Shown piece by piece: positions 1 to 64,000 of a stretch of DNA of 64,000 bases. The DNA is from Rhodospirillaceae bacterium (GTDB lineage Bacteria; Pseudomonadota; Alphaproteobacteria; GCA-2731375), in assembly GCA_018660265.1 (NCBI GenBank), contig JABJKS010000066.1, forward strand, positions 1 to 64,000, read 5' to 3'. Position 1 is the first letter of the stretch. Each line of letters opens with the position of its first letter. Both the position numbers and the translations under genes were made by a program. The notes beneath the pieces were generated by a model. It did not search any database and had not been told where the DNA came from. It saw only the letters and a program-made list of their open reading frames with translations.

Positions 1-141
1 ACCGTGCCAACGTTGCAATGGGGTTTCGTACGCTCAAATTTTGCCTTCGCCATTCGCTTAGTCTCCGACCGTGCCTATTTCAATCCGTCTACTTCAAAAA
101 CTCTACCGTTACAGCCGACCCAACCACCAAAAAGCCGGGGT
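1..141. other. Left-edge non-coding stretch
   Basis: No supportable gene is visible here. The stretch lies downstream of tRNA-Gly on the minus strand. In many alphaproteobacteria the next gene is tuf, but none of it is present in the window. Confidence 0.5.
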
Positions 142-215
142 TGGAGCGGGTGGCGGGGATCGAACCCGCGTAACCAGCTTGGAAGGCTGGGGCTCTACCA
201 CTGAGCTACACCCGC
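142..215 (-). tRNA. tRNA-Gly (anticodon TCC)
   Basis: The reverse complement folds as a 74-nt cloverleaf with an encoded CCA end. The acceptor stem begins GCGGGTG, the D arm contains AGCTCAGTGGTAGAGC, the anticodon stem is CCAGC/GCTGG around loop CTTCCAA (anticodon TCC), and the T loop is GTTCGATCC. It lies 108 nt downstream of tRNA-Tyr on the same strand, so the pair is probably one transcript. Confidence 0.95.
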
Positions 216-323
216 GAAAGCCCAACACTCATTGTCAGCACTTGGGTTAACTAGAGATCAACGCCAACAAACCTAGCTTCCGCCGTAACATCTGCCATTA
301 CGCGTGAAATTGGGTACTTGTGG

Positions 324-408
324 TGGTGGAGGGAGTTGGATTCGAACCAACGTAGGCATAGCCAATGGGTTTACAGCCCATCCCTTTTAACCACTCAGGC
401 ACCCCTCC
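324..408 (-). tRNA. tRNA-Tyr (anticodon GTA)
   Basis: The 85-nt class II tRNA on the minus strand has a long variable arm and encoded CCA. The anticodon stem ATGGG/CCCAT encloses CTGTAAA, giving anticodon GTA, and the T arm contains GGTTCGAATCC. It is divergent from rlmB and upstream of tRNA-Gly. The rlmB / tRNA-Tyr / tRNA-Gly order is common in alphaproteobacteria. Confidence 0.95.
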
Positions 409-655
409 GCACACAAAAAACCGCCACGCGCGACGGTGGGCTGATATGGCCCTTTCAACATCGCAAGTCAATGCAAAAAAAGGACAAAACCCTACACAGC
501 AACACTTTCACCGCCGCTAGAGGCATATATGGTCCCATCCGCCCCGGTGTATAGCAAATTAGATAGCCATGTTGCCCGATGAAATCAGGCCGCAGAACAG
601 GTAGCCAGCGTCACGATGATTGCATTACCGTCAGTGCGGCTTTATATGCGGTGCC

Positions 656-1516
656 ATGGCAGGGCGCAAGAGATCAGGCGGAAAACACGGTGGCCGTCAC
701 GGCGGCGGCCGGGGTGGTGGACGGGAAGGTTGGGCCGAAGGCCGGCCGGACCAACCAACGGCGCGCCGTGGACGGGAACGCAACGGTCCTTATTGGATCT
801 ATGGCGACCACGCGGTTGCAGCCGCCTGGGACAATCCAGACCGCATAATCAACCGACTGTTATATACCGAAGACGCCACCCTGCCCGACCCATCGGTTGA
901 GGACAGGCCAAAACCCGAATTGGTGGATCGCCGGGGCCTGGAAGCGGTTTTGCCGCTTGATGCGGTGCACCAGGGCATCGCCGCCCAGGCCATGCCGCTG
1001 TCCAATCCGGACATTCTTGATTTGCTGCCCGAGCCAAACAGCGACGGTGTCGTCCTGGTACTGGATCAGATTAGCGACCCGCGCAATGTTGGTGCGATCC
1101 TGCGTTCAGCCGCCGCCTTCAATGCCTTAGGTGTCGTCATGCAGGACCGCCATGCGCCGCCCGAAGGTGGGGCCCTGGCCAAAGCCGCCAGTGGCGCGTT
1201 GGAGACGGTGCCCCTGATCCGGATTAACAATCTGGCCAGATGCCTGGAACAGCTGGCAGAAATGGGATTTTGGCGTCACGGCCTGGCCATGGGAGAGGGC
1301 AACGCCCTTTCCGAGACATCCCTGACCGGCAAAGTTGCACTGGTACTGGGGGCTGAGGGAACCGGCCTGCGCCCCCTGACCCAAAAGAATTGCGATACCC
1401 TTGTGCATCTGCCCATGGCCCCAGCCATGGAAAGCCTGAATGTTTCGGCCACCGCTGCGATTGCCTTGTTCCTGACCTATCAGGCCATGACAGGCGGGTC
1501 AGTCACAGGCAATTGA
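656..1516 (+). CDS. rlmB: 23S rRNA (guanosine-2'-O)-methyltransferase RlmB
   Basis: This is a SpoU/TrmH-family SPOUT methyltransferase of 286 aa, expected to methylate the 2'-O of G2251 in 23S rRNA. All three SpoU motifs are visible: DQISDPRNVGAILR (about 137-150), LGAEGTGLR (231-239) and ESLNVSATAAIALF (259-272), which form the trefoil-knot SAM site. An N-terminal Gly/Arg-rich tail (about residues 1-43) precedes the substrate-binding domain and probably contacts RNA; such basic tails are common in alphaproteobacterial RlmB. The ATG at 656 was chosen because the upstream extension in the same frame lacks homology-like sequence. RlmB is favoured over a generic TrmH by length and by the tRNA-Tyr/Gly neighbourhood. 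Confidence 0.9.
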   Translation: MAGRKRSGGKHGGRHGGGRGGGREGWAEGRPDQPTARRGRERNGPYWIYGDHAVAAAWDNPDRIINRLLYTEDATLPDPSVEDRPKPELVDRRGLEAVLPLDAVHQGIAAQAMPLSNPDILDLLPEPNSDGVVLVLDQISDPRNVGAILRSAAAFNALGVVMQDRHAPPEGGALAKAASGALETVPLIRINNLARCLEQLAEMGFWRHGLAMGEGNALSETSLTGKVALVLGAEGTGLRPLTQKNCDTLVHLPMAPAMESLNVSATAAIALFLTYQAMTGGSVTGN

Positions 1517-1587
1517 GGCGACGTGACTTCTTTGTGTGACCTTTCGCGCCTATTTGAATGGGTACGGACAAAGCAGAGAGCAAGATC

Positions 1588-1929
1588 ATGCCAGCAACAA
1601 AATCAGTTCTTTATTCAGCCTTAGTCGTATTGACGACTTCATTTGCGCTGAACAGCAGCCCCGCCAAAGCCATGGCCATGCCCGATATCATGGACGTGAG
1701 TTGCCTGGCCCAGGATACCTTAAGCCGCTATCTGGACCGTGCCTATGGTGAGGGCAGGATTGCCCAGGCGCAATTGGACAACGGCAACCAGGTGGAACTG
1801 TTCGCCTCACGCCAAGGCACCTGGACCCTGGTTGAATTGATGCCGGATGGGCAAGGCTGTGTGCACGCCTATGGCAAACGCCTGAAAGTGGAAGGCGGCG
1901 GAACGCCCGCCCTAGACAGTCCCACTTAG
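1588..1929 (+). CDS. Small exported protein of unknown function
   Basis: The protein is about 113 aa and of unrecognised family. Its N-terminus (MPATKSVLYSALVVLTTSF) looks like a Sec signal peptide, with likely cleavage after an Ala-x-Ala motif near residue 27 (SPAKAMAM). Two cysteines in the mature part (VSCLAQ and GQGCVHA) could form a disulfide in the periplasm. The mature segment (about 85 aa, with FASRQGTWTLVELMPDGQGC) resembles small uncharacterised alphaproteobacterial periplasmic proteins. An in-frame ATG at 1558 is possible, but 1588 places the signal peptide at the N-terminus. The last codons and the stop lie inside a 10-bp tandem repeat, so the C-terminus may be recently altered. 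Confidence 0.6.
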   Translation: MPATKSVLYSALVVLTTSFALNSSPAKAMAMPDIMDVSCLAQDTLSRYLDRAYGEGRIAQAQLDNGNQVELFASRQGTWTLVELMPDGQGCVHAYGKRLKVEGGGTPALDSPT

Positions 1930-1959
1930 GCCCACTTAGGCCCACTTAGGCCCTCCCAG
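1920..1959. repeat. 10-bp tandem repeat (GCCCACTTAG, about 4 units)
   Basis: Three near-perfect units and a fourth diverged unit (GCCCTCCCAG) run across the stop codon of the upstream gene, so each unit carries an in-register TAG. The repeat is seen directly in the sequence. It is probably slipped-strand expansion with no assigned role. Confidence 0.9.
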
Positions 1960-2075
1960 GCCCTAAAACCAACGATCCGGATAATTTAAAAACCGGCTTC
2001 GCATTTGTCATTTTGCTCTTTTTTTCACAAACTATTTTGTTATTAATTTATTAATAGCATTTTTTATGCTGTATA

Positions 2076-2103
2076 TTGAAAAACTTGGTTTTGATTGTAA
2101 ATA
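2076..2103 (+). promoter_or_regulatory. Candidate sigma-70 promoter for the riboswitch leader
   Basis: TTGAAA (2076-2081) is followed after 16 nt by TAAATA (2098-2103), in a markedly AT-rich stretch (2020-2110) about 55 nt before the SAM-II aptamer. Transcription would start near 2110. This is inferred from consensus and position only. Confidence 0.45.
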
Positions 2104-2157
2104 TAAGGTACGCTTTGAGATAGGGTCTGGTTCACCCGGATTACAAATTGATGACCG

Positions 2158-2215
2158 AACCTGCGGAAATTTGATTGGGCAGCTTGCAACCGCATCAACA
2201 ATTGCTAAAGCGCCA
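2158..2215 (+). promoter_or_regulatory. SAM-II riboswitch aptamer
   Basis: The sequence matches the SAM-II pattern known from alphaproteobacteria. The P1 stem is TGCGG (2162-2166) with CCGCA (2190-2194). The loop is AATTTGATTGGGCAGCTTGC, and a 3' segment ATCAACAATTGCTAAAGC ends with the conserved GCTAAA that forms the pseudoknot. SAM-II elements control methionine and SAM biosynthesis genes such as metA, metX and metZ. Here the element lies upstream of a decayed DUF2849 gene, a rhodanese and metZ. A terminator-like hairpin follows directly (2213-2242). Confidence 0.82.
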
Positions 2216-2242
2216 CGGGTAAATGCTCCGTGGGCCCTTTTT
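2213..2242 (+). terminator. Intrinsic terminator-like hairpin behind the SAM-II aptamer
   Basis: CCACGG (2213-2218) pairs with CCGTGG (2228-2233), followed by GCCC and a five-T run (2238-2242). Its 3' arm overlaps TGCTCCGT (2224-2231), which can alternatively pair with ACGGAGCA (2253-2260), a stretch containing the GGAG ribosome-binding site of the next gene. The two folds exclude each other, so this is the probable expression platform. Confidence 0.6.
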
Positions 2243-2265
2243 GAGGCCAAAAACGGAGCATTATT

Positions 2266-2526
2266 GTGTCCACACCTATCCCAAAACACACTAACATTTC
2301 TGTCGCACTGGCTGTGACGGCCAACCGCCTATCTGACGGGGCTGTCGTTTATCTGACCGACCAAAACGATTGGTCAGGCCAAATTGGCGACTGCCAGATC
2401 GCAGGCGATCGGAACGCGGCGGAAAACCTGCCGTCCCTCGCCACGGCGCTTTCTGGCAGCCATCACGTTATCGGGCAGACCGCCAGCCCAGAACGGACAG
2501 GATGTGCGGCGAACTGGGCCTATTAA
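2266..2526 (+). pseudogene. DUF2849-family gene, probably frameshifted near its 3' end
   Basis: Translation from the GTG at 2266 (GGAG at 2255-2258) gives VTANRLSDGAVVYLT, the N-terminal signature of DUF2849. DUF2849 proteins are about 100 aa and in alphaproteobacteria usually sit between cysG and cysI in the sulfite-reduction cluster. Here the frame ends after 86 aa with an atypical tail. A fragment like the family's C-terminal end (VRRTGPIKR) appears in the next frame near 2503-2530, so a frameshift around 2480-2500 is likely. cysI does not follow. The riboswitch upstream and sulfur genes downstream fit a remnant of a sulfur-assimilation operon. A functional short version cannot be excluded. 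Confidence 0.55.
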
Positions 2527-2659
2527 GCGTAAAATTAGCGGCCAGAGGCTGAGGCGAGATGTGAATCCTCTGGCCAAGCGCCCCCCGTATCGGTTAGAAA
2601 CCGCCTTTCGCGGGCAGGGTCGACGGCTGCCCATTTAACCGAATAGGGGGAGCAATATC

Positions 2660-3076
2660 ATGGAGTACGCAGGTGATCTGGATGTGACGGAAGTCTGGAA
2701 CCGGTTGTGGAACGAGCCTAATTCGGTTCTGGTTGACGTACGCTCGGCGGCTGAATGGAACTATGTGGGCCTGCCTGATTTGTCCAGCCTGAAGCGCGAC
2801 GTGGTGTGCAGCGAATGGCAATCCTATCCGGGCATGGCACGCAACGAAGGCTTTTTGGCGGAAATTGAAGAGGCGGGCATTGCCAAGGATGCTGTAATTT
2901 TCCTGCTTTGCCGCTCCGGCGTGCGCAGCAAGAACGCGGCCATATTGTTGACGGCTGCGGGCTACCAAAACTGCTTCAATGTTGCGGGTGGATTTGAAGG
3001 CGACAAGGATGAAAGCGACCATCGAGGCAAAATCGGCGGCTGGAAGTTTGCCGGCCTGCCGTGGAGCCAGGGATAG
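2660..3076 (+). CDS. Rhodanese-like sulfurtransferase
   Basis: This 138-aa single-domain rhodanese carries the active-site loop CRSGVRS, with Cys84 as the predicted persulfide-forming residue. The N-terminal LVDVRSAAEW motif (about 24-33) is the usual CH2A-like start of the fold. A strong ribosome-binding site (AGGGGGAG) precedes the ATG at 2660. It lies 46 nt upstream of metZ on the same strand and behind the SAM-II leader, so sulfur transfer linked to methionine or cysteine biosynthesis is the likely context. This close pairing with metZ is common in alphaproteobacteria. The specific acceptor is unknown. Confidence 0.85.
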   Translation: MEYAGDLDVTEVWNRLWNEPNSVLVDVRSAAEWNYVGLPDLSSLKRDVVCSEWQSYPGMARNEGFLAEIEEAGIAKDAVIFLLCRSGVRSKNAAILLTAAGYQNCFNVAGGFEGDKDESDHRGKIGGWKFAGLPWSQG

Positions 3077-3090
3077 AAATCGGCAATAGG

Positions 3091-3106
3091 AGGACCCGCG
3101 GGTCCT
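3091..3106 (+). promoter_or_regulatory. Perfect 16-bp palindrome upstream of metZ
   Basis: AGGACCCGCGGGTCCT is self-complementary. As RNA it gives a 6-bp stem with a CGCG tetraloop. It overlaps the only strong Shine-Dalgarno-like AGGAGG (3088-3093) in the rhodanese-metZ gap, which lies 29 nt before the metZ ATG. It could affect translation of metZ or be a protein-binding site; neither is proven. Confidence 0.5.
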
Positions 3107-3122
3107 GAGAGTATAATCAATT

Positions 3123-4325
3123 ATGAGTGACGACGGGAAGAATCGATGGCGGTCACGCACCCGCGCTGTCCGGGCGGGATTGGACCGCTCGCCGCATGGT
3201 GAAACATCAGAGGCGCTGTTCCTCAATTCCGGCTTTGTCTATGACACGGCGGAACAGGCCGAAGCGCGTTTCTTAGGCGACGATGAAGGCTTCATATATT
3301 CCCGGTACGGCAATCCCACCGTGGCCATGTTCGAAGAACGCCTGGCGCAATTGGACGGCTCGGAAGCCTGCTTTGCCACTGCCTCGGGCATGGCGGCGGT
3401 CTTTGCCGCCCTACTGTGCCAGCTGCAAAGCGGCGATCACGTGGTTGCCTCCCGCGCCCTGTTCGGCTCCTGCCACTACATACTGACCCAGCTGCTGCCC
3501 CGTTATGGCATAGAAGTGGACCTGGTCGATGGTGCGGATCTGAGCCAATGGCAGGACAAGATAAAGGACGGCACCAAGGTGGTGTTTTTCGAAACACCCT
3601 CGAACCCCACCCTGGACCTGATTGATCTGAAGGCGGTCATTGACCTCGCCCACGACGTTGATGCCCGGGTGGTGGTGGACAATGTCTTCTCGACACCAAT
3701 CCTACAGCGCCCCGCCGACTATGGCGCGGATGTGGTGGTCTATTCCGGGACCAAACATATGGATGGGCAAGGTCGCATCCTGGGCGGTGCGGTGCTGTCC
3801 AGCCAGGCATTTATCACTGATCATCTGATGAATTTCATGCGCCATACGGGCCCTGCCATGAGCGCCTTTAATGCCTGGATCCTGCTTAAGGGTCTGGAGA
3901 CGATGGAACTGCGCCTGGCCGAACAATGCCGCAATGCCCAGACCATAGCGGAAATGCTGGAGGCGCAAGACGCGGTGGAACGGGTGCTGTACCCGGGCCT
4001 GAAAAGTTTCCCCCAATATGCCCTGGCCCAGGCGCAGATGACCGCCGGTGGCTCCGTCATCACCTTTGATTTGCGGGGCGGCAAGGATGAGGCCTTCCGC
4101 TTCCTCAACGGTTTGCAGATCGTTGATATCTCCAACAACCTGGGCGATGCGAAAAGCCTGATTACCCATCCCGCCACCACCACCCATCGCGCCGTGGGAC
4201 CTGAAGAACGCGCCAAGGTCGGTATCGGCGATGGCATGGTGCGCCTGTCCGTAGGATTGGAAGATCCCGAAGACCTGATGGAGGATCTGGGCGCGGCCCT
4301 TAATCGTATAAACGACGTTATTTGA
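3123..4325 (+). CDS. metZ: O-succinylhomoserine sulfhydrylase
   Basis: This 400-aa Cys/Met-metabolism PLP enzyme (fold type I) is predicted to make homocysteine from O-succinylhomoserine and sulfide in the direct sulfhydrylation route. Visible motifs are SRYGNPT (60-66), ATASGMAAVFA (86-96), VVVDNVFSTP (183-192) and the PLP lysine Lys211 in YSGTKHMDGQG. The C-terminal half has the SLGDAKSLITHPATTTH-like stretch (NNLGDAKSLITHPATTTH), typical of gamma-family members. MetZ is preferred over MetB or MetC because of the KHMDGQGR variant and the linked rhodanese and SAM-II leader. The next gene begins 1 nt after the stop, so translation is probably coupled. Confidence 0.9.
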   Translation: MSDDGKNRWRSRTRAVRAGLDRSPHGETSEALFLNSGFVYDTAEQAEARFLGDDEGFIYSRYGNPTVAMFEERLAQLDGSEACFATASGMAAVFAALLCQLQSGDHVVASRALFGSCHYILTQLLPRYGIEVDLVDGADLSQWQDKIKDGTKVVFFETPSNPTLDLIDLKAVIDLAHDVDARVVVDNVFSTPILQRPADYGADVVVYSGTKHMDGQGRILGGAVLSSQAFITDHLMNFMRHTGPAMSAFNAWILLKGLETMELRLAEQCRNAQTIAEMLEAQDAVERVLYPGLKSFPQYALAQAQMTAGGSVITFDLRGGKDEAFRFLNGLQIVDISNNLGDAKSLITHPATTTHRAVGPEERAKVGIGDGMVRLSVGLEDPEDLMEDLGAALNRINDVI

Positions 4326-4326
4326 C

Positions 4327-5331
4327 GTGCGGGCCGTCCTATGCCGGGAATACGGCGACTATCATGATATCGGCGTCGAGGACGTCGCCGCAGCAAGCGA
4401 CGAATTGGCACCCAGCATGGTTTTGCTGGATATCGCCACCGCCGGTCTTGGCTTTGCCAATGTGCTGTCCATCGCCGGCACGCATCAGAATTCGCCCGCC
4501 GTACCATTTATCCCCGGCACGGAAGCCGCCGGCAGCATCCGCGCCGTGGCGGACAACGTCGGCAATTTAGCGCCGGGCCAGCGGGTCGTCGTCTCCATGC
4601 CCCACGGTGCCTTCGCCGAACAAGTTGTGGCCCATGCCGACAACGTCTTTCCCATTCCCGACACACTGGATTTTCCCGCCGCGACCAATTTCCCCACCAT
4701 CTACGCAACAGCCTATGCCTCCCTGGTCTGGCAGGCCCGCATGCGCCCGGGCGAAACCCTGTTGGTCCATGGCGCAGGTGGCGGCAGCGGCCTGGCGGCG
4801 GTTGATGTGGGCAAGGCCCTGGGCGCGACGGTCATCGCAACGGCAGGAGACAGCGCCAAGTTGGCGGCGGCCAAATCGTTAGGTGCAGACCATCTGATCA
4901 ACTACCGCGAAGAACCGTTTCGCGAAGCTGTTTTAGGGCTGACCCAAGGCCGGGGCGCAGACGTTATCTTTGACCCCGTGGGGGGCGATGTGTTCGACCA
5001 GTCCCTGCGTTGCATCGCGCCGGAGGGCAGGATATTTCCCATTGGTTTCGCAGGCGGAACCATTCCGCAGATCCCGGCCAATATCCTGCTGGTGAAGAAT
5101 ATCTCGGTCCACGGCATCTATTGGGGCTATTACGGCGGCTGGGCCAAACAGCCCCGCACGGCAGAGACTATTACCAGAGTGCGCGAAGCCATGGCAGCAC
5201 TATCGCAATGGCAGTCGGCGGGCAAACTGAAACCCCTGGTACACGCCACCTACGATCTATCCAACTTCGCAACCGCCCTGGACGTCATCACCGAACGCCG
5301 GGCCATCGGCAAGGTTGTCCTGACCACGTAG
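4327..5331 (+). CDS. NADPH:quinone oxidoreductase, zinc-free MDR family
   Basis: This 334-aa medium-chain dehydrogenase/reductase has an N-terminal GroES-like domain (about 1-125) and a Rossmann domain with HGAGGGSGLAAVDVGKALGA (148-167), the NADPH-binding glycine motif. No catalytic zinc cysteine set is visible, so it belongs to the quinone oxidoreductase / enoyl-reductase side of the superfamily. The GTG start at 4327 is just behind the metZ stop, which makes it the last gene of the sulfur operon by position, although its function need not be related. GGDVFDQSLRCIAPEGRIFPIGFAGG matches the family's C-terminal nucleotide-binding half. The substrate is unknown. Confidence 0.82.
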   Translation: MRAVLCREYGDYHDIGVEDVAAASDELAPSMVLLDIATAGLGFANVLSIAGTHQNSPAVPFIPGTEAAGSIRAVADNVGNLAPGQRVVVSMPHGAFAEQVVAHADNVFPIPDTLDFPAATNFPTIYATAYASLVWQARMRPGETLLVHGAGGGSGLAAVDVGKALGATVIATAGDSAKLAAAKSLGADHLINYREEPFREAVLGLTQGRGADVIFDPVGGDVFDQSLRCIAPEGRIFPIGFAGGTIPQIPANILLVKNISVHGIYWGYYGGWAKQPRTAETITRVREAMAALSQWQSAGKLKPLVHATYDLSNFATALDVITERRAIGKVVLTT

Positions 5332-5332
5332 T

Positions 5333-5655
5333 TGTGACGTCTCACCGGGTTATTCAAGCGCCTTGAGCGCGGGAACCACCCCGAAGCCGTCGCCGGTGCC
5401 ATGGGCGTCGGCGTTCGGACAGTCTACAAGTGGCAGCTAGGTTACCCTGTTGCATTTGAGGAGGTGGCTCGACTTGCCACCAGGGCACTCAGAGCGATAT
5501 CTGATTCTTCGTCTACGCTATCCGACCATTTTGTCAAAAACCTTCAGCCGGGGCCGGGCGCTGATATTCCGTTCTAAAGCTAGAATTTGTGGTTGGCCTG
5601 GCCGTCGATTTGCTCGGCGTTCCAGGCTCCAATATTACGGTTCAGAAATATAGAG
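5333..5655 (+). pseudogene. IS481-like transposase remnant (5' end with HTH)
   Basis: The stretch begins with TGTGACGTCTCACCGGGTTA (5333-5352), three mismatches in 24 nt from the terminal repeat of the element at 6517. It then encodes RGNHPEAVAGAMGVGVRTVY followed by KW, the helix-turn-helix of IS481-family transposases. Downstream, pieces like the second HTH (RALIFRSKARICG) appear in another frame, so at least one frameshift is present. No catalytic DDE domain is found. The remaining gap to 5818 holds no gene and probably the promoter of the next CDS. Confidence 0.6.
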
Positions 5656-5818
5656 GATGGCACAGAGCGGTGATGATTTTCGGTCAATCAAAATTATCTT
5701 CACATATTTTGTCATAATGGACATTATCAGATTCTAGGGCAAACTGACGCAGCGCCCTTGCTGCCCAATGGCGCGATGCCGATCTAATTATCTGAATGGG
5801 TATACTTAGGAGGGATCG

Positions 5819-6514
5819 ATGCTGGTGGCACGTTTTGTCATTGTTCTGTTCGTCGCCGCAGTCGCCTACATCATGTTGCTGATCGGGCCGGCGTGGTGGC
5901 TCACCGACAGTTTGGATTGGCCCCGCGGCTGGCTGGCGATCGGCGCACTATGGAGCGCGAAATTGATCTCCGGCCTATGGCTGTTACGCGTCGATCCCGC
6001 GCTGCTGGAAAAGCGGATGTCGCTGACGGCGAAAAACCCCGTCGCGGACAAACTGGCCACGGCGTTGATCGGGGTGTTGTTATGCGGCTGGTTCGTCGCC
6101 ACGGCGTTCGACGTGCATCAATTCCAGCTGTTGCCGGCGCTGCCTGGACACGTTTCGTTACTCATCGGGCTGGTGCTATTCGTTCTCGGCATGGCACTGA
6201 TTATGTGGGCCATGCTGGAGAACACCTTTGCCGTATCGGTGGTTGAAGTGCAGGCTGACCGGCAGCAAACCCTTATCGATACCGGCCCTTATGCCTATAT
6301 CCGTCACCCTATGTACAGCGGCATCATTCTGGCATTCATGGGCCTAGGGTTGGTTTGCGAATCCACTGCCCTGGCACTGGCCGGCGTGCCCATGGTGATG
6401 CTGGGTTTCCTGCCCCGTATTCTGATTGAAGAGGCCACCCTGCGTGACGGATTGGCTGGCTACCTTGAGTACCTGGCGCGTGTTCGTTGGCGTTTGATCC
6501 CTGGGATTTACTAG
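5819..6514 (+). CDS. Isoprenylcysteine carboxyl methyltransferase-like membrane protein
   Basis: This 231-aa integral membrane protein has about five to six predicted membrane segments (for example near 5-30, 40-58, 80-98, 107-133 and 165-200). GPYAYIRHPMYSG (about 156-168) is the SAM-binding signature of the ICMT/PEMT-like family (RHPxY). A ribosome-binding site AGGAGGG lies 6 nt before the ATG at 5819. Bacterial members methylate unidentified carboxyl or amine groups of lipids or small molecules; the substrate here is unknown. The gene sits between two IS481-like fragments (5333 and 6517), so it may have been carried or trapped by mobile DNA. Confidence 0.75.
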   Translation: MLVARFVIVLFVAAVAYIMLLIGPAWWLTDSLDWPRGWLAIGALWSAKLISGLWLLRVDPALLEKRMSLTAKNPVADKLATALIGVLLCGWFVATAFDVHQFQLLPALPGHVSLLIGLVLFVLGMALIMWAMLENTFAVSVVEVQADRQQTLIDTGPYAYIRHPMYSGIILAFMGLGLVCESTALALAGVPMVMLGFLPRILIEEATLRDGLAGYLEYLARVRWRLIPGIY

Positions 6515-6516
6515 GC

Positions 6517-6625
6517 TGTGACGTCTCACGAGGTTGTTCATTCGATCCACTTCTGAAAAGCTGATGTTTACCAAGACAGAAGCTTCAAGGAGAGAACCAA
6601 ATGAACAACCTCGTGAGACGTCACA
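6517..6625. mobile_element. 109-bp MITE-like element with perfect 26-bp terminal inverted repeats
   Basis: The arms 6517-6542 and 6600-6625 are perfect inverted repeats beginning TGTGACGTCTCACGAGG and ending in ACA. The interior (GATCCACTTCTGAAAAGCTG... and an in-frame start MFTKTEASR) matches the 5' end of the fragment at 11887. It looks like a deletion derivative that joins both ends of an IS481-like insertion sequence with no transposase. The TG...CA ends fit that family. Confidence 0.75.
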
Positions 6626-6647
6626 TCCAGCGCATGGGGTCGCACAT

Positions 6648-7184
6648 TTAGGCGTCAGACGTTTGGCCCAGGACGATGCGGTTCAGGGCCTCGATTGTGG
6701 TATTCGCCTGCGCCTTCAGCCCTGCATCGGTGGCGGAGGAGACTGGATGGTCGATGATCGCGAAATCATAATCAGGCATGCCGAGAACCCGGCTCATCAA
6801 TTCTGCGGCCGAGACGAAATTTGTCGTCATTACGGCGACCGCAGGCACCCCGGCACGTTCGGCGATAATTGCGTCATGCAAACTGCACGACGAACAACTG
6901 CCTCAATCCCCCAGACCGGATATCACCACATCCCATTCGGGGATTTCTGCGGCGATATAGTCATCCGCCGGCGCGCTGTAGTTGGATTTGACCCGCAGCA
7001 GGACCTCAGCCACGCCAAACTGTTCACGCAATATGGTTTCGGCATGATGGAAAAAGCCCTTGGTGCCTTCCTTGCCGTTGGAAATAAAGCCAACGGTTTT
7101 CCCTTCCAGCGAGGTCAGCCGGGGTGCCAATGCACCTAATGCGACATCTGCCTCGCTGCTGGGATCTAGTACCTGAAGCGTCAT
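6648..7184 (-). CDS. UGSC-family selenoprotein (in-frame TGA read as Sec)
   Basis: Read through the TGA at 6903-6905, this is a 178-aa protein: 93 residues, selenocysteine 94, then 84 residues. The context is SGLGD-U-GSCSSCSLHDA, the defining U-G-S-C motif of the UGSC (seleno)protein family, with further cysteines at 97 and 100. The reading frame is intact on both sides and both halves look coding (LEGKTVGFISNGKEG before, AERAGVPAVAVMTTNF after). A SECIS-like hairpin follows (6873-6891). The start at 7184 has AGGAAGG 6 nt upstream. It is 34 nt behind the 352-aa partner gene on the same strand, so the two form an operon. The molecular function of the family is not established; a redox-active selenolate/thiol centre is inferred. 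Without recoding this would appear as two short genes. Confidence 0.85.
6873..6891 (-). promoter_or_regulatory. bSECIS-like hairpin of the UGSC selenoprotein
   Basis: On the minus strand, GTCGTGCA and TGCATGAC form an 8-bp stem (one G-U pair) around a GTT loop. The hairpin starts 11 nt after the TGA, the same spacing as the E. coli fdhF element recognised by SelB, and its loop contains the expected GU. The hairpin itself is seen in the sequence; SelB binding is inferred. Confidence 0.7.
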
Positions 7185-7218
7185 TTGTTTCCCTTCCTAG
7201 GTGACGATTAGACATAAA

Positions 7219-8277
7219 TTAAAGTGTGGGTGGTGGGCCGCAATCAAGACAGGCGCCAATGGGCAAGGTCACGGCGTGGCTTTTATGGCCCAGCCAGGGC
7301 GGAATAACGGCACCAAAGCCGCCCGCCGGTCCACCGGCGGCAATAATCAATAATTGATCGGGACTTTCCATGGCGGGATATACCGTATCGCCGCGATCAC
7401 GGACCACGGCCCCTTTGCCCACATCGGCCCATTCCCGGCGATGGATGCGGGCGCGCTCGAAGATACGTTGCGCCACATCCTTTTTGCTCCACCCCGCAGC
7501 GTCAAGATGGTCGCGCAATTGTTTTGCTATGATGATGGCATAGTTGCCGGGCCAGATCGAATAATGCCGCATATTGGCCCGGATCTCAGCCGCGAATGTC
7601 TCCAATATCTCCTCAGGCTCGGTGGTCCATTCATTCATGATTTGCCGCGGCGCACCGGCGGCCATGACGGTGACGGCGGAAAGTTCCTTTGGAATATCCT
7701 GTTGTTCGGCCAGACTAAGCCAATTGCTGTCGTCTTCATCCTCCGCCAGGCAAAAGCTGATTTTACCAGGGTGCCCCAGGGTTGATCGATCGATTTCACC
7801 GGGACGGACTTCCAGCATATTAATCAGGATCAAACGCAGGGCCCGGCCAATAACCATGGTCGCCCGGTCGGAGGAACCAAGGACATTAAAGGTTGGATTG
7901 GTATTCAATTCCAAACGGATCGGGCCGTTCAGAACCAAAAGCACGGCGCAGCCGCCCGTGCTGGCCGTTGCCCCATGCAGCAAAAACTCCGGCTGCAACA
8001 TCGCCGTCACAGCCGCGACGACGACCGGAAAATGCATCGGCAGGCAGCCGGCCATGACAGCATTGATGGCCAGTTTCTCCGCCGTGATCGGTCGCTCGCG
8101 CACCGGCTCCAGCCCGATCAACTGATCGGGTGGCAGCATGCTCCATTCCAGGCAGGCCGCCACGGCCTCCGCTGTTGGCGGCACAATGGGCAGGCCGTCG
8201 GTCCAGCCATGACTGTGGTACAGCTCCTGGACCGCATTGAAATCACCGGCTTCGTGAATTTTTGACGAAAGTTGCAT
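7219..8277 (-). CDS. Uncharacterised partner of the UGSC selenoprotein
   Basis: This 352-aa protein has no recognised catalytic domain. Its N-terminus has HGWTDGLPIVPPT (about 23-35), a motif seen in proteins encoded beside or fused to UGSC domains (from memory, not searched). Other notable stretches are ATASTGGCAVLLVLNGP (around 104-120) and a C-terminal IGACLDCGPPPTL, a CxxC pair three residues from the family-like proline run. It is the upstream gene of the selenoprotein operon, with 34 nt between them. No signal peptide is visible, so a cytoplasmic location is likely. A role as a substrate-binding or enzyme subunit working with the selenoprotein is inference. Confidence 0.7.
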   Translation of the reverse strand: MQLSSKIHEAGDFNAVQELYHSHGWTDGLPIVPPTAEAVAACLEWSMLPPDQLIGLEPVRERPITAEKLAINAVMAGCLPMHFPVVVAAVTAMLQPEFLLHGATASTGGCAVLLVLNGPIRLELNTNPTFNVLGSSDRATMVIGRALRLILINMLEVRPGEIDRSTLGHPGKISFCLAEDEDDSNWLSLAEQQDIPKELSAVTVMAAGAPRQIMNEWTTEPEEILETFAAEIRANMRHYSIWPGNYAIIIAKQLRDHLDAAGWSKKDVAQRIFERARIHRREWADVGKGAVVRDRGDTVYPAMESPDQLLIIAAGGPAGGFGAVIPPWLGHKSHAVTLPIGACLDCGPPPTL

Positions 8278-8464
8278 GAGACTCCGTACCTTATTTCTTT
8301 GGTTACGACCATAATAGTGAATAATACCAGGGATCGCGACCTATCGTTTTTCCGGCACCGCAGGCTTTTTGTCTAAATGCGCTCTGGCGCTTGGCATCAC
8401 CCGATGGATTGTGCCAGTCTTGTCGGCAAAATACCTAATTCCGCTTTTCCAGCCCGGAGGATCA

Positions 8465-9703
8465 ATGCCAATGTCCGACAACATCGCCGACTTCACTTTC
8501 CTGCAAGGGGTCAAGGTCATCGATTTCACGCAATTCGAAGCGGGGCCCTCCTGCACGGAAACCCTGGCCTGGCTTGGCGCGGATGTGGTGAAGATTGAGA
8601 ACCCCAATAGGGGCGATCCCGGGCGCAGGCTGCAACCCAACCAACCGGACACCGACCCCTATTATTTCCACATGTTCAACGCCAACAAGAAATCCATCGC
8701 GGTGAACCTGAAATCGCCCGAAGGCCTGGCCCTGGTCAAGGATATGATCGCCAAGGCGGACGTGATGATGGAAAACTTCGCCCCCGGTGCCATTGAACGC
8801 CTGGGCCTGTCCTATACGGAGGTGAAGGCAATCAATCCAGGCATCATCTATGGCCAGGTGAAAGGTTTTGGCGAAGGCGGCCCGTTTGAGAAAAACCTGG
8901 CCTTCGATATGATCGCCCAGGCTTGCGGCGGGGCCTTCAGTGTGACCGGCGATCCCGACGGCCCGCCAATTCGCCCCGGCACCACCATTGGCGATACGGG
9001 CACGGGCATGCTGATGGCCATCACCATCCTGGGCGCGCTGTATAAGCGGCGGGAGACGGGCGAAGGCCACCGGTTGGAAGTCGCCATGCAGGACGCCATG
9101 CTGCACTATATGCGGGTCAACTTCGCCACCACGGGGCGCACGGGTGAGGCCGCCGGTCGGGCCGGCAGCAAAGTACCCGGCATCAGCAATGCCCCCATGG
9201 GTCTTTATCCCTGCGCGCCGGGCGGGTTGAACGATTACGTCTATATCATGACCTCTCGCGCCAACCCGGATCATTGGGACCGACTGCTGACCTTGATCGG
9301 GCGCGAGGATCTGATTGGTGATGAGCGTTATCTGACGCCCGCCGGCCGTGTCGAACGTGACGGGGAAGTGGACGAAATCATCGCCGCCTGGACCCGTGGC
9401 CTATCGAAACTGGACGCCATGAAAATGGTCGGCGAGGCAGGCATCCCTGCTGGTGCCGTGCTGGATACAGAGGAATTAAACGCCGATGTGACCTTTGAAG
9501 AACGCGGCGTCATGCAGACCATGGTGCACCCGGTGCATCGTCCGTTCAAGATGCCGGCCTGGCCGGTGCGCGTGGACGGCAAAGCCACGCGCCTGAAGTC
9601 TTCGCCGATGTTGGGGGAACATACGGATCAAGTGATCAGCGACTGGCTGGGCCTGAATGCAGCCGCAATAGAGGCGCTGAAGACGGACGGCACGGTCGGT
9701 TAG
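8465..9703 (+). CDS. CaiB/BaiF family CoA-transferase (class III)
   Basis: This 412-aa family III CoA-transferase has VIDFTQFEAGPSCTETLAWLGADVVKIE (about 18-45), the N-terminal CoA-binding region, and a catalytic aspartate predicted at Asp148 (AFDMIAQA). The C-terminal part has the usual DTEELNADVTFEERG stretch. The ATG at 8465 was chosen because GGAGG lies directly upstream (8456-8460), while the longer in-frame extension has no ribosome-binding site. It is divergent from the UGSC operon and opens a run of acyl-CoA genes. The CoA donor and acceptor cannot be read from sequence; formyl-CoA-type, carnitine-type and mesaconyl-type enzymes all share this fold. Confidence 0.85.
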   Translation: MPMSDNIADFTFLQGVKVIDFTQFEAGPSCTETLAWLGADVVKIENPNRGDPGRRLQPNQPDTDPYYFHMFNANKKSIAVNLKSPEGLALVKDMIAKADVMMENFAPGAIERLGLSYTEVKAINPGIIYGQVKGFGEGGPFEKNLAFDMIAQACGGAFSVTGDPDGPPIRPGTTIGDTGTGMLMAITILGALYKRRETGEGHRLEVAMQDAMLHYMRVNFATTGRTGEAAGRAGSKVPGISNAPMGLYPCAPGGLNDYVYIMTSRANPDHWDRLLTLIGREDLIGDERYLTPAGRVERDGEVDEIIAAWTRGLSKLDAMKMVGEAGIPAGAVLDTEELNADVTFEERGVMQTMVHPVHRPFKMPAWPVRVDGKATRLKSSPMLGEHTDQVISDWLGLNAAAIEALKTDGTVG

Positions 9704-9820
9704 CAGACTGGATGACAACTTGATGGCTTGCAGATAGCTGTCGAAATGTGGAACCCTAGGTGCCACGCGTTTTGAACCCAAAGCATTTCCGATGCGGAAA
9801 TGTTCCGACCCGTAAGAATT

Positions 9821-9890
9821 GAGCAATTTTTCCAATCATTTAGGATCGCCCACGGCTATTGGGCGATCTTCCCTAGATCGGAATTGCTCT
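9821..9890. repeat. Dispersed intergenic palindrome, copy 1
   Basis: GAGCAATTTTTCC opens and GATCGGAATTGCTC closes the element, with an inner stem GATCGCCCA (9844-9852) / TGGGCGATC (9860-9868). Related elements occur at 19150, 55981 and 59216, always between genes. Confidence 0.7.
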
Positions 9891-9915
9891 AAAACAAAGG
9901 TATTGGCAGAAGACA

Positions 9916-10383
9916 ATGGCAGACGAAAAAACAATGACTTTCCCCGTCGAGGCAACGCACATCATGATGTTTCGACGGTCCATCGGCGATTTTTCCGTTC
10001 CCGATACAGGCATGGAAGATACCGCCGCACCACCCACCTTCCCGCAAGCCGTGGCGCAGTTCGACCCGGACTATTTCCTGCGGATTAAGCCGGGCGAGGC
10101 GTGGTTCGGTTCAGGCAAAAATCCATCCGGCGTTGAAGGTAAACCCGCTTCATCAGGCGGCCTGCACGCCGAACAGCATTTTGAATTCGAACGTCCCGTG
10201 GTCCCCGGCGATGTCCTTTCAGCCGTCACCAAGGCGGGCAAGACCTGGGAAAAGGAAAGCAAGCGCGCGGGCAAGTTGATGTTTTCCGAACGCATCACGG
10301 AGTACCGGGATCAAAATGGCGAACTGGTCTGCACCGCCCGCGGTGTCGGTGTGAAAACCGAACGTCCCGTGGATCAGGGCTGA
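9916..10383 (+). CDS. FAS1-like / MaoC N-terminal-type dehydratase domain protein
   Basis: The 155-aa protein resembles the N-terminal, non-catalytic half of MaoC-like hydratases (FAS1-like dehydratase, MaoC_dehydrat_N). LHAEQHFEFERPVVPGDVLSA (about 76-96) is the diagnostic hot-dog-fold stretch. In this family the protein pairs with a separate catalytic MaoC subunit, and exactly such a gene follows 22 nt downstream (10406). Together they probably form a heteromeric (R)-enoyl-CoA hydratase. The start at 9916 is preceded by a weak site (AGAAGACA). Confidence 0.75.
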   Translation: MADEKTMTFPVEATHIMMFRRSIGDFSVPDTGMEDTAAPPTFPQAVAQFDPDYFLRIKPGEAWFGSGKNPSGVEGKPASSGGLHAEQHFEFERPVVPGDVLSAVTKAGKTWEKESKRAGKLMFSERITEYRDQNGELVCTARGVGVKTERPVDQG

Positions 10384-10405
10384 GCCAGAATTTAGGAGCA
10401 AGATC

Positions 10406-10828
10406 ATGACATTGAAAGCAAGTGAAATTTCCGTCGGCGATACCTTTGAAGAGGTTCTGGTGGAAGATCTGAAACGCACCCAACTGGTGATGTATTCCGG
10501 CACCTCCGGTGATTATAACCCCCTGCACACGGACGATGTTTATTGCCGTGAAGCAGCCGGCTACCCAGGGGTCTTTGCCCACGGCATGTTGACCATGGGC
10601 ATGACCGGGCGCGTCGTCACCAATGCCTTTGGGGCTGCGAACGTCAAAAAATACGGCGTCCGCTTCACCAACCAGGTCTGGCCCGGCGACGATCTGACCG
10701 GCAAGGCGGTGATTGAGGCGATCCGTGAAGAAGGCGGCGAGACCCTGGTCGATCTGGCCATCACCACCACTAATCAAAAAGGCGACGTGGTCGTCATGGG
10801 CAACGCAACGGGCCGGGTTGATCCCTAG
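10406..10828 (+). CDS. MaoC-family enoyl-CoA hydratase subunit
   Basis: This 140-aa hot-dog protein carries the hydratase-2 motif YSGTSGDYNPLHTDD (about 31-45), with the catalytic Asp and His expected in GDYNPLH. FAHGMLTMGMTGRVV follows as in (R)-specific enoyl-CoA hydratases. A good ribosome-binding site (AGGAGC) precedes the ATG. It pairs with the preceding FAS1-like subunit and ends before a strong intrinsic terminator (10853-10891), so the two genes are one transcription unit, possibly with the CoA-transferase at 8465. The acyl substrate is not known. Confidence 0.85.
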   Translation: MTLKASEISVGDTFEEVLVEDLKRTQLVMYSGTSGDYNPLHTDDVYCREAAGYPGVFAHGMLTMGMTGRVVTNAFGAANVKKYGVRFTNQVWPGDDLTGKAVIEAIREEGGETLVDLAITTTNQKGDVVVMGNATGRVDP

Positions 10829-10852
10829 CCCTACAGCTTGAGAACAATCATA

Positions 10853-10891
10853 GGGGGCGGCGGATTGTAAGAACGCCGCCCCCTTATTTTT
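10853..10891 (+). terminator. Strong intrinsic terminator
   Basis: GGGGGCGGCG (10853-10862) pairs perfectly with CGCCGCCCCC (10874-10883) over 10 bp, followed by TTATTTTT. It closes the hydratase transcription unit. Confidence 0.88.
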
Positions 10892-10913
10892 ATGAATAAT
10901 GGGTATTTAAGAT

Positions 10914-11363
10914 ATGTCTACAGCACCACGGCAATCGGGCCATCGTTATATTGAAACCATCAATCGCTATTACGATGGTTGCAATACGGCTGACTATGAT
11001 TTGATGATGTCCACCTTCGACGAGGACGTTGTGCATTATTTCGTCGATCATGGTGCCGTCAAAGGTGCCGCCGCCCTGGCCAATTATTGGGTCAAGATCG
11101 GCCCACGCACAGCGGCCCATTGGCGCCTGGATCATGCCATGGTGGAAGAGCCCGAATGCGTCATCGAATGGAGCATGCGCTGGACCCCAAAGCCCACTGG
11201 CGTGGCGGAAGTGCTACGGGGCAGCGAGTGGTATATCTTCCGGGATGACAAAATCCTGGAAATCCGCAGCTATCACAACAACCGCTTTCTGCAAGACCCG
11301 AAAAACCGCGAGCTTTGGGATTTCCCCTATGAAGCGCGCGGCTATACCAAGCAGTCCGTTTAG
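10914..11363 (+). CDS. NTF2-like / SnoaL-type protein
   Basis: The 149-aa protein has the cone-like NTF2 fold pattern: an N-terminal helix region (YIETINRYYDGCNTADYDLM, about 12-31) followed by beta-rich segments including FDEDVVHYFVDHGAVKG and SEWYIFRDDKILEIRSYH. SnoaL-like proteins are small cyclases, isomerases or ligand-binding proteins; residues alone do not show which. It follows the terminator at 10853-10891, so it is probably transcribed separately, together with the ureidoglycolate-lyase-like gene 29 nt downstream. Confidence 0.7.
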   Translation: MSTAPRQSGHRYIETINRYYDGCNTADYDLMMSTFDEDVVHYFVDHGAVKGAAALANYWVKIGPRTAAHWRLDHAMVEEPECVIEWSMRWTPKPTGVAEVLRGSEWYIFRDDKILEIRSYHNNRFLQDPKNRELWDFPYEARGYTKQSV

Positions 11364-11392
11364 TATTCGTCTACAATGATTGGAAGAGCTTC

Positions 11393-11887
11393 ATGCGCGA
11401 ACTTATAGCCGAACCCATTGAGCAAGCCGCGTTTGAACCCTATGGGCAGACGCTGTCGACGCCGGTCAGCGGCAATCGGACCGATTATGCGGCCCAATTA
11501 TCGAACGGTCGCCCCGGCGTTGATATCAACCTTGCCGTGGTCCGGGCCAATCCGCCAAAGACCCTGCCCATAGATGTCGTGAAGATGGAGCGGCATCCGC
11601 TATCGTCCCAGGCCTTCATGCCCCTGGACTGCGACCGCTATCTGGTGATCGTCGCAAACCCCCAAAACATGGATGGGGAAGCGGACGGCCCGCCTGACCT
11701 ATCAACCCTGCGCGCTTTTACGGTGCCGGGGGACGTGGGCATAAACTACAACGCGGGCACCTGGCATTTTCCCCTCACCAGCTTGGACCGCGCAGCGACA
11801 TTTGCCTTGTTGATGTACATGGACGGCGGCCCCGGGGACGAGGATTGGGCCACCCTGCCCGAACCAATTCAGCTGGCTGTTGATTAG
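11393..11887 (+). CDS. Ureidoglycolate lyase family protein
   Basis: This 164-aa protein matches the AllA family (ureidoglycolate lyase, about 160-170 aa). It has an N-terminal AAFEPYGQTL, RHPLSSQAFMPLD (about 63-75) and a C-terminal NYNAGTWHFPL, a cupin-like metal-site region. AllA splits ureidoglycolate into glyoxylate and urea in purine/allantoin use. No other allantoin gene is nearby, so its role here may be on a related ureido or hydroxy-acid substrate. The stop is immediately followed by an IS481-like end fragment. Confidence 0.75.
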   Translation: MRELIAEPIEQAAFEPYGQTLSTPVSGNRTDYAAQLSNGRPGVDINLAVVRANPPKTLPIDVVKMERHPLSSQAFMPLDCDRYLVIVANPQNMDGEADGPPDLSTLRAFTVPGDVGINYNAGTWHFPLTSLDRAATFALLMYMDGGPGDEDWATLPEPIQLAVD

Positions 11888-11965
11888 ACGTGAGTTCTCA
11901 CGAGGTTGTTCAGTCGATCCACTTCTGAAAAAGCTGATGTTTGCGAAGACAGAAGCGTCGAGGAA
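11887..11965 (+). mobile_element. IS481-like 5' end fragment
   Basis: About 79 bp match the left half of the MITE at 6517: TCTCACGAGGTTGTTCA, GATCCACTTCTGAAAA and GCTGATGTTTGCGAAGACA occur in the same order. It encodes the transposase-like start MFAKTEASRKGRETLIALHG before stopping. No matching right end was found nearby, so it is a solo, decayed end. Confidence 0.6.
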
Positions 11966-12010
11966 AGGTCGAGAGACGTTGATTGCGCTACATGGAAGCA
12001 GGCTTCATAG

Positions 12011-13171
12011 TTAGAACACACCACTTTCTTTCATCGCGGCGATGTCGCTATCACTATAGCCGATGTTACGCAGATTGCTTTCCGTGTGCTGGCCCAGTTC
12101 GGGTAAATCGAACACCACCTGGCCGGGTTCGTTCTTGAACTTCATTGGGATGCCGATATGTTCCCAGCCGCGGTCATCCTCGATGATCATTTCCCGGTGG
12201 CGCAGTTGCGGGTCGTCGGCCCCTTGGCGCAGGTCGTTGACGGGGGCGAAGGCGGCGTCCACATCTTCGAACCAGTCCACCCAATAGGCCTGGGTCTCGG
12301 AGAGGAATTTTTCGGTCAGGAATTCCTTGGCCGGCAGTTGGTTGGGCCCAGGCGGGGGCAGGCAGACATCGATCAGATCCGGGCGGCCCATCTTATTCAG
12401 GATGGCGGCGGCGAAATGCATTTCCGCCCCGCCCAGGACGATGTGTTTGCCGTCTTTGGTGCCATAGATGTTGTACATGGCATTACCGCCCCAGGATCGT
12501 TCGTCCTTGGGGTTGGGGGCGCGTTTTTCGGCGAACACCGGGCCGACGTTATTGGGCATGGCGGCGATCAGACTGTCCATCATGGACAGGTCGATGTAAT
12601 CGCCCGCACCGGTGTCCCGGCGGCGGTACAACGCCATCAACACCGCCGACAGACCCATCATGGACGACAGCATATCCGCATTGGCAATACCCGGTATGGC
12701 CGGTTGCCCATCGGGGCCTAGGTTGACGGACAAGATGCCTGCATAGGCCTCCGTCGCCATATCGTGGGCCGGTTTCTTGGCATAGGGGCCGTCCTGGCCA
12801 AAGGCGGAGAGGGAGGCATAAACGATGCCGGGGTGGCGCGCGGATACCGCCTCATAGCCGACGCCCAGGCGATCGACCACGCCGGGGCGAAAAGCCTCGA
12901 TCATCACATCGCAGCTTTCCGCCAGGCGCAGGGCGGCTTCCACGCCTTCCTCTGTCTTCAGGTTCAGCTGTACGCTTTGTTTGTTGCGATGGGTATTGGC
13001 GAAAAACACCGTGGTGCCATCACGCTCCGCCCCGATCACCCGGTTCGGTTCACCGCCATTGATGGGTTCCAGCTTGATCACCTCGGCCCCATGGTCGGCC
13101 ATCATTTGTGTCAGCAAGGGGCCCGGTAGGAACAATGACAGATCAAGTACGCGGATACCTTCGAGTTTCAT
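12011..13171 (-). CDS. CaiB/BaiF family CoA-transferase
   Basis: This 386-aa family III CoA-transferase has LDLSLFLPGPLLTQMMADHGAEVIKLE (about 9-35) at the N-terminus. The catalytic aspartate is predicted at Asp137 (AHDMATEAYAG). TGAGDYIDLSMMDSL is the typical mid-domain stretch. It lies 27 nt downstream of a second CoA-transferase and belongs to a minus-strand operon with an acyl-CoA dehydrogenase and a MaoC hydratase. Only moderate similarity to its neighbour is visible, so the two may form a heteromer or act on successive intermediates. Confidence 0.85.
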   Translation of the reverse strand: MKLEGIRVLDLSLFLPGPLLTQMMADHGAEVIKLEPINGGEPNRVIGAERDGTTVFFANTHRNKQSVQLNLKTEEGVEAALRLAESCDVMIEAFRPGVVDRLGVGYEAVSARHPGIVYASLSAFGQDGPYAKKPAHDMATEAYAGILSVNLGPDGQPAIPGIANADMLSSMMGLSAVLMALYRRRDTGAGDYIDLSMMDSLIAAMPNNVGPVFAEKRAPNPKDERSWGGNAMYNIYGTKDGKHIVLGGAEMHFAAAILNKMGRPDLIDVCLPPPGPNQLPAKEFLTEKFLSETQAYWVDWFEDVDAAFAPVNDLRQGADDPQLRHREMIIEDDRGWEHIGIPMKFKNEPGQVVFDLPELGQHTESNLRNIGYSDSDIAAMKESGVF

Positions 13172-13198
13172 AATTAAGTGCTTTCTTAGATGGCCCAG

Positions 13199-14386
13199 TT
13201 AAATTGCATTGTCAGTGCGCAGTTTGGTTATCTCGTCCAATGAATAACCCAATTCAGATAAAATGTCTTCGCTGTCCGCGCCCAGCTTTGGCGCCGGGCG
13301 GGCCGGAATAGGCTCTCCCATACGAATGGGGTTGTTCAGCAATTTCAGGTCCGGGCGATCAGGATGAGCAACCGTTTGCACCCCGCCCCGGTCCCGGAAA
13401 TAGGGATTGTCCAGGGCTTGCGCGATGTCGTTGACGGGGCCCGCCGGCACCTCCCCGGCGAAATGCGCCAACCATTCCGCCGTCGACCGTTTGATCAGAA
13501 CCGCATCCAGCATCAGGGTCAGTTCATCCCGATTGGCAAAGCGCCCCTCGTAATCCAGAAAGCGGGGGTCGGTCTTCCAGTCCGGCTTAGCTACCTTGTC
13601 ACAAAGCGCCTCCCAGAATTTCTGGGTCTGGGCCATGATGAAGATCCAACCATCCTGTGATCGATACAGCTGCGAGGGCACGATGAACGGATGCCCGGAA
13701 CGAGGCGCGCGTTCGGTAACATCGCCTTCGTTCAGGTACCAAACGCCGGGATAACTCAATTGATGCATGGCCACATCATAAAGCGAGACTTCCATATCCC
13801 GGCCCTGACCGGTTTGCTTGGCCTGATTAATACCCGCCAACAGGGCCAACGATGAGGTCACCCCGGTCATATAATCCACAATAGACAGTCCCATGCAGGC
13901 CGGCGGGCCGTCGGGTTCGCCGCTGAGATGTAGAAAGCCCGCCTCCGCCTGCATCAGGAAATCATAGCCGGGCCAACCGGCACGTTCGCCATGGTTGCCA
14001 TAGGCCGAGACGTGGGCGCAGACGATGGCGGGGTTGTGCGCCGAGAGGTCCTCGTGCCGCAGCCCCAGTTTTTTCGGCTGGTCGCCGCGTAGATTATTGA
14101 TCAGGCCGTTCGCGGTGGCGACAAGGCGATGGAACACGGCCCGCCCGTCGGGATGCTTCAGATCCAGGGAGAGGGAGCGTTTATTGCGGTTAAAAGCCTG
14201 ATAGAATTGAGAATCCAATTCGCCCAGATAATGGGGCCCGACGCTGCGGGAGACGTCGCCGCCTGTTTGGCGGTTTTCCACCTTGATCAGATCCGCGCCC
14301 AGGTCCGCCAAAAAGCCGGTGCCATAAGGCCCCGCGCCATAATGTTCTACCGCTATGATGCGCAACCCTTCCAGGGGCAGGCTCAC
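13199..14386 (-). CDS. CaiB/BaiF family CoA-transferase
   Basis: This 395-aa class III CoA-transferase has GLRIIAVEHYGAGPYGTGFLADLGADLIKVE (about 7-37), LDLKHPDGRAVFHRL, and a predicted catalytic Asp142 in GYDFLMQAEAG. Its ATG overlaps the stop of the upstream acyl-CoA dehydrogenase by 4 nt (ATGA), so translation is coupled. Pairing of CaiB/BaiF enzymes with an acyl-CoA dehydrogenase and a MaoC hydratase suggests activation and beta-oxidation of an organic acid. The substrate remains unknown. Confidence 0.87.
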   Translation of the reverse strand: MSLPLEGLRIIAVEHYGAGPYGTGFLADLGADLIKVENRQTGGDVSRSVGPHYLGELDSQFYQAFNRNKRSLSLDLKHPDGRAVFHRLVATANGLINNLRGDQPKKLGLRHEDLSAHNPAIVCAHVSAYGNHGERAGWPGYDFLMQAEAGFLHLSGEPDGPPACMGLSIVDYMTGVTSSLALLAGINQAKQTGQGRDMEVSLYDVAMHQLSYPGVWYLNEGDVTERAPRSGHPFIVPSQLYRSQDGWIFIMAQTQKFWEALCDKVAKPDWKTDPRFLDYEGRFANRDELTLMLDAVLIKRSTAEWLAHFAGEVPAGPVNDIAQALDNPYFRDRGGVQTVAHPDRPDLKLLNNPIRMGEPIPARPAPKLGADSEDILSELGYSLDEITKLRTDNAI

Positions 14387-15567
14387 GCCGGGTTCCTCTC
14401 AATCAGCTGCCTGGCAATAATGATGCGCTGCATCTCGTTCGTACCCTCACCGATGCACATCAACGGGGCGTCCCTGTAATAGCGTTCCACGTGGAATTCC
14501 TTGGAATAGCCATAGGCACCGTGAATGCGCATACATTCCGTGGCGTTCTCCAACGCGGATTCCGAGGCGAATAATTTCGCCATCCCCGCCTCCATATCGC
14601 AACGCTCGCCCTTGTCGTAGGCGGTTGCGGCACTTTCCACCAACAGGCGGGAGGCTTCGCAGCGTGTCGCCATGTCCCCCAGTTTGGTCTGAATTGCCTG
14701 ATGCTGGCAGATCGGCTTGCCCATGGTTTCGCGCACCTGGGAATAGGATGTCGCAGCCTTCAACGCCGCATTGGCAATGCCAACACCACGGGCGGCGACG
14801 TTGATGCGCCCCAACTCCAACCCACCAACCGCATGGCGAAAACCGGAGCCTTCTTGCAGGCCAATCAATTTGTCAGCACCAATGCGATAATCATCAAATA
14901 CCAGCTCCGCCGAGTCGATACCCTTGTAGCCAAGTTTCTCCAACTTCCGGCCCACGGTGAAGCCGGGGCCCTTTTCGGCGATGAACAACGAAGTGCCTTT
15001 ATGCCGGGGCTGCATCTCCATATCCGTCTTCACCAACAGGGCAACGCAATTGCCTTCGATACCGTTGGAGATCCAGGTTTTGGTGCCGTTGATCACATAG
15101 TCATCCCCGTCACGGACCGCGCGGGTGCGGATGGCCTGCAAATCCGTGCCGCAATTGGGTTCGGTCAGGGCCAGCGCACCGCGAATTTCCCCGGTGGCAA
15201 AGCGCGGCAGGTAATGGCGTTTTTGCTCTTCCGTGCCGAAACGTTCCACCGCCGCCGACATGATCAGATGAGAATTGAAAATACCACTCAGGGACATCCA
15301 GACTTCCGAAACGATGGTGACAATTTTCGCATAGGTGCCCGCAGGCAGGCCCAGGCCGCCGTATTCCTGGCCGATGGTGGCCCCGAACAGGCCCAGTTCC
15401 TTCATCTGCGCCACCATCTCGTGGGGATATTCGTCAGCGTGCTCCAGCTCCAGCACCTTGTCCTTGACCTCCCGGTCCAGCCAGCGTTGCACCGCATCCA
15501 ACAGTTGTTGTTCATCTTCCCGCGTAATGCTTTCGCCGCTGCGGTTGGTCAGTGTCTCAGTCATCAA
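14383..15567 (-). CDS. Acyl-CoA dehydrogenase
   Basis: The 394-aa FAD-dependent acyl-CoA dehydrogenase has LTEPNCGTDL (about 133-142, FAD-contacting), NGTKTWISNG (about 159-168) and the C-terminal catalytic base motif IGEGTNEMQ, with Glu374 predicted as the alpha-proton abstractor. RIHGAYGYSKEFHVERYYRDA is the conserved penultimate helix. It sits between a MaoC hydratase (8 nt upstream) and a CoA-transferase (4-nt overlap downstream), all on the minus strand. It would transfer electrons to ETF. Acyl chain specificity cannot be read here. An in-frame ATG one codon later is equally possible as start. Confidence 0.92.
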   Translation of the reverse strand: MMTETLTNRSGESITREDEQQLLDAVQRWLDREVKDKVLELEHADEYPHEMVAQMKELGLFGATIGQEYGGLGLPAGTYAKIVTIVSEVWMSLSGIFNSHLIMSAAVERFGTEEQKRHYLPRFATGEIRGALALTEPNCGTDLQAIRTRAVRDGDDYVINGTKTWISNGIEGNCVALLVKTDMEMQPRHKGTSLFIAEKGPGFTVGRKLEKLGYKGIDSAELVFDDYRIGADKLIGLQEGSGFRHAVGGLELGRINVAARGVGIANAALKAATSYSQVRETMGKPICQHQAIQTKLGDMATRCEASRLLVESAATAYDKGERCDMEAGMAKLFASESALENATECMRIHGAYGYSKEFHVERYYRDAPLMCIGEGTNEMQRIIIARQLIERNPA

Positions 15568-15575
15568 AATATTCC

Positions 15576-16118
15576 TTATTTCTGCTGCGATGGCTTCTGG
15601 GCGGCAAGAATTTTGTCGTCCACGCCGTGGCCCCGTTTTGGCACCAGCACTGTGCGTTTATAGCGCATCACAAGTGTGCCATCCGCCTTGTGGGCCCGTG
15701 TTTCCACATCCACGATGCCTTGGGTGGGGCGGGATTTGGACTCCTTCTTGGCGAGGACTTCCGACTCCGCATAGATGGTATCGCCGTTAAAAACCGGGGC
15801 AGGCATGTAAATATCGGTCCAGCCCAGATTAGCGATGGCCTTTTGACTAACATCCGAGACGCTCATCCCCGCGACAATGGCCAGGGTCAGGGCGGAATTG
15901 ACAATGGGCTTGCCGAATTCGGAATGTTTGGCGTATTCCGCATCAAAATGCAGGGGGTGCTGGTTCATGGTCAACAGGGTGAACCAGGTATTGTCAGCTT
16001 CGGTAATGGTGCGGCCGGGCCGGTGTTCATAGGTGTCACCGATGGTGAAATCCTCGTAATAGCGGCCAAATGTCTCCTGATACCGGTTTTCGCCGACCTT
16101 AATGACGCCGTCTCTCAT
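15576..16118 (-). CDS. MaoC-family dehydratase (mesaconyl-CoA hydratase-like)
   Basis: The 180-aa single hot-dog protein has TLLTMNQHPLHFDAEYAKHSEFGKPIVN (about 47-74), the catalytic MaoC motif with Asn-Pro-Leu-His. PTQGIVDVETRAHKADGTLVMRYKRTVLVPKR is typical of the mesaconyl/beta-methylmalyl-CoA dehydratase-like subgroup. It is the first gene of the minus-strand operon that continues into the acyl-CoA dehydrogenase and two CoA-transferases. The combination of mesaconyl-type hydratase and CaiB transferases recalls C4/C5 branched acid metabolism, but this is inference. AAGGAGC lies upstream of the ATG. Confidence 0.83.
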   Translation of the reverse strand: MRDGVIKVGENRYQETFGRYYEDFTIGDTYEHRPGRTITEADNTWFTLLTMNQHPLHFDAEYAKHSEFGKPIVNSALTLAIVAGMSVSDVSQKAIANLGWTDIYMPAPVFNGDTIYAESEVLAKKESKSRPTQGIVDVETRAHKADGTLVMRYKRTVLVPKRGHGVDDKILAAQKPSQQK

Positions 16119-16268
16119 CTTAAACGCTCCTTATCTACAATGTTTGGCGGCCATTCTCCGGGCAGGAGGGGCAGCCGTCAATACGGGCCTATGGAGTCTG
16201 GCCAATCATCCGCTATAAAGGACGCAAATGTGGCAGCAATAGGAGCCGGCGACGTCCGGGGTGAGTAG

Positions 16269-17435
16269 ATGGACCTTTCTTTTTCCGACGAACAGATTGC
16301 AGTGCGCGATACCATCGCCAAGCTTTGTGAGAAATATGACGATGCTTATTGGCTGGCCCGGGACACAGACGGCGAATTCCCAGAGGATTTCGTAAAAGAC
16401 ATCGCTGACGGCGGCTGGCTGGGCATCGCCATGCCGGAAGAATGCGGCGGTTCCGGTCTGGGCGTGACGGAAGCGGCCTTGATGATGCAGACCATTTCAC
16501 AAACAGGCGCGGGCTTTTCCGGCTGTTCGGCCGTTCACATGAATATTTTCGGGCCCCATCCATTGGTGGTACACGGCACGGACGAACAGCGCAACCGGCT
16601 GTTGCCGCGCCTGATTAGGGGCGAGGACCGCACCTGCTTTGGTGTGACCGAGCCGAATGCCGGCCTGGACACCACACGGATTGAAACAAAAGCCGTTTGG
16701 GACGGTGAGAAATACATCGTCAATGGGCGTAAGATGTGGACCTCCACCGCACAGACCGCCAACAAGATCCTGCTGCTGGTCCGTACCGCGCCGCGCGATG
16801 AGGGCAAAAAGCCCACCGACGGCATCACGTTGTTTTACACCGATTTTGATCGGGATTATTGCGAGGCCCAGGTCATCGAAAAGATGGGCCGCAAGGCGGT
16901 GGATTCCAATGCCACCTTTTACGATAACCTGCCCGTCCCCGAGGCCGACCGGGTGGGTGAGGAAGGCAAGGGTTTCTATTACCTGCTTGATGGCATTAAC
17001 CCCGAACGTATCCTGGTCGCGGCAGAGGCCGTGGGCCTGGGACGGGCCGCTTTGCGCAAGGCGGTCGCCTATGCCAAGGAGCGGGTGGTCTTCGACCGTC
17101 CCATCGGGATGAACCAGGCTATTCAGCACCCGCTGGCGGAATGCTGGGCCCATCTAGAAGCAGCCGATGCCATGGTCTGGCGGGCCGCGAACCTGTATGA
17201 CAGCGGCAAGCCTTGCGGGGCCGAGGCCAACGCTGCCAAATACCTGGCGGCGGAAGCTTGTTTCAAGGCCTGTGAACAATCCGTGATGACCCACGGCGGT
17301 ATGGGCTATGCCAAGGAATTCCATGTGGAGCGATACATGCGGGAGAGTTTCATCGCCCGCATCGCACCGGTCAGCCGGGAGATGATCCTGAATTACATCG
17401 GCCAACACGTCCTGGAAATGCCCCGCTCTTATTGA
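16269..17435 (+). CDS. Acyl-CoA dehydrogenase, variant without EGT motif
   Basis: The 388-aa protein has the normal acyl-CoA dehydrogenase layout: helical N-domain, FGVTEPNAGLDTT (about 127-139), GRKMWTSTAQTANK, and THGGMGYAKEFHVERYMRES near the end. The usual EGTNEIQ catalytic-base segment is replaced by IAPVSREMILNYIGQHVLEM, so the base Glu is absent from its usual place, as in some long-chain-like or unassigned ACAD subgroups. It is divergent from the MaoC operon (150 nt apart). The last 153 coding bases and 14 following bases are duplicated at 18504-18670. Confidence 0.87.
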   Translation: MDLSFSDEQIAVRDTIAKLCEKYDDAYWLARDTDGEFPEDFVKDIADGGWLGIAMPEECGGSGLGVTEAALMMQTISQTGAGFSGCSAVHMNIFGPHPLVVHGTDEQRNRLLPRLIRGEDRTCFGVTEPNAGLDTTRIETKAVWDGEKYIVNGRKMWTSTAQTANKILLLVRTAPRDEGKKPTDGITLFYTDFDRDYCEAQVIEKMGRKAVDSNATFYDNLPVPEADRVGEEGKGFYYLLDGINPERILVAAEAVGLGRAALRKAVAYAKERVVFDRPIGMNQAIQHPLAECWAHLEAADAMVWRAANLYDSGKPCGAEANAAKYLAAEACFKACEQSVMTHGGMGYAKEFHVERYMRESFIARIAPVSREMILNYIGQHVLEMPRSY

Positions 17436-17449
17436 TGGGGGCCTACTAG
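17283..17449 (+). repeat. 167-bp direct repeat, copy A (3' end of acyl-CoA dehydrogenase)
   Basis: This segment recurs at 18504-18670 with only about four substitutions. Copy A is the functional gene end and runs 14 bp past the stop codon. Confidence 0.92.
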
Positions 17450-17693
17450 ATCAGTTTTGGCATCAGTACCCACCCGCTCTCCCGGCCCGGCCCCCGGCTT
17501 TGGAACCGAGACGCGGCGTGAAACAGTCCAGACGTGGCGTCAATTGCAATGTCCGCTGTTGCCCCAAGAGCAGCCGGATTACAGGAAATTTCGGGTGGTC
17601 CGCATTTGACTCGTTACGGAAATCCCTTGTGCTGCCGTGATAGTCAATCTCGGTTTCGGTTTGGGATCAAAATTCGTTTATCACCACCTCAAC

Positions 17694-18323
17694 CTATCTC
17701 TGTGGCTGAAAGTCCTTCGAGGCCAACAATCCCGCAGCCGCAATCATCAATCCGCCGCAGACCTTGTTGATCATGCCATAAGAATAATTTTTCAAGGATG
17801 CCGCAGCACGTATCCCCAACCAGCCCCACAAGAGGAGAATTGCTCCATCAACCAGAATATATGTAAAGCCCAATATGAAAAGCTGAGGTAAGACAGGCAG
17901 TGCTGGGTCAATAAATTGCGGGAAAAGCGCACCAAAAAACACGACGGCAAAAGGGTTGGCCATCGACGTGATAAAACCCTGACGAAAGAGGCGAAACGAA
18001 GTGCTGGAGATGTTAGCCGATACCTCACTGCCCTGGTCTTTCGAGAACATTAGCTGAAGGCCGATCCACGCTAGATAGGCAACGCCTAACCATTTGATCC
18101 AAATGAATGCATTTGCCGACGTCGCGATAATGGCGGCAAGGCCAAACGCTGCAGCGGTCATTTGAAGGCAATTGGCGGTCAAATCACCCGCAATCGTGTA
18201 GATACTCCGACGAAGTCCGTGTCGGATACTGTTTGAGATAGTAAGGAGCTGGCTCGTATCCGGTGGCGTCGCAAAGAATACGGCGACCGCAACAAGATAG
18301 ATTAGGTAAGTCTCCATTGGCAT
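17694..18323 (-). CDS. LysE/RhtB family amino-acid exporter
   Basis: The 209-aa membrane protein has about six hydrophobic segments. The N-terminal FFATPPDTSQLLTISNSIRHG is the LysE/RhtB signature region (usual form PGP) and KWLGVAYLAWIGLQLMFS (about 93-110) is the second conserved block. These proteins export amino acids or homoserine-lactone-like molecules; substrate unknown. Base composition is visibly more AT-rich than its neighbours, and the gene lies between two copies of a 167-bp acyl-CoA dehydrogenase fragment, which suggests insertion into that locus. The start at 18323 has an alternative ATG two codons later. Confidence 0.8.
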   Translation of the reverse strand: MPMETYLIYLVAVAVFFATPPDTSQLLTISNSIRHGLRRSIYTIAGDLTANCLQMTAAAFGLAAIIATSANAFIWIKWLGVAYLAWIGLQLMFSKDQGSEVSANISSTSFRLFRQGFITSMANPFAVVFFGALFPQFIDPALPVLPQLFILGFTYILVDGAILLLWGWLGIRAAASLKNYSYGMINKVCGGLMIAAAGLLASKDFQPQR

Positions 18324-18417
18324 ATTGTGTCATTTCTCATTCATCTTGATTCCGAATGTATTCGCGCGTCTACTAGATCGCCAAATTCATTGAAGTTGGC
18401 AAACGAAATATTCTCCC

Positions 18418-18450
18418 AATGTCCGCCTTTGGCACAAATCAAAAGGATGT
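18418..18450 (-). repeat. Dispersed 33-bp intergenic motif, copy 1
   Basis: The reverse complement starts ACATCCTTTTGATTTGTGCC and continues AAAGGCGGACATT. It resembles 33048-33081 (ACATCCTTCCGGTTTGTGCC...). It lies in the gene-poor 18324-18865 stretch. Its function is unknown. Confidence 0.4.
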
Positions 18451-18503
18451 CAGCGTCGCGCTGATGTCAGCTTATCACCCGATGGGCGACGGCCTCTCAA
18501 TCG

Positions 18504-18670
18504 GTGATGACCCACGGCGGTATGGGCTATGCCGAGGAATTCCATGTGGAGCGATACATGCGGGAGAGTTTCATCGCCCGCATCGCGCCGGTCAGCCGGG
18601 AGATGATCCTGAATTACATCGGCCAACACGTCCTGGAAATGCCCCGGTCTTATTGATGGGGGCTTACTAG
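18504..18670 (+). pseudogene. 167-bp direct repeat, copy B (orphan acyl-CoA dehydrogenase 3' fragment)
   Basis: This is a second copy of the last about 50 codons of the upstream acyl-CoA dehydrogenase plus 14 bp after the stop, with about four differences (one gives AEEFHV instead of AKEFHV). No upstream part of the gene is attached. Together with copy A it brackets a 1,054-bp segment carrying lysE. Confidence 0.9.
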
Positions 18671-18865
18671 TGCGAATCGCTAATATGGCGGAAAAAAATG
18701 ATTGCTTGCACCCCGCAATACCGCGCCGTTACAGGCGAAAAACCCTGCAATTGCCCTGAAGTCCAGGCGGAATAGGCGAATCCTAGGCACAGTGCTTGTC
18801 AAGTCTGACTTGCTCTGTTAGATGATTCGAATCACTAACACTCAGGCATCAGTGGGAATATTGAT

Positions 18866-19150
18866 ATGAGCAAAGCAGCACTAGTTGAGCGCGTTGCCAA
18901 AAAAGGCAAACTCTCAAAAGCAGAAGCCGGTCGCACAGTCGACCTTGTCCTTGGCGAAATGCAGGCGGGCCTTAAGGCCGCGAAGAAAGAAGGCCGGTAC
19001 ACGGTCGGTACATTCGGCACCTTCTCCATCTCCAAACGGGCCGCCCGTAAGGGTCGCAACCCACAGACCGGAGAGCCGATCAAGATCAAGGCATCCAAGG
19101 TTCTGAAATTTAAGCCTGCCGCACAGTGGAAAAAAGCTGCTGGTTGCTAG
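18866..19150 (+). CDS. HU-family DNA-binding protein
   Basis: This 94-aa HU/IHF-type histone-like protein has the N-terminal helical dimer part (MSKAALVERVAKKGKLSKAE), FGTFSISKRAARKGRNPQTG (about 51-70), the HU signature, and the DNA-binding arm ending in EPIKIKASKVLKFKP. The lysine-rich N-terminus and a cysteine as the last residue are minor oddities. It is a single gene with about 190 nt of AT-richer upstream DNA and a dispersed palindrome (19150-19219) directly after the stop. Confidence 0.92.
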   Translation: MSKAALVERVAKKGKLSKAEAGRTVDLVLGEMQAGLKAAKKEGRYTVGTFGTFSISKRAARKGRNPQTGEPIKIKASKVLKFKPAAQWKKAAGC

Positions 19151-19219
19151 AGCAATTCCGATCTAAGTCGGATCGCTCAAATGCTTTGGGCGATTGTAAG
19201 TGATCGGAAATATTGCTCG
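19150..19219. repeat. Dispersed intergenic palindrome, copy 2
   Basis: GAGCAATTCCGATC opens and GATCGGAAATATTGCTC closes this element, with an inner GGATCGCTCAAA.../...TTGGGCGATT pair. It resembles the element at 9821 and starts at the last base of the HU stop codon. Confidence 0.65.
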
Positions 19220-19296
19220 AACTTTGACGGTCGAAAAATTTCCTAATCGGAAATTCTCTCGTCAAGTCAGGCACACCTTACGTGATACAAAAATAG

Positions 19297-19334
19297 GAGG
19301 GCTCGCGGCGCTGTCGCGGGCCCTCTTGTTATTT
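19297..19334 (+). terminator. Terminator-like hairpin before the DMT transporter
   Basis: GAGGGCTCGCG (19297-19307) pairs with CGCGGGCCCTC (19315-19325) and is followed by TTGTTATTT. It lies about 20 nt before the transporter ATG at 19346, so it could be a leader attenuator or a boundary after HU. Confidence 0.55.
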
Positions 19335-19345
19335 GGGAAGCGATT

Positions 19346-20251
19346 ATGAGCAGAGGCAGAAGCGGCCGCATCGAGGCTCCGGGCCGGGGCATTGCCTGCA
19401 TGGTCATCGGCAGCCTGCTGCTGACCAGCAATGATGCGGTCGTCAAATGGGTCTCGGGCGAGTTTCAGGTGGGCCAGATTCTATTCTCCCGGGGCCTGAC
19501 GGCTTTGATCCTGATCACCATCATCCTATTCTGGCGGCGGGAGTTGCATCTGTTCAAGATCAAGTACCCCATGGTGCAATTGGCCCGCGCCGCCCTGATG
19601 ATCGCGTCGACCTATTTGTTCGTCAACGGATTGCGCTATCTGCCATTGGCGGAAAATATCGCCATCGCCTTCGTTGGCCCCATTTTCGTCACCGCCCTGG
19701 CCCCGGCTTTGCTGCAGGAACAAATCGGCTGGCGACGCTGGACGGCGGTGTTAATCGGCTTTGCCGGTGTCCTGGTGATGTTGCGGCCCGGAACTGATTG
19801 GGGCAGCGGGGGTCTGAACTGGGCCGCATTGCTGCCCGCAGGTGCTGCCCTGTGCGGTGCCTTTCGCGATATTCTCACCCGACGCATCTCGCATGGCGAG
19901 GCCTCCTCCACCACCCTGTTTTATTCCACCCTGGGCGTTGCCCTGGCGGGGGCGGCCACGGCACCATTTGGCTGGATCACCCCCGGCCTGGGCGATATGG
20001 CGCTTTTTGCCCTGGCCGGCATATTGCTGTGTTTGGCGCATTATCTGCATATCGAGACCTTCCGCTTCGCCGAGGCGGCCTTGGTGGCGCCGTTCAAATA
20101 TTCCGCGCTGTTATGGGCCTTGGCGGTGGGTTTCCTGGTCTGGGGCGATGTGCCTGATGGCTGGACCCTGTTGGGCACGGTCCTGTTAATTGGCAGTGGT
20201 TTGTACATATTCCACCGTGAAGGCCGCCAACCTGCTAAAATCGCCGCGTAG
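19346..20251 (+). CDS. DMT-superfamily (EamA) transporter
   Basis: The 301-aa protein has about ten hydrophobic segments arranged as two EamA repeats (about 14-140 and 160-295). Recognisable stretches are LPLAENIAIAFVGPIFVTALAP at the end of the first repeat and LCLAHYLHIETFRFAEAALVAPFKYSALLWA in the second. Drug/metabolite transporters of this type move amino acids, nucleosides or metabolites across the inner membrane; no substrate can be named. It precedes an enoyl-CoA hydratase gene by 38 nt on the same strand. Confidence 0.82.
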   Translation: MSRGRSGRIEAPGRGIACMVIGSLLLTSNDAVVKWVSGEFQVGQILFSRGLTALILITIILFWRRELHLFKIKYPMVQLARAALMIASTYLFVNGLRYLPLAENIAIAFVGPIFVTALAPALLQEQIGWRRWTAVLIGFAGVLVMLRPGTDWGSGGLNWAALLPAGAALCGAFRDILTRRISHGEASSTTLFYSTLGVALAGAATAPFGWITPGLGDMALFALAGILLCLAHYLHIETFRFAEAALVAPFKYSALLWALAVGFLVWGDVPDGWTLLGTVLLIGSGLYIFHREGRQPAKIAA

Positions 20252-20289
20252 AAAAATCCGCTGCAAAAGTAATTCGAGGGATATCCATC

Positions 20290-21084
20290 ATGAGTGACAC
20301 CGTACTTTATGAAACCGATGGCGCTGTCGCCACCATCACCCTGAACCGCCCCGATCGACTGAACGCCATGAACAAGGAATTGATCGCGGCCATGGTCGAG
20401 ACTTTGGAACAGGTGGCATCCGACCCGGCCATTCGGATTTTGATCCTGACCGGGGCGGGACGTGGATTTTGCGCCGGCGGCGATCTGGCCGGATTTGCCG
20501 ATGGTGAATTCAAGTCGGAACAGCCAATCGAAACCCGGATCGCCGAGCTGCGCCAATCCATGCGCACCTCGCAACGGCTACGGGAAAGCTCCTTCGTCTC
20601 CATCGCCGCCATCAATGGTGCCTGCGCGGGCGCGGGCCTGTCCTGGGCCCTGGCCTGTGATCTGCGTTATGCAGCAAAATCGGCAAAATTCTCCACCGCC
20701 TTCCTGAATGCGGGCTTGTCGGGAGATTTTGGCGGTACCTTTAGCCTGACCCAAATTGTCGGCACCGCCAAGGCGCGGGAATTGTATTTGCTGTCCGAAC
20801 GCTTCACCGCCGATGACGCGGCCCGCCTTGGCATCGTTTCGGAAGCCGTGGCGGATGAGAGCCTGATGTCCCATGTTCGGGCCAAGGCACAACAGATGGC
20901 CGATGCCGCCCCCATTGCACTGGGCTGCATCAAGCAGAACCTGAACGACGCCACCCGCCTGAGCATGGTCGAGGCCATGGACCACGAGGCCGACCGTCAC
21001 AGCCGTTGCGGCACCACGGACGATAACACGGAGGCCGCCAAGGCTTTCCTGGAGAAACGGAAGCCTGTTTTTCACGGTCGCTAA
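20290..21084 (+). CDS. Enoyl-CoA hydratase/isomerase family protein
   Basis: This 264-aa crotonase-fold protein has LNRPDRLNAMNKELI (about 18-32), LTGAGRGFCAGGDLAGF (about 55-71), which forms the oxyanion hole, and INGACAGAGLSWALACDLRYA (about 107-127). In true hydratases two Glu residues lie near the second motif; here the second-motif stretch NAGLSGDFGGTFSLTQIVG carries Asp at the position of one of them, as in several isomerase or hydrolase-like members. GAGGGATATCC precedes the ATG. The substrate is unknown. Confidence 0.88.
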   Translation: MSDTVLYETDGAVATITLNRPDRLNAMNKELIAAMVETLEQVASDPAIRILILTGAGRGFCAGGDLAGFADGEFKSEQPIETRIAELRQSMRTSQRLRESSFVSIAAINGACAGAGLSWALACDLRYAAKSAKFSTAFLNAGLSGDFGGTFSLTQIVGTAKARELYLLSERFTADDAARLGIVSEAVADESLMSHVRAKAQQMADAAPIALGCIKQNLNDATRLSMVEAMDHEADRHSRCGTTDDNTEAAKAFLEKRKPVFHGR

Positions 21085-21160
21085 ATCGTCGTTAAGCGGT
21101 TGCCAGGGGGCGGGACAGGCACTATTTAGAGCGCCAAATGACTAATCAGGACCGAGCGCC

Positions 21161-21670
21161 ATGACAGAGACAAAGCCCACCGCCACTCAGACCGCACCTA
21201 TGCAATTTGTGGAGCGGCAAAGCATTGAACAGGTCGAGGAGGGTTTCGATCTGGCTCCGAAATTTGACGCCGACGGTCTGATCCCGGTGATGACGTCCGA
21301 TGCCACGTCGGGAGAGATGTTGATGCACGGCTATATGAATGCCGAAGCCCTGCGCCGCACCATCGAGATTGGCGAGGCCCATTATTACAGTCGCAGCCGC
21401 AAGGTCCTGTGGCACAAGGGGGCCACGTCAGGGCTGGTGCAAAAAGTCGTTGAAATGCGCATTGACGACGATCAGGATTCGGTCTGGTTGCGGGTCGATG
21501 TGGTTGGTGGGGCATCCTGCCACGTTGGCTATCGCTCCTGCTTCTATCGCTCCATCCCCCTGGGTCCGGCCAAGGCCGATGCCGCACCGCGCCTGCAGTT
21601 CGAAGAGACCGAAAAAGTTTTCGACCCCAAGGCCGTCTACGGCGACGCACCAAACCCGACCAAGCTGTAG
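21161..21670 (+). CDS. hisI: Phosphoribosyl-AMP cyclohydrolase
   Basis: This 169-aa enzyme opens the adenine ring in step three of histidine biosynthesis. Visible motifs are [13 protein letters not shown] (about 56-68), [18 protein letters not shown] (74-91) and [15 protein letters not shown] (118-131), with zinc-binding Cys120 and Cys127. The third zinc cysteine of the classical form (DCDQD) is Asp here (DDDQD, 102-106). This is a stand-alone HisI without the HisE domain, as usual in alphaproteobacteria. About 32 residues precede the core. No other his gene is adjacent. Confidence 0.92.
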
Positions 21671-21851
21671 CGATGCTCTAACAAAGCAGTAACGAAACTG
21701 TAGCGACCGCGACTCATCGCCGGTACGGATATGCTATGGGGCTCAAGATGCCTTTTTACGTGTTTCCCACAAAATATCTTTCTTGCTAAGTTCATCAGAC
21801 CTGTACCCGGTCTGTCATCGGGCCGCAGCAAAATTGAAGGGGAGCGTCGAA

Positions 21852-22994
21852 ATGAACGAACCTGTGGGCGGTCAAGGGCGGGAAGTCATTCGGACCATCG
21901 AGGTTTTTCCGGTGCAGTTGCCGGTTTTGCGATCATTCAATTTTGCCTCTGGCTCGGGCGGTCAGGCCGGTGAAACCATCACGCTGATCTATGTCAAAAT
22001 TGTCGGCAGCGAAGATTCGGTCGGCTGGGGAGAGTGCCGGCCCGTCCCGCAGTGGTCATCGGAAACGGCGGAGACCGCGATTTCGACAATTGAATACTAT
22101 TTGAAGCCCGTGTTGCTTGGACATCCCGTCTGGGACCGCTATGGCGCGCATGGAAAAATGAATGCGGCAATTCAGGCCGGGCCCACGACAGGCCAGCCCA
22201 TTGCCAAGGCAGCAATAGATATGGCGCTGCATGACCTTCTGTCACGGCGGGCCAAGGTTCCCTTGCGGCAGTTTCTCGGCGGTACGCACGAGCGAAATTC
22301 CATCGACCTTAGTTTCACGGTAACAGCCCACGATAAGGCCGGGGTTATGGACCAGGTCAACGGAGCGCGGGAAGACGGGTTTCGGCATTTCAACTTCAAG
22401 GCCGCGGTCGAGCGGAAAACCGATCTGGTCGTGGCTGAGACGATCAGGTCCCTTATGGACGAAGACGGGTTTCTTTGCGCCGATGCCAATCAGGGATATG
22501 GGATTGCAGATGCCAAATATGCCGCTGCCGGCTTTCAGGAAATCGGCGTAAATGTGCTCGAACAACCATTGCCGGCAGATCAACTGCTTCTCATGCGGGA
22601 ACTTCGCCGGGCAACGCAAATTCCCCTCGCCGTCGACGAAGCGTCCGTAAGCCCGGCCAACTTCTTCGAATACGCGCGCACCGGATTGGTCGACTATCTG
22701 GTCATCAAGGTTACGCGCAGCGGCGGAATTTGGCCATCGTCGCAGCAAATCGCCATCGCCCAGGCGGCGGGACTAGGGCTTTTGGTAAGTGGCCTGTCGG
22801 ACGGCATGCTGGCCAAATTAGCGACCTGCCAACTTGTCTCCGTATTCGATTTTCATGGTCCCGCCGCGCTCAATGGCAGCCAGTTCATCGACGACAGCGG
22901 ATTGTTCCCGACAAAAAGTTCTGTCGAGACAGGCGGCAAGGTAACCTTGAACGATGAAGCCGGAATTGGCCTTGTCCCCCTCATCACCAGCTAG
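21852..22994 (+). CDS. Mandelate racemase / muconate lactonizing-type enolase-superfamily enzyme
   Basis: The 380-aa protein has the enolase-superfamily capping domain (about 11-140) and a TIM barrel. Metal ligands are predicted at Asp211 (ADANQG), Glu237 (VLEQPL) and Asp262 (AVDEAS). Acid/base lysines are Lys183 (FNFKAA) and Lys286 (VIKVTRSGG), so the MLE-like pattern fits better than the mandelate racemase His-Asp dyad. The ATG at 21852 was chosen for its upstream GGGGAGCG. Possible activities are cycloisomerase, dipeptide epimerase or sugar-acid dehydratase; none can be chosen from sequence. Confidence 0.82.
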   Translation: MNEPVGGQGREVIRTIEVFPVQLPVLRSFNFASGSGGQAGETITLIYVKIVGSEDSVGWGECRPVPQWSSETAETAISTIEYYLKPVLLGHPVWDRYGAHGKMNAAIQAGPTTGQPIAKAAIDMALHDLLSRRAKVPLRQFLGGTHERNSIDLSFTVTAHDKAGVMDQVNGAREDGFRHFNFKAAVERKTDLVVAETIRSLMDEDGFLCADANQGYGIADAKYAAAGFQEIGVNVLEQPLPADQLLLMRELRRATQIPLAVDEASVSPANFFEYARTGLVDYLVIKVTRSGGIWPSSQQIAIAQAAGLGLLVSGLSDGMLAKLATCQLVSVFDFHGPAALNGSQFIDDSGLFPTKSSVETGGKVTLNDEAGIGLVPLITS

Positions 22995-23245
22995 ACGAAA
23001 AACGGACCCGAATTACTCTCATCCTGACAATTATGCTGTTTATTACTGCTGACTGGACCATTTTGTTTATAATTATATTATAGGACTTTATCAAAATCAC
23101 GGCGTTCTACCAAACTAATCAGTTCATATGTGATATTCAGCACTGTAGAGCGGTCTGGTCCGCCCTATATTATAGTTAACAAGAGACAAGAGGTTAAACT
23201 AGAGAGATAAACCGCAACGCACGTCACAAAATGGGAGTACAAATC

Positions 23246-23413
23246 ATGTTGGCAACAATTTTCTTTTACCTGGACTCTTATTGGCTGGCCTGGACCGGTT
23301 TATTCCCGTCTCTTCCTTTGTGGAGCCCACATGGTGCCGTCATGGCACTGATTATCTCCTTGGCAACTGTTGTATTGGGCGGAATATACATCTTGAAATT
23401 CGTGAATCGATAA
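23246..23413 (+). CDS. Small two-helix membrane protein
   Basis: The protein is about 55 aa with two hydrophobic stretches (LATIFFYLDSYWLAWTGLF and GAVMALIISLATVVLGGIYI) and no recognised family. A ribosome-binding site (GGGAG, 23233-23237) precedes the ATG at 23246, and 15 nt further upstream there is another in-frame ATG (23231). It sits in an AT-rich interval between the enolase-superfamily gene and lptD (opposite strand). Coding status is plausible but unproven. The 23414-23576 remainder holds no gene. Confidence 0.5.
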   Translation: MLATIFFYLDSYWLAWTGLFPSLPLWSPHGAVMALIISLATVVLGGIYILKFVNR

Positions 23414-23576
23414 TCGGAGCGATCAGAGTAAACCCATACAAACGTTCACTTAAATTTACGACAGGTATCACTTTCACCATAGGGTTTGCTGATGCCAACA
23501 TCTTTGGTCGATCGGTGATGGGCAGCAGGTTAGTTGCCTAGGCTAGCATTCTGAGTTTTCCGGTCTGTCGCGCCAT

Positions 23577-25796
23577 CTAGCCCAAATTCTTCAACAGGAA
23601 GCGGAAGCGGATGGAGGTTGAGGGTTCTACGTCCCTGTCGCGGGTGAAATCGCGCTCTACCGTGATGCCGAAGCCGATACATTCGTCCAGGTATTGAACC
23701 CCGGCGGAGGCGTTGATCTGGCTGTCTTCGCGCAGGTCCCGTCGGCTTTCCAGGGTGGCGATCCAGCGTTCGTCGATTTCCCAGCGCAGGGAATTATAAA
23801 TCTCCTCCCGCGCCTCCAATTCGTCCGTCGTCAGCTCCCTTTCCAAAGAAACATACGTGGTGGCAAAGCGAAGGTACTTCGGCCCGATGGCTAAATAAAT
23901 TTCGTTACGGCGAAGCGAAAAGTTATTGCGGTCCAGGCGCACCCGGTTGGTCAAATCAAAGAATGCCGAGGGCGCAATATGCAGTGCCATGACGTAGTCG
24001 GACCGATGATCATCCAGGCCGGTCTTTTCGGCGAAGGTATCGTCGTCCTTAAGGCGGAAAACCTGCCCCACGGTCAGGTTGGTATAACCACCCGAGGCCC
24101 CGTAGACAGAGGCCTTGAGGCCAAGGTTGGCGCGGGGGCCGCTCTCAACCCGGTCATAGCCGGGGAAACGGTTCAGGCTAAACAAATTGGTGTCATCGAA
24201 TTCCAGGCTGCGGCTGTCCTCGTTCGGAATTTCGTTGGGATTGCCGCCATAGGGCGACATGATAATCTGGGCCACGGGCTCGATCACCTGGCGTACGCTA
24301 CCTTGCCGGCGAATAAAGGGAAAGCGCCAGTCCAACGCGACGGTGGGGCGCAAACGCGCCTCGAAACCATCCGCCGACGAAGTGTCCGAAACCTGTCCAG
24401 TGGGACTGAAACCGTTCAACCAGTACAAATCCGCCCCCAGATTGGTGCTCAGGGTATAGACATCACCTGCCGGACCGATATAGGGCAGCTGCCAGGTACC
24501 ATCAAAGCTGGCCCGCCGGCTGTCGAAATCATCATCCCGATAAAGGGACGCGACGGAGGCGTCAAAGATCAAGCGGCCCGGCAGGCGTTCGGGCTCCAAC
24601 GTCGCAGAATAATCCAGCAAGGGTGCTACAAGTGGCGTAGAACCCGGATCATCATCCACTTCCAGGCCCTGAAAGCTGTAGGCCGATGCCGCCATATAAT
24701 CACGCCCACGAAAACCTTCGACAAACAGGTCTGAGGTCAGGACGTCTTCATCACCCAGGCCATAGCGGTCAAGATAAGTGTCATCGGTTGAGCGGGCAAA
24801 ATCAAAGCCCCAACGCCAGGTTTCATCAATATTGAACCGGCCCAGGGCATCGATGTGGCCGCGGAATTCTTTCCCATCCAACCGCTCATTATTGTCATTG
24901 CGCTTATCTGTATAGGTCAAACTGGCCTGGCCTTCATAGCCGCCACGGGCGGTCAGGGCGCGGTATTCCCCGGTCGCGACAATGCCTTCCTGGGATGTAA
25001 AAATTGGCGCAAAGGTCAGATCCCGGTCCCGGTCGATGGCCCAAAAATAGGGCACCTGCAGTTTCGTACCCAGCTCTGTGGAGGAGCTAAGCTCCGGTGC
25101 CAGAAAGCCGTTTTTGCGCGGTGCCGTGGGATCCGCATGGCGGAAATAGGGCATATAAGCCACGGGCACCCCGTAAATTTCCAACACCGCGTCCCGGTAT
25201 TCAATTTCATGGGCGTCCCGATGATGGGTCACGCGGAACGCCTTGATCTGCCACAAGGGCGCGCGGTCCGGATTTTCCTTACAAATCTCGCACGGTGAAT
25301 AGACCGCCTTGGCCAGATCAATCCGGTCCGCGCCCCGGCGGCGGGCCCCGTTTGCCGCGAAACGGGAATTATCCGTCAACAGGATGCGGACGCTTTCGAT
25401 AAAGCCCTCGGTCAGGTCTTCCGATAGCTGCATATGTTCGGCAAAGATAACCTCGCCGCTGGGTTCCATCAGGGTCAGGTTGCCCGATGCGATGACAACG
25501 CCGTCCCGCTGATTATAGCTGACGCTGTCCGCCATCAGCACCCGGCCCTGGCTGCTGATTTCCACATTGCCCTTGGCAGTGATCTGGCCCAGCTGGCTAT
25601 CGTTGATCATCTGGTCTGCCGAAAGCAGAAATGGTGCCTGGCCTAAGTCTTGCGATAAAGCCGGAACCTGGCGCAAATCTTGGGCTGAGATCGAAGTTGG
25701 GGTCAGGCAGAACAGCCAAAGCAATAACAAAATGGATGCCCAGATCTGCCCAGTCCGTCGGGTTTGCCGGGTCCGCTGGCCCTCACGCCAATACAT
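23577..25796 (-). CDS. lptD: LPS-assembly outer-membrane protein LptD
   Basis: The protein is about 739 aa. It starts with a signal peptide (GQIWASILLLLWLFCLTPTS, ending near SISAQ). An OstA/LptA-like N-domain follows (LLSADQMINDSQLGQITAKG, VLMADSVSYNQRDGV), then the large C-terminal beta-barrel rich in aromatic alternating strands ending FRFLLKNLG. LptD inserts LPS into the outer leaflet together with LptE. The start at 25796 was chosen because it gives the signal peptide and sits 4 nt after the lptG stop. The lptF-lptG-lptD order on one strand defines an LPS-export operon. Four cysteines are not clearly conserved, so disulfide maturation as in E. coli is uncertain. Confidence 0.92.
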   Translation of the reverse strand: MYWREGQRTRQTRRTGQIWASILLLLWLFCLTPTSISAQDLRQVPALSQDLGQAPFLLSADQMINDSQLGQITAKGNVEISSQGRVLMADSVSYNQRDGVVIASGNLTLMEPSGEVIFAEHMQLSEDLTEGFIESVRILLTDNSRFAANGARRRGADRIDLAKAVYSPCEICKENPDRAPLWQIKAFRVTHHRDAHEIEYRDAVLEIYGVPVAYMPYFRHADPTAPRKNGFLAPELSSSTELGTKLQVPYFWAIDRDRDLTFAPIFTSQEGIVATGEYRALTARGGYEGQASLTYTDKRNDNNERLDGKEFRGHIDALGRFNIDETWRWGFDFARSTDDTYLDRYGLGDEDVLTSDLFVEGFRGRDYMAASAYSFQGLEVDDDPGSTPLVAPLLDYSATLEPERLPGRLIFDASVASLYRDDDFDSRRASFDGTWQLPYIGPAGDVYTLSTNLGADLYWLNGFSPTGQVSDTSSADGFEARLRPTVALDWRFPFIRRQGSVRQVIEPVAQIIMSPYGGNPNEIPNEDSRSLEFDDTNLFSLNRFPGYDRVESGPRANLGLKASVYGASGGYTNLTVGQVFRLKDDDTFAEKTGLDDHRSDYVMALHIAPSAFFDLTNRVRLDRNNFSLRRNEIYLAIGPKYLRFATTYVSLERELTTDELEAREEIYNSLRWEIDERWIATLESRRDLREDSQINASAGVQYLDECIGFGITVERDFTRDRDVEPSTSIRFRFLLKNLG

Positions 25797-25800
25797 CGCG

Positions 25801-26895
25801 CTAACCGTCCTCCAGATGCAACAACAAGGACAGGCCCAACAACGTACAGACACCCGTCGGCGTCCAGGCCGCCAGAATAACCGGCAGATTACCCGCGATG
25901 CCAAAGGCATTCACCACGTCAGAGACGAAATACAGCAGGAAACCCGTCAATACGCCCGCCCCCAATAACAAACCCGTATGGCCCGACCTGGTCAGGCGTA
26001 AAGAGAACGTCGCCGCCAACAGGATCATGGCGGCCAACAACAACGGGGTCGATAATATCCCGTGCCAGTGCAGGCGATGCCGGGTGGCGGAAAACCCCGC
26101 CGCCTCCAATGTCGTGATAAATCCCGGCAGGGACCAGAACGACAAGGTGCGTGGCGAAGCAAAGCCCTCTTGTATCTGGGCCAGGGTCAGGGTTGTTTTG
26201 ATCTCATACTCCGGTAAACGCAGGGCCGGCTCCTGAGGCTCGGTCAACAAGGCATCGGTCAGACGCCAACGGCCATCTTCCAAGGTGGCCCTTTTGGCAT
26301 CGATCCGACCGACAAATTCATCCGTACCCTTGTATAGAAAGACAATGACATCCCGCAACTCTGTCCCGGCGGAGGAGACATGCCGGGCATGGATGACCGA
26401 TTGGCCGAATTCGTCGGCCTGACGCAACCACAGCCCCGTGGCGGAAACAGCCAGCAGGCTTTGCCGCCCCTCCAAATACTGGCCCTCCAGTTGCTCGTAC
26501 CTCGATGACATGATTGCGGCGAGAGGGTTAAACAACGTCACCATGAAGCCGCCCAGCAATAGCGCGATGACAAGTGCGGGGGCCAGGAACTGCCAGACCG
26601 AGACCCCGGCCGCCCGGGCCACAATCAGCTCGTTACTACGGGTCAGGCGGGAAAAGGTGACGATGGCCCCGAACAATGTCGCAACCGGCAATACTTTTTG
26701 CGCCAGACTGGGCAGGTTCAGAGCGGCCATGCCAAGCACCAGGCCAATGCCCGCATCCTCCCGCCCCGAGGCACGGCGCAACAGCTCAACCGCATCGATC
26801 AGAAATATCAAGGCCATCAACACAGCCATCACAAAGCCGATGCCAAGAAGGAATTGCCGGCCCAGATAAAGCGAGAATGTCGGTGACAGACGCAT
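25801..26895 (-). CDS. lptG: LPS export ABC transporter permease LptG
   Basis: This 364-aa YjgP/YjgQ family permease has an N-terminal helix pair (SPTFSLYLGRQFLLGIGFVM), a periplasmic beta-jellyroll region in the middle (about 130-250) and four C-terminal helices ending in LLGLSLLLHLEDG. The start at 26895 overlaps the lptF stop by one base (TGATG), so the two are translationally coupled. LptG pairs with LptF and the LptB ATPase (not in this window) to extract LPS from the inner membrane. Downstream lptD begins 4 nt after its stop. Confidence 0.9.
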   Translation of the reverse strand: MRLSPTFSLYLGRQFLLGIGFVMAVLMALIFLIDAVELLRRASGREDAGIGLVLGMAALNLPSLAQKVLPVATLFGAIVTFSRLTRSNELIVARAAGVSVWQFLAPALVIALLLGGFMVTLFNPLAAIMSSRYEQLEGQYLEGRQSLLAVSATGLWLRQADEFGQSVIHARHVSSAGTELRDVIVFLYKGTDEFVGRIDAKRATLEDGRWRLTDALLTEPQEPALRLPEYEIKTTLTLAQIQEGFASPRTLSFWSLPGFITTLEAAGFSATRHRLHWHGILSTPLLLAAMILLAATFSLRLTRSGHTGLLLGAGVLTGFLLYFVSDVVNAFGIAGNLPVILAAWTPTGVCTLLGLSLLLHLEDG

Positions 26896-28058
26896 CAGGA
26901 CGGCCCCGCATCGATCTGCGCATCCAGCTGTTGTAGTTGTTGCTGGGTTAGTCGCTGCCGCGGCAACAGCCGGCCCCGCAACAGGGCATAAACGCAAATC
27001 CCCATCACCACCAGGATGTTCAGATACAGCAAAGGTATCAGCATGGGGATTTTGGCGGACAGGCTGACCAGGCCCAAACCCGCGGCCCGCATTACGGCGA
27101 TGCAGCCGACCGCCACGAGGATACGCATGCGCCGGCCCCGGCGGTTGAATTCCCCCGCCAACACGGCTGCCAATGCGATCAAGGTAAAGGCCAGGCTGTA
27201 GAGGGGCGCGGCCAGGCGATCATGGCCCTCGGCCCGCATGCGGGCGGCATTGGCCACGTCATCAGCACCGCTGCCGGGCCAGAATAATTCATGCAGATAG
27301 CGTTCGCCCGGTTCCAGCCATCTCTCGCCCGGTTGTTGCACGAACTGACTTAAATCCAGGGCATAGCGGTCGAACTGCAACAAAGACAATTGCCCGGCGC
27401 TGTGATCGATCTCCTGCCGATTGCCGTTGACCATGATAAACCGTGGTCCTGCCTGGGTTCGGACCATCGCACCTTTCTCGGCGATCATTGTGACCGGCCG
27501 CTGCCGGTCCCGGCTGTCGTGCACCAGGATACCCAACATCTCGCCCCCCGAGCGCCGGGCCCGGATATAGACGGTCAGGCTGTCGCCAATGGTATTGAAG
27601 GTGCCCTCCTGCAACAGGACATAGGACAGATTGGTCCGCAGGGACGTTTTCATATCCTTAAACGCCCGCTGGCCCGAAGGCATGAGATAGAGGGACAGGA
27701 AAAAGCCAAACAACGTTGTCACCAGGGCCAGGATCAGGGCCGGACGTGCCAGGGCCAGATTGCCCAGGCCCGATGATCGCATAACGACAATTTCGCTATC
27801 CCCATCCAGGTTGTTGTAGACATACAGCACCGCGGCAAACAGGGCGATTGGCAGGATAATCATCAACACATTGGGCAGGATCAACAAGGTCAACTGCGCA
27901 AAAAACGAAGCCGACAGTCCTTTGTTGATGATCAGGTCAACAAAGCGCAACGACTGCGTCAACCAAATCACGCCTGTCAGCGAAAAAAGGAAGAAAACGA
28001 ACGGCCCGGCCAATTGCCGGAGGATATATTTTTGCAGTCTGAGCACGCTGCGAATCAT
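26895..28058 (-). CDS. lptF: LPS export ABC transporter permease LptF
   Basis: This 387-aa YjgP/YjgQ permease has LQKYILRQLAGPFVFFLFSLTGVIW (about 8-32), then NNLDGDSEIVVMRSSGLG (about 82-99), the conserved coupling-helix region that contacts LptB. A periplasmic domain follows, then a C-terminal helix bundle. It is the first gene of the lptF-lptG-lptD operon and is divergent in function, not strand, from the upstream sulfatase, which lies 67 nt away on the same strand. Distinction from lptG rests on order and the fuller N-terminus. Confidence 0.9.
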   Translation of the reverse strand: MIRSVLRLQKYILRQLAGPFVFFLFSLTGVIWLTQSLRFVDLIINKGLSASFFAQLTLLILPNVLMIILPIALFAAVLYVYNNLDGDSEIVVMRSSGLGNLALARPALILALVTTLFGFFLSLYLMPSGQRAFKDMKTSLRTNLSYVLLQEGTFNTIGDSLTVYIRARRSGGEMLGILVHDSRDRQRPVTMIAEKGAMVRTQAGPRFIMVNGNRQEIDHSAGQLSLLQFDRYALDLSQFVQQPGERWLEPGERYLHELFWPGSGADDVANAARMRAEGHDRLAAPLYSLAFTLIALAAVLAGEFNRRGRRMRILVAVGCIAVMRAAGLGLVSLSAKIPMLIPLLYLNILVVMGICVYALLRGRLLPRQRLTQQQLQQLDAQIDAGPS

Positions 28059-28125
28059 ACAGTCATGTAGGGCGAAAGAACAGACGCCGACACGATACTT
28101 TATCGCAATTCCTTAGGCTTAGATC

Positions 28126-29658
28126 TTAAACCTGGGCGACCTTTTCCAACGCTGTGTCCCGGCCAGCAGGCAGGCTGTCGTATAGATCGGCAACCAGGTC
28201 CGACTTCAGGCTTTGCCAATCCGCCGCGTCCCACAAATTGCGCCATTGTTGCGGATCTGTACTTAGATCATACAGCTCCCCTATATCATCGCTGTCATAG
28301 TAGTTCGTCCGCTCATAGACGGTGCAAATATAGCCGTCACGATAGAGGGTCCGCATGGTAATATCGTTGCCTGCGAAACTGTCCTGCCATTCCGTGATCG
28401 TACGTTCCCGCCCCGCCGCAGCCATTGTATTGGTGGGCAAGACCTGACCCTGCATCCAATCAGGAACCGCCAACCCGGCCACTGTACAAATCGTCGGGGC
28501 CAGGTCCACATGGCCAACGGGGGCGTGGATCTCCTCAGGCGCGATGCCCGCAACTGGTGCCGGACGCCAGATGAACGGCAACCGCATCAAGCCTTCCACA
28601 TGATAGGGGCCTTTGAACAACATGCCGAAATCACCCTGAAATTCGCCATGGTCCGTGGTGTAGAAGATATCCGTATCCTCACCCCAACCTAAGGCATCGA
28701 TATGGTCCACCACCCGGCCCACGGCTTCATCGATCAGTTCGTTGGAAATATGGGCCATGGCGTTGACTTCACGAATTTGATCCGCTGTCAGATTGGCGGA
28801 GACCAGATCGGGGGGCACTTCGAAATTGAACTGCCCACGCCCTTCGTACCATTCCAGCCAATGTCGTGGCTTTTGCGCCAGAATGGCAGTCGTTTTTTCG
28901 GCTGAGCCCGGATAACATCTGGGTAGATCCAAATCCCGCCAATCCACGCGTCCCAGCTCGCTCTGCGGCGGATCCCAGGGGTGGTGAGGGTCGGGGAAAC
29001 TCATCCAGACGAACCAATCTTCAGCATCAGACAATGTATCGAGAAACGCCATTGTGCGGTCGGCAGTCCAATCCGTGTGATACTGCTCCCTGGGAATGGA
29101 ATTGTGCCAGACCTGGGGCGCACCCGTATCGCCCCCGCCGCGACCGCTGGGGGCACCTTGGAAGGTATATTCATGGAAGCCGTCAACTGCCTCGGGATGC
29201 TCGTCCCGCAGCCAGCGGGGATAGTGGGTAAGGCTACGGCCCGGACGACCCGTATGACCGCACAGCTCCATCCGATCAAAGCCGCGATGGGGACCCGTCA
29301 CACCCTGGCTGGCGGCCCAGTTTTCGAAATAGTCCGTGTGGGAGGCCGGCTCAAAATGCGCCTTGCCCAACAATGCCGTGCGATAGCCGTGTTCATGCAG
29401 ATAGGCGGCCAGGTTAGGCGCATCCACAGGCAGGGGAATACCGTTCGACGTCACCCCATGGGATCGGATGTACTGCCCCGTCAAAATGGTCGCCCGTTCC
29501 GGCATGCAAACCGTATTCTGGTTTCGCGCCTGGCGAAAGTTCAAGCCTGTGGCGGCCAGTCGGTCAATGGCCGGGGTTTTCGCCACGCTGCCCCCCGTAC
29601 AGCCCAGCGCATCATGTCGCTGCTGGTCCGTGGTAATCAACAGAATTTTGCGGCCCAT
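28126..29658 (-). CDS. Type I sulfatase / alkaline-phosphatase superfamily hydrolase
   Basis: The 510-aa protein has the N-terminal metal motif LLITTDQQRHDALG (about 6-19). The nucleophile motif is VCMPERATILTG: Cys51 in CxPxR, which would be converted to formylglycine. Further active-site pieces are GKAHFEP (about 95-101), SFPDPHHPWDPP and TTDHGEFQGDFGMLFKGPYHVEG (about 328-350). No signal peptide is seen, so it is cytoplasmic, resembling choline-sulfatase or phosphonate monoester hydrolase types. No dedicated maturase is adjacent; the SUMF1-like domain at 34.4-35.1 kb lacks the catalytic cysteines. The substrate is unknown. Confidence 0.87.
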   Translation of the reverse strand: MGRKILLITTDQQRHDALGCTGGSVAKTPAIDRLAATGLNFRQARNQNTVCMPERATILTGQYIRSHGVTSNGIPLPVDAPNLAAYLHEHGYRTALLGKAHFEPASHTDYFENWAASQGVTGPHRGFDRMELCGHTGRPGRSLTHYPRWLRDEHPEAVDGFHEYTFQGAPSGRGGGDTGAPQVWHNSIPREQYHTDWTADRTMAFLDTLSDAEDWFVWMSFPDPHHPWDPPQSELGRVDWRDLDLPRCYPGSAEKTTAILAQKPRHWLEWYEGRGQFNFEVPPDLVSANLTADQIREVNAMAHISNELIDEAVGRVVDHIDALGWGEDTDIFYTTDHGEFQGDFGMLFKGPYHVEGLMRLPFIWRPAPVAGIAPEEIHAPVGHVDLAPTICTVAGLAVPDWMQGQVLPTNTMAAAGRERTITEWQDSFAGNDITMRTLYRDGYICTVYERTNYYDSDDIGELYDLSTDPQQWRNLWDAADWQSLKSDLVADLYDSLPAGRDTALEKVAQV

Positions 29659-29799
29659 TCAAAACGGCTCCCCTATACTCGACACTTCAAACTGCAGTCT
29701 TTATAGCAGCTTGCACTGTCAGCGATCAGCCGTAAGATACCTCCTAATCAATTTCCGATTTGCCGCGATGCTGATGCGGTCGTCATAGCTTTTCAGAGG

Positions 29800-31305
29800 A
29801 TGCCCATGAAAATTTCCATCACCGAACATAAACTACCGAAATCCGGCGCGCTGGTTATCGGCATCCTAAAGGGCGGCGTTTTACCCGCCACTGCCAAACA
29901 GCTGGACAAAGCCTCCAAAGGTGCGATCACCAAGGCCATGAAGGCATCCCGATTTACGGGTGCCAAAGGGCAATGGTTGGACGTTCTCGCACCCGCCGGC
30001 ATCGGTGCGGACCGGGTTCTGCTGGGCGGTATCGGTGAGGCCAAGAAGCTGGACCGGCAGATCTTGGAAAACTTCGGTGGCACTGCCTATCAGCGTCTGT
30101 CGAAATGTGGCCTGAAATCAATCGCCATCGCCTGCGATCCCGTGAAAGGCGCCAAGGTGGATTTGGCAGAGGGCGCGGCCAGCCTGGCCTATGGCGCCCG
30201 CCTGGCCAGCTATCGCTTTGATAAATACCGCACCACCTTAAAGGCCAAGGATCTACCCAGCGTCAGCGCCCTTTCGGTGCTGGTGTCCGGCAGCACGACC
30301 GCCGCGCGCAAACAATTCAAAGCCCTGGACGCCATCGCCGACGGTGTCTTCATGACCCGTGATCTGGTGAGCGAGCCGGCCAATGTGCTGTACCCCGAAA
30401 GCATGGCAAAAGAATGCCAAACTCTCAGCAAGCTTGGCGTCAAGGTTGAAGTTCTGAACGAAGCGCGGATGGAGAAACTGGGCATGGGCGCGCTGTTGGG
30501 CGTCGGCCAGGGCAGCCCCCGGGAAAGCCGTATGGTGGTCATGCGCTGGCAGGGCGCGGGCGCAAAGACCCAGCCGGTGGCTTTTGTCGGCAAAGGCGTG
30601 ACGTTTGATACCGGCGGCATCTCACTTAAGCCCGGGCCGGGAATGGAAATGATGAAATGGGATATGGGCGGGGCCGGCACGGTCATCGGCCTGATGAAGG
30701 CCCTGGCCGGACGCAAGGCCAAGGCCAATGTCATCGGGGTTGTCGGCCTGGTGGAAAATATGCCCGACGGTCACGCCCAACGGCCCGGTGACATCGTCAA
30801 ATCCATGTCCGGGCAAACCATCGAAATTCTGAACACGGACGCCGAGGGACGCTTGGTCCTGGCAGATGCGCTATGGTACACCCAGGATCGCTTCAAGCCG
30901 CAATTCATGGTAAACTTGGCGACTTTGACCGGAGCCATGATCATTGCCCTGGGTCATGAAAACGCGGGCCTGTTCTCCAACAACGACAAGCTCTCCCAGC
31001 AATTGTTCGATGCCGGCCAGGAGGTTGCTGAAGGTGTCTGGCGGATGCCTCTATCGGATGCCTATGACAAGAAGATTAACTGCGCCATTGCCGATATGAA
31101 AAACATCGGCGGCCGGGACGCAGGTTCCATCACCGCGGCACAGTTTTTGCAACGTTATGTGAACAAGGTGCCCTGGGCCCATCTGGACATCGCCGGCGTG
31201 GCCTGGGCGGACAGTGGCAAACCCACCGTGCCAAAGGGCGGTACCGGTTGGGGCGTGCGCATGTTGGACCGCCTTGTGGCCAATCATTACGAGGGTGGCA
31301 AATAA
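29800..31305 (+). CDS. pepA: Leucyl aminopeptidase (M17 family)
   Basis: The 501-aa cytosolic aminopeptidase has GKGVTFDTGGISLKPG (about 266-281), with a metal-binding Lys and Asp. NTDAEGRLVLADAL (about 345-358) is the PROSITE-like M17 signature. The N-terminal macrodomain-like half is less conserved, as usual. The start at 29800 has AGAGG upstream; an ATG two codons later is equally possible. holC follows after 27 nt. pepA-holC together with lptFG is a common proteobacterial neighbourhood. The gene is divergent from the sulfatase. Confidence 0.93.
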   Translation: MPMKISITEHKLPKSGALVIGILKGGVLPATAKQLDKASKGAITKAMKASRFTGAKGQWLDVLAPAGIGADRVLLGGIGEAKKLDRQILENFGGTAYQRLSKCGLKSIAIACDPVKGAKVDLAEGAASLAYGARLASYRFDKYRTTLKAKDLPSVSALSVLVSGSTTAARKQFKALDAIADGVFMTRDLVSEPANVLYPESMAKECQTLSKLGVKVEVLNEARMEKLGMGALLGVGQGSPRESRMVVMRWQGAGAKTQPVAFVGKGVTFDTGGISLKPGPGMEMMKWDMGGAGTVIGLMKALAGRKAKANVIGVVGLVENMPDGHAQRPGDIVKSMSGQTIEILNTDAEGRLVLADALWYTQDRFKPQFMVNLATLTGAMIIALGHENAGLFSNNDKLSQQLFDAGQEVAEGVWRMPLSDAYDKKINCAIADMKNIGGRDAGSITAAQFLQRYVNKVPWAHLDIAGVAWADSGKPTVPKGGTGWGVRMLDRLVANHYEGGK

Positions 31306-31332
31306 CGCGATCACGCACGGCCTGAATGTGAC

Positions 31333-31797
31333 ATGACCGAAGTCGGCTTTTATCATCTGCTGCACCTGCCGTTGGAGCGGGCCCTGCCGAAGCTGCTGGA
31401 AAAGGCCATGGAACGAGGCCACCGCGCGGTGGTTCTGGCTGGCTCCAAGGACCGGGTGGAGACCTTGAACGGTGTCCTGTGGACCTATGAAGACCACGCC
31501 TGGCTGCCCCATGGCAGTGCTGGCGATGGCGCCGGCGATGGCGAAGGGGCGGAACAGCCCATATTCCTGACGGCGCGGGAAGACGAAAACCCCAACGGGG
31601 CCGATATATTGGTGGCGGTAGATGGCCGCACCCCTGCCACAGCGGATACCTATGCCAGGATCATCGACATGTTCGATGGCCGGGACGAGGGCATGGTCGC
31701 AGCGGCCCGTCAACGCTGGCGCAACTATCTCGATCAAGGCTTCGCGCTGACTTATTGGCAGCAAACAGAAAACGGCGGTTGGGAGAAAAAGGCATAG
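31333..31797 (+). CDS. holC: DNA polymerase III chi subunit
   Basis: The 154-aa protein matches HolC. VGFYHLLHLPLERALPKLLEKAMERGHRAVVLA (about 4-36) is the N-terminal half, and DRVETLNGVLWTYEDHAWLPHG is the strongly conserved core (LWTY...FLPH). Chi links the clamp loader to SSB. It follows pepA as in many proteobacteria. The middle carries an acidic Gly-rich insert (GDGAGDGEGAEQ, about 65-76). About 110 non-coding nt separate it from the next gene. Confidence 0.92.
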   Translation: MTEVGFYHLLHLPLERALPKLLEKAMERGHRAVVLAGSKDRVETLNGVLWTYEDHAWLPHGSAGDGAGDGEGAEQPIFLTAREDENPNGADILVAVDGRTPATADTYARIIDMFDGRDEGMVAAARQRWRNYLDQGFALTYWQQTENGGWEKKA

Positions 31798-31906
31798 GGA
31801 CCGCGAAGATAGAGCGCCGCCAAGAAATTCTGATCCAATTGGCGGCTGCGGCATTGCGGGCCGAATGGCTGCGAGGGTCTGAACAGAAAATTCAGGGTTC
31901 ACCATC

Positions 31907-32881
31907 ATGATTGACGAATTCGCACATAACGCGGTGATCGCTAACGGCATCCGCATCCATTACGTGGAGGCTGGCGAAGGCCCCTTGGTGGTGATGTGTC
32001 ATGGCTGGCCGGAATCCTGGTATTCCTGGCGGCACCAAATCCCAGCCCTGGCAGCAGCAGGATTTCGCGTGGTTGTCCCGGACATGCGTGGTTATGGCCG
32101 CAGTTCGCGGCCCGACGATGTCGGGGCCTACACCATCAACCATCTAGTTGGTGATATGGTAGGACTGGTCGGTGCCCTAAAGGCCGAAAGCGCAGTGATC
32201 GTCGGCCATGATTGGGGGGCACCGGTTGCCTGGTATAGCGCATTGTTGCGCCCGGATTTGTTTCGCGCTGTAGCCGGGTTGAGCGTTCCCTTCCGACCGC
32301 CGGTATCGCTGCCGCCAGGCATGAAGATTTCCGATCTGGTGCGGGAGCAAGCGGGGAACCGAGATTATTACCGGCTGTTTATCGCTTCCGGCGCGAAAGC
32401 GGAGGTGGATTTCGAAAAGGACATCCGCAGCTATATACTGGGTATTCTCTATTCCGTTTCCGGAGATATTGGAGCCGGCCAGCAGTGGGATGGTTTTATG
32501 GAGCACGGCGAAGGCATCAGCGATGCCCTAACCTTCCCCGAAATACTGCCGCCCTGGCTAACGGAGGCCGACCTTCGTTTCTATGTATCGGAGTTCGAGC
32601 GTACGGGATTGACTGGCGGGTTCAACTATTACCGGAACATCGATGCCATGGCTGCCCAATTGGCCCCCTTCATCGGCTGTACTATTGAGCAGCCTACGTT
32701 GTATTTGTGCGGCGAACATGATGTCATTGCTGGCAATAATCCGGAAGCGCATGCGATCATGCAGGCCGCACTGCCTGACCTTCACGGTTTCCACGCCCTA
32801 GCAGGTGCCGGTCATTGGCTGCAGCAGGAACGGCCCGAAGAGGTAAATGAATATCTGGTCCAATTCCTAAATGGGCTGTGA
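31907..32881 (+). CDS. Epoxide hydrolase-like alpha/beta hydrolase
   Basis: The 324-aa alpha/beta hydrolase has the oxyanion motif HGWPESWYSWRHQ (32-44), the nucleophile elbow GHDWGAPVAW (100-109) with Asp102, and a late His in GAGHWLQQERPEEV. Asp as nucleophile together with HGWP indicates soluble epoxide hydrolase or fluoroacetate/haloacid dehalogenase-type activity. PDMRGYGRSSRP (58-69) is the usual second strand motif. A cap-domain tyrosine pair cannot be assigned with certainty. The gene stands alone between holC and the caspase-like gene. Confidence 0.88.
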   Translation: MIDEFAHNAVIANGIRIHYVEAGEGPLVVMCHGWPESWYSWRHQIPALAAAGFRVVVPDMRGYGRSSRPDDVGAYTINHLVGDMVGLVGALKAESAVIVGHDWGAPVAWYSALLRPDLFRAVAGLSVPFRPPVSLPPGMKISDLVREQAGNRDYYRLFIASGAKAEVDFEKDIRSYILGILYSVSGDIGAGQQWDGFMEHGEGISDALTFPEILPPWLTEADLRFYVSEFERTGLTGGFNYYRNIDAMAAQLAPFIGCTIEQPTLYLCGEHDVIAGNNPEAHAIMQAALPDLHGFHALAGAGHWLQQERPEEVNEYLVQFLNGL

Positions 32882-33249
32882 ATAACCTGAGGCCTATACC
32901 GTTTCGTAAACCCTTTGCCATTTAGCACCTTGCCGTTTTCGCAATGCGGCAAGGGCGCGATGCTCGAGACAGGTCGCACTCGGACGCTCAGCATCACCGA
33001 ATATGCCGACCGCTGCTGGGGTTTAAGCGGACTTCAACTTAACGGTGACATCCTTCCGGTTTGTGCCAAAAGCGGCCTGTTAGGCATTTCTAATACATAG
33101 TACATAGATGCCGGTGGGTGGGATTCTGCGCGCCAAAGGGTGCGGAATTGATGCACGTTCCCGCACACATTTACCCAAGTGTCCAGATTGACCGTAACAA
33201 ACTAATGCCTCACCATGAAAGACACATCTGGACAGGGCATGGACAGGAT
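32882..33249. other. Gene-free interval before the caspase-like gene
   Basis: No convincing gene is visible. It contains a copy of a dispersed motif (33048-33081) and GC-rich palindromic pieces such as CTTGCCG...CGGCAAG near 32930-32955. An in-frame ATG at 33118 could extend the next gene, but the added residues are not like a signal peptide. Confidence 0.5.
33048..33081 (+). repeat. Dispersed 33-bp intergenic motif, copy 2
   Basis: ACATCCTTCCGGTTTGTGCC followed by AAAAGCGGCCTGTT matches the reverse complement of 18418-18450 at most positions. A weaker relative (AATGTCCGCTGTTGCCCCAA) lies near 17548. Confidence 0.4.
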
Positions 33250-35151
33250 ATGGACCTACGAAAAACACAAGAAAAGGACTGCTGGCCCTTTGTTCTGATC
33301 GCGATCCTCACCCTGTCCCTTGTTCCGATTGGGGTATTGGCTGCGGCGACAGCGGCTCGGGGCCTGACAGTGGAACTCCGCGTCAACGAAGACAAGGACG
33401 CCCCCGTTTCGAGTGCGGTGCAATTGTATGGCGCGTCTTATGCCCTGGTGATCGGCAATGACGCCTATGGCGGAGCTTGGCCCCGGCTGTCCAACGCGGT
33501 GAAGGATGCGCAGTTGGTGGCTAAGGCACTTGAGGCCAAAGGATTTTCAGTAAGTTTGAAGACCAACCTGAAACACCGGGATATGGTAGACGCGTTTGAA
33601 AACTTCTTCCTGGAAACCGGCCAGGACCCAACGGCCCGGTTGTTTTTGTGGTACGCGGGCCATGGCCACTCGGAAGGCGGCGAAGGTTTTTTGGTCCCTA
33701 TCGACGCGCCTGACACGGATGCGTCTGGAGCATTCCTGCGCCGTTCGTTGTCGCTGCGCCGCATGGGGGAGTATGTGCGCGGGGCCAAGGCACTGCATAT
33801 CTTCTCCGTGTTTGATTCTTGTTTCTCCGGCACCATTTTCAATGTTGGACGTGCAAAGCCGCCGCCCGCTATCACGCGGGCCACGACGCGCCCGGTGGTG
33901 CAGTTTCTGACGAGTGGCGATGCGGGACAGGAAGTCTCGGACGATGGCACCTTCCGCAAGCTGTTCATCCGTGCGCTGAATGGCCAGGTCCGGGCCGATG
34001 CCAACGGCGACGGCTATTTAGCGGCCAGCGAGCTGGGTCTGTACATGGCGGATGCCATCACCAATTACTCTAACGGCGGGCAGACGCCGCGCAACGGAAA
34101 GCTCAATGACCCGGACCTGGACCAGGGTGACTTTGTATTCCAGGTGGCGACGCCGCCCGTAACCGGCGCAGGGGTGCCGCCGGCCAGCACTGGCGCGTCT
34201 GCTGGCAGTGGTTCGGCGGAGATTGTTTTCTGGCAGTCAATCATGGACAGCAAACGCGCCTCGGATTTTGAAGCCTATTTACAGCAATTCCCCAAAGGCG
34301 CCTTCGCTGCCCTGGCCCGCAGTCGGGCCGCGGCGTTCGGTCCCCCAAAGGTTGCGGCACCACGGCCTGGGGATGTTTTCAAGGACTGCGATGACTGCCC
34401 GGAGATGGTGATCGTTCCGGCGGGCCGCTTCCACATGGGCGATTTGAGCGGCGACGGCGACAATGATGAGAAACCGGTTCACACTGTAGAGATCTCTGCC
34501 GCTTTTGCCGTTGGTAAGTTCGAGGTGACATGGTCTGAATGGAACGCCTGCGTCCACGACGGAGGCTGTGATGCTTCGGGCCCGGAAGCAGATGGCGGCG
34601 ACGAAGGTTGGGGCGGCAGCCGCCGTCCTGTGATCAATGTCAATTGGGACGATGCGAAAGTCTATGTGGCCTGGCTGCGCCGTCGGACGGGACTGGATTA
34701 TCGTCTGTTGAGCGAGGCGGAATGGGAATACGTGGCGCGGGCGGGCGGCAACGGGACCTACAGTTTTGGTGATGATGAAAGCGCGTTGTGCCAACACGGT
34801 AATGGCGCTGACATGAGTACGGATTTAGATTGGCGTAACAAAAACTGCAATGACGCTTCGGGCAAGCGAACAGTTCAAGTTGGCAGCTTTCAACCCAACG
34901 CATTTGGTCTATACGATGTCCACGGCAACGTCTGGGAATGGGTTGAAGACTGTTGGCACGACGGCTATCAAGGCGCGCCGACCGATGGCTCCGCATGGAA
35001 AAGTGGCGGTGATTGCAGGAAACGTGTGCTGCGCGGCGGTTCCTGGGGCAGCAGACCATGGGCGCTGCGCACGGTCCTCCGCAATTGGAATGGTATCGGG
35101 AAACGAAAACACAATCTCGGCTTCCGGCTCGCCAGGACACTGTCGCGCTAG
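33250..35151 (+). CDS. Caspase-like (peptidase C14) and SUMF1/FGE-like fusion protein
   Basis: The protein is about 633 aa. A hydrophobic N-terminal segment (about 12-33) suggests membrane anchoring or export. A caspase-fold domain (about 60-300) has YAGHGH (His138) and FDSCFSG (Cys191), the expected catalytic dyad. A Pro/Ala/Gly-rich linker with a short ADFEAYLQQFPKGAFA-like stretch (SDFEAYLQQFPKGAFA, about 336-351) precedes a formylglycine-generating-enzyme-like domain (about 381-630: MVIVPAGRFHMGD, VSW-type core, EAEWEYVARAGG, GLYDVHGNVWEWVEDCW, LRGGSWGSRPW). The FGE catalytic cysteines near the C-terminus are missing, so this domain is probably a binding module. Such fusions are predicted in signalling or defence; the role here is unknown. 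The start was chosen to put the hydrophobic segment at the N-terminus. Confidence 0.82.
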   Translation: MDLRKTQEKDCWPFVLIAILTLSLVPIGVLAAATAARGLTVELRVNEDKDAPVSSAVQLYGASYALVIGNDAYGGAWPRLSNAVKDAQLVAKALEAKGFSVSLKTNLKHRDMVDAFENFFLETGQDPTARLFLWYAGHGHSEGGEGFLVPIDAPDTDASGAFLRRSLSLRRMGEYVRGAKALHIFSVFDSCFSGTIFNVGRAKPPPAITRATTRPVVQFLTSGDAGQEVSDDGTFRKLFIRALNGQVRADANGDGYLAASELGLYMADAITNYSNGGQTPRNGKLNDPDLDQGDFVFQVATPPVTGAGVPPASTGASAGSGSAEIVFWQSIMDSKRASDFEAYLQQFPKGAFAALARSRAAAFGPPKVAAPRPGDVFKDCDDCPEMVIVPAGRFHMGDLSGDGDNDEKPVHTVEISAAFAVGKFEVTWSEWNACVHDGGCDASGPEADGGDEGWGGSRRPVINVNWDDAKVYVAWLRRRTGLDYRLLSEAEWEYVARAGGNGTYSFGDDESALCQHGNGADMSTDLDWRNKNCNDASGKRTVQVGSFQPNAFGLYDVHGNVWEWVEDCWHDGYQGAPTDGSAWKSGGDCRKRVLRGGSWGSRPWALRTVLRNWNGIGKRKHNLGFRLARTLSR

Positions 35152-35160
35152 CAGAGGCTT

Positions 35161-35176
35161 GAGCCATGGCTCTTTT
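35161..35176 (+). terminator. Short terminator-like palindrome after the caspase-like gene
   Basis: GAGCCATGGCTC is a perfect 12-bp palindrome followed by TTTT. The stem is short (at most 4-5 bp with a usable loop), so it is weak. It lies 9 nt after the stop codon. Confidence 0.3.
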
Positions 35177-35386
35177 CTGTGTTGCGTCTCAAGGAGCCTT
35201 GGGGCGTGTCCCGCCTCTGTCGCAGCCACGAATTAATTTGCCTTGTCTTGCACTGCGCAACGAAACAGACCGGCGAAGACAACGCCGGGGTATGGAATAG
35301 TTTGTACTAAGTTAGCATGAACATCTAATCTGTTCCATGCATTGGCTGGACTGGATCTAGATCAGATTGGGAAATTAATTACAAAA

Positions 35387-36034
35387 ATGGCGTCATCCGT
35401 ATTCAAATTTCCATTGATTGGTATGATTGCACTAATGAGCATTTTCGGGGGTTTCCCGTCCATGGCTCAGATCCAGGCCCAGCTTCCCCATAAGGATGAA
35501 GTACCGGCGGGAAAGGCCCTGCCAATCGACGGCGTTTGGATGATATCAACAATTGGAAAACGGGTCCGAATTGAACGTGGCCGAGGATACGCGGTGGATA
35601 GTTGGCTTCACCTGTTCCTATTTTCCATCCAGCCGGGCATGGTCGTCAACCTGAATATAAAGCAAACAGCCACCGGCACGTTTACCGTGGATGATCTACC
35701 GTTGCAGGGCCCAGGCACATTAAAACTCACGCCTGAGGGAAATCTGGATGTCACCGTTGATGGTGCCTTAGGGCCCGTGGCCTTTCAGTTGATCCGACAG
35801 CAGGTCGACGATCCAGAGGCCCTGCAGGCGGAAATCGATGCCGTAACGGGAAGTTCAGCGAACGCGAAACCTTCCCTTCGAATAACGTCGCCCAATGACG
35901 ATAGTTCGTCATCCGACCGGGCTGCCCCCAGCGGTCAGGAAAGACCGGCGTCCGGCGATGCGGTATCTTTGGCAAAATGCAAGGAGTTGGGCGTCGACAC
36001 CAAAACCGGCGGTGTGATCTGCTTGGATAACTAG
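35387..36034 (+). CDS. Exported protein of unknown function
   Basis: The protein is about 215 aa with a signal peptide (ASSVFKFPLIGMIALMSIFG, cleavage near SMAQ). The mature part opens with a proline/lysine-rich strand and DGVWMISTIGKRVRIERGRG (about 47-66), a DUF-like beta domain, and a Ser/Asp/Pro-rich linker (about 165-190). It ends with KCKELGVDTKTGGVICLDN, two cysteines that could pair. No family was recognised. It follows the caspase-like protein in the same direction with 235 nt between. An in-frame start at 35342 would add 15 residues that do not fit a signal peptide. Confidence 0.6.
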   Translation: MASSVFKFPLIGMIALMSIFGGFPSMAQIQAQLPHKDEVPAGKALPIDGVWMISTIGKRVRIERGRGYAVDSWLHLFLFSIQPGMVVNLNIKQTATGTFTVDDLPLQGPGTLKLTPEGNLDVTVDGALGPVAFQLIRQQVDDPEALQAEIDAVTGSSANAKPSLRITSPNDDSSSSDRAAPSGQERPASGDAVSLAKCKELGVDTKTGGVICLDN

Positions 36035-36155
36035 ATGTGGAGTCCCGATAGGTTGTTCACATCTAGCCAAAGAAGAAGGAACTTGGCAACATCACTGCCC
36101 ACGGAATTGCGTTTGATCAGTTGATCGGACTTGGCATGGAGGGAGAAACGCACCG

Positions 36156-37013
36156 ATGACAGAATGGCCACAACACGAGATGGTTTCCAGCCCGCGCGGC
36201 AGGATCCTGGCGATGGACTCGGCCGGATATGTTGATGCGCGGAATGATGTTTCCGATGTCCTGATCTGCGGCTCGCATGGCGCACCTTGCGCGACACAAC
36301 TTGTCATGTGGGCGCGGCCCCGTGGGCTATTTATCCACGATGCCGGGATCGGCGTGGGCGACGGCGGCGTCAACGGCATAAAGTTGCTGGACGCTTACTT
36401 GATACCCTGCGCCGCCGTCGATGGTATGTCCGCCAGAATTTCGGACGGCCGGGACATGTACCAAAATGGAATTATTTCGCGCGTCAATCAGGCGGCACAT
36501 CGGATGGGGCTGCGCGAAGGGATGGCGGTATCGGCGGCGGCACAACAATTGTTGGACAACAACCCCGTTCAAGTGCCGCCGGCCCGCCGTCAGATCAAAG
36601 TACACTCCGATGAACTGGGCGATGTATTTGCACTCGACACCGTCAAATATGCCGACCAGCGGATCGCCGGCGGCGTGCTTTGCATGGGGTCGCATGCGGC
36701 GCGTGCCATGGCGGACTATGTTGATGATCTGGGCTTCAAACTGGCCGGCGTCATAACCAACGATGTCGGCCGCGCAAAAGACGATTCAGGTATTGAAGGC
36801 CTGGCACTGCTGGATCCGTATGAAGTTCCGGCAGCTACTGTATATGGCACGACGGCCCGCGTCGGCGATGCCCGAAGCACCTATCTGACCGGGCGCATAA
36901 GCTACCTCAATGAAACCGCCGCTGCGATTGGCATCAATCGGGATGACCCGGCTACGTTGGCGGCTCGTTTGATGCTCCAACATGCCGCCAGCCTGAAAAG
37001 CGCCGAAGAATGA
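36156..37013 (+). CDS. Internally duplicated protein of unknown function
   Basis: The 285-aa protein consists of two related halves. Residues 39-120 (GSHGAPCATQ ... FIHDAGIGVGDGGVNGIKLLDA ... ARISDGRDMYQNGIIS) and 178-260 (GSHAARAMAD ... VITNDVGRAKDDSGIEGLALLD ... ARVGDARSTYLTGRIS) align motif by motif. Each half carries GSH, a (T/H)(N/D)(D/A)xG glycine-rich loop and AR(I/V)GD. No signal peptide or catalytic motif of a known family was seen. GGAGGGAG precedes the ATG. It overlaps or abuts a carboxymuconolactone-decarboxylase-like gene and is followed by a bicupin, suggesting a small catabolic operon. Confidence 0.65.
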   Translation: MTEWPQHEMVSSPRGRILAMDSAGYVDARNDVSDVLICGSHGAPCATQLVMWARPRGLFIHDAGIGVGDGGVNGIKLLDAYLIPCAAVDGMSARISDGRDMYQNGIISRVNQAAHRMGLREGMAVSAAAQQLLDNNPVQVPPARRQIKVHSDELGDVFALDTVKYADQRIAGGVLCMGSHAARAMADYVDDLGFKLAGVITNDVGRAKDDSGIEGLALLDPYEVPAATVYGTTARVGDARSTYLTGRISYLNETAAAIGINRDDPATLAARLMLQHAASLKSAEE

Positions 37014-37024
37014 AGGAGAGATCG

Positions 37025-37357
37025 ATGTATGAGCATGAGCACAATTGGCGTGAGATTATCAAGAGTGTCGACCCGGCGCTCGAGGAACATGTCGCCGCAT
37101 TCACCGGCCAGGTCCTTGCAACCGAGTCGGAGATACCCAGAAAATACAAGGAGCTAATCCTGATGGCGTGTTCGGCAGCCATACGCCACGGACCTGGCAC
37201 CCGAAAGCGGGGTTGTGAGGCGATGCATCATGGTGCGAGTGATAAGGAGATTATCGAAGCACTTGCCCTGGTCTCGCTGACCTCTGGCTTCACCGCCTTC
37301 GCCGACGGGATTAATGCATTGGGCGATCAGATCACCGTCGATGATGCAGCTTCCTGA
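37025..37357 (+). CDS. Carboxymuconolactone decarboxylase / AhpD-like protein
   Basis: The 110-aa protein matches the CMD family: RKYKELILMACSAAIRHGPG (about 40-59) and HHGASDKEIIEALALVSLTSG (about 71-91). The CxxC of peroxidase-active AhpD members is not present (RGCEAMHH instead), so a decarboxylase-like or structural role is more likely. The start at 37025 has AAGGAGAG just upstream. It begins 11 nt after the stop of the duplicated protein. CMD proteins often accompany cupins and hydrolases in aromatic or lactone degradation. Confidence 0.78.
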   Translation: MYEHEHNWREIIKSVDPALEEHVAAFTGQVLATESEIPRKYKELILMACSAAIRHGPGTRKRGCEAMHHGASDKEIIEALALVSLTSGFTAFADGINALGDQITVDDAAS

Positions 37358-37440
37358 ATAAAACAATTTCCAAAGGAAGAAATGAATTTCACCCGGCGCA
37401 ACGATAAATTCAGAGGCCAATTTTACAATGGTTGTTAGCA

Positions 37441-38238
37441 ATGGCAGTTGAGAAGACGGGCCCCAGAAATACACAAACACAACATGTCGCCCTAAGCCGC
37501 CTGGTTGCCGGCGACGATGGGGAAAGCTGCTTCGAGGACAATGTTATTTCCTATACCTCGAACCTGGGGCCATTACGTCAGACAGCAACCGTGCCAGTGA
37601 CGGCGATCAGTTTCCATTCCTGGCCGGCGGATTACGCGTCCGGTTTTCGCCCAGCGGTCCGGCGGCGCATTGTCTTGGTCACCAAGGGCACTGCGGAAGT
37701 GCTGGCCGGCAGCGGCGAAGTTCGGACATTCCGGCCCGGTGACGTTCTGGAAACGCTGGATTGCGAAGGCCGGGGACATATTGTCCGGGCAGGTGAAGAT
37801 CAGCCCTTTGGCGCCGCCCTGATCGAATTGGATAATGATACAGGATACGAGACTGAGAAGCCCGCGCGAGGTCCCTCGAAACAATCGCTGCCCTTTCTTC
37901 GCAACATTACCGGCGATGATGGTCAGTCCCACTTTGAAGACGGCGCACTGCCGTATTTTGCCGGCGACGATGGATACCTGTTTACTGACGACGTCGCCAT
38001 CAACGCCTTTCAATTCGTCCTCTCAATGGGAGATCTGAGTTTTGATTTCCACAACGCGCCTCAACGGCAAATCGTATTGCCGTTAACGGGTGGTATCGAA
38101 GGTGAAAACGGCGATGGCAGCCGCCGACAGGTTCTGCCCGGCGGGGTCTATTTTGGCGAGGACACCACCGGTCAAGGTCACATCACCCGCGCCTTGGATG
38201 GCCAGGCGCGTTTCTCAATATTCGCCCATCTTGCCTGA
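37441..38238 (+). CDS. Bicupin-like protein of unknown substrate
   Basis: The 265-aa protein has two cupin-like halves. Each begins with a matching stretch: AGDDGESCFEDNVISY (about 23-38) and TGDDGQSHFEDGALPYF (about 157-173). The first half continues with VTKGTAEVLAGSGEVRTFRPGDVLETLD, the second with PLTGGIEGENGDGSRRQVLPGGVYFGED, both of the cupin barrel type. The classical metal-binding His pair (HxH) is not clear in either half, so a metal centre is uncertain. The gene follows the CMD gene by 83 nt. 222 nt without a gene separate it from the MFS pump. Confidence 0.65.
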   Translation: MAVEKTGPRNTQTQHVALSRLVAGDDGESCFEDNVISYTSNLGPLRQTATVPVTAISFHSWPADYASGFRPAVRRRIVLVTKGTAEVLAGSGEVRTFRPGDVLETLDCEGRGHIVRAGEDQPFGAALIELDNDTGYETEKPARGPSKQSLPFLRNITGDDGQSHFEDGALPYFAGDDGYLFTDDVAINAFQFVLSMGDLSFDFHNAPQRQIVLPLTGGIEGENGDGSRRQVLPGGVYFGEDTTGQGHITRALDGQARFSIFAHLA

Positions 38239-38460
38239 AACCACCACCTGGTCCCATTCGTGTGCATGCCCGATACGAGGCGTAGATGGATTTCCGTTGT
38301 TATCACCGCTAAGCTTCCCGATTGGGAGGCATTTGATATCTCGCCGTCTCGCAACCGTCATGGCTACTGTTGTAGGCGGATCAAGACAGAAATATCAGCA
38401 TGGAAACCCGTGACCGGGGGCATCGTCGCATGCGCCCTGGGTCCGGATTGGGAATGACCT

Positions 38461-39954
38461 ATGGCGTTGGCGGATCAAACGGAACACAGCAGCAGTAGCC
38501 GGACAGCCGTCCTGGCGACGAGTGTGCTTGTGATCTTCCTCCTCGCCATGACCATAACCATCGCCAACGTCTCGCTGCCGCAAATCCAGGGTTCCCTGTC
38601 GGCGACCCGGGATCAGGTTGCCTGGGTCGTGACGTCATATCTGGTCGCCAACGCTGTGGGTCTGCCGGCAACCGGTTGGCTGGCGGATCGTTTCGGCACC
38701 CGCCGTTTGATTGTCTGGGGGACCATTGGCTTTTCCTTGGCCACACTGGCCTGTGCCCTGGCGCCCAACCTGGAAATCCTGGTGCTGCTGCGTGCCATGC
38801 AAGGTTTGCTGGGCGCACCTATCATGCCCTTGAGCATGGCTTTGGTAATGGCCTCCTATCCGCGCAGCCAGCACGGCGTGGTAACTTCAATCTTCGGTAT
38901 CGGCGTGACCATCGGGCCGGTCATTGCGCCCTGGTTGGGCGGCATCCTGACGGAAGAATATGGCTGGCGGTCGGTATTCTATTTCTGCCTGCCCTTCGCG
39001 ACCGCCGCCAGCCTTGCAGTGATCGCGGTAATACCCCACGACGAGGCGCCGGCCAGCCGCCGCCTGGATCTGCGCGGCTTCATCTTTTTCTCCATCGCGA
39101 TTGCCTGCTTTCAGTTGATGGTTGACCGTGGAGAGCGCAATGATTGGTTCGACTCGGCGGAAATCATCATTGAATGCGTGGCCGGCATCATCTGCCTCTA
39201 TCTCTTTGTCGTGCACAGCCTAACCTGGCGGCAGCCTTACCTCGATCTGCGTATATTGGCCAATCGAGACCTTGCCGTCGGGCTGGGCCTGGTCGCCGCG
39301 TTCGGTATGTTGAGCTATTCGCCCATCGTGCTCCTGCCCAACCTGTTGCAAAACCTACGCGGATTTCCCGAAGAGGCCATAGGAAGCCTGTTGGCGATCC
39401 GCGGCCTGGGCATGACCCTGGGCTTTATCGTTCTGCTTTGGGGTTCCCGTTTCGATCCGCGCATCTGGCTTTTCCTAGGGTTCAGTGCACAGGTATGGTC
39501 CGGCTGGGCGATGGCCTCCTTCAACATAAATGTCACCTATTTCCAAATCGCCTGGACTGGTTTTCTTTCCGGCCTGGGACTGGGTTTCGTCTGGGTGCCG
39601 TTGACCGTCATTACCCTGGGCGCGGTGCGGCCGGAGCAATTCCCACTGGTGACCTCGCTGTTCCATCTGCTGCGCCTGTTTGGCAGCTCAGTGCACATCT
39701 CGCTATCTGTTGCACTGGCCCTGCGCACGTCGAAGATCTCCTATGTTGAGATCACCGACCGCCTGCAGACGGGCAGGCCTGCTTTGTGGACCTATGAAGC
39801 CATGGCACCCAGCGTGCAGCAATCCCTGCCAATCATGAAAGAGATCGGCCGCCAGGCAGCGATGATCGGCTATATCAACGCCTTTATGTTCTTCGCCCTA
39901 ACGGCCCTGATCGCCATGCCCTTGATCCTGGCGGTACGCCCGCCGCGAACCTGA
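38461..39954 (+). CDS. MFS transporter, DHA2/EmrB-like (14 segments)
   Basis: The 497-aa major-facilitator protein has LPQIQGSLSATRDQVAWVVTSYLVANAV (about 39-66) and GWLADRFGTRRL (about 73-84), the motif A loop. VTIGPVIAPWLGGILTEEYGWRSVF (about 149-173) is the motif C antiporter signature. About 14 hydrophobic helices are expected for the DHA2 (EmrB/QacA) family, which expels drugs or organic acids with proton antiport. Its place beside the bicupin and FAD-monooxygenase genes suggests export or uptake of an aromatic-type metabolite, which is inference. Confidence 0.87.
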   Translation: MALADQTEHSSSSRTAVLATSVLVIFLLAMTITIANVSLPQIQGSLSATRDQVAWVVTSYLVANAVGLPATGWLADRFGTRRLIVWGTIGFSLATLACALAPNLEILVLLRAMQGLLGAPIMPLSMALVMASYPRSQHGVVTSIFGIGVTIGPVIAPWLGGILTEEYGWRSVFYFCLPFATAASLAVIAVIPHDEAPASRRLDLRGFIFFSIAIACFQLMVDRGERNDWFDSAEIIIECVAGIICLYLFVVHSLTWRQPYLDLRILANRDLAVGLGLVAAFGMLSYSPIVLLPNLLQNLRGFPEEAIGSLLAIRGLGMTLGFIVLLWGSRFDPRIWLFLGFSAQVWSGWAMASFNINVTYFQIAWTGFLSGLGLGFVWVPLTVITLGAVRPEQFPLVTSLFHLLRLFGSSVHISLSVALALRTSKISYVEITDRLQTGRPALWTYEAMAPSVQQSLPIMKEIGRQAAMIGYINAFMFFALTALIAMPLILAVRPPRT

Positions 39955-39982
39955 GGCCCCGCAAACCGGAAATACTGCTAAA

Positions 39983-40843
39983 TCAATCGCGCTCCCGCGA
40001 AGTCTTGAACCAGGCGTCCTCTTCGGTGAAACGTGCGGCGTTCCAGCTGAGCGCCGCCTTCAAACCATCTTTCGCCCGGATCTTATTGAATTCATCGATC
40101 TCGGGCGAGGAGTCTGCGCTGGCAAGTGCAATGGCTTCGAGCTCCATGGAACGCTCCACCACCTGACGCACCCCCATCAATTCGTACGACATGTTGATGA
40201 TTTTCTTATTGTACTCAACCGTCACAGCGGGGAGCTTGGCGATGGTCAGGGCCTGTCGTTCCACCGCTGCATCCAGCTCGTCAAGCGGCACAACCTGGTT
40301 CACAAGGTCCAGGCGTTTCGCCTCGGCCGCATCGATCAGGTTGCCGGTATAGAGGAGCTCTCGCGCCTTCGTCATGCCGACCACCCAGGGCCACACGGCG
40401 GGGATGTAGGGGCCGCCCGTGCGGATCTCAGGCGCGCCAAATTTCGCATCTTCCGAGCAGATCCGAAGATCGCAGAAGGTTGCGGTGGCAAGCCCGCCTG
40501 CGATGCAGAAACCATGTATCTGGGCGATGATGGGCTTTGGATTGTTCCAGAACACATCCCACCACGCCGAGGCGCTGAACGTCTTACCTTTAAGGAAACG
40601 GGCCCGAAACTCAGCAGCGTTGGTCTTGCTAGACGATGTGATATCAAAACCGGCGCTGAAGGCGCGTCCTGAAGCTTTCAGCACGATGACCCGAATGTCA
40701 TCGTCCTCAAAACCTGCATCCTCGAGGGCGTGGCGAACTTCCAGCTGTAAGTCGTCCGACAACGCGTTCAGTTTGTCCGGGCGGTTCAAGGTAACATAGG
40801 CGATCGGTCCGCGCTTTTCGTAGATGATGTTTTCGTAGCTCAT
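39983..40843 (-). CDS. Enoyl-CoA hydratase/isomerase family protein
   Basis: The 286-aa crotonase-fold protein has ITLNRPDKLNALSDDLQ (VTLNRPDKLNALSDDLQ, about 17-33), LKASGRAFSAGFDI (about 54-67) and IHGFCIAGGLATATFCDLRI (about 107-126). A C-terminal helical extension (about 250-286) is longer than in the basic family. FGAPEIRTGGPYIPAVWPW replaces the usual FGxPEVxLG hydratase stretch. The protein may be an isomerase, hydrolase or C-C lyase of the superfamily. It is convergent with the MFS gene and divergent from the FAD monooxygenase. Confidence 0.85.
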   Translation of the reverse strand: MSYENIIYEKRGPIAYVTLNRPDKLNALSDDLQLEVRHALEDAGFEDDDIRVIVLKASGRAFSAGFDITSSSKTNAAEFRARFLKGKTFSASAWWDVFWNNPKPIIAQIHGFCIAGGLATATFCDLRICSEDAKFGAPEIRTGGPYIPAVWPWVVGMTKARELLYTGNLIDAAEAKRLDLVNQVVPLDELDAAVERQALTIAKLPAVTVEYNKKIINMSYELMGVRQVVERSMELEAIALASADSSPEIDEFNKIRAKDGLKAALSWNAARFTEEDAWFKTSRERD

Positions 40844-41017
40844 CCTTACTCTCCCAATGCTTGCTCAAAACAATTCCAGGGTACCCATTTGCCAAGCATG
40901 CATTCAAGTGTTCGTAAAAACTGGTGATGGTTTGTTGAATTGACCTGTTCTTTCTGATCCCATGGGAACAAATCTTGAATGGTGGCCAAGAGAAAACGCC
41001 GGAGGCAAATAGAGTGC

Positions 41018-42673
41018 ATGCATAAAGACCTTTCCACAGCGGTATTGATCGTCGGCGGCGGGCCGGTGGGGCTGACCCTGGCGATGGATCTGGCCTGGCG
41101 CGGCATTGATGTGGTGGTGGCGGAAACACGGCGTCGCGGCGAACCGCCATCGCCGAAATGCAATCATGTGGCAGCCCGCAGTATGGAAGTGTACCGCCGA
41201 CTTGGGGTTGCCGGTAAACTTCGCAATGCGGGACTGCCCCCCGACTATCCGAATGATGTCTCGTATCGCACTGCGTTTACCGGCACCGAACTTACCCGTA
41301 TTCCCATTCCCTGCCGCCGGGACCGCTATTTTTCTAACGACGGTCCTGACACGGGCTGGCCCACACCGGAGCCGGCGCATCGGATCAATCAGATATTTCT
41401 TGAACCGATCCTGTTCGATCATGCGGCACAAATGGCCAGGGTCAAAATCCTCAACCGAACCGAAATCACCGCATACACCCAAGGTAGCGAGGGGGTGGTC
41501 GCCAGCGCGCGCGACCTTGATGGCGGCGACAGCTTCAACCTTAGTTGCCAGTACTTAATCGGCTGCGACGGTGCCAGCTCCATCGTGCGCAAGACCATGG
41601 GCGCGAAGTTCGAGGGTGACGCCGTCGTGCAGCGGGTGCAGTCCACCTATATTAAGGCACCATCGTTGATCGGGTTGCAGGCGGAAAAGCCCGCCTGGGC
41701 GACGTTTACGTTGAACCCCAAACGATCCGGCAATGTCTATGCCATTGATGGCGTTGAGAGGTGGATAATCCACAACTATCTGCGTCCGGACGAAGAAGAT
41801 TTTGACGCTGTTGATCGTGATTGGGCCATTCGCGCTATTCTTGGCGTCGATAAGAATTTCGAATACGAAATTCTGGCGAACGAGGATTGGTTTGGTCGCC
41901 GCCTGGTCGCCGATCGGTTTCGCGACCGCCGGGTTTTCATCGCGGGCGATGCGGCGCATATCTGGGTGCCCTACGCGGGTTACGGCATGAATGCGGGCAT
42001 CGCCGATGCCATGAACCTATCCTGGCTGCTGGCAGCGCACCTTAACGGCTGGGCAGCGGACGAGATTTTGGCGGCCCATGAACGGGAGCGCCACCCGATC
42101 ACGGAGCAGGTTTCCCATTTTGTCATGAACCATGCCCACGCCATGGCCAGCCAACGCGGCCAGGTCCCCGACAATATTGAGGCGGACGATGCCGAAGGCT
42201 CAAAAGCGCGGCGGACCTTTGGCGCCAAGGCCTATGATCTTAATGTGCAGCAATATTGCGCCGCCGGCCTTAACTTCGGCTATTACTATGACGACTCCCC
42301 GATCATCGCCCATGATGACGAGACAGCACCCGGCTACAGCATGTCGGCGTACACCCCTTCGACGGTGCCGGGCTGTAGGTTGCCGCACATTTGGCTTGGC
42401 AATGGCCGCAGCCTTTATGATGCCCTGGGTCCGGAATACACACTTCTACGCCTGGACCCCACGCTTGATGTCTCGCCACTTACGCAGGCGGCCAGGGATC
42501 GCGGATTGCCGCTTGCCGTTTTGGACATTGGCGATACAGAGGGGGCGGCGCTGTATGATCACAACCTTGTCCTTGCCCGCCCGGATCAGCATATTGCCTG
42601 GCGCGGCAACCAATTGCCCGATGATCCAAATGCAACAGACGCACTTGTCCAAAGGCTGCGTGGCGTGGCATGA
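41018..42673 (+). CDS. FAD-dependent aromatic-type monooxygenase
   Basis: This 551-aa flavoprotein of the PheA/TfdB class has the dinucleotide motif VLIVGGGPVGLTLAMDLAWRG (about 8-28). A GC(D/A)GxxS stretch (YLIGCDGASSIVRK, about 176-189) is present. GDAAHIWVPYAGYGMNAGIADAMNLSWLLA (about 309-338) is the FAD-ribityl motif. The extended C-terminal thioredoxin-like domain is partly present (ending about 551). Such enzymes hydroxylate phenolic or polyketide-like substrates with NADPH. The ATG at 41018 was chosen by GGAGG at 41001-41005. An epimerase gene follows after 31 nt, so the pair is probably co-transcribed. Confidence 0.87.
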   Translation: MHKDLSTAVLIVGGGPVGLTLAMDLAWRGIDVVVAETRRRGEPPSPKCNHVAARSMEVYRRLGVAGKLRNAGLPPDYPNDVSYRTAFTGTELTRIPIPCRRDRYFSNDGPDTGWPTPEPAHRINQIFLEPILFDHAAQMARVKILNRTEITAYTQGSEGVVASARDLDGGDSFNLSCQYLIGCDGASSIVRKTMGAKFEGDAVVQRVQSTYIKAPSLIGLQAEKPAWATFTLNPKRSGNVYAIDGVERWIIHNYLRPDEEDFDAVDRDWAIRAILGVDKNFEYEILANEDWFGRRLVADRFRDRRVFIAGDAAHIWVPYAGYGMNAGIADAMNLSWLLAAHLNGWAADEILAAHERERHPITEQVSHFVMNHAHAMASQRGQVPDNIEADDAEGSKARRTFGAKAYDLNVQQYCAAGLNFGYYYDDSPIIAHDDETAPGYSMSAYTPSTVPGCRLPHIWLGNGRSLYDALGPEYTLLRLDPTLDVSPLTQAARDRGLPLAVLDIGDTEGAALYDHNLVLARPDQHIAWRGNQLPDDPNATDALVQRLRGVA

Positions 42674-42704
42674 AGTGGTATTAGAAAATTAGGGAGAAGA
42701 ACAT

Positions 42705-43643
42705 ATGGCGACGTTGATTACAGGTGGTGCGGGGTTCGTCGGGTTGGAGGTCGCGCGGCAATTATTGGATGCCGGCGAAACAGACATAACCGTGTTCAGC
42801 CGCAATCCCTCACCCAACCGTCTTGGCAGCCTGACGGATCGGGTCACCGCCGTCGCCGGTGATGTGGGCAATTTCTCCCACGTCCTGGAAGTGGTCAGGG
42901 ATAGCCGGCCTGACGTAATCTATCACCTGGGCGCCATGTTAACCGGGCCTTCAGATATCGACCCGGCCTCTTCCATCCAGACCAACGCCATGGGGACCTT
43001 CTACGTGCTGGAAGCCGCCCGGCTTTTTGATGTGCGCCAGGTGATCTTTTCCAGCTCCATCGGCAGTTATGGCTATAATATCGATGACAGCGCCCTGAAC
43101 GATACGACCCTGCAGCGCCCAATGACCTTCTATGGCGCGACCAAGGCTTTTGGCGAACACATGGGCCTGCTGTTCAAGCGTAAACACGGCCTTGATTTTC
43201 GCGGCATCCGCTATCCTTCAGTGATCGGACCCGGCGTCACCACGCCCAGCAATGTGCAATATACCTCCTGGATGATCGAGGAAAGCATCAAAGGCAACCC
43301 CTTCACGGTCTGGACCGTACCCGAGACCAAGGTGCCCGTGATGTATATCACCGAGGCGGCAACGGCCACCGTGCAACTGGCCCAGGCACCAATCGACGCC
43401 ATCAAAATGGTCAACTATCTGGTCGACGGCGAAAAGCCCACACCCAACGCGGGCGATATCGCTGACGCGGTGCGGGCAAAGATCCCGAATGCCCAAATCG
43501 ATTTCGTGCCCGACCCAAACAGGGCAATGTTGCACGGTAGATCGCAAAGCATCGACGATAGCTGCGCCCGAGAGGAATGGGGCTGGCAACCAACCCATAG
43601 TCTATCCCGTATGATCGACGAATTTATGGCCGCATTCGCCTAA
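42705..43643 (+). CDS. NAD(P)-dependent epimerase/dehydratase (extended SDR)
   Basis: The 312-aa extended SDR has TGGAGFVGLEVARQLLDAG (about 5-23), the Rossmann motif, and GDVGNFSHVLEVV. The catalytic YGATKAFGE (about 144-152) has Tyr144 and Lys148; the Ser donor lies in SSSIGSYGYN (about 111-120). NAD-dependent sugar epimerases, dihydroflavonol-like reductases and threonine-dehydrogenase-like enzymes share this fold. The C-terminal PNARIDFVPDPNRAML-like stretch (PNAQIDFVPDPNRAML) fits the L-threonine dehydrogenase / nucleoside-sugar branch only loosely. It follows the FAD monooxygenase by 31 nt. Confidence 0.85.
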   Translation: MATLITGGAGFVGLEVARQLLDAGETDITVFSRNPSPNRLGSLTDRVTAVAGDVGNFSHVLEVVRDSRPDVIYHLGAMLTGPSDIDPASSIQTNAMGTFYVLEAARLFDVRQVIFSSSIGSYGYNIDDSALNDTTLQRPMTFYGATKAFGEHMGLLFKRKHGLDFRGIRYPSVIGPGVTTPSNVQYTSWMIEESIKGNPFTVWTVPETKVPVMYITEAATATVQLAQAPIDAIKMVNYLVDGEKPTPNAGDIADAVRAKIPNAQIDFVPDPNRAMLHGRSQSIDDSCAREEWGWQPTHSLSRMIDEFMAAFA

Positions 43644-43778
43644 ACGGGAAACGCGGTGCCCAGAGGCAATACGATCCAACTTCTGACGCATCGTTTTGGG
43701 AAAACCTGAACCCTGGATAGCCATCGGGTGTGCCGTTATAGTGTAGAATCAACCTTTGCAATGCGGCTGAATTCAGTT

Positions 43779-44036
43779 TCAGTCCAGGTCCCGCAAAGCC
43801 AGTACGGCTATATCCACGAAATGTGCGGCTTCATTATGGCCGGTAACATGCAAGTGTTCCGCGAGTTGAGAGATTTGTGCCTTTAGTTGTTGGCTCGAAT
43901 CCTCTACGGATGTCTCATACGACAAATCTGCTTCATTCAAATCGGGTTTAATTTCCTCCAGCACGGCTGACGCCTCCATATGCAAGTATACCAAAAAAGG
44001 ATAGCGGGCCAAAACAGAGTGAGAGTTGTCCGCCAT
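43779..44036 (-). CDS. Small acidic protein of unknown function
   Basis: The 85-aa protein is acidic and mostly helical (EASAVLEEIKPDLNEADLSY, LKAQISQLAEHLHVTGHNEA). No family was recognised. It is encoded divergently from the XRE regulator at 44195, sharing a very AT-rich intergenic region with a dyad (44080-44097). Divergent placement next to a regulator makes joint regulation plausible. The coding call rests on frame length and the AT-rich promoter, not on homology. Confidence 0.5.
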   Translation of the reverse strand: MADNSHSVLARYPFLVYLHMEASAVLEEIKPDLNEADLSYETSVEDSSQQLKAQISQLAEHLHVTGHNEAAHFVDIAVLALRDLD

Positions 44037-44079
44037 TAAGCATATTATTCCTATTTTTTCGTATTTAGTACATTTATTT

Positions 44080-44097
44080 TGTATATTTTTTTATACA
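44080..44097. promoter_or_regulatory. AT-rich dyad between divergent genes
   Basis: TGTATA (44080-44085) and TATACA (44092-44097) form an inverted repeat with a 6-T spacer. They lie within an AT-rich block (44040-44110) between the 85-aa gene and the XRE regulator. It is a candidate operator or promoter for the regulator. Confidence 0.4.
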
Positions 44098-44194
44098 TTT
44101 AATCGTTGTGCCAGGCTGTAACCCAAGCTTGCCTAAACATACAATAATTTCGTACAATCATTGGCTCAGCAAGTCTGCATGAGGGATCTCCCTA

Positions 44195-44626
44195 ATGAAA
44201 ATTGGCAATCGCATTCGTCGTTTCCGCCGCGCGCGCGACATGACCCAGGCTGAGCTGGCCGAAAACCTCGGTTTGACCAAGACAGGGGTTGCATCGTGGG
44301 AGCAAGGGCGGGCTGAACCGCCGCTTTCGCGACTTGACGCCATTGCTTCAGCATTGGAGGTCGATGTTCAGGACATTGCCTTTGGCAAACCACGCGAAGT
44401 AGCACCTTGCCAGCCGGATGTGGATATTATGGGTATCGCGGTGGACCGGGTGGTTGCCCTCGACGGGGCTGCCACGGGCGCGCGGACGCCGGCGGAGCTG
44501 GCGCAGCTTATCTGTAACACTTACGCCATATTGTCGAAAAATCCCGGCATGCCCGAACTTGTATTGATCGATGAGTCAATTCGGGGAATGATGCGCAATG
44601 GGGAGGATGGGGATACGAAGTGGTAG
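44195..44626 (+). CDS. XRE-family HTH regulator
   Basis: The 143-aa protein begins with a Cro/CI-type helix-turn-helix (IGNRIRRFRRARDMTQAELAENLGLTKTGVASWEQGRAEPPLSRL, residues about 2-46), in which TQAELAENLGLTKTGVASWE covers the two helices. The remaining about 80 residues form an unassigned helical part. It overlaps the following PAS-type gene by 7 nt, so the two act together. Autoregulation through the upstream dyad is plausible but unproven. Confidence 0.85.
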   Translation: MKIGNRIRRFRRARDMTQAELAENLGLTKTGVASWEQGRAEPPLSRLDAIASALEVDVQDIAFGKPREVAPCQPDVDIMGIAVDRVVALDGAATGARTPAELAQLICNTYAILSKNPGMPELVLIDESIRGMMRNGEDGDTKW

Positions 44627-45117
44627 TCGTTAACCTCAATGACGCGCGCGCCGATCGCGCGCCTAAATATGAAGAATTAATCGGCAGGAACCTGCTGGAC
44701 AGCGGGGCCATGGCCCTGGCCGCGCCGTGGAAAAACATTGGCGCGAATTGGTCGCCGGCGGAAAAATTCCAATACTTACTTGAAAGCGGCGCGCTTGCGG
44801 ATCGCGCCGCCGTCTACCAACGCCGGGGCGACGATATTGACGAATGGCAGACCGTCTACTGGCGGGGCGATTTCAAGTTTTCAGGTGAGAGCTTTCTATC
44901 ACGCAGTCTTGGTGAAATGCGTGGCTATGCCCCGGTTATCGACATTGCGCTGAATTCCTTCGCCGGTCTCGCCAAAGAGAAAAAGCCAGCCTTCCATCTT
45001 ATATCAGGTCTTATGGCAGGCGAGGTTGTGACCTACACGCGCCTTTGGATGCCGCTTTTGGATGAGCATGGGGAGATCACCCACGTTGTCGCACAAACTT
45101 CTGAACGTTTGGATTAG
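44620..45117 (+). CDS. PAS-like sensor domain protein
   Basis: The 165-aa protein starts with GTG at 44620, inside the last codons of the XRE gene. Its sequence resembles alphaproteobacterial PAS-domain proteins of the short PAS_5-like type (YWRGDFKFSGESFLSRSLGEMRG about 87-109; SERLD end). No catalytic output domain is attached, so it may sense a ligand or redox state and act on the overlapping XRE regulator. Homology is recognised by pattern only. The 45118-45383 interval after it holds no visible gene. Confidence 0.6.
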   Translation: MVVVNLNDARADRAPKYEELIGRNLLDSGAMALAAPWKNIGANWSPAEKFQYLLESGALADRAAVYQRRGDDIDEWQTVYWRGDFKFSGESFLSRSLGEMRGYAPVIDIALNSFAGLAKEKKPAFHLISGLMAGEVVTYTRLWMPLLDEHGEITHVVAQTSERLD

Positions 45118-45383
45118 CTGGACCGGTATCGTTCCAATTGCGCTTCGGAACCCACGTCATTTAACAGCAATTGGCAACAGCCAATGAATTGCGATCTGAT
45201 ATCGCGAACCATTTGTAGCAACGAAATTCATCACCGCCGCATTGGCCTATTCGCGAAGAGTTGAATTAGCGCAATAATTCTGATCCCATGGAGCCGGTTT
45301 GAGAATTGATCGACCCGCAAGCGGAAGCCAATAGCTCGGAGTTAATCTCTATGGCGTACCGATTTAGGAGTGGAGATTAAGCT

Positions 45384-46205
45384 ATGAGTTTTTATGGTCT
45401 ACGGGAAGATGCTGATTACCGCATCATGATGGATCACCTGTCCGCCCTGCAGAAGCTTTTTTCCGACACGGGCGTGCCCAGCTTCTTTAGTGACAATCTG
45501 GTCGCGATCAATCGCAACTTGACTTTCCTCTATGATGAAAAATTCATGAATGCCTTTAAGGCGGCAACGCAAGGGGGAACGGAGGCCGATGAGGCAAAGC
45601 TTTGGCGTTTGCACACCCTGGCCTGGTGTGGTCAAACGGCCTTGTATATCCCTGGTGATTTCGTCGAATGCGGTGTTTACAAGGGTCTTTATTCCGGAAT
45701 GCTGACCGACTACCTTGATTGGTCCACAATCGACCGGCGCTTCTATCTCTACGACACGTTCGCCGGCCTGCCTGATGATTGGTCGACGGAACGGGAACGC
45801 GCAGGCGTGAATGATGTCTACGAATGGGACGGCACCTACGAAAAGGTCTGTGAACGCTTTGCCAAGTATCCAAATGTGGATGTGATCAAGGGCGTGGTAC
45901 CGGATATTTTCGAAGAGACATCGCCAAAGAAAATTGCCTTGCTGCATCTGGATCTTAATGCGGCCCAGGCGGAGGTCGCTGCTTTGGACGCCCTGAAAAG
46001 CAGACTATCGAACGGTGCTATTGTCTTAATGGATGACTTCGGTCGCAAGGAGCAATTGGCCTTGGCGGAAGCTCTGATGGAATGGTGGCTCGTTCATGAT
46101 CATCATATTCTGGAATTGCCAACGGGTCAGGGCATGGTGACGGTCAACGCCGCTAAATTACAGGAAATAGATTTAAAAATGAAAGGTAAGGGGAAAACCG
46201 TATGA
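45384..46205 (+). CDS. TylF/MycF-like O-methyltransferase
   Basis: The 273-aa protein matches the macrocin O-methyltransferase (TylF) family. FVECGVYKGLYSGML (about 93-107) is the SAM-binding entry and YLYDTFAGLPDDWS (about 116-129) is the family's hallmark. LLHLDLNAAQAEVAAL (about 189-204) and IVLMDDFGRKEQLALAEA carry the metal-binding Asp residues. TylF-type enzymes methylate sugar hydroxyls of natural products or glycans. AGGAG lies upstream of the ATG. It overlaps the SDR gene by 4 nt, so the two are coupled. Confidence 0.85.
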   Translation: MSFYGLREDADYRIMMDHLSALQKLFSDTGVPSFFSDNLVAINRNLTFLYDEKFMNAFKAATQGGTEADEAKLWRLHTLAWCGQTALYIPGDFVECGVYKGLYSGMLTDYLDWSTIDRRFYLYDTFAGLPDDWSTERERAGVNDVYEWDGTYEKVCERFAKYPNVDVIKGVVPDIFEETSPKKIALLHLDLNAAQAEVAALDALKSRLSNGAIVLMDDFGRKEQLALAEALMEWWLVHDHHILELPTGQGMVTVNAAKLQEIDLKMKGKGKTV

Positions 46206-47071
46206 GTGGACGATTGGAAAACAAGGTCGCGGTGATTACGGGCGGGGCCAGCGGTATGGGGCAGGCGACGGTTTATCGATTTTTAAACGAAGGCGCCAAG
46301 GTCGTGCTGGGGGACTTAAATGCGCAAACCGGGGCCGAGACCATGGCGGCGATTGAAAAAATGGGTGCCGCCGACCGCGCCGCGTTCCTGGTCACGGACG
46401 TGGCGGAGGAAAAGGATATTGAAGCCCTGGTAACCTGTGCCACATCACAGTTCGGCCGCCTGGATTGCATCTATAACAACGCCGGGATCGGCGGTGCCAT
46501 TGGCCCAATCACCGAAACCCGCGTCGATGAATGGGATTTTACATTCAATGTCCTGGTCCGCAGTGTCTTTCTGGGGATCAAACACGCCGCCAAGGTGATG
46601 CAGGACCAGGGCGAAGGCGGCTCCATCATCTCCACATCGTCCATCGCCGGCCTGGGCGGCGGGGCGGGCCCGCACGCCTATTCCGCGGCCAAGGCAGCCG
46701 TGGCCAATCTAACCCGGGCCGTGTCCGGCGAGTTGGCCCGGCACAGCATTCGGGTCAATGCTATCGCGCCCGGCGTCATTGCCACGCCGTTGTTCCATGC
46801 GGGCCGACCGGAAAAGGCCGAGGCGCTGGCCATGAAGAAGGTGCCCTGGCCACGACTGGGCACAGGCGATGATATTGCGGCCATGGCTGTGTTCCTGGCC
46901 TCGGACGAATCCGAATATGTCTCCGGCCAGAATATGGTGGTGGATGGCGGCGTCACCGCCAATGGCCCGGATATGTGGGGCACGGGCCCGGAAAGTCCGA
47001 TGTTGCGCAAATCCGGCGTCACCCGCGGCAGCACCGGCCTGGGCAACGATATCCGCAACGTCGAAGGTTAA
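46202..47071 (+). CDS. Short-chain dehydrogenase/reductase
   Basis: This 289-aa classical SDR has the NAD(P) motif TGGASGMGQATVYRFL (about 14-29) and NNAGIGG (about 95-101). The active-site Tyr-x-x-x-Lys lies in YSAAKAAVANLTRAVS (about 160-175). VNAIAPGVIATPLF follows as the conserved loop. A C-terminal extension beyond residue 255 (SGQNMVVDGGV... about 240-289) ends with a Gly/Pro-rich tail. The start overlaps the methyltransferase by 4 nt. The convergent gene for an amidohydrolase overlaps its 3' end by 4 nt. The substrate is unknown. Confidence 0.88.
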   Translation: MSGRLENKVAVITGGASGMGQATVYRFLNEGAKVVLGDLNAQTGAETMAAIEKMGAADRAAFLVTDVAEEKDIEALVTCATSQFGRLDCIYNNAGIGGAIGPITETRVDEWDFTFNVLVRSVFLGIKHAAKVMQDQGEGGSIISTSSIAGLGGGAGPHAYSAAKAAVANLTRAVSGELARHSIRVNAIAPGVIATPLFHAGRPEKAEALAMKKVPWPRLGTGDDIAAMAVFLASDESEYVSGQNMVVDGGVTANGPDMWGTGPESPMLRKSGVTRGSTGLGNDIRNVEG

Positions 47072-47982
47072 AGCCGATATGTCCTAACGGCATTGTCATG
47101 AAACAACTTGCGGCGATCAAGATCCGACAAATCTTTGGTGACCTCTAAGAAGCCATTGAAGATGGTGTCAAAACTGCCGGTCAAACGGTCCACGGGGTAG
47201 TTCGAGGCGAACATGCAGCGATCTACCCCGAAGATGCGGATAACATCGCGCACGACGCCGCGCTGTCGTGCCGCGCTCCAGCCATAACCCGCCTCGCCGA
47301 TACCCGAAATTTTGATTGATACATTGGGCTGCGCGGCGACCGCCTCCAAGCTCGCGCGCCAGGCCGCCAAGCCCGTTTCGTGGCGATCTTCGGGCACACC
47401 GGCATGGTTCACGATCATTGGGATGTCGGGGAAGTCCCGGGCCAGATCCGCCGCCTCCCCCAGATGCCAATAGCGGGTCTGCAATTCATAATGCAGACCG
47501 TATTTCGCCAGCTGGCCATAGCCGCGGCGCCACTCCGGGTCTGACATGGAGCCAGGCATTACAGGTATTACAGACATTCCAGGCCGCATTGCATCCGGGT
47601 TGGGCGCAGCTGCTGGTTTCTGCCGCACCGCGCGGACCAGGGGAAAGGCAGCATGGCCGGCCAGGACCGCCTCAATATCGTCTCGGGCGAACCAGGCCTG
47701 ACCGACAATGGCGCTGGGCCGGCCCGTCGCCTCGGCCACATCATGCAGCCAACGGGTCTCCGTCACCGGGTCATCGGGGTTCCATTCCGCCTCCACATGG
47801 ACGCTTGCCACAACCTCGAAGGCAGCCGTGTCCCGGTCATAGTCTGCGGGTAAATAGTCCTGCAACAAAGGCTGGACCGGGCCATAGCGATGGGGCGCAG
47901 GGTCCGGCGCTTCCAGCCAGGGGTAATTGCCCTGGCCCAGACGCCAAAAGTGATGGTGGCAATCCACGATAGGGAATTTCAT
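47068..47982 (-). CDS. Amidohydrolase-family (amidohydrolase 2) protein
   Basis: The 304-aa protein begins with VDCHHHFWRLGQGNYPWLE (about 6-24), the HxH-type metal motif of the amidohydrolase_2 / 2-pyrone-4,6-dicarboxylate lactonase-like group. IPMIVNHAGVPEDRHETG (about 192-209) has a His-Ala/Gly pair and ASNYPVDRLTGSF carries the C-terminal Asp region. Members hydrolyse lactones or decarboxylate aromatic acids. A 4-nt ATGA overlap with the upstream DUF1491 gene shows coupling on the minus strand. The substrate is unknown. Confidence 0.85.
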   Translation of the reverse strand: MKFPIVDCHHHFWRLGQGNYPWLEAPDPAPHRYGPVQPLLQDYLPADYDRDTAAFEVVASVHVEAEWNPDDPVTETRWLHDVAEATGRPSAIVGQAWFARDDIEAVLAGHAAFPLVRAVRQKPAAAPNPDAMRPGMSVIPVMPGSMSDPEWRRGYGQLAKYGLHYELQTRYWHLGEAADLARDFPDIPMIVNHAGVPEDRHETGLAAWRASLEAVAAQPNVSIKISGIGEAGYGWSAARQRGVVRDVIRIFGVDRCMFASNYPVDRLTGSFDTIFNGFLEVTKDLSDLDRRKLFHDNAVRTYRL

Positions 47983-48329
47983 TCAACGATGCCGTCCAAC
48001 AGATGCCGGCCTTCCCGATCCTCTATCTCCAGGACCCAAAGGTCGGGGTCCATATTGTATTGTCGTGCAATATAGGCATCCGCATCCGCCTCTGGCACCA
48101 GATCATCGCCCGTGGCACGACGCCATTGCCGACCCCCATCCAGACTGGTGCCATCCATGCTGTTGGCAGGTGCCAGAACCATACAGCCGGGGCCCAAGTG
48201 ATTGATCTTGATAAAAATGGCCCCCGCCGTGGCATCACCCCGTCGCACCACCATGGCCGGTATGGCCTGGATACCGCATTTGCGAATGTGGGCCTTAACC
48301 CATAAATCCGCTGTAATCCTGGGTGCCAC
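47979..48329 (-). CDS. DUF1491 family protein
   Basis: This 116-aa protein matches the alphaproteobacterial DUF1491 family: LWVKAHIRKCGIQAIPAMVVRRGDATAGAIFIKIN (about 9-43) is its conserved N-terminal half. YIARQYNMDPDLWVLEIEDREGRHL (about 86-110) is the conserved C-terminal part. The family's function is unknown. GTG appears to be the start. The stop overlaps the start of the amidohydrolase (ATGA). Confidence 0.85.
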   Translation of the reverse strand: MAPRITADLWVKAHIRKCGIQAIPAMVVRRGDATAGAIFIKINHLGPGCMVLAPANSMDGTSLDGGRQWRRATGDDLVPEADADAYIARQYNMDPDLWVLEIEDREGRHLLDGIVE

Positions 48330-48340
48330 GGGGCCTTGCC

Positions 48341-48928
48341 TCAGACTTGATCGTGGCGGTGGCAGTCGACCACATGATCATTGATCATGCCCACGGCCTC
48401 CATGAAGGCATAGCAGATGGTCGGTCCGACAAATTTGAAACCGCGCGCTTTCAGATCCTTGGACATGGCCTGACTGGCGGCATCCTGGGTCGGTAAATCG
48501 CCGAGGCTGCGGGCCGTTGTAACCACCGGTTTGCCGTCCACGAATGACCACAGATGATCTGCAAAGCTGCCCTTGCCCGCCGCCATCATATCCAGCCAGA
48601 TTTGGGCCCCCGCAATGGTGCCGGTGATTTTGGCCCGGTTACGGACAATACCCGCATCAGCCATCAAGGCAGCCACCTTCGCCTCGCTGTATTTGGCAAT
48701 AATAGCAGGATCGAAACCATCGAAAGCAGCCCGAAAATTGTCCCGTTTGCGCAAAATGGTAATCCAGGACAGCCCTGCCTGAAATCCGTCCAGGATCAAC
48801 TTCTCGAACAAAGCCTGGTCGTCCCACTCCGGTACGCCCCATTCGGTATCATGATAGGCGATATAGGTCGGGTCTTTATCGCCGCACCAGGCGCAGCGGA
48901 CAATTCCGTCGTCATGGCGAATAGTCAT
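48341..48928 (-). CDS. tag: DNA-3-methyladenine glycosylase I
   Basis: The 195-aa protein matches Tag. RCAWCGDKDPTYIAYHDTEWG (about 10-30) has the zinc-binding CxWC and the conserved DxEWG. FQAGLSWITILRKRDNFRAAF (about 49-69) is the base-binding region, and GFKFVGPTICYAFMEAVGMINDH with a terminal HRH supplies the remaining ligands. It removes 3-methyladenine from DNA. The ATG at 48928 has AAGGA 6 nt upstream. An alternative TTG two codons earlier is less likely. Confidence 0.93.
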   Translation of the reverse strand: MTIRHDDGIVRCAWCGDKDPTYIAYHDTEWGVPEWDDQALFEKLILDGFQAGLSWITILRKRDNFRAAFDGFDPAIIAKYSEAKVAALMADAGIVRNRAKITGTIAGAQIWLDMMAAGKGSFADHLWSFVDGKPVVTTARSLGDLPTQDAASQAMSKDLKARGFKFVGPTICYAFMEAVGMINDHVVDCHRHDQV

Positions 48929-48950
48929 GCCCAATCCTTATTCAGCGGCC

Positions 48951-49859
48951 TCATACAACTTCCGCATTCAAATCGAAATCGGCCCAATCAGGCATTTGTA
49001 TCGTGACCTCTGCCTCACCGGCGCGCAGGCTTTGTCCCAAACCACCCGCATCTGCCAGGCGGTCCAGGCGCACCAGGGCCAGCCCACGATCCTTCTGGCC
49101 GGAGCGCATGGAGGCCACTTCCCGCTCCCCCACCATCAGGGGTGTGCCGGGATCAGGCAACGGGCCGTCAATCAACACCGGTAAAAGGCGCTTACGCACC
49201 AAAGCACGGTATTTGGTGCGGGCGGTCAATTCCTGGCCAACAAAACAACCCTTGTCAAAATCAACGCCATGCAGGACTTCAAAATTGCTTTCCAGCATCA
49301 AGGATTTATCGACCACCAAGTCTGCGCCGCCGTCGGGCAAAGCCAAGCCAAGACGGAAATAGTCATAGGCCGCCGCGTCCGTGGCAACGAGACCCGCCGC
49401 TGTAAATTTTCCGCTTGCTTGGCCGGCGGGTGTCACAATTCTGACACCGGCATCCGCCAATCGCGGGTCCTGATAGGCAAGACCGCCGGCAAATTTCGTG
49501 GCGGCCGCGGCATCCAAGCCCAATGCGGCGTCCACACCAGGGCCAAAGGCGGCGTGAACCTCCCAGTCCGATAAAACCTCGATCTGCACATCTGCGCGCA
49601 AGCGGTACATATTCAAACGCTTGGCCAGATCGTCCAGACGCCCAACCTCCGCCTCTAACAGCAGATCATCGCCTTGCTGCACAATGAAGAAATCAAAGAG
49701 ATATTTGCCCTGAGGCGTTAAAAGGGCACCATAAATGGCCTCTGTCACCGACAGTTTATCAAGATCGCGGGTAATCAAGGCCTGCAGAAAGCTGCGCGCA
49801 TCAGCGCCAGACAATCGCAAGACACCGCGTCCCGGTAATAGGCAATAATTCGCTTCCAT
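48951..49859 (-). CDS. ygfZ: YgfZ/GcvT-like folate-binding protein (Fe-S cluster repair)
   Basis: The 302-aa protein belongs to the YgfZ family: LSGADARSFLQALITRDLDKL (about 16-36), and the invariant DFDKGCFVGQELTARTKYR (about 200-218) with the KGCxxGQE signature cysteine. YgfZ uses tetrahydrofolate to help maintain Fe-S enzymes. The second of two adjacent ATGs (49859) was chosen for its 6-nt spacing to GGGGAG. It lies just upstream of tag, and is divergent from the GT9 gene. Confidence 0.88.
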   Translation of the reverse strand: MEANYCLLPGRGVLRLSGADARSFLQALITRDLDKLSVTEAIYGALLTPQGKYLFDFFIVQQGDDLLLEAEVGRLDDLAKRLNMYRLRADVQIEVLSDWEVHAAFGPGVDAALGLDAAAATKFAGGLAYQDPRLADAGVRIVTPAGQASGKFTAAGLVATDAAAYDYFRLGLALPDGGADLVVDKSLMLESNFEVLHGVDFDKGCFVGQELTARTKYRALVRKRLLPVLIDGPLPDPGTPLMVGEREVASMRSGQKDRGLALVRLDRLADAGGLGQSLRAGEAEVTIQMPDWADFDLNAEVV

Positions 49860-49995
49860 CATTCGCTCCCCACTGGTTATACATGCACTCCGCCATGGCC
49901 CTTGGCAAGGGTCATGGCGGTGGTTCTTGGCAATGGCCATGGCATCCCTTTAAACCACGGTTGCCGCCAATTCATGGGAAGCCAACCGAACGGCG

Positions 49996-51024
49996 ATGAA
50001 AATTCTGTTTATCTCTCATAACCGCCTTGGTGATGCCGTCCTGTCCACGGGATTGCTAAGCCATTTGGCGGAGCGCTATCCCGAGGCGCGGATAACCATC
50101 GCCTGCGGCCCGGTGCCCAGCTCTCTTTTAGCCCTGGCCCCTAATGTCGAGACGGTTGTCGTGATGGACAAGGCACCCCTGGCCGGGCATTGGCGCAAGC
50201 TGTGGCGTCGGTGCATTGGCCAGCGGTGGGATCTGGTGGTGGACTTACGCGCCTCGTTACTGGCGTGGTTGCTATGGGCTAAACAGCGCCGGGTCCTCTC
50301 CGCCAACAGCGATGATCTGCATCGGGTACGCCATGTGGCCGATCTGCTGCACCTGGCCGAGCCCCCGGCCCCGCAATTATGGCTGCGACCGGCGCATAAG
50401 ACCGCCGCCCTCGATCTCCTCCCCACAGGTGGGCCAAATCTGACCCCCCATCAGTCAAGTGCAGGGCCAATTCTGGCCCCCCATCAGTCAAGTGCAGGGC
50501 CAATTCTGGCCCTGGGCCCAACCGCCAATTGGGGCGGCAAACAATGGCCTATCGAGCGTTTTTTGCAACTGGCGCGGCGCTTAACCGGCCCTGATGGCAT
50601 TTTGCCCGATGCACGGATTGCCGTATTCGGCGCAGATAATGAACGACCCGCCGCACAGGCGCTTTTGGACGGCCTGCCCACTGCTCAAGTGGTAGACCTG
50701 ATCGGCCGCATTGATCTGCCAGTTGTGCTGGCCTGCCTAGCGCGCAGCGATCTTTTCATTGGCAACGATTCGGGTCTCATGCACATGGCCGCCGCCGCCC
50801 GCATACCGACCCTGGGCCTGTTCGGTCCCAGCCGCGATGAATTGTATGCCCCCTGGGGCCCTAACGCGGCATGGGTTCGCACGGACCGCAGCTTTGACGA
50901 CATCCGCAACGATCCGGCATACGATTACCGTAAACAGGATAGTTGGATGACCACATTGTCGGTAGACAAGGCAGAGGCAGCGGCACAGGCACTGTACAGG
51001 CGCATGGCGGAGCAGGCGAAATGA
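49996..51024 (+). CDS. Glycosyltransferase family 9 (heptosyltransferase-like)
   Basis: The 342-aa protein has the GT9 N-domain (ILFISHNRLGDAVLSTGLLSHL, about 3-24) and the C-domain site FIGNDSGLMHMAAAARIPTLGLFGPS (about 254-279), typical of ADP-heptose:LPS heptosyltransferases. Residues about 146-172 are an in-frame 11-aa tandem repeat (GPNLTPHQSSA, GPILAPHQSSA), an insertion in the inter-domain linker. It is followed with a 4-nt overlap by a GT2 gene, then GT4 and asnB, indicating LPS core or O-antigen assembly at the cytoplasmic face. Confidence 0.88.
   Translation: MKILFISHNRLGDAVLSTGLLSHLAERYPEARITIACGPVPSSLLALAPNVETVVVMDKAPLAGHWRKLWRRCIGQRWDLVVDLRASLLAWLLWAKQRRVLSANSDDLHRVRHVADLLHLAEPPAPQLWLRPAHKTAALDLLPTGGPNLTPHQSSAGPILAPHQSSAGPILALGPTANWGGKQWPIERFLQLARRLTGPDGILPDARIAVFGADNERPAAQALLDGLPTAQVVDLIGRIDLPVVLACLARSDLFIGNDSGLMHMAAAARIPTLGLFGPSRDELYAPWGPNAAWVRTDRSFDDIRNDPAYDYRKQDSWMTTLSVDKAEAAAQALYRRMAEQAK
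50431..50512 (+). repeat. 33-bp in-frame tandem repeat within the GT9 gene
   Basis: Two full units (50431-50463 and 50464-50496) plus a partial third unit share GGGCCAATTCTGGCCC and CATCAGTCAAGTGCA. Each unit encodes GP(N/I)L(T/A)PHQSSA, so the frame is preserved at any copy number. Confidence 0.9.
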
Positions 51025-51776
51025 CGCTGCCGAACCTTTCAGCCCTGGTCGTCGTCCACAATGAAGAGGCACAGTTGGCGGACTGCCTTGGCACGCTGGG
51101 ATTTGCCGATGAACTGGTCGTCGTCCTGGACAAATGCACCGATAACAGCAAGGCCATTGCCGAAAGCTTCAAGGCCCGCCTGGTTGAAGGATCATGGGAG
51201 ATTGAGGGCCATCGACGCAATCAAGGCCGCGATGCCTGCCAGGGCGCCTGGATTTTGGAAGTGGACGCGGACGAGCGGGCTGATGAAGCATTGGGGCGGG
51301 AAATACAGAGCGCAATAAGGGCAGAAAACGACGGCTATTTCCTGTTGCCGTTCGACAATTATATCGGCACGCGCCTGGTGCGCCACGGCTGGGGCGGTTC
51401 TTGGGGGGTATCGGCGGCACCAAGATTATCGGCCAAGGACGCCAAACGCTGGGGCGATCAGCGTATCCATCCATCCCTGACCCTGACCGGCCCACGACGT
51501 TGGCTGAAAACACCGATCCGGCACAATGTCGACCGGGATATCTCGGACATGCTGCAACGCCTGGACCGCTACACTACCAGCAAGGCTGCTGATCTGCGGG
51601 CATCGGGAGATATTGGTAATCTGGCCAGCAATATCCGGCGCATGTTCTCCCGCTTCGCCAAATGCTACATATCCCGCAAAGGCTATCGCGAAGGCGCCTA
51701 TGGTTTCCTGATCGCCCTGATGGCGGGGCTGTATCCGGTTCTCGCGCACTTAAAAGCCCGGTTAGAGGACGACTAG
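51021..51776 (+). CDS. Glycosyltransferase family 2 (LPS-type, WaaE/KdtX-like)
   Basis: The 251-aa protein has a GT2 GT-A fold: SALVVVHNEEAQLADCLGTLGFADELVVVLD (about 6-36) and WILEVDADERADEAL (about 76-90) with the DxD-type Asp pair. GVSAAPRLSAKDAKRWGDQRIHPSL (about 135-159) is the acceptor-side region seen in WaaE-like LPS glucosyltransferases. It lacks membrane helices but ends with a hydrophobic segment (YGFLIALMAGLYPVLAHL). The start overlaps the GT9 stop (ATGA). The sugar is unassigned. Confidence 0.85.
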   Translation: MTLPNLSALVVVHNEEAQLADCLGTLGFADELVVVLDKCTDNSKAIAESFKARLVEGSWEIEGHRRNQGRDACQGAWILEVDADERADEALGREIQSAIRAENDGYFLLPFDNYIGTRLVRHGWGGSWGVSAAPRLSAKDAKRWGDQRIHPSLTLTGPRRWLKTPIRHNVDRDISDMLQRLDRYTTSKAADLRASGDIGNLASNIRRMFSRFAKCYISRKGYREGAYGFLIALMAGLYPVLAHLKARLEDD

Positions 51777-51779
51777 ACA

Positions 51780-52808
51780 ATGCGGGTGATGCAAACAATG
51801 GCGGGGGCCAAACACGGTGGGGCGGAGGCATTTTTCACCCGCCTGGTACTGGCCCTGCACAAGGCCGGCCTGGATCAAAAGGTCATCCTGCGTCCCAACG
51901 GGGCCCGGGAACAACAACTGTCCGACGGCGGCGTTGCGCCGACAACCCTGGCCTTTGGCGGCAAACTGGATATTTCCACCCGCCTCGGGCTGCGCCGGGA
52001 GATCTCCCGCTTCAAGCCTGATGTGGTTTTGAGCTGGATGAACCGGGCCGCCTCATTCTGCCCGAAACCGGCAGGCCGTTTCGTCCATTGTGCCCGCCTG
52101 GGCGGCTACTATGATCTGAAATATTACCAAAATTGTGATCATCTGGTCGGCAACACACAAGGCATCGTCGACTATTTCGTTGAACAGGGCTGGCCGGCGG
52201 AACGATCCCATTATTTGCCCAATTTCGTTGCCGAAACGCCCGCCGCGCCCATGGAGCGGCTGAAACTGTCCACGCCGGGTGATGCGGCAGTGGTTCTGGC
52301 ATTGGGTCGGTTGCACGAGAATAAGGCATTTGATGTTCTGATCCAGGCCATGCGCCGATTGCCCGATGTCTATTTGTGGCTGGCGGGCGAAGGACCGTTG
52401 GAGGCTGAACTGCGCCGCCAGGCAGTAACTTTAGGCGTCGCGCCGCGCATTCGATTTCTTGGCTGGCAGCAGGATCCGGGGCCTCTGTATGCCGCTGCAG
52501 ATCTGGTCGCCTGTCCATCGCGTATCGAGCCTTTGGGCAATGTAGTGCTGGAAGCCTGGGCCCGGCGCAAACCCATCGTTGCAGCCGCTTCCGACGGCCC
52601 GGTGGAGCTGATCCGGGACGGAGAAAACGGCCTGTTGGTGGCCCTGGAAGATGCAGATGCCATGGCAGCTGCGATAAACTATATTCTGGCTAACAAGGCA
52701 GGTGCGCAAAGCCTGGCCGCGGTGGGATACCGCGATTATCAGGCCGATTATGCGGAGGCGGTCGTCGTGCAACGCTATTTGGACTTTTTTGCCAAGGTGG
52801 CCGCCTGA
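51780..52808 (+). CDS. Glycosyltransferase family 4
   Basis: The 342-aa protein has the GT-B fold: N-terminal TMAGAKHGGAEAFFTRLVLALHKAGL (about 6-31). The donor site is ALGRLHENKAFDVLIQAMRRLPDVYLWLAGEGPLEAEL (about 180-217) and PSRIEPLGNVVLEAWARRKPIVAAASDGPVELI (about 243-275), with the EX7E-type glutamates. Only 3 nt separate it from the GT2 gene, and asnB starts on the last base of its stop codon. The operon therefore builds a surface glycan. Linkage and sugar are unknown. Confidence 0.88.
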   Translation: MRVMQTMAGAKHGGAEAFFTRLVLALHKAGLDQKVILRPNGAREQQLSDGGVAPTTLAFGGKLDISTRLGLRREISRFKPDVVLSWMNRAASFCPKPAGRFVHCARLGGYYDLKYYQNCDHLVGNTQGIVDYFVEQGWPAERSHYLPNFVAETPAAPMERLKLSTPGDAAVVLALGRLHENKAFDVLIQAMRRLPDVYLWLAGEGPLEAELRRQAVTLGVAPRIRFLGWQQDPGPLYAAADLVACPSRIEPLGNVVLEAWARRKPIVAAASDGPVELIRDGENGLLVALEDADAMAAAINYILANKAGAQSLAAVGYRDYQADYAEAVVVQRYLDFFAKVAA

Positions 52809-54589
52809 TGTGTGGCATCGCAGGCATCATGACGACGGATGGCACCGCGCCGGATCAGTCCACGCTTGATATCTTACAGGCTGCATTGCGCCATCGCGGG
52901 CCCGATGGTGCGGGACAACATCTGGGCGAGGGCGTCGGTCTGGTTCATACACGCCTGGCCATCATCGACCTGAAGACCGGCGATCAGCCTTTTCAAAGTC
53001 CGGACGGCACTGCCCTGATCGCCAATGCCGAGATTTACAATTATCTGGAATTGCGTGAAACCCTGGTGGCTGGGCCCCAGGATATCCAACTGAAGACCCA
53101 GTCCGATTGCGAACCGGCGTTATATCTGTACTGCCGGGACGGGGTGGATTTTGCCAACCAGATGCGCGGCATGTATGCCATTGCCATTCATGATCCAAAC
53201 GAAGGCCAGCTTATACTGGCCCGGGATCCGTTCGGCATTAAACCATTGTACTATGTTGAAGGGCCCTTTGGCTTTGCCTTCGCGTCAGAGCCGGCTGCAC
53301 TGCTCAAGGCGGGTTTGGTTGGGCCCGGGGTGGCCGAACAGCCCCTGCACGAATTGTTGCAAATACAGTTCACCACCGGCCGGCATACCATTCATCCGGA
53401 CATCCATCGCGTCTTGCCGGGGGAAACCCTGGTCATTGCCCAGGGGCGCATTGTCGACCGCCGCCGCCGTAGCGCCCTGCCCCTCACCCCGCCGCGCGAA
53501 CAAACCGAAACGGCGGCCCTGGCTGAGCTGGAGCAAGTCTTGATGGACAGTGTGGAAATCCATCAACGATCCGACGTGCCTTATGGCATGTTTCTGTCAG
53601 GCGGCATCGACAGTTCCGCCCTTCTGACTTTGATGACGCGCCTGAACGATCAACCCGTGCATGCCTTCACCGCCGGTTTCAGTGGCACTAAAGTCCATGA
53701 CGAGCGGGATCAGGCCCGTGCCCTGGCCCGGCAACTGGGGGCCGAGCACTACGAAATTGATTTCGTGGAAAGTGATTTCTGGGCCCTGCTGCCGGAAGTT
53801 GCCGCGGTCCTTGATGACCCGGCGGCAGACTATGCCACCCTGCCCACATACAAACTGGCCGCAAAGGCCAAGGCTGCTGGCATGAAGGTGGTATTGTCGG
53901 GCGAGGGCGGTGATGAATTGTTTGCCGGCTATGGCCGCTATAAGGACGCCCAGCGGTCCTGGTGGGTTGGCGGGCCGCGCATTATGCGCCGGACCGGACG
54001 TTTTGATCGGCTTGGCATCCTGCGCCAGCCGTCCGATACCTGGCGGGACGGTATCCGGGCGGCGGAAAGCACCCTGGGGGCCGCTGATCTTAGCCGCCTG
54101 CAACTTGCCCAGGCCATCGATTGCGCCGATTGGCTGCCGAATGATCTGTTGATCAAGCTGGATCGTTGTCTCATGGCCCACGGCGTCGAAGGGCGGACGC
54201 CGTTTCTGGACCCGGTGGTGGCAAATTTCGCCTATCGACTGCCCGATGACCTGAAACTGCAAAATGGCAAAGGCAAATATCTGCTGCGCCGCTGGCTGGC
54301 CACTGCCTCTCCCATGGCCAGGCCTTTTGACCGCAAATTTGGTTTCACCGTGCCCGTCGCCGAATGGATCCGTAGCCGGGGCGAGAAACTTGGGCCGCTG
54401 GTGGCAGCGCAACCAGGCGTCCATGCCATCGCCCATCCGGACCGTGTTACAGCACTTTATCAAAGCAGCGGTAAACGCCAGGGATTTGCCGCCTGGACCC
54501 TGTTATTCTATGCCCTGTGGCATCGCCATCACGTTTTGGGCGCAGCACCCCAGGGCGACGTATTTGAAACCCTGTCCACTTCAGCCTAA
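52808..54589 (+). CDS. asnB: Asparagine synthase (glutamine-hydrolysing)
   Basis: The 593-aa enzyme starts MCGIAGIM, so Cys2 is the glutaminase nucleophile. RGPDG (about 30-34) and the DPFGIKPLYY motif (about 140-149) are in the Ntn domain. The ATP-pyrophosphatase domain has FLSGGIDSSALLTLM (about 260-274) and the SGEGGDELFAGYGRY motif (about 363-377). It follows the glycosyltransferases directly, which is typical for the glycan-cluster AsnB subgroup that amidates a surface sugar. Free asparagine synthesis is the alternative. Confidence 0.9.
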   Translation: MCGIAGIMTTDGTAPDQSTLDILQAALRHRGPDGAGQHLGEGVGLVHTRLAIIDLKTGDQPFQSPDGTALIANAEIYNYLELRETLVAGPQDIQLKTQSDCEPALYLYCRDGVDFANQMRGMYAIAIHDPNEGQLILARDPFGIKPLYYVEGPFGFAFASEPAALLKAGLVGPGVAEQPLHELLQIQFTTGRHTIHPDIHRVLPGETLVIAQGRIVDRRRRSALPLTPPREQTETAALAELEQVLMDSVEIHQRSDVPYGMFLSGGIDSSALLTLMTRLNDQPVHAFTAGFSGTKVHDERDQARALARQLGAEHYEIDFVESDFWALLPEVAAVLDDPAADYATLPTYKLAAKAKAAGMKVVLSGEGGDELFAGYGRYKDAQRSWWVGGPRIMRRTGRFDRLGILRQPSDTWRDGIRAAESTLGAADLSRLQLAQAIDCADWLPNDLLIKLDRCLMAHGVEGRTPFLDPVVANFAYRLPDDLKLQNGKGKYLLRRWLATASPMARPFDRKFGFTVPVAEWIRSRGEKLGPLVAAQPGVHAIAHPDRVTALYQSSGKRQGFAAWTLLFYALWHRHHVLGAAPQGDVFETLSTSA

Positions 54590-54598
54590 GAGGAAGCA

Positions 54599-55948
54599 AT
54601 GGCAGAAACCCAAAAAATTTATGATCTGATAATTCGCGGCGGCACATTGGTAACCCACAACGGTATCGCATTGGGGGATGTTGCCGTGCGGCAGGGTCGT
54701 ATTGTGGCGATCGGGGATCTGGCCACAGCATCCGCCGGCGAAATCGTGGATGCCAGGGGCCTGCACGTTTTGCCCGGTGTCATCGATACCCAGGTGCATT
54801 TTCGCGAACCTGGTAATGAGCATAAGGAAGATCTGGAGGCGGGTTCCCGCGGTGCCGTCCTGGGCGGCGTGACCGGTGTCTTTGAAATGCCCAATACGGC
54901 CCCTCTGACGACAAACCCAGAGGCGCTGGCCGACAAACTGGCCCGGGCCAAGGATCGGATGTGGTGCGAGCATGCCTTCTATATGGGTGGCACGGGGGAG
55001 AACGCGGAATTATTGCCCGCGCTGGAACGCCTGCCGGGTGTTTGCGGCGTCAAAATCTTCATGGGCTCTTCCACCGGGAACCTGTTGACCGAGGATGACC
55101 CCACCCTGCGGCGCATCCTAGGCGCCATCAACCGGCGCTGCGCCGTGCATGCGGAAGACGAACCCCGCCTGAAGGAACGCCAGCACCTGGCGGAGGAAGC
55201 CGCGGACCCCGCAGCCCATCCGTTATGGCGGGATCCTGAAACAGCCCTGCGCGCCACCAAACGACTAATCGCGATCGCACGCGAAACCGGGGCCCGGGTG
55301 CATGTGCTGCATATTACCACAGCCGAGGAAATGCAGTTTCTGGCCCAGCAGAAAGATGTCGCCACGGTCGAAGTCACGCCCCAGCATCTAACGCTTGCAG
55401 CACCGGATTGTTATGCGGAAATGGGCACTCGGGCCCAGATGAACCCGCCCATTCGCGATGAAAACCATCGTCAGGGCCTGTGGTGGGGTTTGGATCAGGG
55501 CGTCGTCGATGTCATCGGCTCGGACCATGCACCCCACACACTGGAAGAAAAAGCGGCCACTTATCCGGCCAGCCCATCCGGCATGCCGGGCGTGCAGACT
55601 TTGCTGCCCGTCATGCTGGATCATGTGGCGGCGGGGCGGTTAAGCCTGTTGCGCCTGATGGATTTGCTCTGTGCCGGGCCGGCCCGCCTGTTCGGTATCG
55701 CCGGCAAGGGGCGCATCGCGGTCGGTTATGACGGTGATTTTACCCTGGTGGATCTAAGCGCCAAACGGACCATATTGGATGCGGATATGGCTAACCGGTC
55801 CGGTTGGACGCCTTTCCATGGCCGGGAGGTCACCGGCTGGCCCATGGCAACGATCATTCGGGGTCAGGTGGTCATGCAGAATGGTGAATTAGCCGCAAAA
55901 GCAGCTGGGCAGCCCCTACGGTTCGGTGAGACCTTGCCGGGCGGATAA
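54599..55948 (+). CDS. pyrC: Dihydroorotase (class I type)
   Basis: The 449-aa cyclic amidohydrolase has DTQVHFREPG (63-72), where the first metal His of the usual DxHxH is Gln, as in an alphaproteobacterial DHOase subgroup. EHKEDLEAGSRGAVLGGVTGVFEMPNT (about 75-101) and CAVHAEDE follow, with SDHAPHTLEEKA (about 303-314) at the C-terminal metal site. Dihydroorotases close carbamoyl-aspartate in pyrimidine synthesis. Hydantoinase or allantoinase activity is less likely. AGGAAGC lies just upstream. No other pyr gene is adjacent. Confidence 0.85.
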   Translation: MAETQKIYDLIIRGGTLVTHNGIALGDVAVRQGRIVAIGDLATASAGEIVDARGLHVLPGVIDTQVHFREPGNEHKEDLEAGSRGAVLGGVTGVFEMPNTAPLTTNPEALADKLARAKDRMWCEHAFYMGGTGENAELLPALERLPGVCGVKIFMGSSTGNLLTEDDPTLRRILGAINRRCAVHAEDEPRLKERQHLAEEAADPAAHPLWRDPETALRATKRLIAIARETGARVHVLHITTAEEMQFLAQQKDVATVEVTPQHLTLAAPDCYAEMGTRAQMNPPIRDENHRQGLWWGLDQGVVDVIGSDHAPHTLEEKAATYPASPSGMPGVQTLLPVMLDHVAAGRLSLLRLMDLLCAGPARLFGIAGKGRIAVGYDGDFTLVDLSAKRTILDADMANRSGWTPFHGREVTGWPMATIIRGQVVMQNGELAAKAAGQPLRFGETLPGG

Positions 55949-55980
55949 CAGACGTTATGATCCCAACAAATATCTCTTTG

Positions 55981-56039
55981 GAGCAATTTTCAATCAATTG
56001 GAGTCACCCTTGTGATCAAATTGATTGGTTCAATTGCTC
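55981..56039. repeat. Dispersed intergenic palindrome, copy 3
   Basis: GAGCAATT...CAATCAATT is mirrored by AAATTGATTG...AATTGCTC, with 59 bp overall. The element is close in sequence to that at 59216 (the same GAGCAATTTTCAATCAATTGG arm). Confidence 0.8.
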
Positions 56040-56104
56040 TTTCCCTAAGAATCCGAGCATGCTTAAAGTAGGCATGCTCTAGTAAAATGTGATTGGAAAT
56101 GGTT

Positions 56105-57100
56105 ATGAGCGGTACATTCAAGGCTTGGTGGGCCACGGACGTCGACGGCAAAGCAAATGTGGCACTGACGGATGTGGCGGATGCCGATCTACCGGCAAAT
56201 GAAGTAACCGTTGGGGTGAAATATTCCACCATCAATTATAAGGACGGCCTGGCCGTTCAAGGTAACAAATCAAAAATCATGCGCTCCCTGCCCATGGCAC
56301 CGGGCATCGACTACGCCGGCGTGGTGGAAGCTTCCGACAGCGCCGATTATGCGGTTGGCGATGAAGTTGTGCTGACCGGCTGGGGTGTGGGTGAGGCGGT
56401 CTCGGGCGGCTTGTCACAAAGAGCACGCGCCAAGGCGGATTGGCTGGTGAAAAAGCCTGCGGGATTGAGCCTGCAGCAGACCATGGCCATCGGCACCGCC
56501 GGTTTCACTGCGATGATGAGTGTTCTGGCCCTGGAAGATGCCGGCGTTAAACCGGGTAATGGCGATGTGATCGTTACGGGTGCTGCGGGCGGCGTCGGTT
56601 CTGTCGCCGTGGCGGTTCTGGCCAAACTGGGATACAGCGTCGCGGCCTCCACCGGGCGGGAGAGCGAACATGACTATCTGCGCGGCCTTGGTGCCACGTC
56701 CATTGTGCCCCGGTCGGAATTGAGTGAGCCGGGACGACCCCTGGGCCGGGAAACCTGGGCCGGTGGTATTGATACCGTCGGCAGCCAGATCCTGGTCAAT
56801 GTGTTGGCGGCAACCAAATCCCTGGGCACGGTTGCGGTTTGCGGCCTGGCGGCGGGGGCTGATCTGCCGGGCACTGTGTTGCCGTTCATCCTGCGAGGTG
56901 TGCGGATTTGGGGTATCGATTCTGTATATTGCCCCGCCGAACGCCGGGCCCAGGCCTGGGCCCGATTGGCCACGGACCTGCCCCTGGACAAGCTGGATGC
57001 CATGACCAATATGAAAGCCATGGCCGATGTACCGGCCATCACCGCCGACATCCTGAAAGGCCAGGTTCGCGGGCGTACGGTGATCGACGTTAACGCTTAA
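56105..57100 (+). CDS. acuI: MDR-family acrylyl-CoA reductase-like enzyme (AcuI/YhdH)
   Basis: The 331-aa protein matches the YhdH/AcuI branch of zinc-free MDR enzymes. NYKDGLAVQG (about 45-54) and SLPMAPGIDYAGVV (about 62-75) are diagnostic, VTGAAGGVGSVAVAVLAKLGYSV (about 156-178) is the NADPH site, and GIDSVYCPAERRAQAW (about 275-290) is the C-terminal hallmark. AcuI reduces acryloyl-CoA to propionyl-CoA with NADPH. The start at 56105 was preferred over two upstream in-frame ATGs. selD follows after 24 nt. Confidence 0.85.
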   Translation: MSGTFKAWWATDVDGKANVALTDVADADLPANEVTVGVKYSTINYKDGLAVQGNKSKIMRSLPMAPGIDYAGVVEASDSADYAVGDEVVLTGWGVGEAVSGGLSQRARAKADWLVKKPAGLSLQQTMAIGTAGFTAMMSVLALEDAGVKPGNGDVIVTGAAGGVGSVAVAVLAKLGYSVAASTGRESEHDYLRGLGATSIVPRSELSEPGRPLGRETWAGGIDTVGSQILVNVLAATKSLGTVAVCGLAAGADLPGTVLPFILRGVRIWGIDSVYCPAERRAQAWARLATDLPLDKLDAMTNMKAMADVPAITADILKGQVRGRTVIDVNA

Positions 57101-57124
57101 GCAGCCACAATATTCGAGGGAACC

Positions 57125-58186
57125 ATGAGCATAAACGAAATTGAACAAGAGCCGCCGCGCCTTACATCCCTGGCACACGGCGGCGGTTGAGGCTGCAAGA
57201 TTGCTCCTGCCGTGCTGCATGAGCTGCTTGCGAATTTACCGAAGCCCGATCCGGACGCCAACCTGTTGGTCGGCCATGAAACCGGTGACGATGCAGCCGT
57301 CTATCAAATTGATGATACCCGCGCCATGGTGGCGACGACGGATTTCTTTATGCCCGTGGTCGACGATCCCTACGAATTCGGTCGTATCTCGGCCACCAAT
57401 GCCCTCTCGGACGTCTACGCTGTTGGCGGTCGCCCGGTGCTGGCCTTGGCCATCGTCGGCATGCCCATCGACAAAATCTCCACCGATACATTCCGACAGG
57501 TACTGGCAGGCGGTGCCGCTGTCTGCAAGGAAGCCGGTGTGCCTATCGCGGGTGGCCATTCCATTGATACGTTGGAGCCAATTTATGGCCTGGCCGCCAT
57601 CGGCATGGTGGATATCAGCAATATCAAACGCAATATCGGTGCCAGGCCGGGTGATGCCCTGATCCTGGGAAAGGGTTTGGGCACCGGTTTTCTGGCCTCC
57701 GCCATGAAAAGCGGTACCATCACGGACGCCGCCTACAAGGAAATGATCGAGACCACGACGCTTTTGAATGATATCGGCGCGGACCTTGGGGCCCGGGAAG
57801 ACGTCCATGCCATGACCGATATCACTGGTTTTGGTCTATTGGGGCATTTGAGCGAAGTTTGCCAAGGCACCGGCCTGGGCGCTAATCTGGACCTAAGCGC
57901 CATTCCATTATTGGCCTCGGGTCGGGAATTGGCGGAAGCAGGCGTCAATACGGGTGCCACGGGCCGCAACCGGGTGGCATTTGCAGAAAACGTCCGTTTG
58001 CCCAGCGGTCTGCCGGATTGGCACAATAATATGCTCTATGATCCGCAAACTGCCGGGCCGTTGCTGGTTGCCTGTGATCCGGGCGCGGCGAACGAAATAC
58101 TGGCGCTGTTTCACGCCCGTGGTTATGACGCAGCCGCGATAATCGGCCATTGCACGGCAGGCGATCCGGTCATTACGGTATCGTAA
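57125..58186 (+). CDS. selD: Selenide, water dikinase with predicted selenocysteine 22
   Basis: Read through the TGA at 57188-57190, SelD is 353 aa: LTSLAHGGG-U-GCKIAPAVLHELL. The Sec is at the catalytic position held by Cys or Sec in other SelD proteins, followed by the invariant GCK. ETGDDAAVYQ (about 52-61), TTDFFMPVVDDPYEFGRISATNALSDVYAVGG (about 70-101) and GGHSIDTLEP are conserved ATP/Mg sites. SelD makes selenophosphate, the donor for Sec-tRNA. A SECIS-like hairpin lies at 57203-57224. A start at 57125 fits the usual N-terminus; starting downstream of the TGA would remove the catalytic centre. It overlaps the convergent methyltransferase gene by 14 bp. Confidence 0.92.
57203..57224 (+). 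promoter_or_regulatory. bSECIS-like hairpin in selD
   Basis: GCTC (57203-57206) pairs with GAGC (57221-57224) and TGC (57208-57210) with GCA (57217-57219), with one C-T mismatch between. The apical loop CGTGCT contains GT. It begins 12 nt after the TGA codon, in the range for SelB-dependent recoding. Confidence 0.6.
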
Positions 58187-58949
58187 TTAAATTTAGGGCC
58201 GCACCATTACGCAACACCGCCTGGGCTTGTTCCGTATCATTGCCATTGCCATCCAAGAGGCAAAGGCCGGGATGCAAAACTGTGGGGCCCCGGCCTTGTA
58301 CTTTGGCCTGAACTATCACGCGCTTTGCCGGTTTATTAGATGCAGCCCAGAGGGGGAAGACCACAATGTCGCCGGCCCCCTGGCCCAGGCCCTCTAACAG
58401 GGTGCCCAGGCGTTCGCTGCGATGGATCACCGTAATGGTCCCCCCCGATATGGTGCGCCGTAGACAGAAGGCCAGCCACTCGGCCAGCGGGGTATCCCCC
58501 TCGCCGTGCGCGACGGCTTTGCCGGCATCGGGAGGCGGGGAATTACGGCCTGCCGGGTGAAAGGGCGGATTGCAGACCACGTGATCAAAAACCGCTTGGC
58601 CAATTTCCGGCGGCGGCCTGCGAATATCGCCCTGAAAAATACTGATCTGGCTGGCCATTTTGTTGGCGGCAATATTTCGGGCCGCCAGGGCAACCAGTTC
58701 CGGCTGAATTTCCAGGCCCGTGATGTGCAGATCGGGACAGCGCGCCCCTAAACACAAAGACACCGCGCCAACGCCCGCACCGACATCCAAAACCGTCTGC
58801 CCTGCCGTGGCCCGCACAGCCGCCGCCAGCAAGATCGCGTCGTCCCCCGCCCGATAGCCTTTGCGCGGCTGGTTCAGCTGAATGCGCCGGTCCAACAGGC
58901 CGTCATGGCTGATATCATCGGTTTTATGGGCGTCATCACTGGGGGCCAT
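58173..58949 (-). CDS. Class I SAM-dependent methyltransferase, TrmN6-like
   Basis: The protein is about 258 aa. LDVGAGVGAVSLCLGARCPDLHITGLEI (about 54-81) is the SAM-binding motif, and VFDHVVCNPPFHPAG (about 123-137) has the NPPF motif of N6-adenine or tRNA1(Val) m6A37 methyltransferases. GGTITVIHRSERLGTLLEGLG is the family's late strand. TrmN6 is the best match. The ATG at 58949 was preferred over 58958. It overlaps a DUF2007 gene upstream by 14 nt and ends 14 nt inside the selD 3' end. Confidence 0.85.
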   Translation of the reverse strand: MAPSDDAHKTDDISHDGLLDRRIQLNQPRKGYRAGDDAILLAAAVRATAGQTVLDVGAGVGAVSLCLGARCPDLHITGLEIQPELVALAARNIAANKMASQISIFQGDIRRPPPEIGQAVFDHVVCNPPFHPAGRNSPPPDAGKAVAHGEGDTPLAEWLAFCLRRTISGGTITVIHRSERLGTLLEGLGQGAGDIVVFPLWAASNKPAKRVIVQAKVQGRGPTVLHPGLCLLDGNGNDTEQAQAVLRNGAALNLITIP

Positions 58950-59157
58950 AGCTCTCAATCTCTGCTTCTTTCAACAGCCCACGAGCGCGGTCTACATCAT
59001 CGTCAAGCACCATGAGGCGGCGGTTGAAGGCCCCGATGGAGCCTTCCAGGACGGAGATATGTTGATCCAACAGCACGCTTTCGATGCCGGCGTCCCGCAA
59101 ATAGGCCTCCACCCAGGACAATAATACCACGTCGTTGCTGCGCAATAGTTCGATCAT
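58936..59157 (-). CDS. DUF2007 family protein
   Basis: This 73-aa protein fits DUF2007: MIELLRSNDVVLLSWVEAYLRDAGIESVLLDQHISVLEGSIGA-type start (residues 1-43) and LMVLDDDVDRARGLLKEAE (about 48-66). The family is small, soluble and uncharacterised, often next to RNA-modifying genes. It overlaps the methyltransferase start by 14 nt, so they are coupled. The ATG at 59157 was chosen because the upstream 25 residues do not fit the family. Confidence 0.8.
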   Translation of the reverse strand: MIELLRSNDVVLLSWVEAYLRDAGIESVLLDQHISVLEGSIGAFNRRLMVLDDDVDRARGLLKEAEIESYGPQ

Positions 59158-59215
59158 GGCAATTTCCCGTAATGGGCCCTTGCTTTTAGCCCCATGAATG
59201 CAGTCTATAGGGCTA

Positions 59216-59273
59216 GAGCAATTTTCAATCAATTGGATTTACTCTCGTGATCCAAGTGATTGGTTCAATTGCT
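59216..59273. repeat. Dispersed intergenic palindrome, copy 4
   Basis: GAGCAATTTTCAATCAATTGG opens and CCAAGTGATTGGTTCAATTGCT closes the element, closely matching copy 3 at 55981. Confidence 0.8.
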
Positions 59274-59359
59274 GTTTTCTTGCGAGTCCCAGCGCCCTTG
59301 GGCATGTTTTATGTAGACATGTTCTGGTGGCACGAGGTCGCGATTAACCAAAGGAATAC

Positions 59360-60379
59360 TTGGTGGCGGACGTAATACAGTTGGAGGGGGCTGCCCCCCG
59401 GCGGCCTTCGATGGAGCCGTTGATGCAATTGGTGGGTGATGATCTGATCAAGGTCAACCACACCATATTAGATAAAATGCACAGCCGGGCACCGTTGATA
59501 CCGCAATTGGCCGGGCACATTATCGCCTCGGGCGGCAAGCGCCTGCGCCCCATGTTGACCTTGGCCACCACGCGCCTGTGCGGCTATACCGGCGAACGCC
59601 AAATCGGTCTGGCGGCAGCGGTGGAATTTATTCATACCGCATCCCTGCTGCATGATGATGTTGTGGATGAAAGTGATCTGCGCCGGGGCGATGCCACGGC
59701 AAATGTGCTGTGGGGCAACCAGCCCAGCGTCCTGGTCGGTGATTTTCTATTCTCCCGTGCCTTTCAGATCATGGTGCAGGACGGCAGCCTGGAAGTGTTG
59801 CGGGTTCTGGCCAATGCCTCTGCCGTTATCTCCGAAGGCGAGGTGATGCAGCTGGAAACCCTGAATAATGTTGAGTTGCCGGAGGAAAAATACCTCGAAG
59901 TCGTCGCCGCCAAGACCGCTGCCTTGTTCGCGGCCGCCTGCCGGATCGGCGCAACTATCGCCAGTCGTGGCACGGCAGAGGAAGACGCGCTGGAGGCCTT
60001 TGGCCGTAATCTTGGCGTCGCCTTTCAATTGGTAGACGACACCCTGGACTATTCCCAGCATCAGGCCACGTTGGGCAAGACCGTGGGCGATGATTTCCGG
60101 GAATGCAAAGTGACCCTGCCGGTGCTGTTGGCCTATAGCCGCGGTGACGAGGCAGAGCGCACATTCTGGCGGCGGACTATTTCAGACGGTGACCAAAAAG
60201 ACGGCGATCTGGAACACGCCATAATATTGATTGAGAGCCACAACGCTCATCGCGATGCCATCGAACGGGCCCGCCACTATGGTGCCATGGCCCGGGACGG
60301 CCTGGGCATTTTCCCCGACGGCGAAGCCAAACGGGCCCTTACAGACGTCGTCGATTTCTGCATCGAACGGGTTTACTAG
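59360..60379 (+). CDS. ispB: Polyprenyl diphosphate synthase (octaprenyl/decaprenyl type)
   Basis: This 339-aa trans-prenyltransferase has GGKRLRPML (58-66), the first Asp-rich motif LLHDDVVDESDLRR (97-109) and the second QLVDDTLDYSQ (about 223-233). It makes the long isoprenoid chain for ubiquinone. Large residue pairs upstream of the first motif are not bulky enough to call chain length exactly. The start is TTG at 59360 or GTG at 59363, behind AAGGAAT. It is followed by tRNA-Pro. Confidence 0.9.
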   Translation: MVADVIQLEGAAPRRPSMEPLMQLVGDDLIKVNHTILDKMHSRAPLIPQLAGHIIASGGKRLRPMLTLATTRLCGYTGERQIGLAAAVEFIHTASLLHDDVVDESDLRRGDATANVLWGNQPSVLVGDFLFSRAFQIMVQDGSLEVLRVLANASAVISEGEVMQLETLNNVELPEEKYLEVVAAKTAALFAAACRIGATIASRGTAEEDALEAFGRNLGVAFQLVDDTLDYSQHQATLGKTVGDDFRECKVTLPVLLAYSRGDEAERTFWRRTISDGDQKDGDLEHAIILIESHNAHRDAIERARHYGAMARDGLGIFPDGEAKRALTDVVDFCIERVY

Positions 60380-60458
60380 CCCCTTTCCACCTTGCCGCCG
60401 CCCGTCCTGGGCGCTATAAGCACGCGGTCCACCCAAATTCACGGTGGACATCACGTGC

Positions 60459-60535
60459 CGGAGTGTAGCTCAGCCTGGTAGAGCACCGTCTTCGGGAGGC
60501 GGGGGTCGGAGGTTCGAATCCTCTCACTCCGACCA
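60459..60535 (+). tRNA. tRNA-Pro (anticodon CGG)
   Basis: The 77-nt cloverleaf has an acceptor stem CGGAGTG/CACTCCG and encoded CCA. The D arm is GCTCAGCCTGGTAGAGC. The anticodon stem CCGTC/GGCGG encloses TTCGGGA (anticodon CGG), and the T arm has GGTTCGAATCC. It stands alone 79 nt after ispB and is followed by a terminator. Confidence 0.95.
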
Positions 60536-60571
60536 TTGAATTAGTAGTTATGAAATCAGGCACTTAACTAG

Positions 60572-60604
60572 CCCTCCCCTCTTCGGAACGGGAGGGTTTT
60601 TCGT
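60572..60604 (+). terminator. Terminator after tRNA-Pro
   Basis: CCCTCCC (60572-60578) pairs with GGGAGGG (60590-60596) around CTCTTCGGAAC, followed by TTTTTCG. It is a clear intrinsic terminator. Confidence 0.85.
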
Positions 60605-60777
60605 TTTCTATCCCGCCGTATTCCTGCCCTATTGTATTGTCCGCAGCGGATTTGGCCGACGCCATTTAGTCTGGATGGTAGTACCTAGAAATTTCTCGAA
60701 TGGTCTGCTCGCCGGTGCCGGTCCAGCCGCTGATATCGCTGACGCGCTGTGATTGGGATCTCGCCGGGGGGATAGAA

Positions 60778-60874
60778 AAAATCGCGAGGAACGCGCAAGG
60801 AAGCGGTCGGGGTGTCGTGATGTAAGGGCACACCCCGACCATTAGCGGCCCTCACTTCCTCGTATAGCGATTTT
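60778..60874. repeat. Nested long inverted repeat / hairpin (97 nt)
   Basis: The outer arms AAAATCGC (60778-60785) and GCGATTTT (60867-60874) are perfect. The next arms GAGGA (60786-60790) and TCCTC (60857-60861) also pair. The inner arms GGTCGGGGTGT (60805-60815) and ACACCCCGACC (60830-60840) are perfect over 11 bp. It could be a structured RNA or a palindromic binding site. Confidence 0.65.
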
Positions 60875-61145
60875 CTGGCAGTACGCTGTGATGGCAGTCA
60901 CTGGGCCGAAACAAACCGGAAAACCTTTTCCAAATAGCGGCTGAAAGTTTCGGCCTGTTTCCTGCACACAATTTATTGAAATTGGGGCGTGTGTCTCGAC
61001 GCGCGGCCTCCTGTAGGCCAGACCCTACAGTCCCCGATCCAAGGTGGGACAGCTGTTTAGGCGGCTGGGTGCTGGTTATTCATGCCGGGCATTAGGGGAG
61101 CAGATTGCTCCCGCTGCGAACGCAAATATCGCGCTACTCCATAGG

Positions 61146-61182
61146 CAGGGAGGTGGAGGTTCTGATCCTCGCACTCCGGCCA
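61146..61182 (+). pseudogene. Degenerate copy of the tRNA-Pro 3' end
   Basis: GGAGGTTCTGATCCTCGCACTCC followed by GGCCA aligns with GGAGGTTCGAATCCTCTCACTCC and GACCA of tRNA-Pro (60508-60535), with extra matches upstream. It is followed by a terminator-like AAACCTTCCG...CGGGAGAGATTTTT stretch, like the real tRNA. No 5' half is present. Confidence 0.6.
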
Positions 61183-61236
61183 ATTCGAAAAAACCTTCCG
61201 TTCATTGAGCGGGAGAGATTTTTCTGCCGTCCTTGT

Positions 61237-61656
61237 CTAAACGGCCTCGTTCACACCAACTTCAAGGCGGCGTCCGATAGCGGCGAAGGCCGCGTCTATC
61301 TGATCAATGCGTGAGGCGTGGCGAAGATCAAACAGGCGGTCAACCTGTGGGCTGTGCCATGCCAAACGCCGGGCCAAATCAGATTTTTTTAGCCCCTGCT
61401 CCTGCATGGCTTGATAGAGCAACACCTTCATGGCCGTCTGCGTGGGTAAGGCCGCGCGGACCCGGCCCCGCGAAGGGCTCGGGATATCTTCGCGGTCGGC
61501 GATGCGGCAGGCAATCGCTTCTTCAAGGGCATCAACGGCATGCATGAGGGCATCGTCCTGATCGTCGCCAAAGGTTTTGAGTTCGGGAAAGTCAGGCGAT
61601 GTCGCAAATAATGTGTCGTTGTCGTCGGGTGTCAGTGTGATGGGATATGACAACAT
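61237..61656 (-). CDS. hicB: HicB-family antitoxin with C-terminal HTH
   Basis: The 139-aa protein starts with the partial RNase H-like HicB fold: YPITLTPDDNDTLFATSPDFPELKTFGDDQDDALMHAVDALEEA (about 4-47). A C-terminal XRE-type helix-turn-helix follows (MKVLLYQAMQEQGLKKSDLARRLAWHSPQVDRLFDLRHAS, about 77-116). HicB neutralises HicA and represses the operon. The ATG at 61656 was chosen to give the family N-terminus. It lies downstream of the hicA gene, which is frameshifted (61704-61887), so the antitoxin may now act alone. Confidence 0.85.
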   Translation of the reverse strand: MLSYPITLTPDDNDTLFATSPDFPELKTFGDDQDDALMHAVDALEEAIACRIADREDIPSPSRGRVRAALPTQTAMKVLLYQAMQEQGLKKSDLARRLAWHSPQVDRLFDLRHASRIDQIDAAFAAIGRRLEVGVNEAV

Positions 61657-61703
61657 CGGATTATCTTCTTTCTGACTTTCTAATGGGTGTGTAAGGACCA
61701 CTC

Positions 61704-61887
61704 TTATTTTAGGTCCAGGTCCCTCTTAATCGCTTGAACCAGCCCTTTGCCAAGTTCCTTGCGGCTGCCGTGCATTGGGATTTGCTTTCGTACCTAGCTT
61801 TACGGTTATGTGACCGCCACCGCCCTTGTCGGCTTCAAAGGTGCAGCCCTGCTTCTTTAGCCAACGTTGCAACTCTTTGGAGTTCAT
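61704..61887 (-). pseudogene. hicA: HicA mRNA-interferase-type toxin gene, frameshifted
   Basis: The 5' part reads MNSKELQRWLKKQGCTFEAD-KGGGGHITVKLGTKA, with the catalytic His in GGGGH. In the next frame the rest of HicA follows: MHGSRKELGKGLVQAIKRDL then DLK and a stop at 61704. A +1 frameshift around 61776-61784 (near AAATCCCAATGC) explains this. The unshifted frame would end at 61726 with an unrelated tail. Total length 184 nt. Either the toxin is inactive, or a sequencing indel is present. Confidence 0.82.
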
Positions 61888-61957
61888 GCATTGTATATAT
61901 AGCTGCAAACAGTTCTGTTGCAACACTTCTGTTTATAAGCCGCCGCTGGCTGGATTT

Positions 61958-62158
61958 TCATTGATAGGCATCCTTGAGCATTTCATGGCGGGCATGATCG
62001 GCGGGGGTTTCCTCGATGACCTCGTAGAATTCCAGGGTTTTCGCCGTATCGGCCCCAAACCCCAGTTTCTCCAAGGCATCCGCCACATCCACGCCCCGCC
62101 CTTCGCTCTTCACCCCATCGGGCCAGTGGAAACGATAGAGAGTCGTGGTTTCAGTCAT
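61958..62158 (-). CDS. Small conserved alphaproteobacterial-type protein
   Basis: This 66-aa acidic protein (TTTLYRFHWPDGVKSEGRGVDVADALEKLGFGADTAKTLEFYEVIEE) has no named family that I recognise. The start at 62158 is 12 nt downstream of the CCA-transferase stop on the same strand, so it is probably in one operon. No motif or signal peptide is visible. Confidence 0.6.
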   Translation of the reverse strand: MTETTTLYRFHWPDGVKSEGRGVDVADALEKLGFGADTAKTLEFYEVIEETPADHARHEMLKDAYQ

Positions 62159-62170
62159 GGTGAAAATCCT

Positions 62171-63331
62171 TCATTCGTTCGATCCTGCAGCCAATTTTTC
62201 TAATAGCTCATCCCGGCTGGCTTTGAAATCATCGGCCCGCCACGTCGCCTCCAATGCCCGCAAAGCTTCACCCATCTTCGGGCCTGGTTTCATGCCGAGG
62301 GCAAGGGCATCGCTGCCCTTTAAGGGAAAGCGGGGCGGGGTTGCCTCAACGATGCGGGGGGCAAGGTCCGGCAGGCCTTGTTGCAGGGCCAGATCCGTCA
62401 TTACCTCCGCGCCATGTTCATAGAGCAGTTGGCGCAGGGCGGGGCGGGTGATGGTCGCACTTAGGGTAAGGGGCGGGGACATCAGGAAAGCCAGGCGTTT
62501 GCCCTGCTTGTTGGACAGGCGCAGACGGGAGGCGATGGCGGCGGCACCATCCGTGGCGATGGCGGAGAGGCGGCGTAGGGGATCACCGTCTGTGCGGGCC
62601 AGCTTATCCAGGTCGAAACCATCGGGCAGAATTTGTTGCAGAATTCCACCCTTGGCCATCAGTTCCAGACTGGGTAGGGGGTCGGGGGCGGACAGCAGCT
62701 TGAAGATTTCATCTCGCACACGCTCCCCGCTCAAAGCCGCGATACCGGATGCAGCAGCGGCGCAGGCCGCCAAAGCCGCCGCGTTCGGATCGCCGCGTCC
62801 GAACAGGGCCTGGAAACGGAAGAAACGCAGGATGCGCAGTTTGTCCTCGTCAATCCGTTGGGCGGCATCACCGACGAAGACCACCCGGCCCGCGCCAAGG
62901 TCCGCCTGACCGCCCATGGGATCATAGATCTGGCCATCGCCATCGGCGTAAATGGCGTTGATGGTGAAATCCCGCCGCGCCGCATCCAATTGCCAATCGT
63001 CCGTAAAAGCCACCTTGGCGTGGCGACCGAAAGTCTCCACATCCACGCGCAGTGTGGTAATTTCAAAATGCTGACCGCCCGCCACCGCCGTGATGGTGCC
63101 GTGCTTCAGGCCCGTGGGGATGACCTTGATGCCGGCGCCCTTCAGCAACGCCATGCTGTCTTCGGGCGTTTGATCGATGGCGATATCCAGATCCGCGCTG
63201 GTATGGCCCAACAGGCCGTCGCGGACGCAACCGCCCACGAAACGTGGCGTGGCCCCGCCCATGGCCAGTGCGACAAGCACAGACCGGCTGGCCGCTTGGG
63301 TAAGCCATGGTTGCTTGGTCAAGGCCTGCAT
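62171..63331 (-). CDS. cca: CCA-adding tRNA nucleotidyltransferase / poly(A) polymerase family
   Basis: The 386-aa protein has the class II nucleotidyltransferase motif: ATPRFVGGCVRDGLLGHTSADLDIAID (about 27-53), with catalytic Asp residues in DLD. FTINAIYADGDGQIYDPMGG (about 121-140) and RIDEDKLRILRFFRFQALFG (about 158-177) are the RNA-binding and neck motifs. It repairs tRNA 3' ends. It follows DUF6111 by 29 nt on the minus strand. Confidence 0.92.
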   Translation of the reverse strand: MQALTKQPWLTQAASRSVLVALAMGGATPRFVGGCVRDGLLGHTSADLDIAIDQTPEDSMALLKGAGIKVIPTGLKHGTITAVAGGQHFEITTLRVDVETFGRHAKVAFTDDWQLDAARRDFTINAIYADGDGQIYDPMGGQADLGAGRVVFVGDAAQRIDEDKLRILRFFRFQALFGRGDPNAAALAACAAAASGIAALSGERVRDEIFKLLSAPDPLPSLELMAKGGILQQILPDGFDLDKLARTDGDPLRRLSAIATDGAAAIASRLRLSNKQGKRLAFLMSPPLTLSATITRPALRQLLYEHGAEVMTDLALQQGLPDLAPRIVEATPPRFPLKGSDALALGMKPGPKMGEALRALEATWRADDFKASRDELLEKLAAGSNE

Positions 63332-63360
63332 CGCGCCACCAAAAGCTAGTTACATTCGCC

Positions 63361-63624
63361 CTAATTAAACTTACCGGGCACCATTTCGCCGTCCTGCATA
63401 TGGGGTGCCACGTATTCGCCCCCTGCCGGATCACCGGAAAAGAACCACACGGCAACCAGTGATATCACCAGCAGCAGCATGCCGGAGGCGAACAGCCAAT
63501 ACCACGGCGCCTCGTCAAACGCCTGACCTTTCTGCCGGGCCCGTCGCGTGGCGAACAAATACAGGCCATAGGCGATGAAGGGCAACAGAAACGGTAGCAG
63601 GTGAAACAGGATCTTTCTTAACAT
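63361..63624 (-). CDS. DUF6111 family membrane protein
   Basis: The 87-aa protein has two predicted transmembrane helices (ILFHLLPFLLPFIAYGLYLF, about 5-24; WYWLFASGMLLLVISLVAVWFF, about 41-62) and a soluble C-terminal tail (SGDPAGGEYVAPHMQDGEMV). The pattern matches DUF6111, a small alphaproteobacterial family of unknown function that often precedes cca. Such placement is seen here. Confidence 0.85.
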   Translation of the reverse strand: MLRKILFHLLPFLLPFIAYGLYLFATRRARQKGQAFDEAPWYWLFASGMLLLVISLVAVWFFSGDPAGGEYVAPHMQDGEMVPGKFN

Positions 63625-63649
63625 CGCGCCCCCAAACCAATTTTGCGTC

Positions 63650-64000
63650 TCAATCCAGAACCAATTCGGCGAAGGTACTCAGGTCCTCGTCCGTCTTAGG
63701 CCAGACCAGCAACGATGTCACTGCACTATCTTCCCAGGCTGCCAAACGCTGCTTGATACGGTCTTTCGGTCCGACCAGGGCGATATCATCCACCAGTTCG
63801 TCGGGTACCGCTGCCACCGCCTCGGCCTTTTTGCCGTCCAGATACAGATCCTGGATTTTCCCTGCCGCTTCGCCATAGCCCAGACGGACCACCAGTTCGT
63901 TGTGGAAGTTGCGGTCTTTCGCACCCATGCCGCCCACATACAGGGCCAGGGATTTCTTTACTTCCAGGCGGCCTGCTTCCAGGTCATCGGTGATGTGCAT
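63650..64000 (-). CDS. LLM class oxidoreductase, C-terminal part (cut by window edge)
   Basis: The frame runs off the right edge, so the 5' part is missing. The visible 116 residues (SLALYVGGMGAKDRNFHNELVVRLGYGEAAGKIQDLYLDGKKAEAV..., PDELVDDIALVGPKDRIKQRLAAW) match the C-terminal part of luciferase-like monooxygenases of the F420-dependent or flavin-dependent type. The stop is at 63650. The substrate is unknown. Confidence 0.8.
   Translation of the reverse strand: MHITDDLEAGRLEVKKSLALYVGGMGAKDRNFHNELVVRLGYGEAAGKIQDLYLDGKKAEAVAAVPDELVDDIALVGPKDRIKQRLAAWEDSAVTSLLVWPKTDEDLSTFAELVLD

Follow-up and report, generated by a model that had tools for sequence, protein, structure and literature searches.

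The window (the whole stretch of 64,000 nucleotides that was analysed) carries on its minus strand a UGSC-family gene whose in-frame TGA very probably encodes selenocysteine (Sec), and this gene lies downstream of a second gene whose relatives accompany UGSC genes almost everywhere. The conserved recoding signal, the gene pairing, a distant relation to the Sec domain of GrdB/PrdB and a repeated thioredoxin linkage are all supported by the results below, and the explanation that we consider probable is that the UGSC protein and the 352-residue upstream product together act as a two-subunit, thioredoxin-driven selenium-dependent reductase.

The gene is a further member of a known family, described since at least 2008 (PMC2398784) and still uncharacterised in the passages of PMC13188914 compared here, and the finding of the selenoprotein itself is not new. 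The preliminary description of this DNA had missed the pairing with the gene at 7219-8277, the five further UGSC genes of the genome and the GrdB/PrdB link. Neither the near-universal partner nor the GrdB/PrdB relation is stated in the passages of the literature compared, save for a fusion reported in 2008 (see below).

Table 1. Positions of the features discussed, in window coordinates
Feature	Positions	Strand	Remarks
UGSC-family selenoprotein gene	6648..7184	-	178 residues with read-through
In-frame TGA, codon 94, inferred selenocysteine	6903..6905	-	Single TGA conserved in 98/98 above-cut-off loci; Cys at this column in homologues from other phyla
SECIS-like apical hairpin, inside the coding sequence	about 6872..6892	-	8-9 bp stem, G in small loop
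Partner gene	7219..8277	-	352 residues; 34 nt upstream of the UGSC gene, same strand
CoA-transferase family III gene (context)	8465..9703	+	Divergent from the pair; PF02515 E 1.2e-108
selD (selenophosphate synthase)	57125..58186	+	TIGR00476, 391.5 bits with 1 TGA

The in-frame TGA and its recoding signal

The preliminary description had proposed a UGSC-family protein read through a TGA in an otherwise uninterrupted frame, with U-G-S-C as the context, and all of this was borne out. The frame runs from an ATG at 7184 to a TAA at 6648 with the TGA (6905-6903) as its sole interruption, the context of codon 94 is GLGD-U-GSC (U-G-S-C at residues 94-97), and a ribosome-binding-like site, AGGAAGGGA, is found directly upstream of the ATG. 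The Pfam UGSC model (PF24696) matched the read-through protein at 161.9 bits (cut-off 25; E 2.1e-47), and because this match, with the TGA near its middle, covers residues 4-171, both halves belong to one protein. The NCBI equivalog model for UGSC (NF041046), scored with Cys written in place of Sec, matched near its full length at 119.5 bits (E 1.2e-34) against a curated cut-off of 125, which marks the window protein as somewhat divergent within this family. It shares with the family the full-length profile match and the U-G-S-C motif with Sec encoded by an in-frame TGA (forms with Cys are known too), and neither model includes the partner subunit.

Six UGSC loci were found in the genome, each with exactly one in-frame TGA. 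A search of 61 genomes found UGSC in 18 of them, giving 98 above-cut-off loci with this genome included, and every one of these has exactly one TGA and no other stop, which excludes chance. All 15 genomes of the same family were positive, and in a sample of the phylum, for which few candidates were scored per genome, 6 of 397 genomes (this one included) held a locus above the cut-off. An in-frame TGA alone looks like a nonsense mutation in a dead gene, or a sequencing error, but we regard that reading as already refuted by the conservation of the single TGA across the 18 genomes with several paralogues in each, to which are added a hairpin conserved with compensatory change and the full Sec machinery of the genome.

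Homologues with Cys or Sec at position 94 had been named in the preliminary description as a check, and homologues do line up on both sides of the TGA, with Cys in its column. A scan run on Cys patterns, which could detect Cys forms only, yielded 35 other loci from haloarchaea, Actinobacteria, several proteobacterial groups, Binatia and Myxococcales, and across 40 aligned UGSC domains Sec/Cys94 and Glu109 are invariant. We found no supporting evidence for a variant code that assigns TGA to tryptophan or some other amino acid, and this reading too is already refuted, as the homologues have Cys and not Trp at the TGA column, the genome has a tRNA-Sec with anticodon TCA, and one of the six UGSC genes, whose Sec TGA is at codon 108, also terminates at a TGA. 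One of the UGSC paralogues (L039:10930-11445, minus strand) has U-G-A-C instead of U-G-S-C.

The hairpin that had been reported to follow the TGA after 11 nt was confirmed, with an 8-bp stem that pairs positions +15 to +22 with +26 to +33 (about 6873-6891), and it conforms to the pattern of bacterial selenoproteins, a hairpin just past the UGA with a G in a small apical loop. As a control, codon-usage-weighted synonymous re-draws encoding the same peptide were folded: the -18.7 kcal/mol of the 46-nt hairpin segment was equalled by 1.7% of them, while the stem pairing alone was attained by 16%. Pairing by itself, in one gene, is thus weak evidence, and it is the energy, the covariation and the conservation of the TGA which carry the case. 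At least five of six core pairs were formed in 27 of 28 distinct Sec loci of the genus, and in 19 distinct loci 93% of cells were paired with a covariation score above all 500 shuffles, the clearest compensatory exchange being C-G to G-C at the top of the stem. In many Cys homologues part of the pairing persists, since these residues are under conservation.

The selD gene noted earlier does contain its own in-frame TGA (57188-57190, context GGGUGCK), and a second SelD match in the genome lies within a longer 787-residue frame. The search for selA, selB and selC suggested at that stage was successful, with selA and selB adjacent on contig C1 and a tRNA-Sec present, so that, together with selD, the genome holds the set of genes expected for bacterial selenoproteins. 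From the conservation and this machinery we infer that SelB and tRNA-Sec would decode the UGA at codon 94 as selenocysteine, under the direction of the hairpin which follows it.

Sec-type UGSC genes with TGA and hairpin were also found on two plasmids typed as conjugative, p2-T1 of Acidovorax sp. T1 (L146:3353-5914) and pBEN of Paracoccus versutus (L153:3201-3992). The warning that standard annotation would split such genes holds in practice: in the PLSDB gene table, which is incomplete and from which the original record may differ, the Acidovorax gene is listed as a ‘hypothetical protein’ of 96 residues that stops at the TGA, with no gene for the rest, and the Paracoccus gene falls in a stretch without listed genes. 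Annotators should be aware that UGSC genes are being cut at the TGA.

The partner gene

The product of the partner gene matched nothing in Pfam, even with E values as high as 10 allowed, and nothing in NCBIfam. The family has eight members in the genome, with at least one adjacent or fused at each of the six UGSC loci, and a partner was likewise adjacent or fused at all 35 Cys loci, making 41 of 41 UGSC loci overall. When the search was made from the partner side in plasmids, UGSC was found in 9 of the 10 regions inspected, two of these being the Sec-type loci with TGA of the Acidovorax and Paracoccus plasmids. The one exception to the pairing was a partner on a Haladaptatus halobius plasmid (L148), which has no UGSC within 4 kb and sits in a CoA-transferase/CoA-ester-lyase operon.

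A near-invariant Cys in the motif NAVMAGC (Cys78 in the window partner) is present in 39 of 40 aligned partners. The U-G-A-C paralogue mentioned above adjoins two partner genes (L039:9747-10832 and L039:8494-9471), one of which lacks this Cys (NAVMAGA). At several positions that the family otherwise conserves, the window partner differs, and these departures may reflect a different substrate.

Natural fusions of UGSC with the partner occur in this genome and in others. In the Global Ocean Sampling selenoproteome, UGSC was found fused to a domain named ‘Unknown_1’ (PMC2398784, in the passages compared), and our partner family is probably that domain, the fused copies in this genome being a likeness between the two data sets. 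Those passages describe the fusion and a thioredoxin-like fold, whereas in our data almost every locus has the pair and the fold looks like that of flavodoxins.

Predicted fold and relation to GrdB/PrdB

An AlphaFold2 model of the window UGSC protein (pLDDT 94.6) shows a five-fold beta-alpha repeat in which every strand is followed by a helix and Sec begins the helix that comes after strand three; the subunit would be a flavodoxin-like alpha/beta domain. The model of a fused UGSC-partner pair had a pLDDT of 90.6 and a pTM of 0.90, the latter indicating that the two domains probably sit against each other in a fixed arrangement.

GrdB and PrdB (PF07355) are selenoprotein B of the glycine, sarcosine, betaine and D-proline reductases. 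The UGSC profile was compared by hhalign with 18 GrdB/PrdB-like selenoproteins of the lineage, giving a probability of 93.3% (E 2.6e-7) with the Sec columns aligned, and the probability was still 91.7% when the UxxC motif was masked in the template. Controls gave at most 2.6% (26 unrelated profiles), at most 0.6% (60 column shuffles) and 0.2% (reversed profile), and the partner profile scored 0.4% against the GrdB-like proteins and is unrelated to them. This profile comparison supports a distant kinship of the UGSC domain with the Sec domain of GrdB/PrdB, and not a thioredoxin fold, and the two domains probably share an ancestor. Further likenesses are the U-x-x-C motif, neighbouring genes of the thioredoxin system and the length of the part after Sec, which is some 85-90 residues in both (Sec at residue 152 of 242 in PrdB and 350 of 436 in GrdB, PMC3091704; 94 of 178 in UGSC). 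The systems differ in that the single read-through UGSC sequence gave no match to PF07355 (GrdB/PrdB) at E up to 10 and that the partner, with no Pfam match at the same limit, is not recognisable as a pyruvoyl subunit of the GrdE/PrdA type; the neighbourhoods inspected showed no GrdA.

These results bear on the suggestion made in 2008, in the passages of PMC2398784 compared, that UGSC is a selenoprotein with a thioredoxin-like fold and a general role in thiol redox chemistry or as a peroxidase. The UxxC motif and the thioredoxin reductase genes adjoining some loci would suit this, and a peroxidase side activity is possible, as one has been reported for GrdB (going by the title of reference B55 in PMC3091704). 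We consider it distinctly improbable as the main function, since in a thioredoxin topology the redox motif follows the first core strand, while in the five-stranded beta-alpha repeat predicted here Sec comes after the third, the profile relation is to GrdB/PrdB, and a general redox duty is ill suited to a near-obligate partner of 350 residues and to catabolic neighbours.

Comparisons with solved structures contribute only the topology of UGSC. Foldseek and VIA-align matches of the UGSC model were to generic Rossmann-like folds (best Z 10.4) and viral structure matches were likewise generic, while matches of the fused model were dominated by the UGSC domain and no new partner fold was inferred from them. 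No believable match came from searching with either protein as a single sequence or from profile searches of the PDB, and the PDB searches found no solved GrdB/PrdB chain for comparison.

The same genome also has six PF07355 matches, among them four read-through GrdB/PrdB-like selenoproteins with U-P-V-C and an in-frame TGA (L077, L078, L081 and L082), and U-P-N-C, U-P-F-C and U-P-D-C forms occur as well in related genomes; the lineage looks selenoprotein-rich.

Thioredoxin linkage and proposed mechanism

In 9 of 51 loci overall (5 of the 41 reached from UGSC and 4 of the 10 reached from the partner), a thioredoxin reductase homologue was encoded near the pair; most loci have none nearby. The gene order is trxB-trxA-partner-UGSC in Arthrobacter sp. 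ERGS1:01 and partner-UGSC-trxB in Roseovarius sp. THAF8. Only two proteins of the present genome scored above 200 bits as thioredoxin reductase, and one of them is encoded beside a UGSC pair on C105, where a fused UGSC-partner gene (L040:8271-10013), a second partner gene (10112-11197) and the thioredoxin-reductase-like gene (11198-12121) follow each other directly. Two partner paralogues have an N-terminal thioredoxin-like domain with CxxC; the evidence for this domain (TIGR01068 at E 2e-4 for one of them, Pfam below the cut-off) is weak but consistent. When glycine is reduced, the electrons of NADPH reach GrdA and GrdB by way of thioredoxin reductase and then thioredoxin (PMC3091704).

A CoA-transferase family III gene, as found beside the window pair, was near 8 of 41 UGSC loci, a count taken as context only, and other neighbours were CoA-ester lyases, acyl-CoA dehydrogenases and TRAP and tripartite transporters; no background was computed for either observation. 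Such neighbours suggest the breakdown of small acids or CoA esters, and the six UGSC loci of the genome probably each act on a different substrate within these pathways.

In the mechanism that we propose, the two subunits would form a complex with the substrate bound between them and Sec94, by analogy, would attack it as a nucleophile. A selenenyl-sulfide would then form with Cys97 or with Cys78 of the partner, and Sec would be restored by thioredoxin and thioredoxin reductase, as the gene neighbours and the thioredoxin-like domains on the two partner paralogues suggest. Sec94 might alternatively be a non-redox nucleophile of a racemase-, lyase- or decarboxylase-type enzyme, with the thioredoxin genes serving only to keep it reduced. 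Such a role would account for an invariant Sec/Cys94 alongside a Cys97 that can be lost (CDTG in one divergent UGSC domain), and a neighbourhood of CoA-transferases and CoA-ester lyases would suit a carbon-skeleton step, but we think it rather unlikely, as the GrdB/PrdB relation and the repeated linkage to thioredoxin and its reductase fit reductive chemistry better.

There is in our judgement about an even chance that UGSC and its partner make up a class of substrate-specific selenoreductases, driven by thioredoxin, that has so far gone unrecognised. This class would be a sister of the glycine and proline reductases and would extend outside amino-acid-fermenting bacteria, into haloarchaea and onto conjugative plasmids, with one bacterial genus having six to eight copies in each genome. 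Given the near-obligate partner, the GrdB/PrdB-type Sec domain and the trxB-trxA-partner-UGSC gene order, what was ‘function unknown’ can now be approached by a concrete two-protein assay.

Just past the UGSC stop there is a 41-nt inverted repeat (6514-6554 and 6588-6628, 85% complementary, 33 nt apart), and copies of its core, AACAACCTCGTGAGACGTCA, that differ by 2-3 mismatches are present at 5335-5354 and 11891-11910. All copies are apparently intergenic, and the repeat is apparently a dispersed palindromic element or a terminator.
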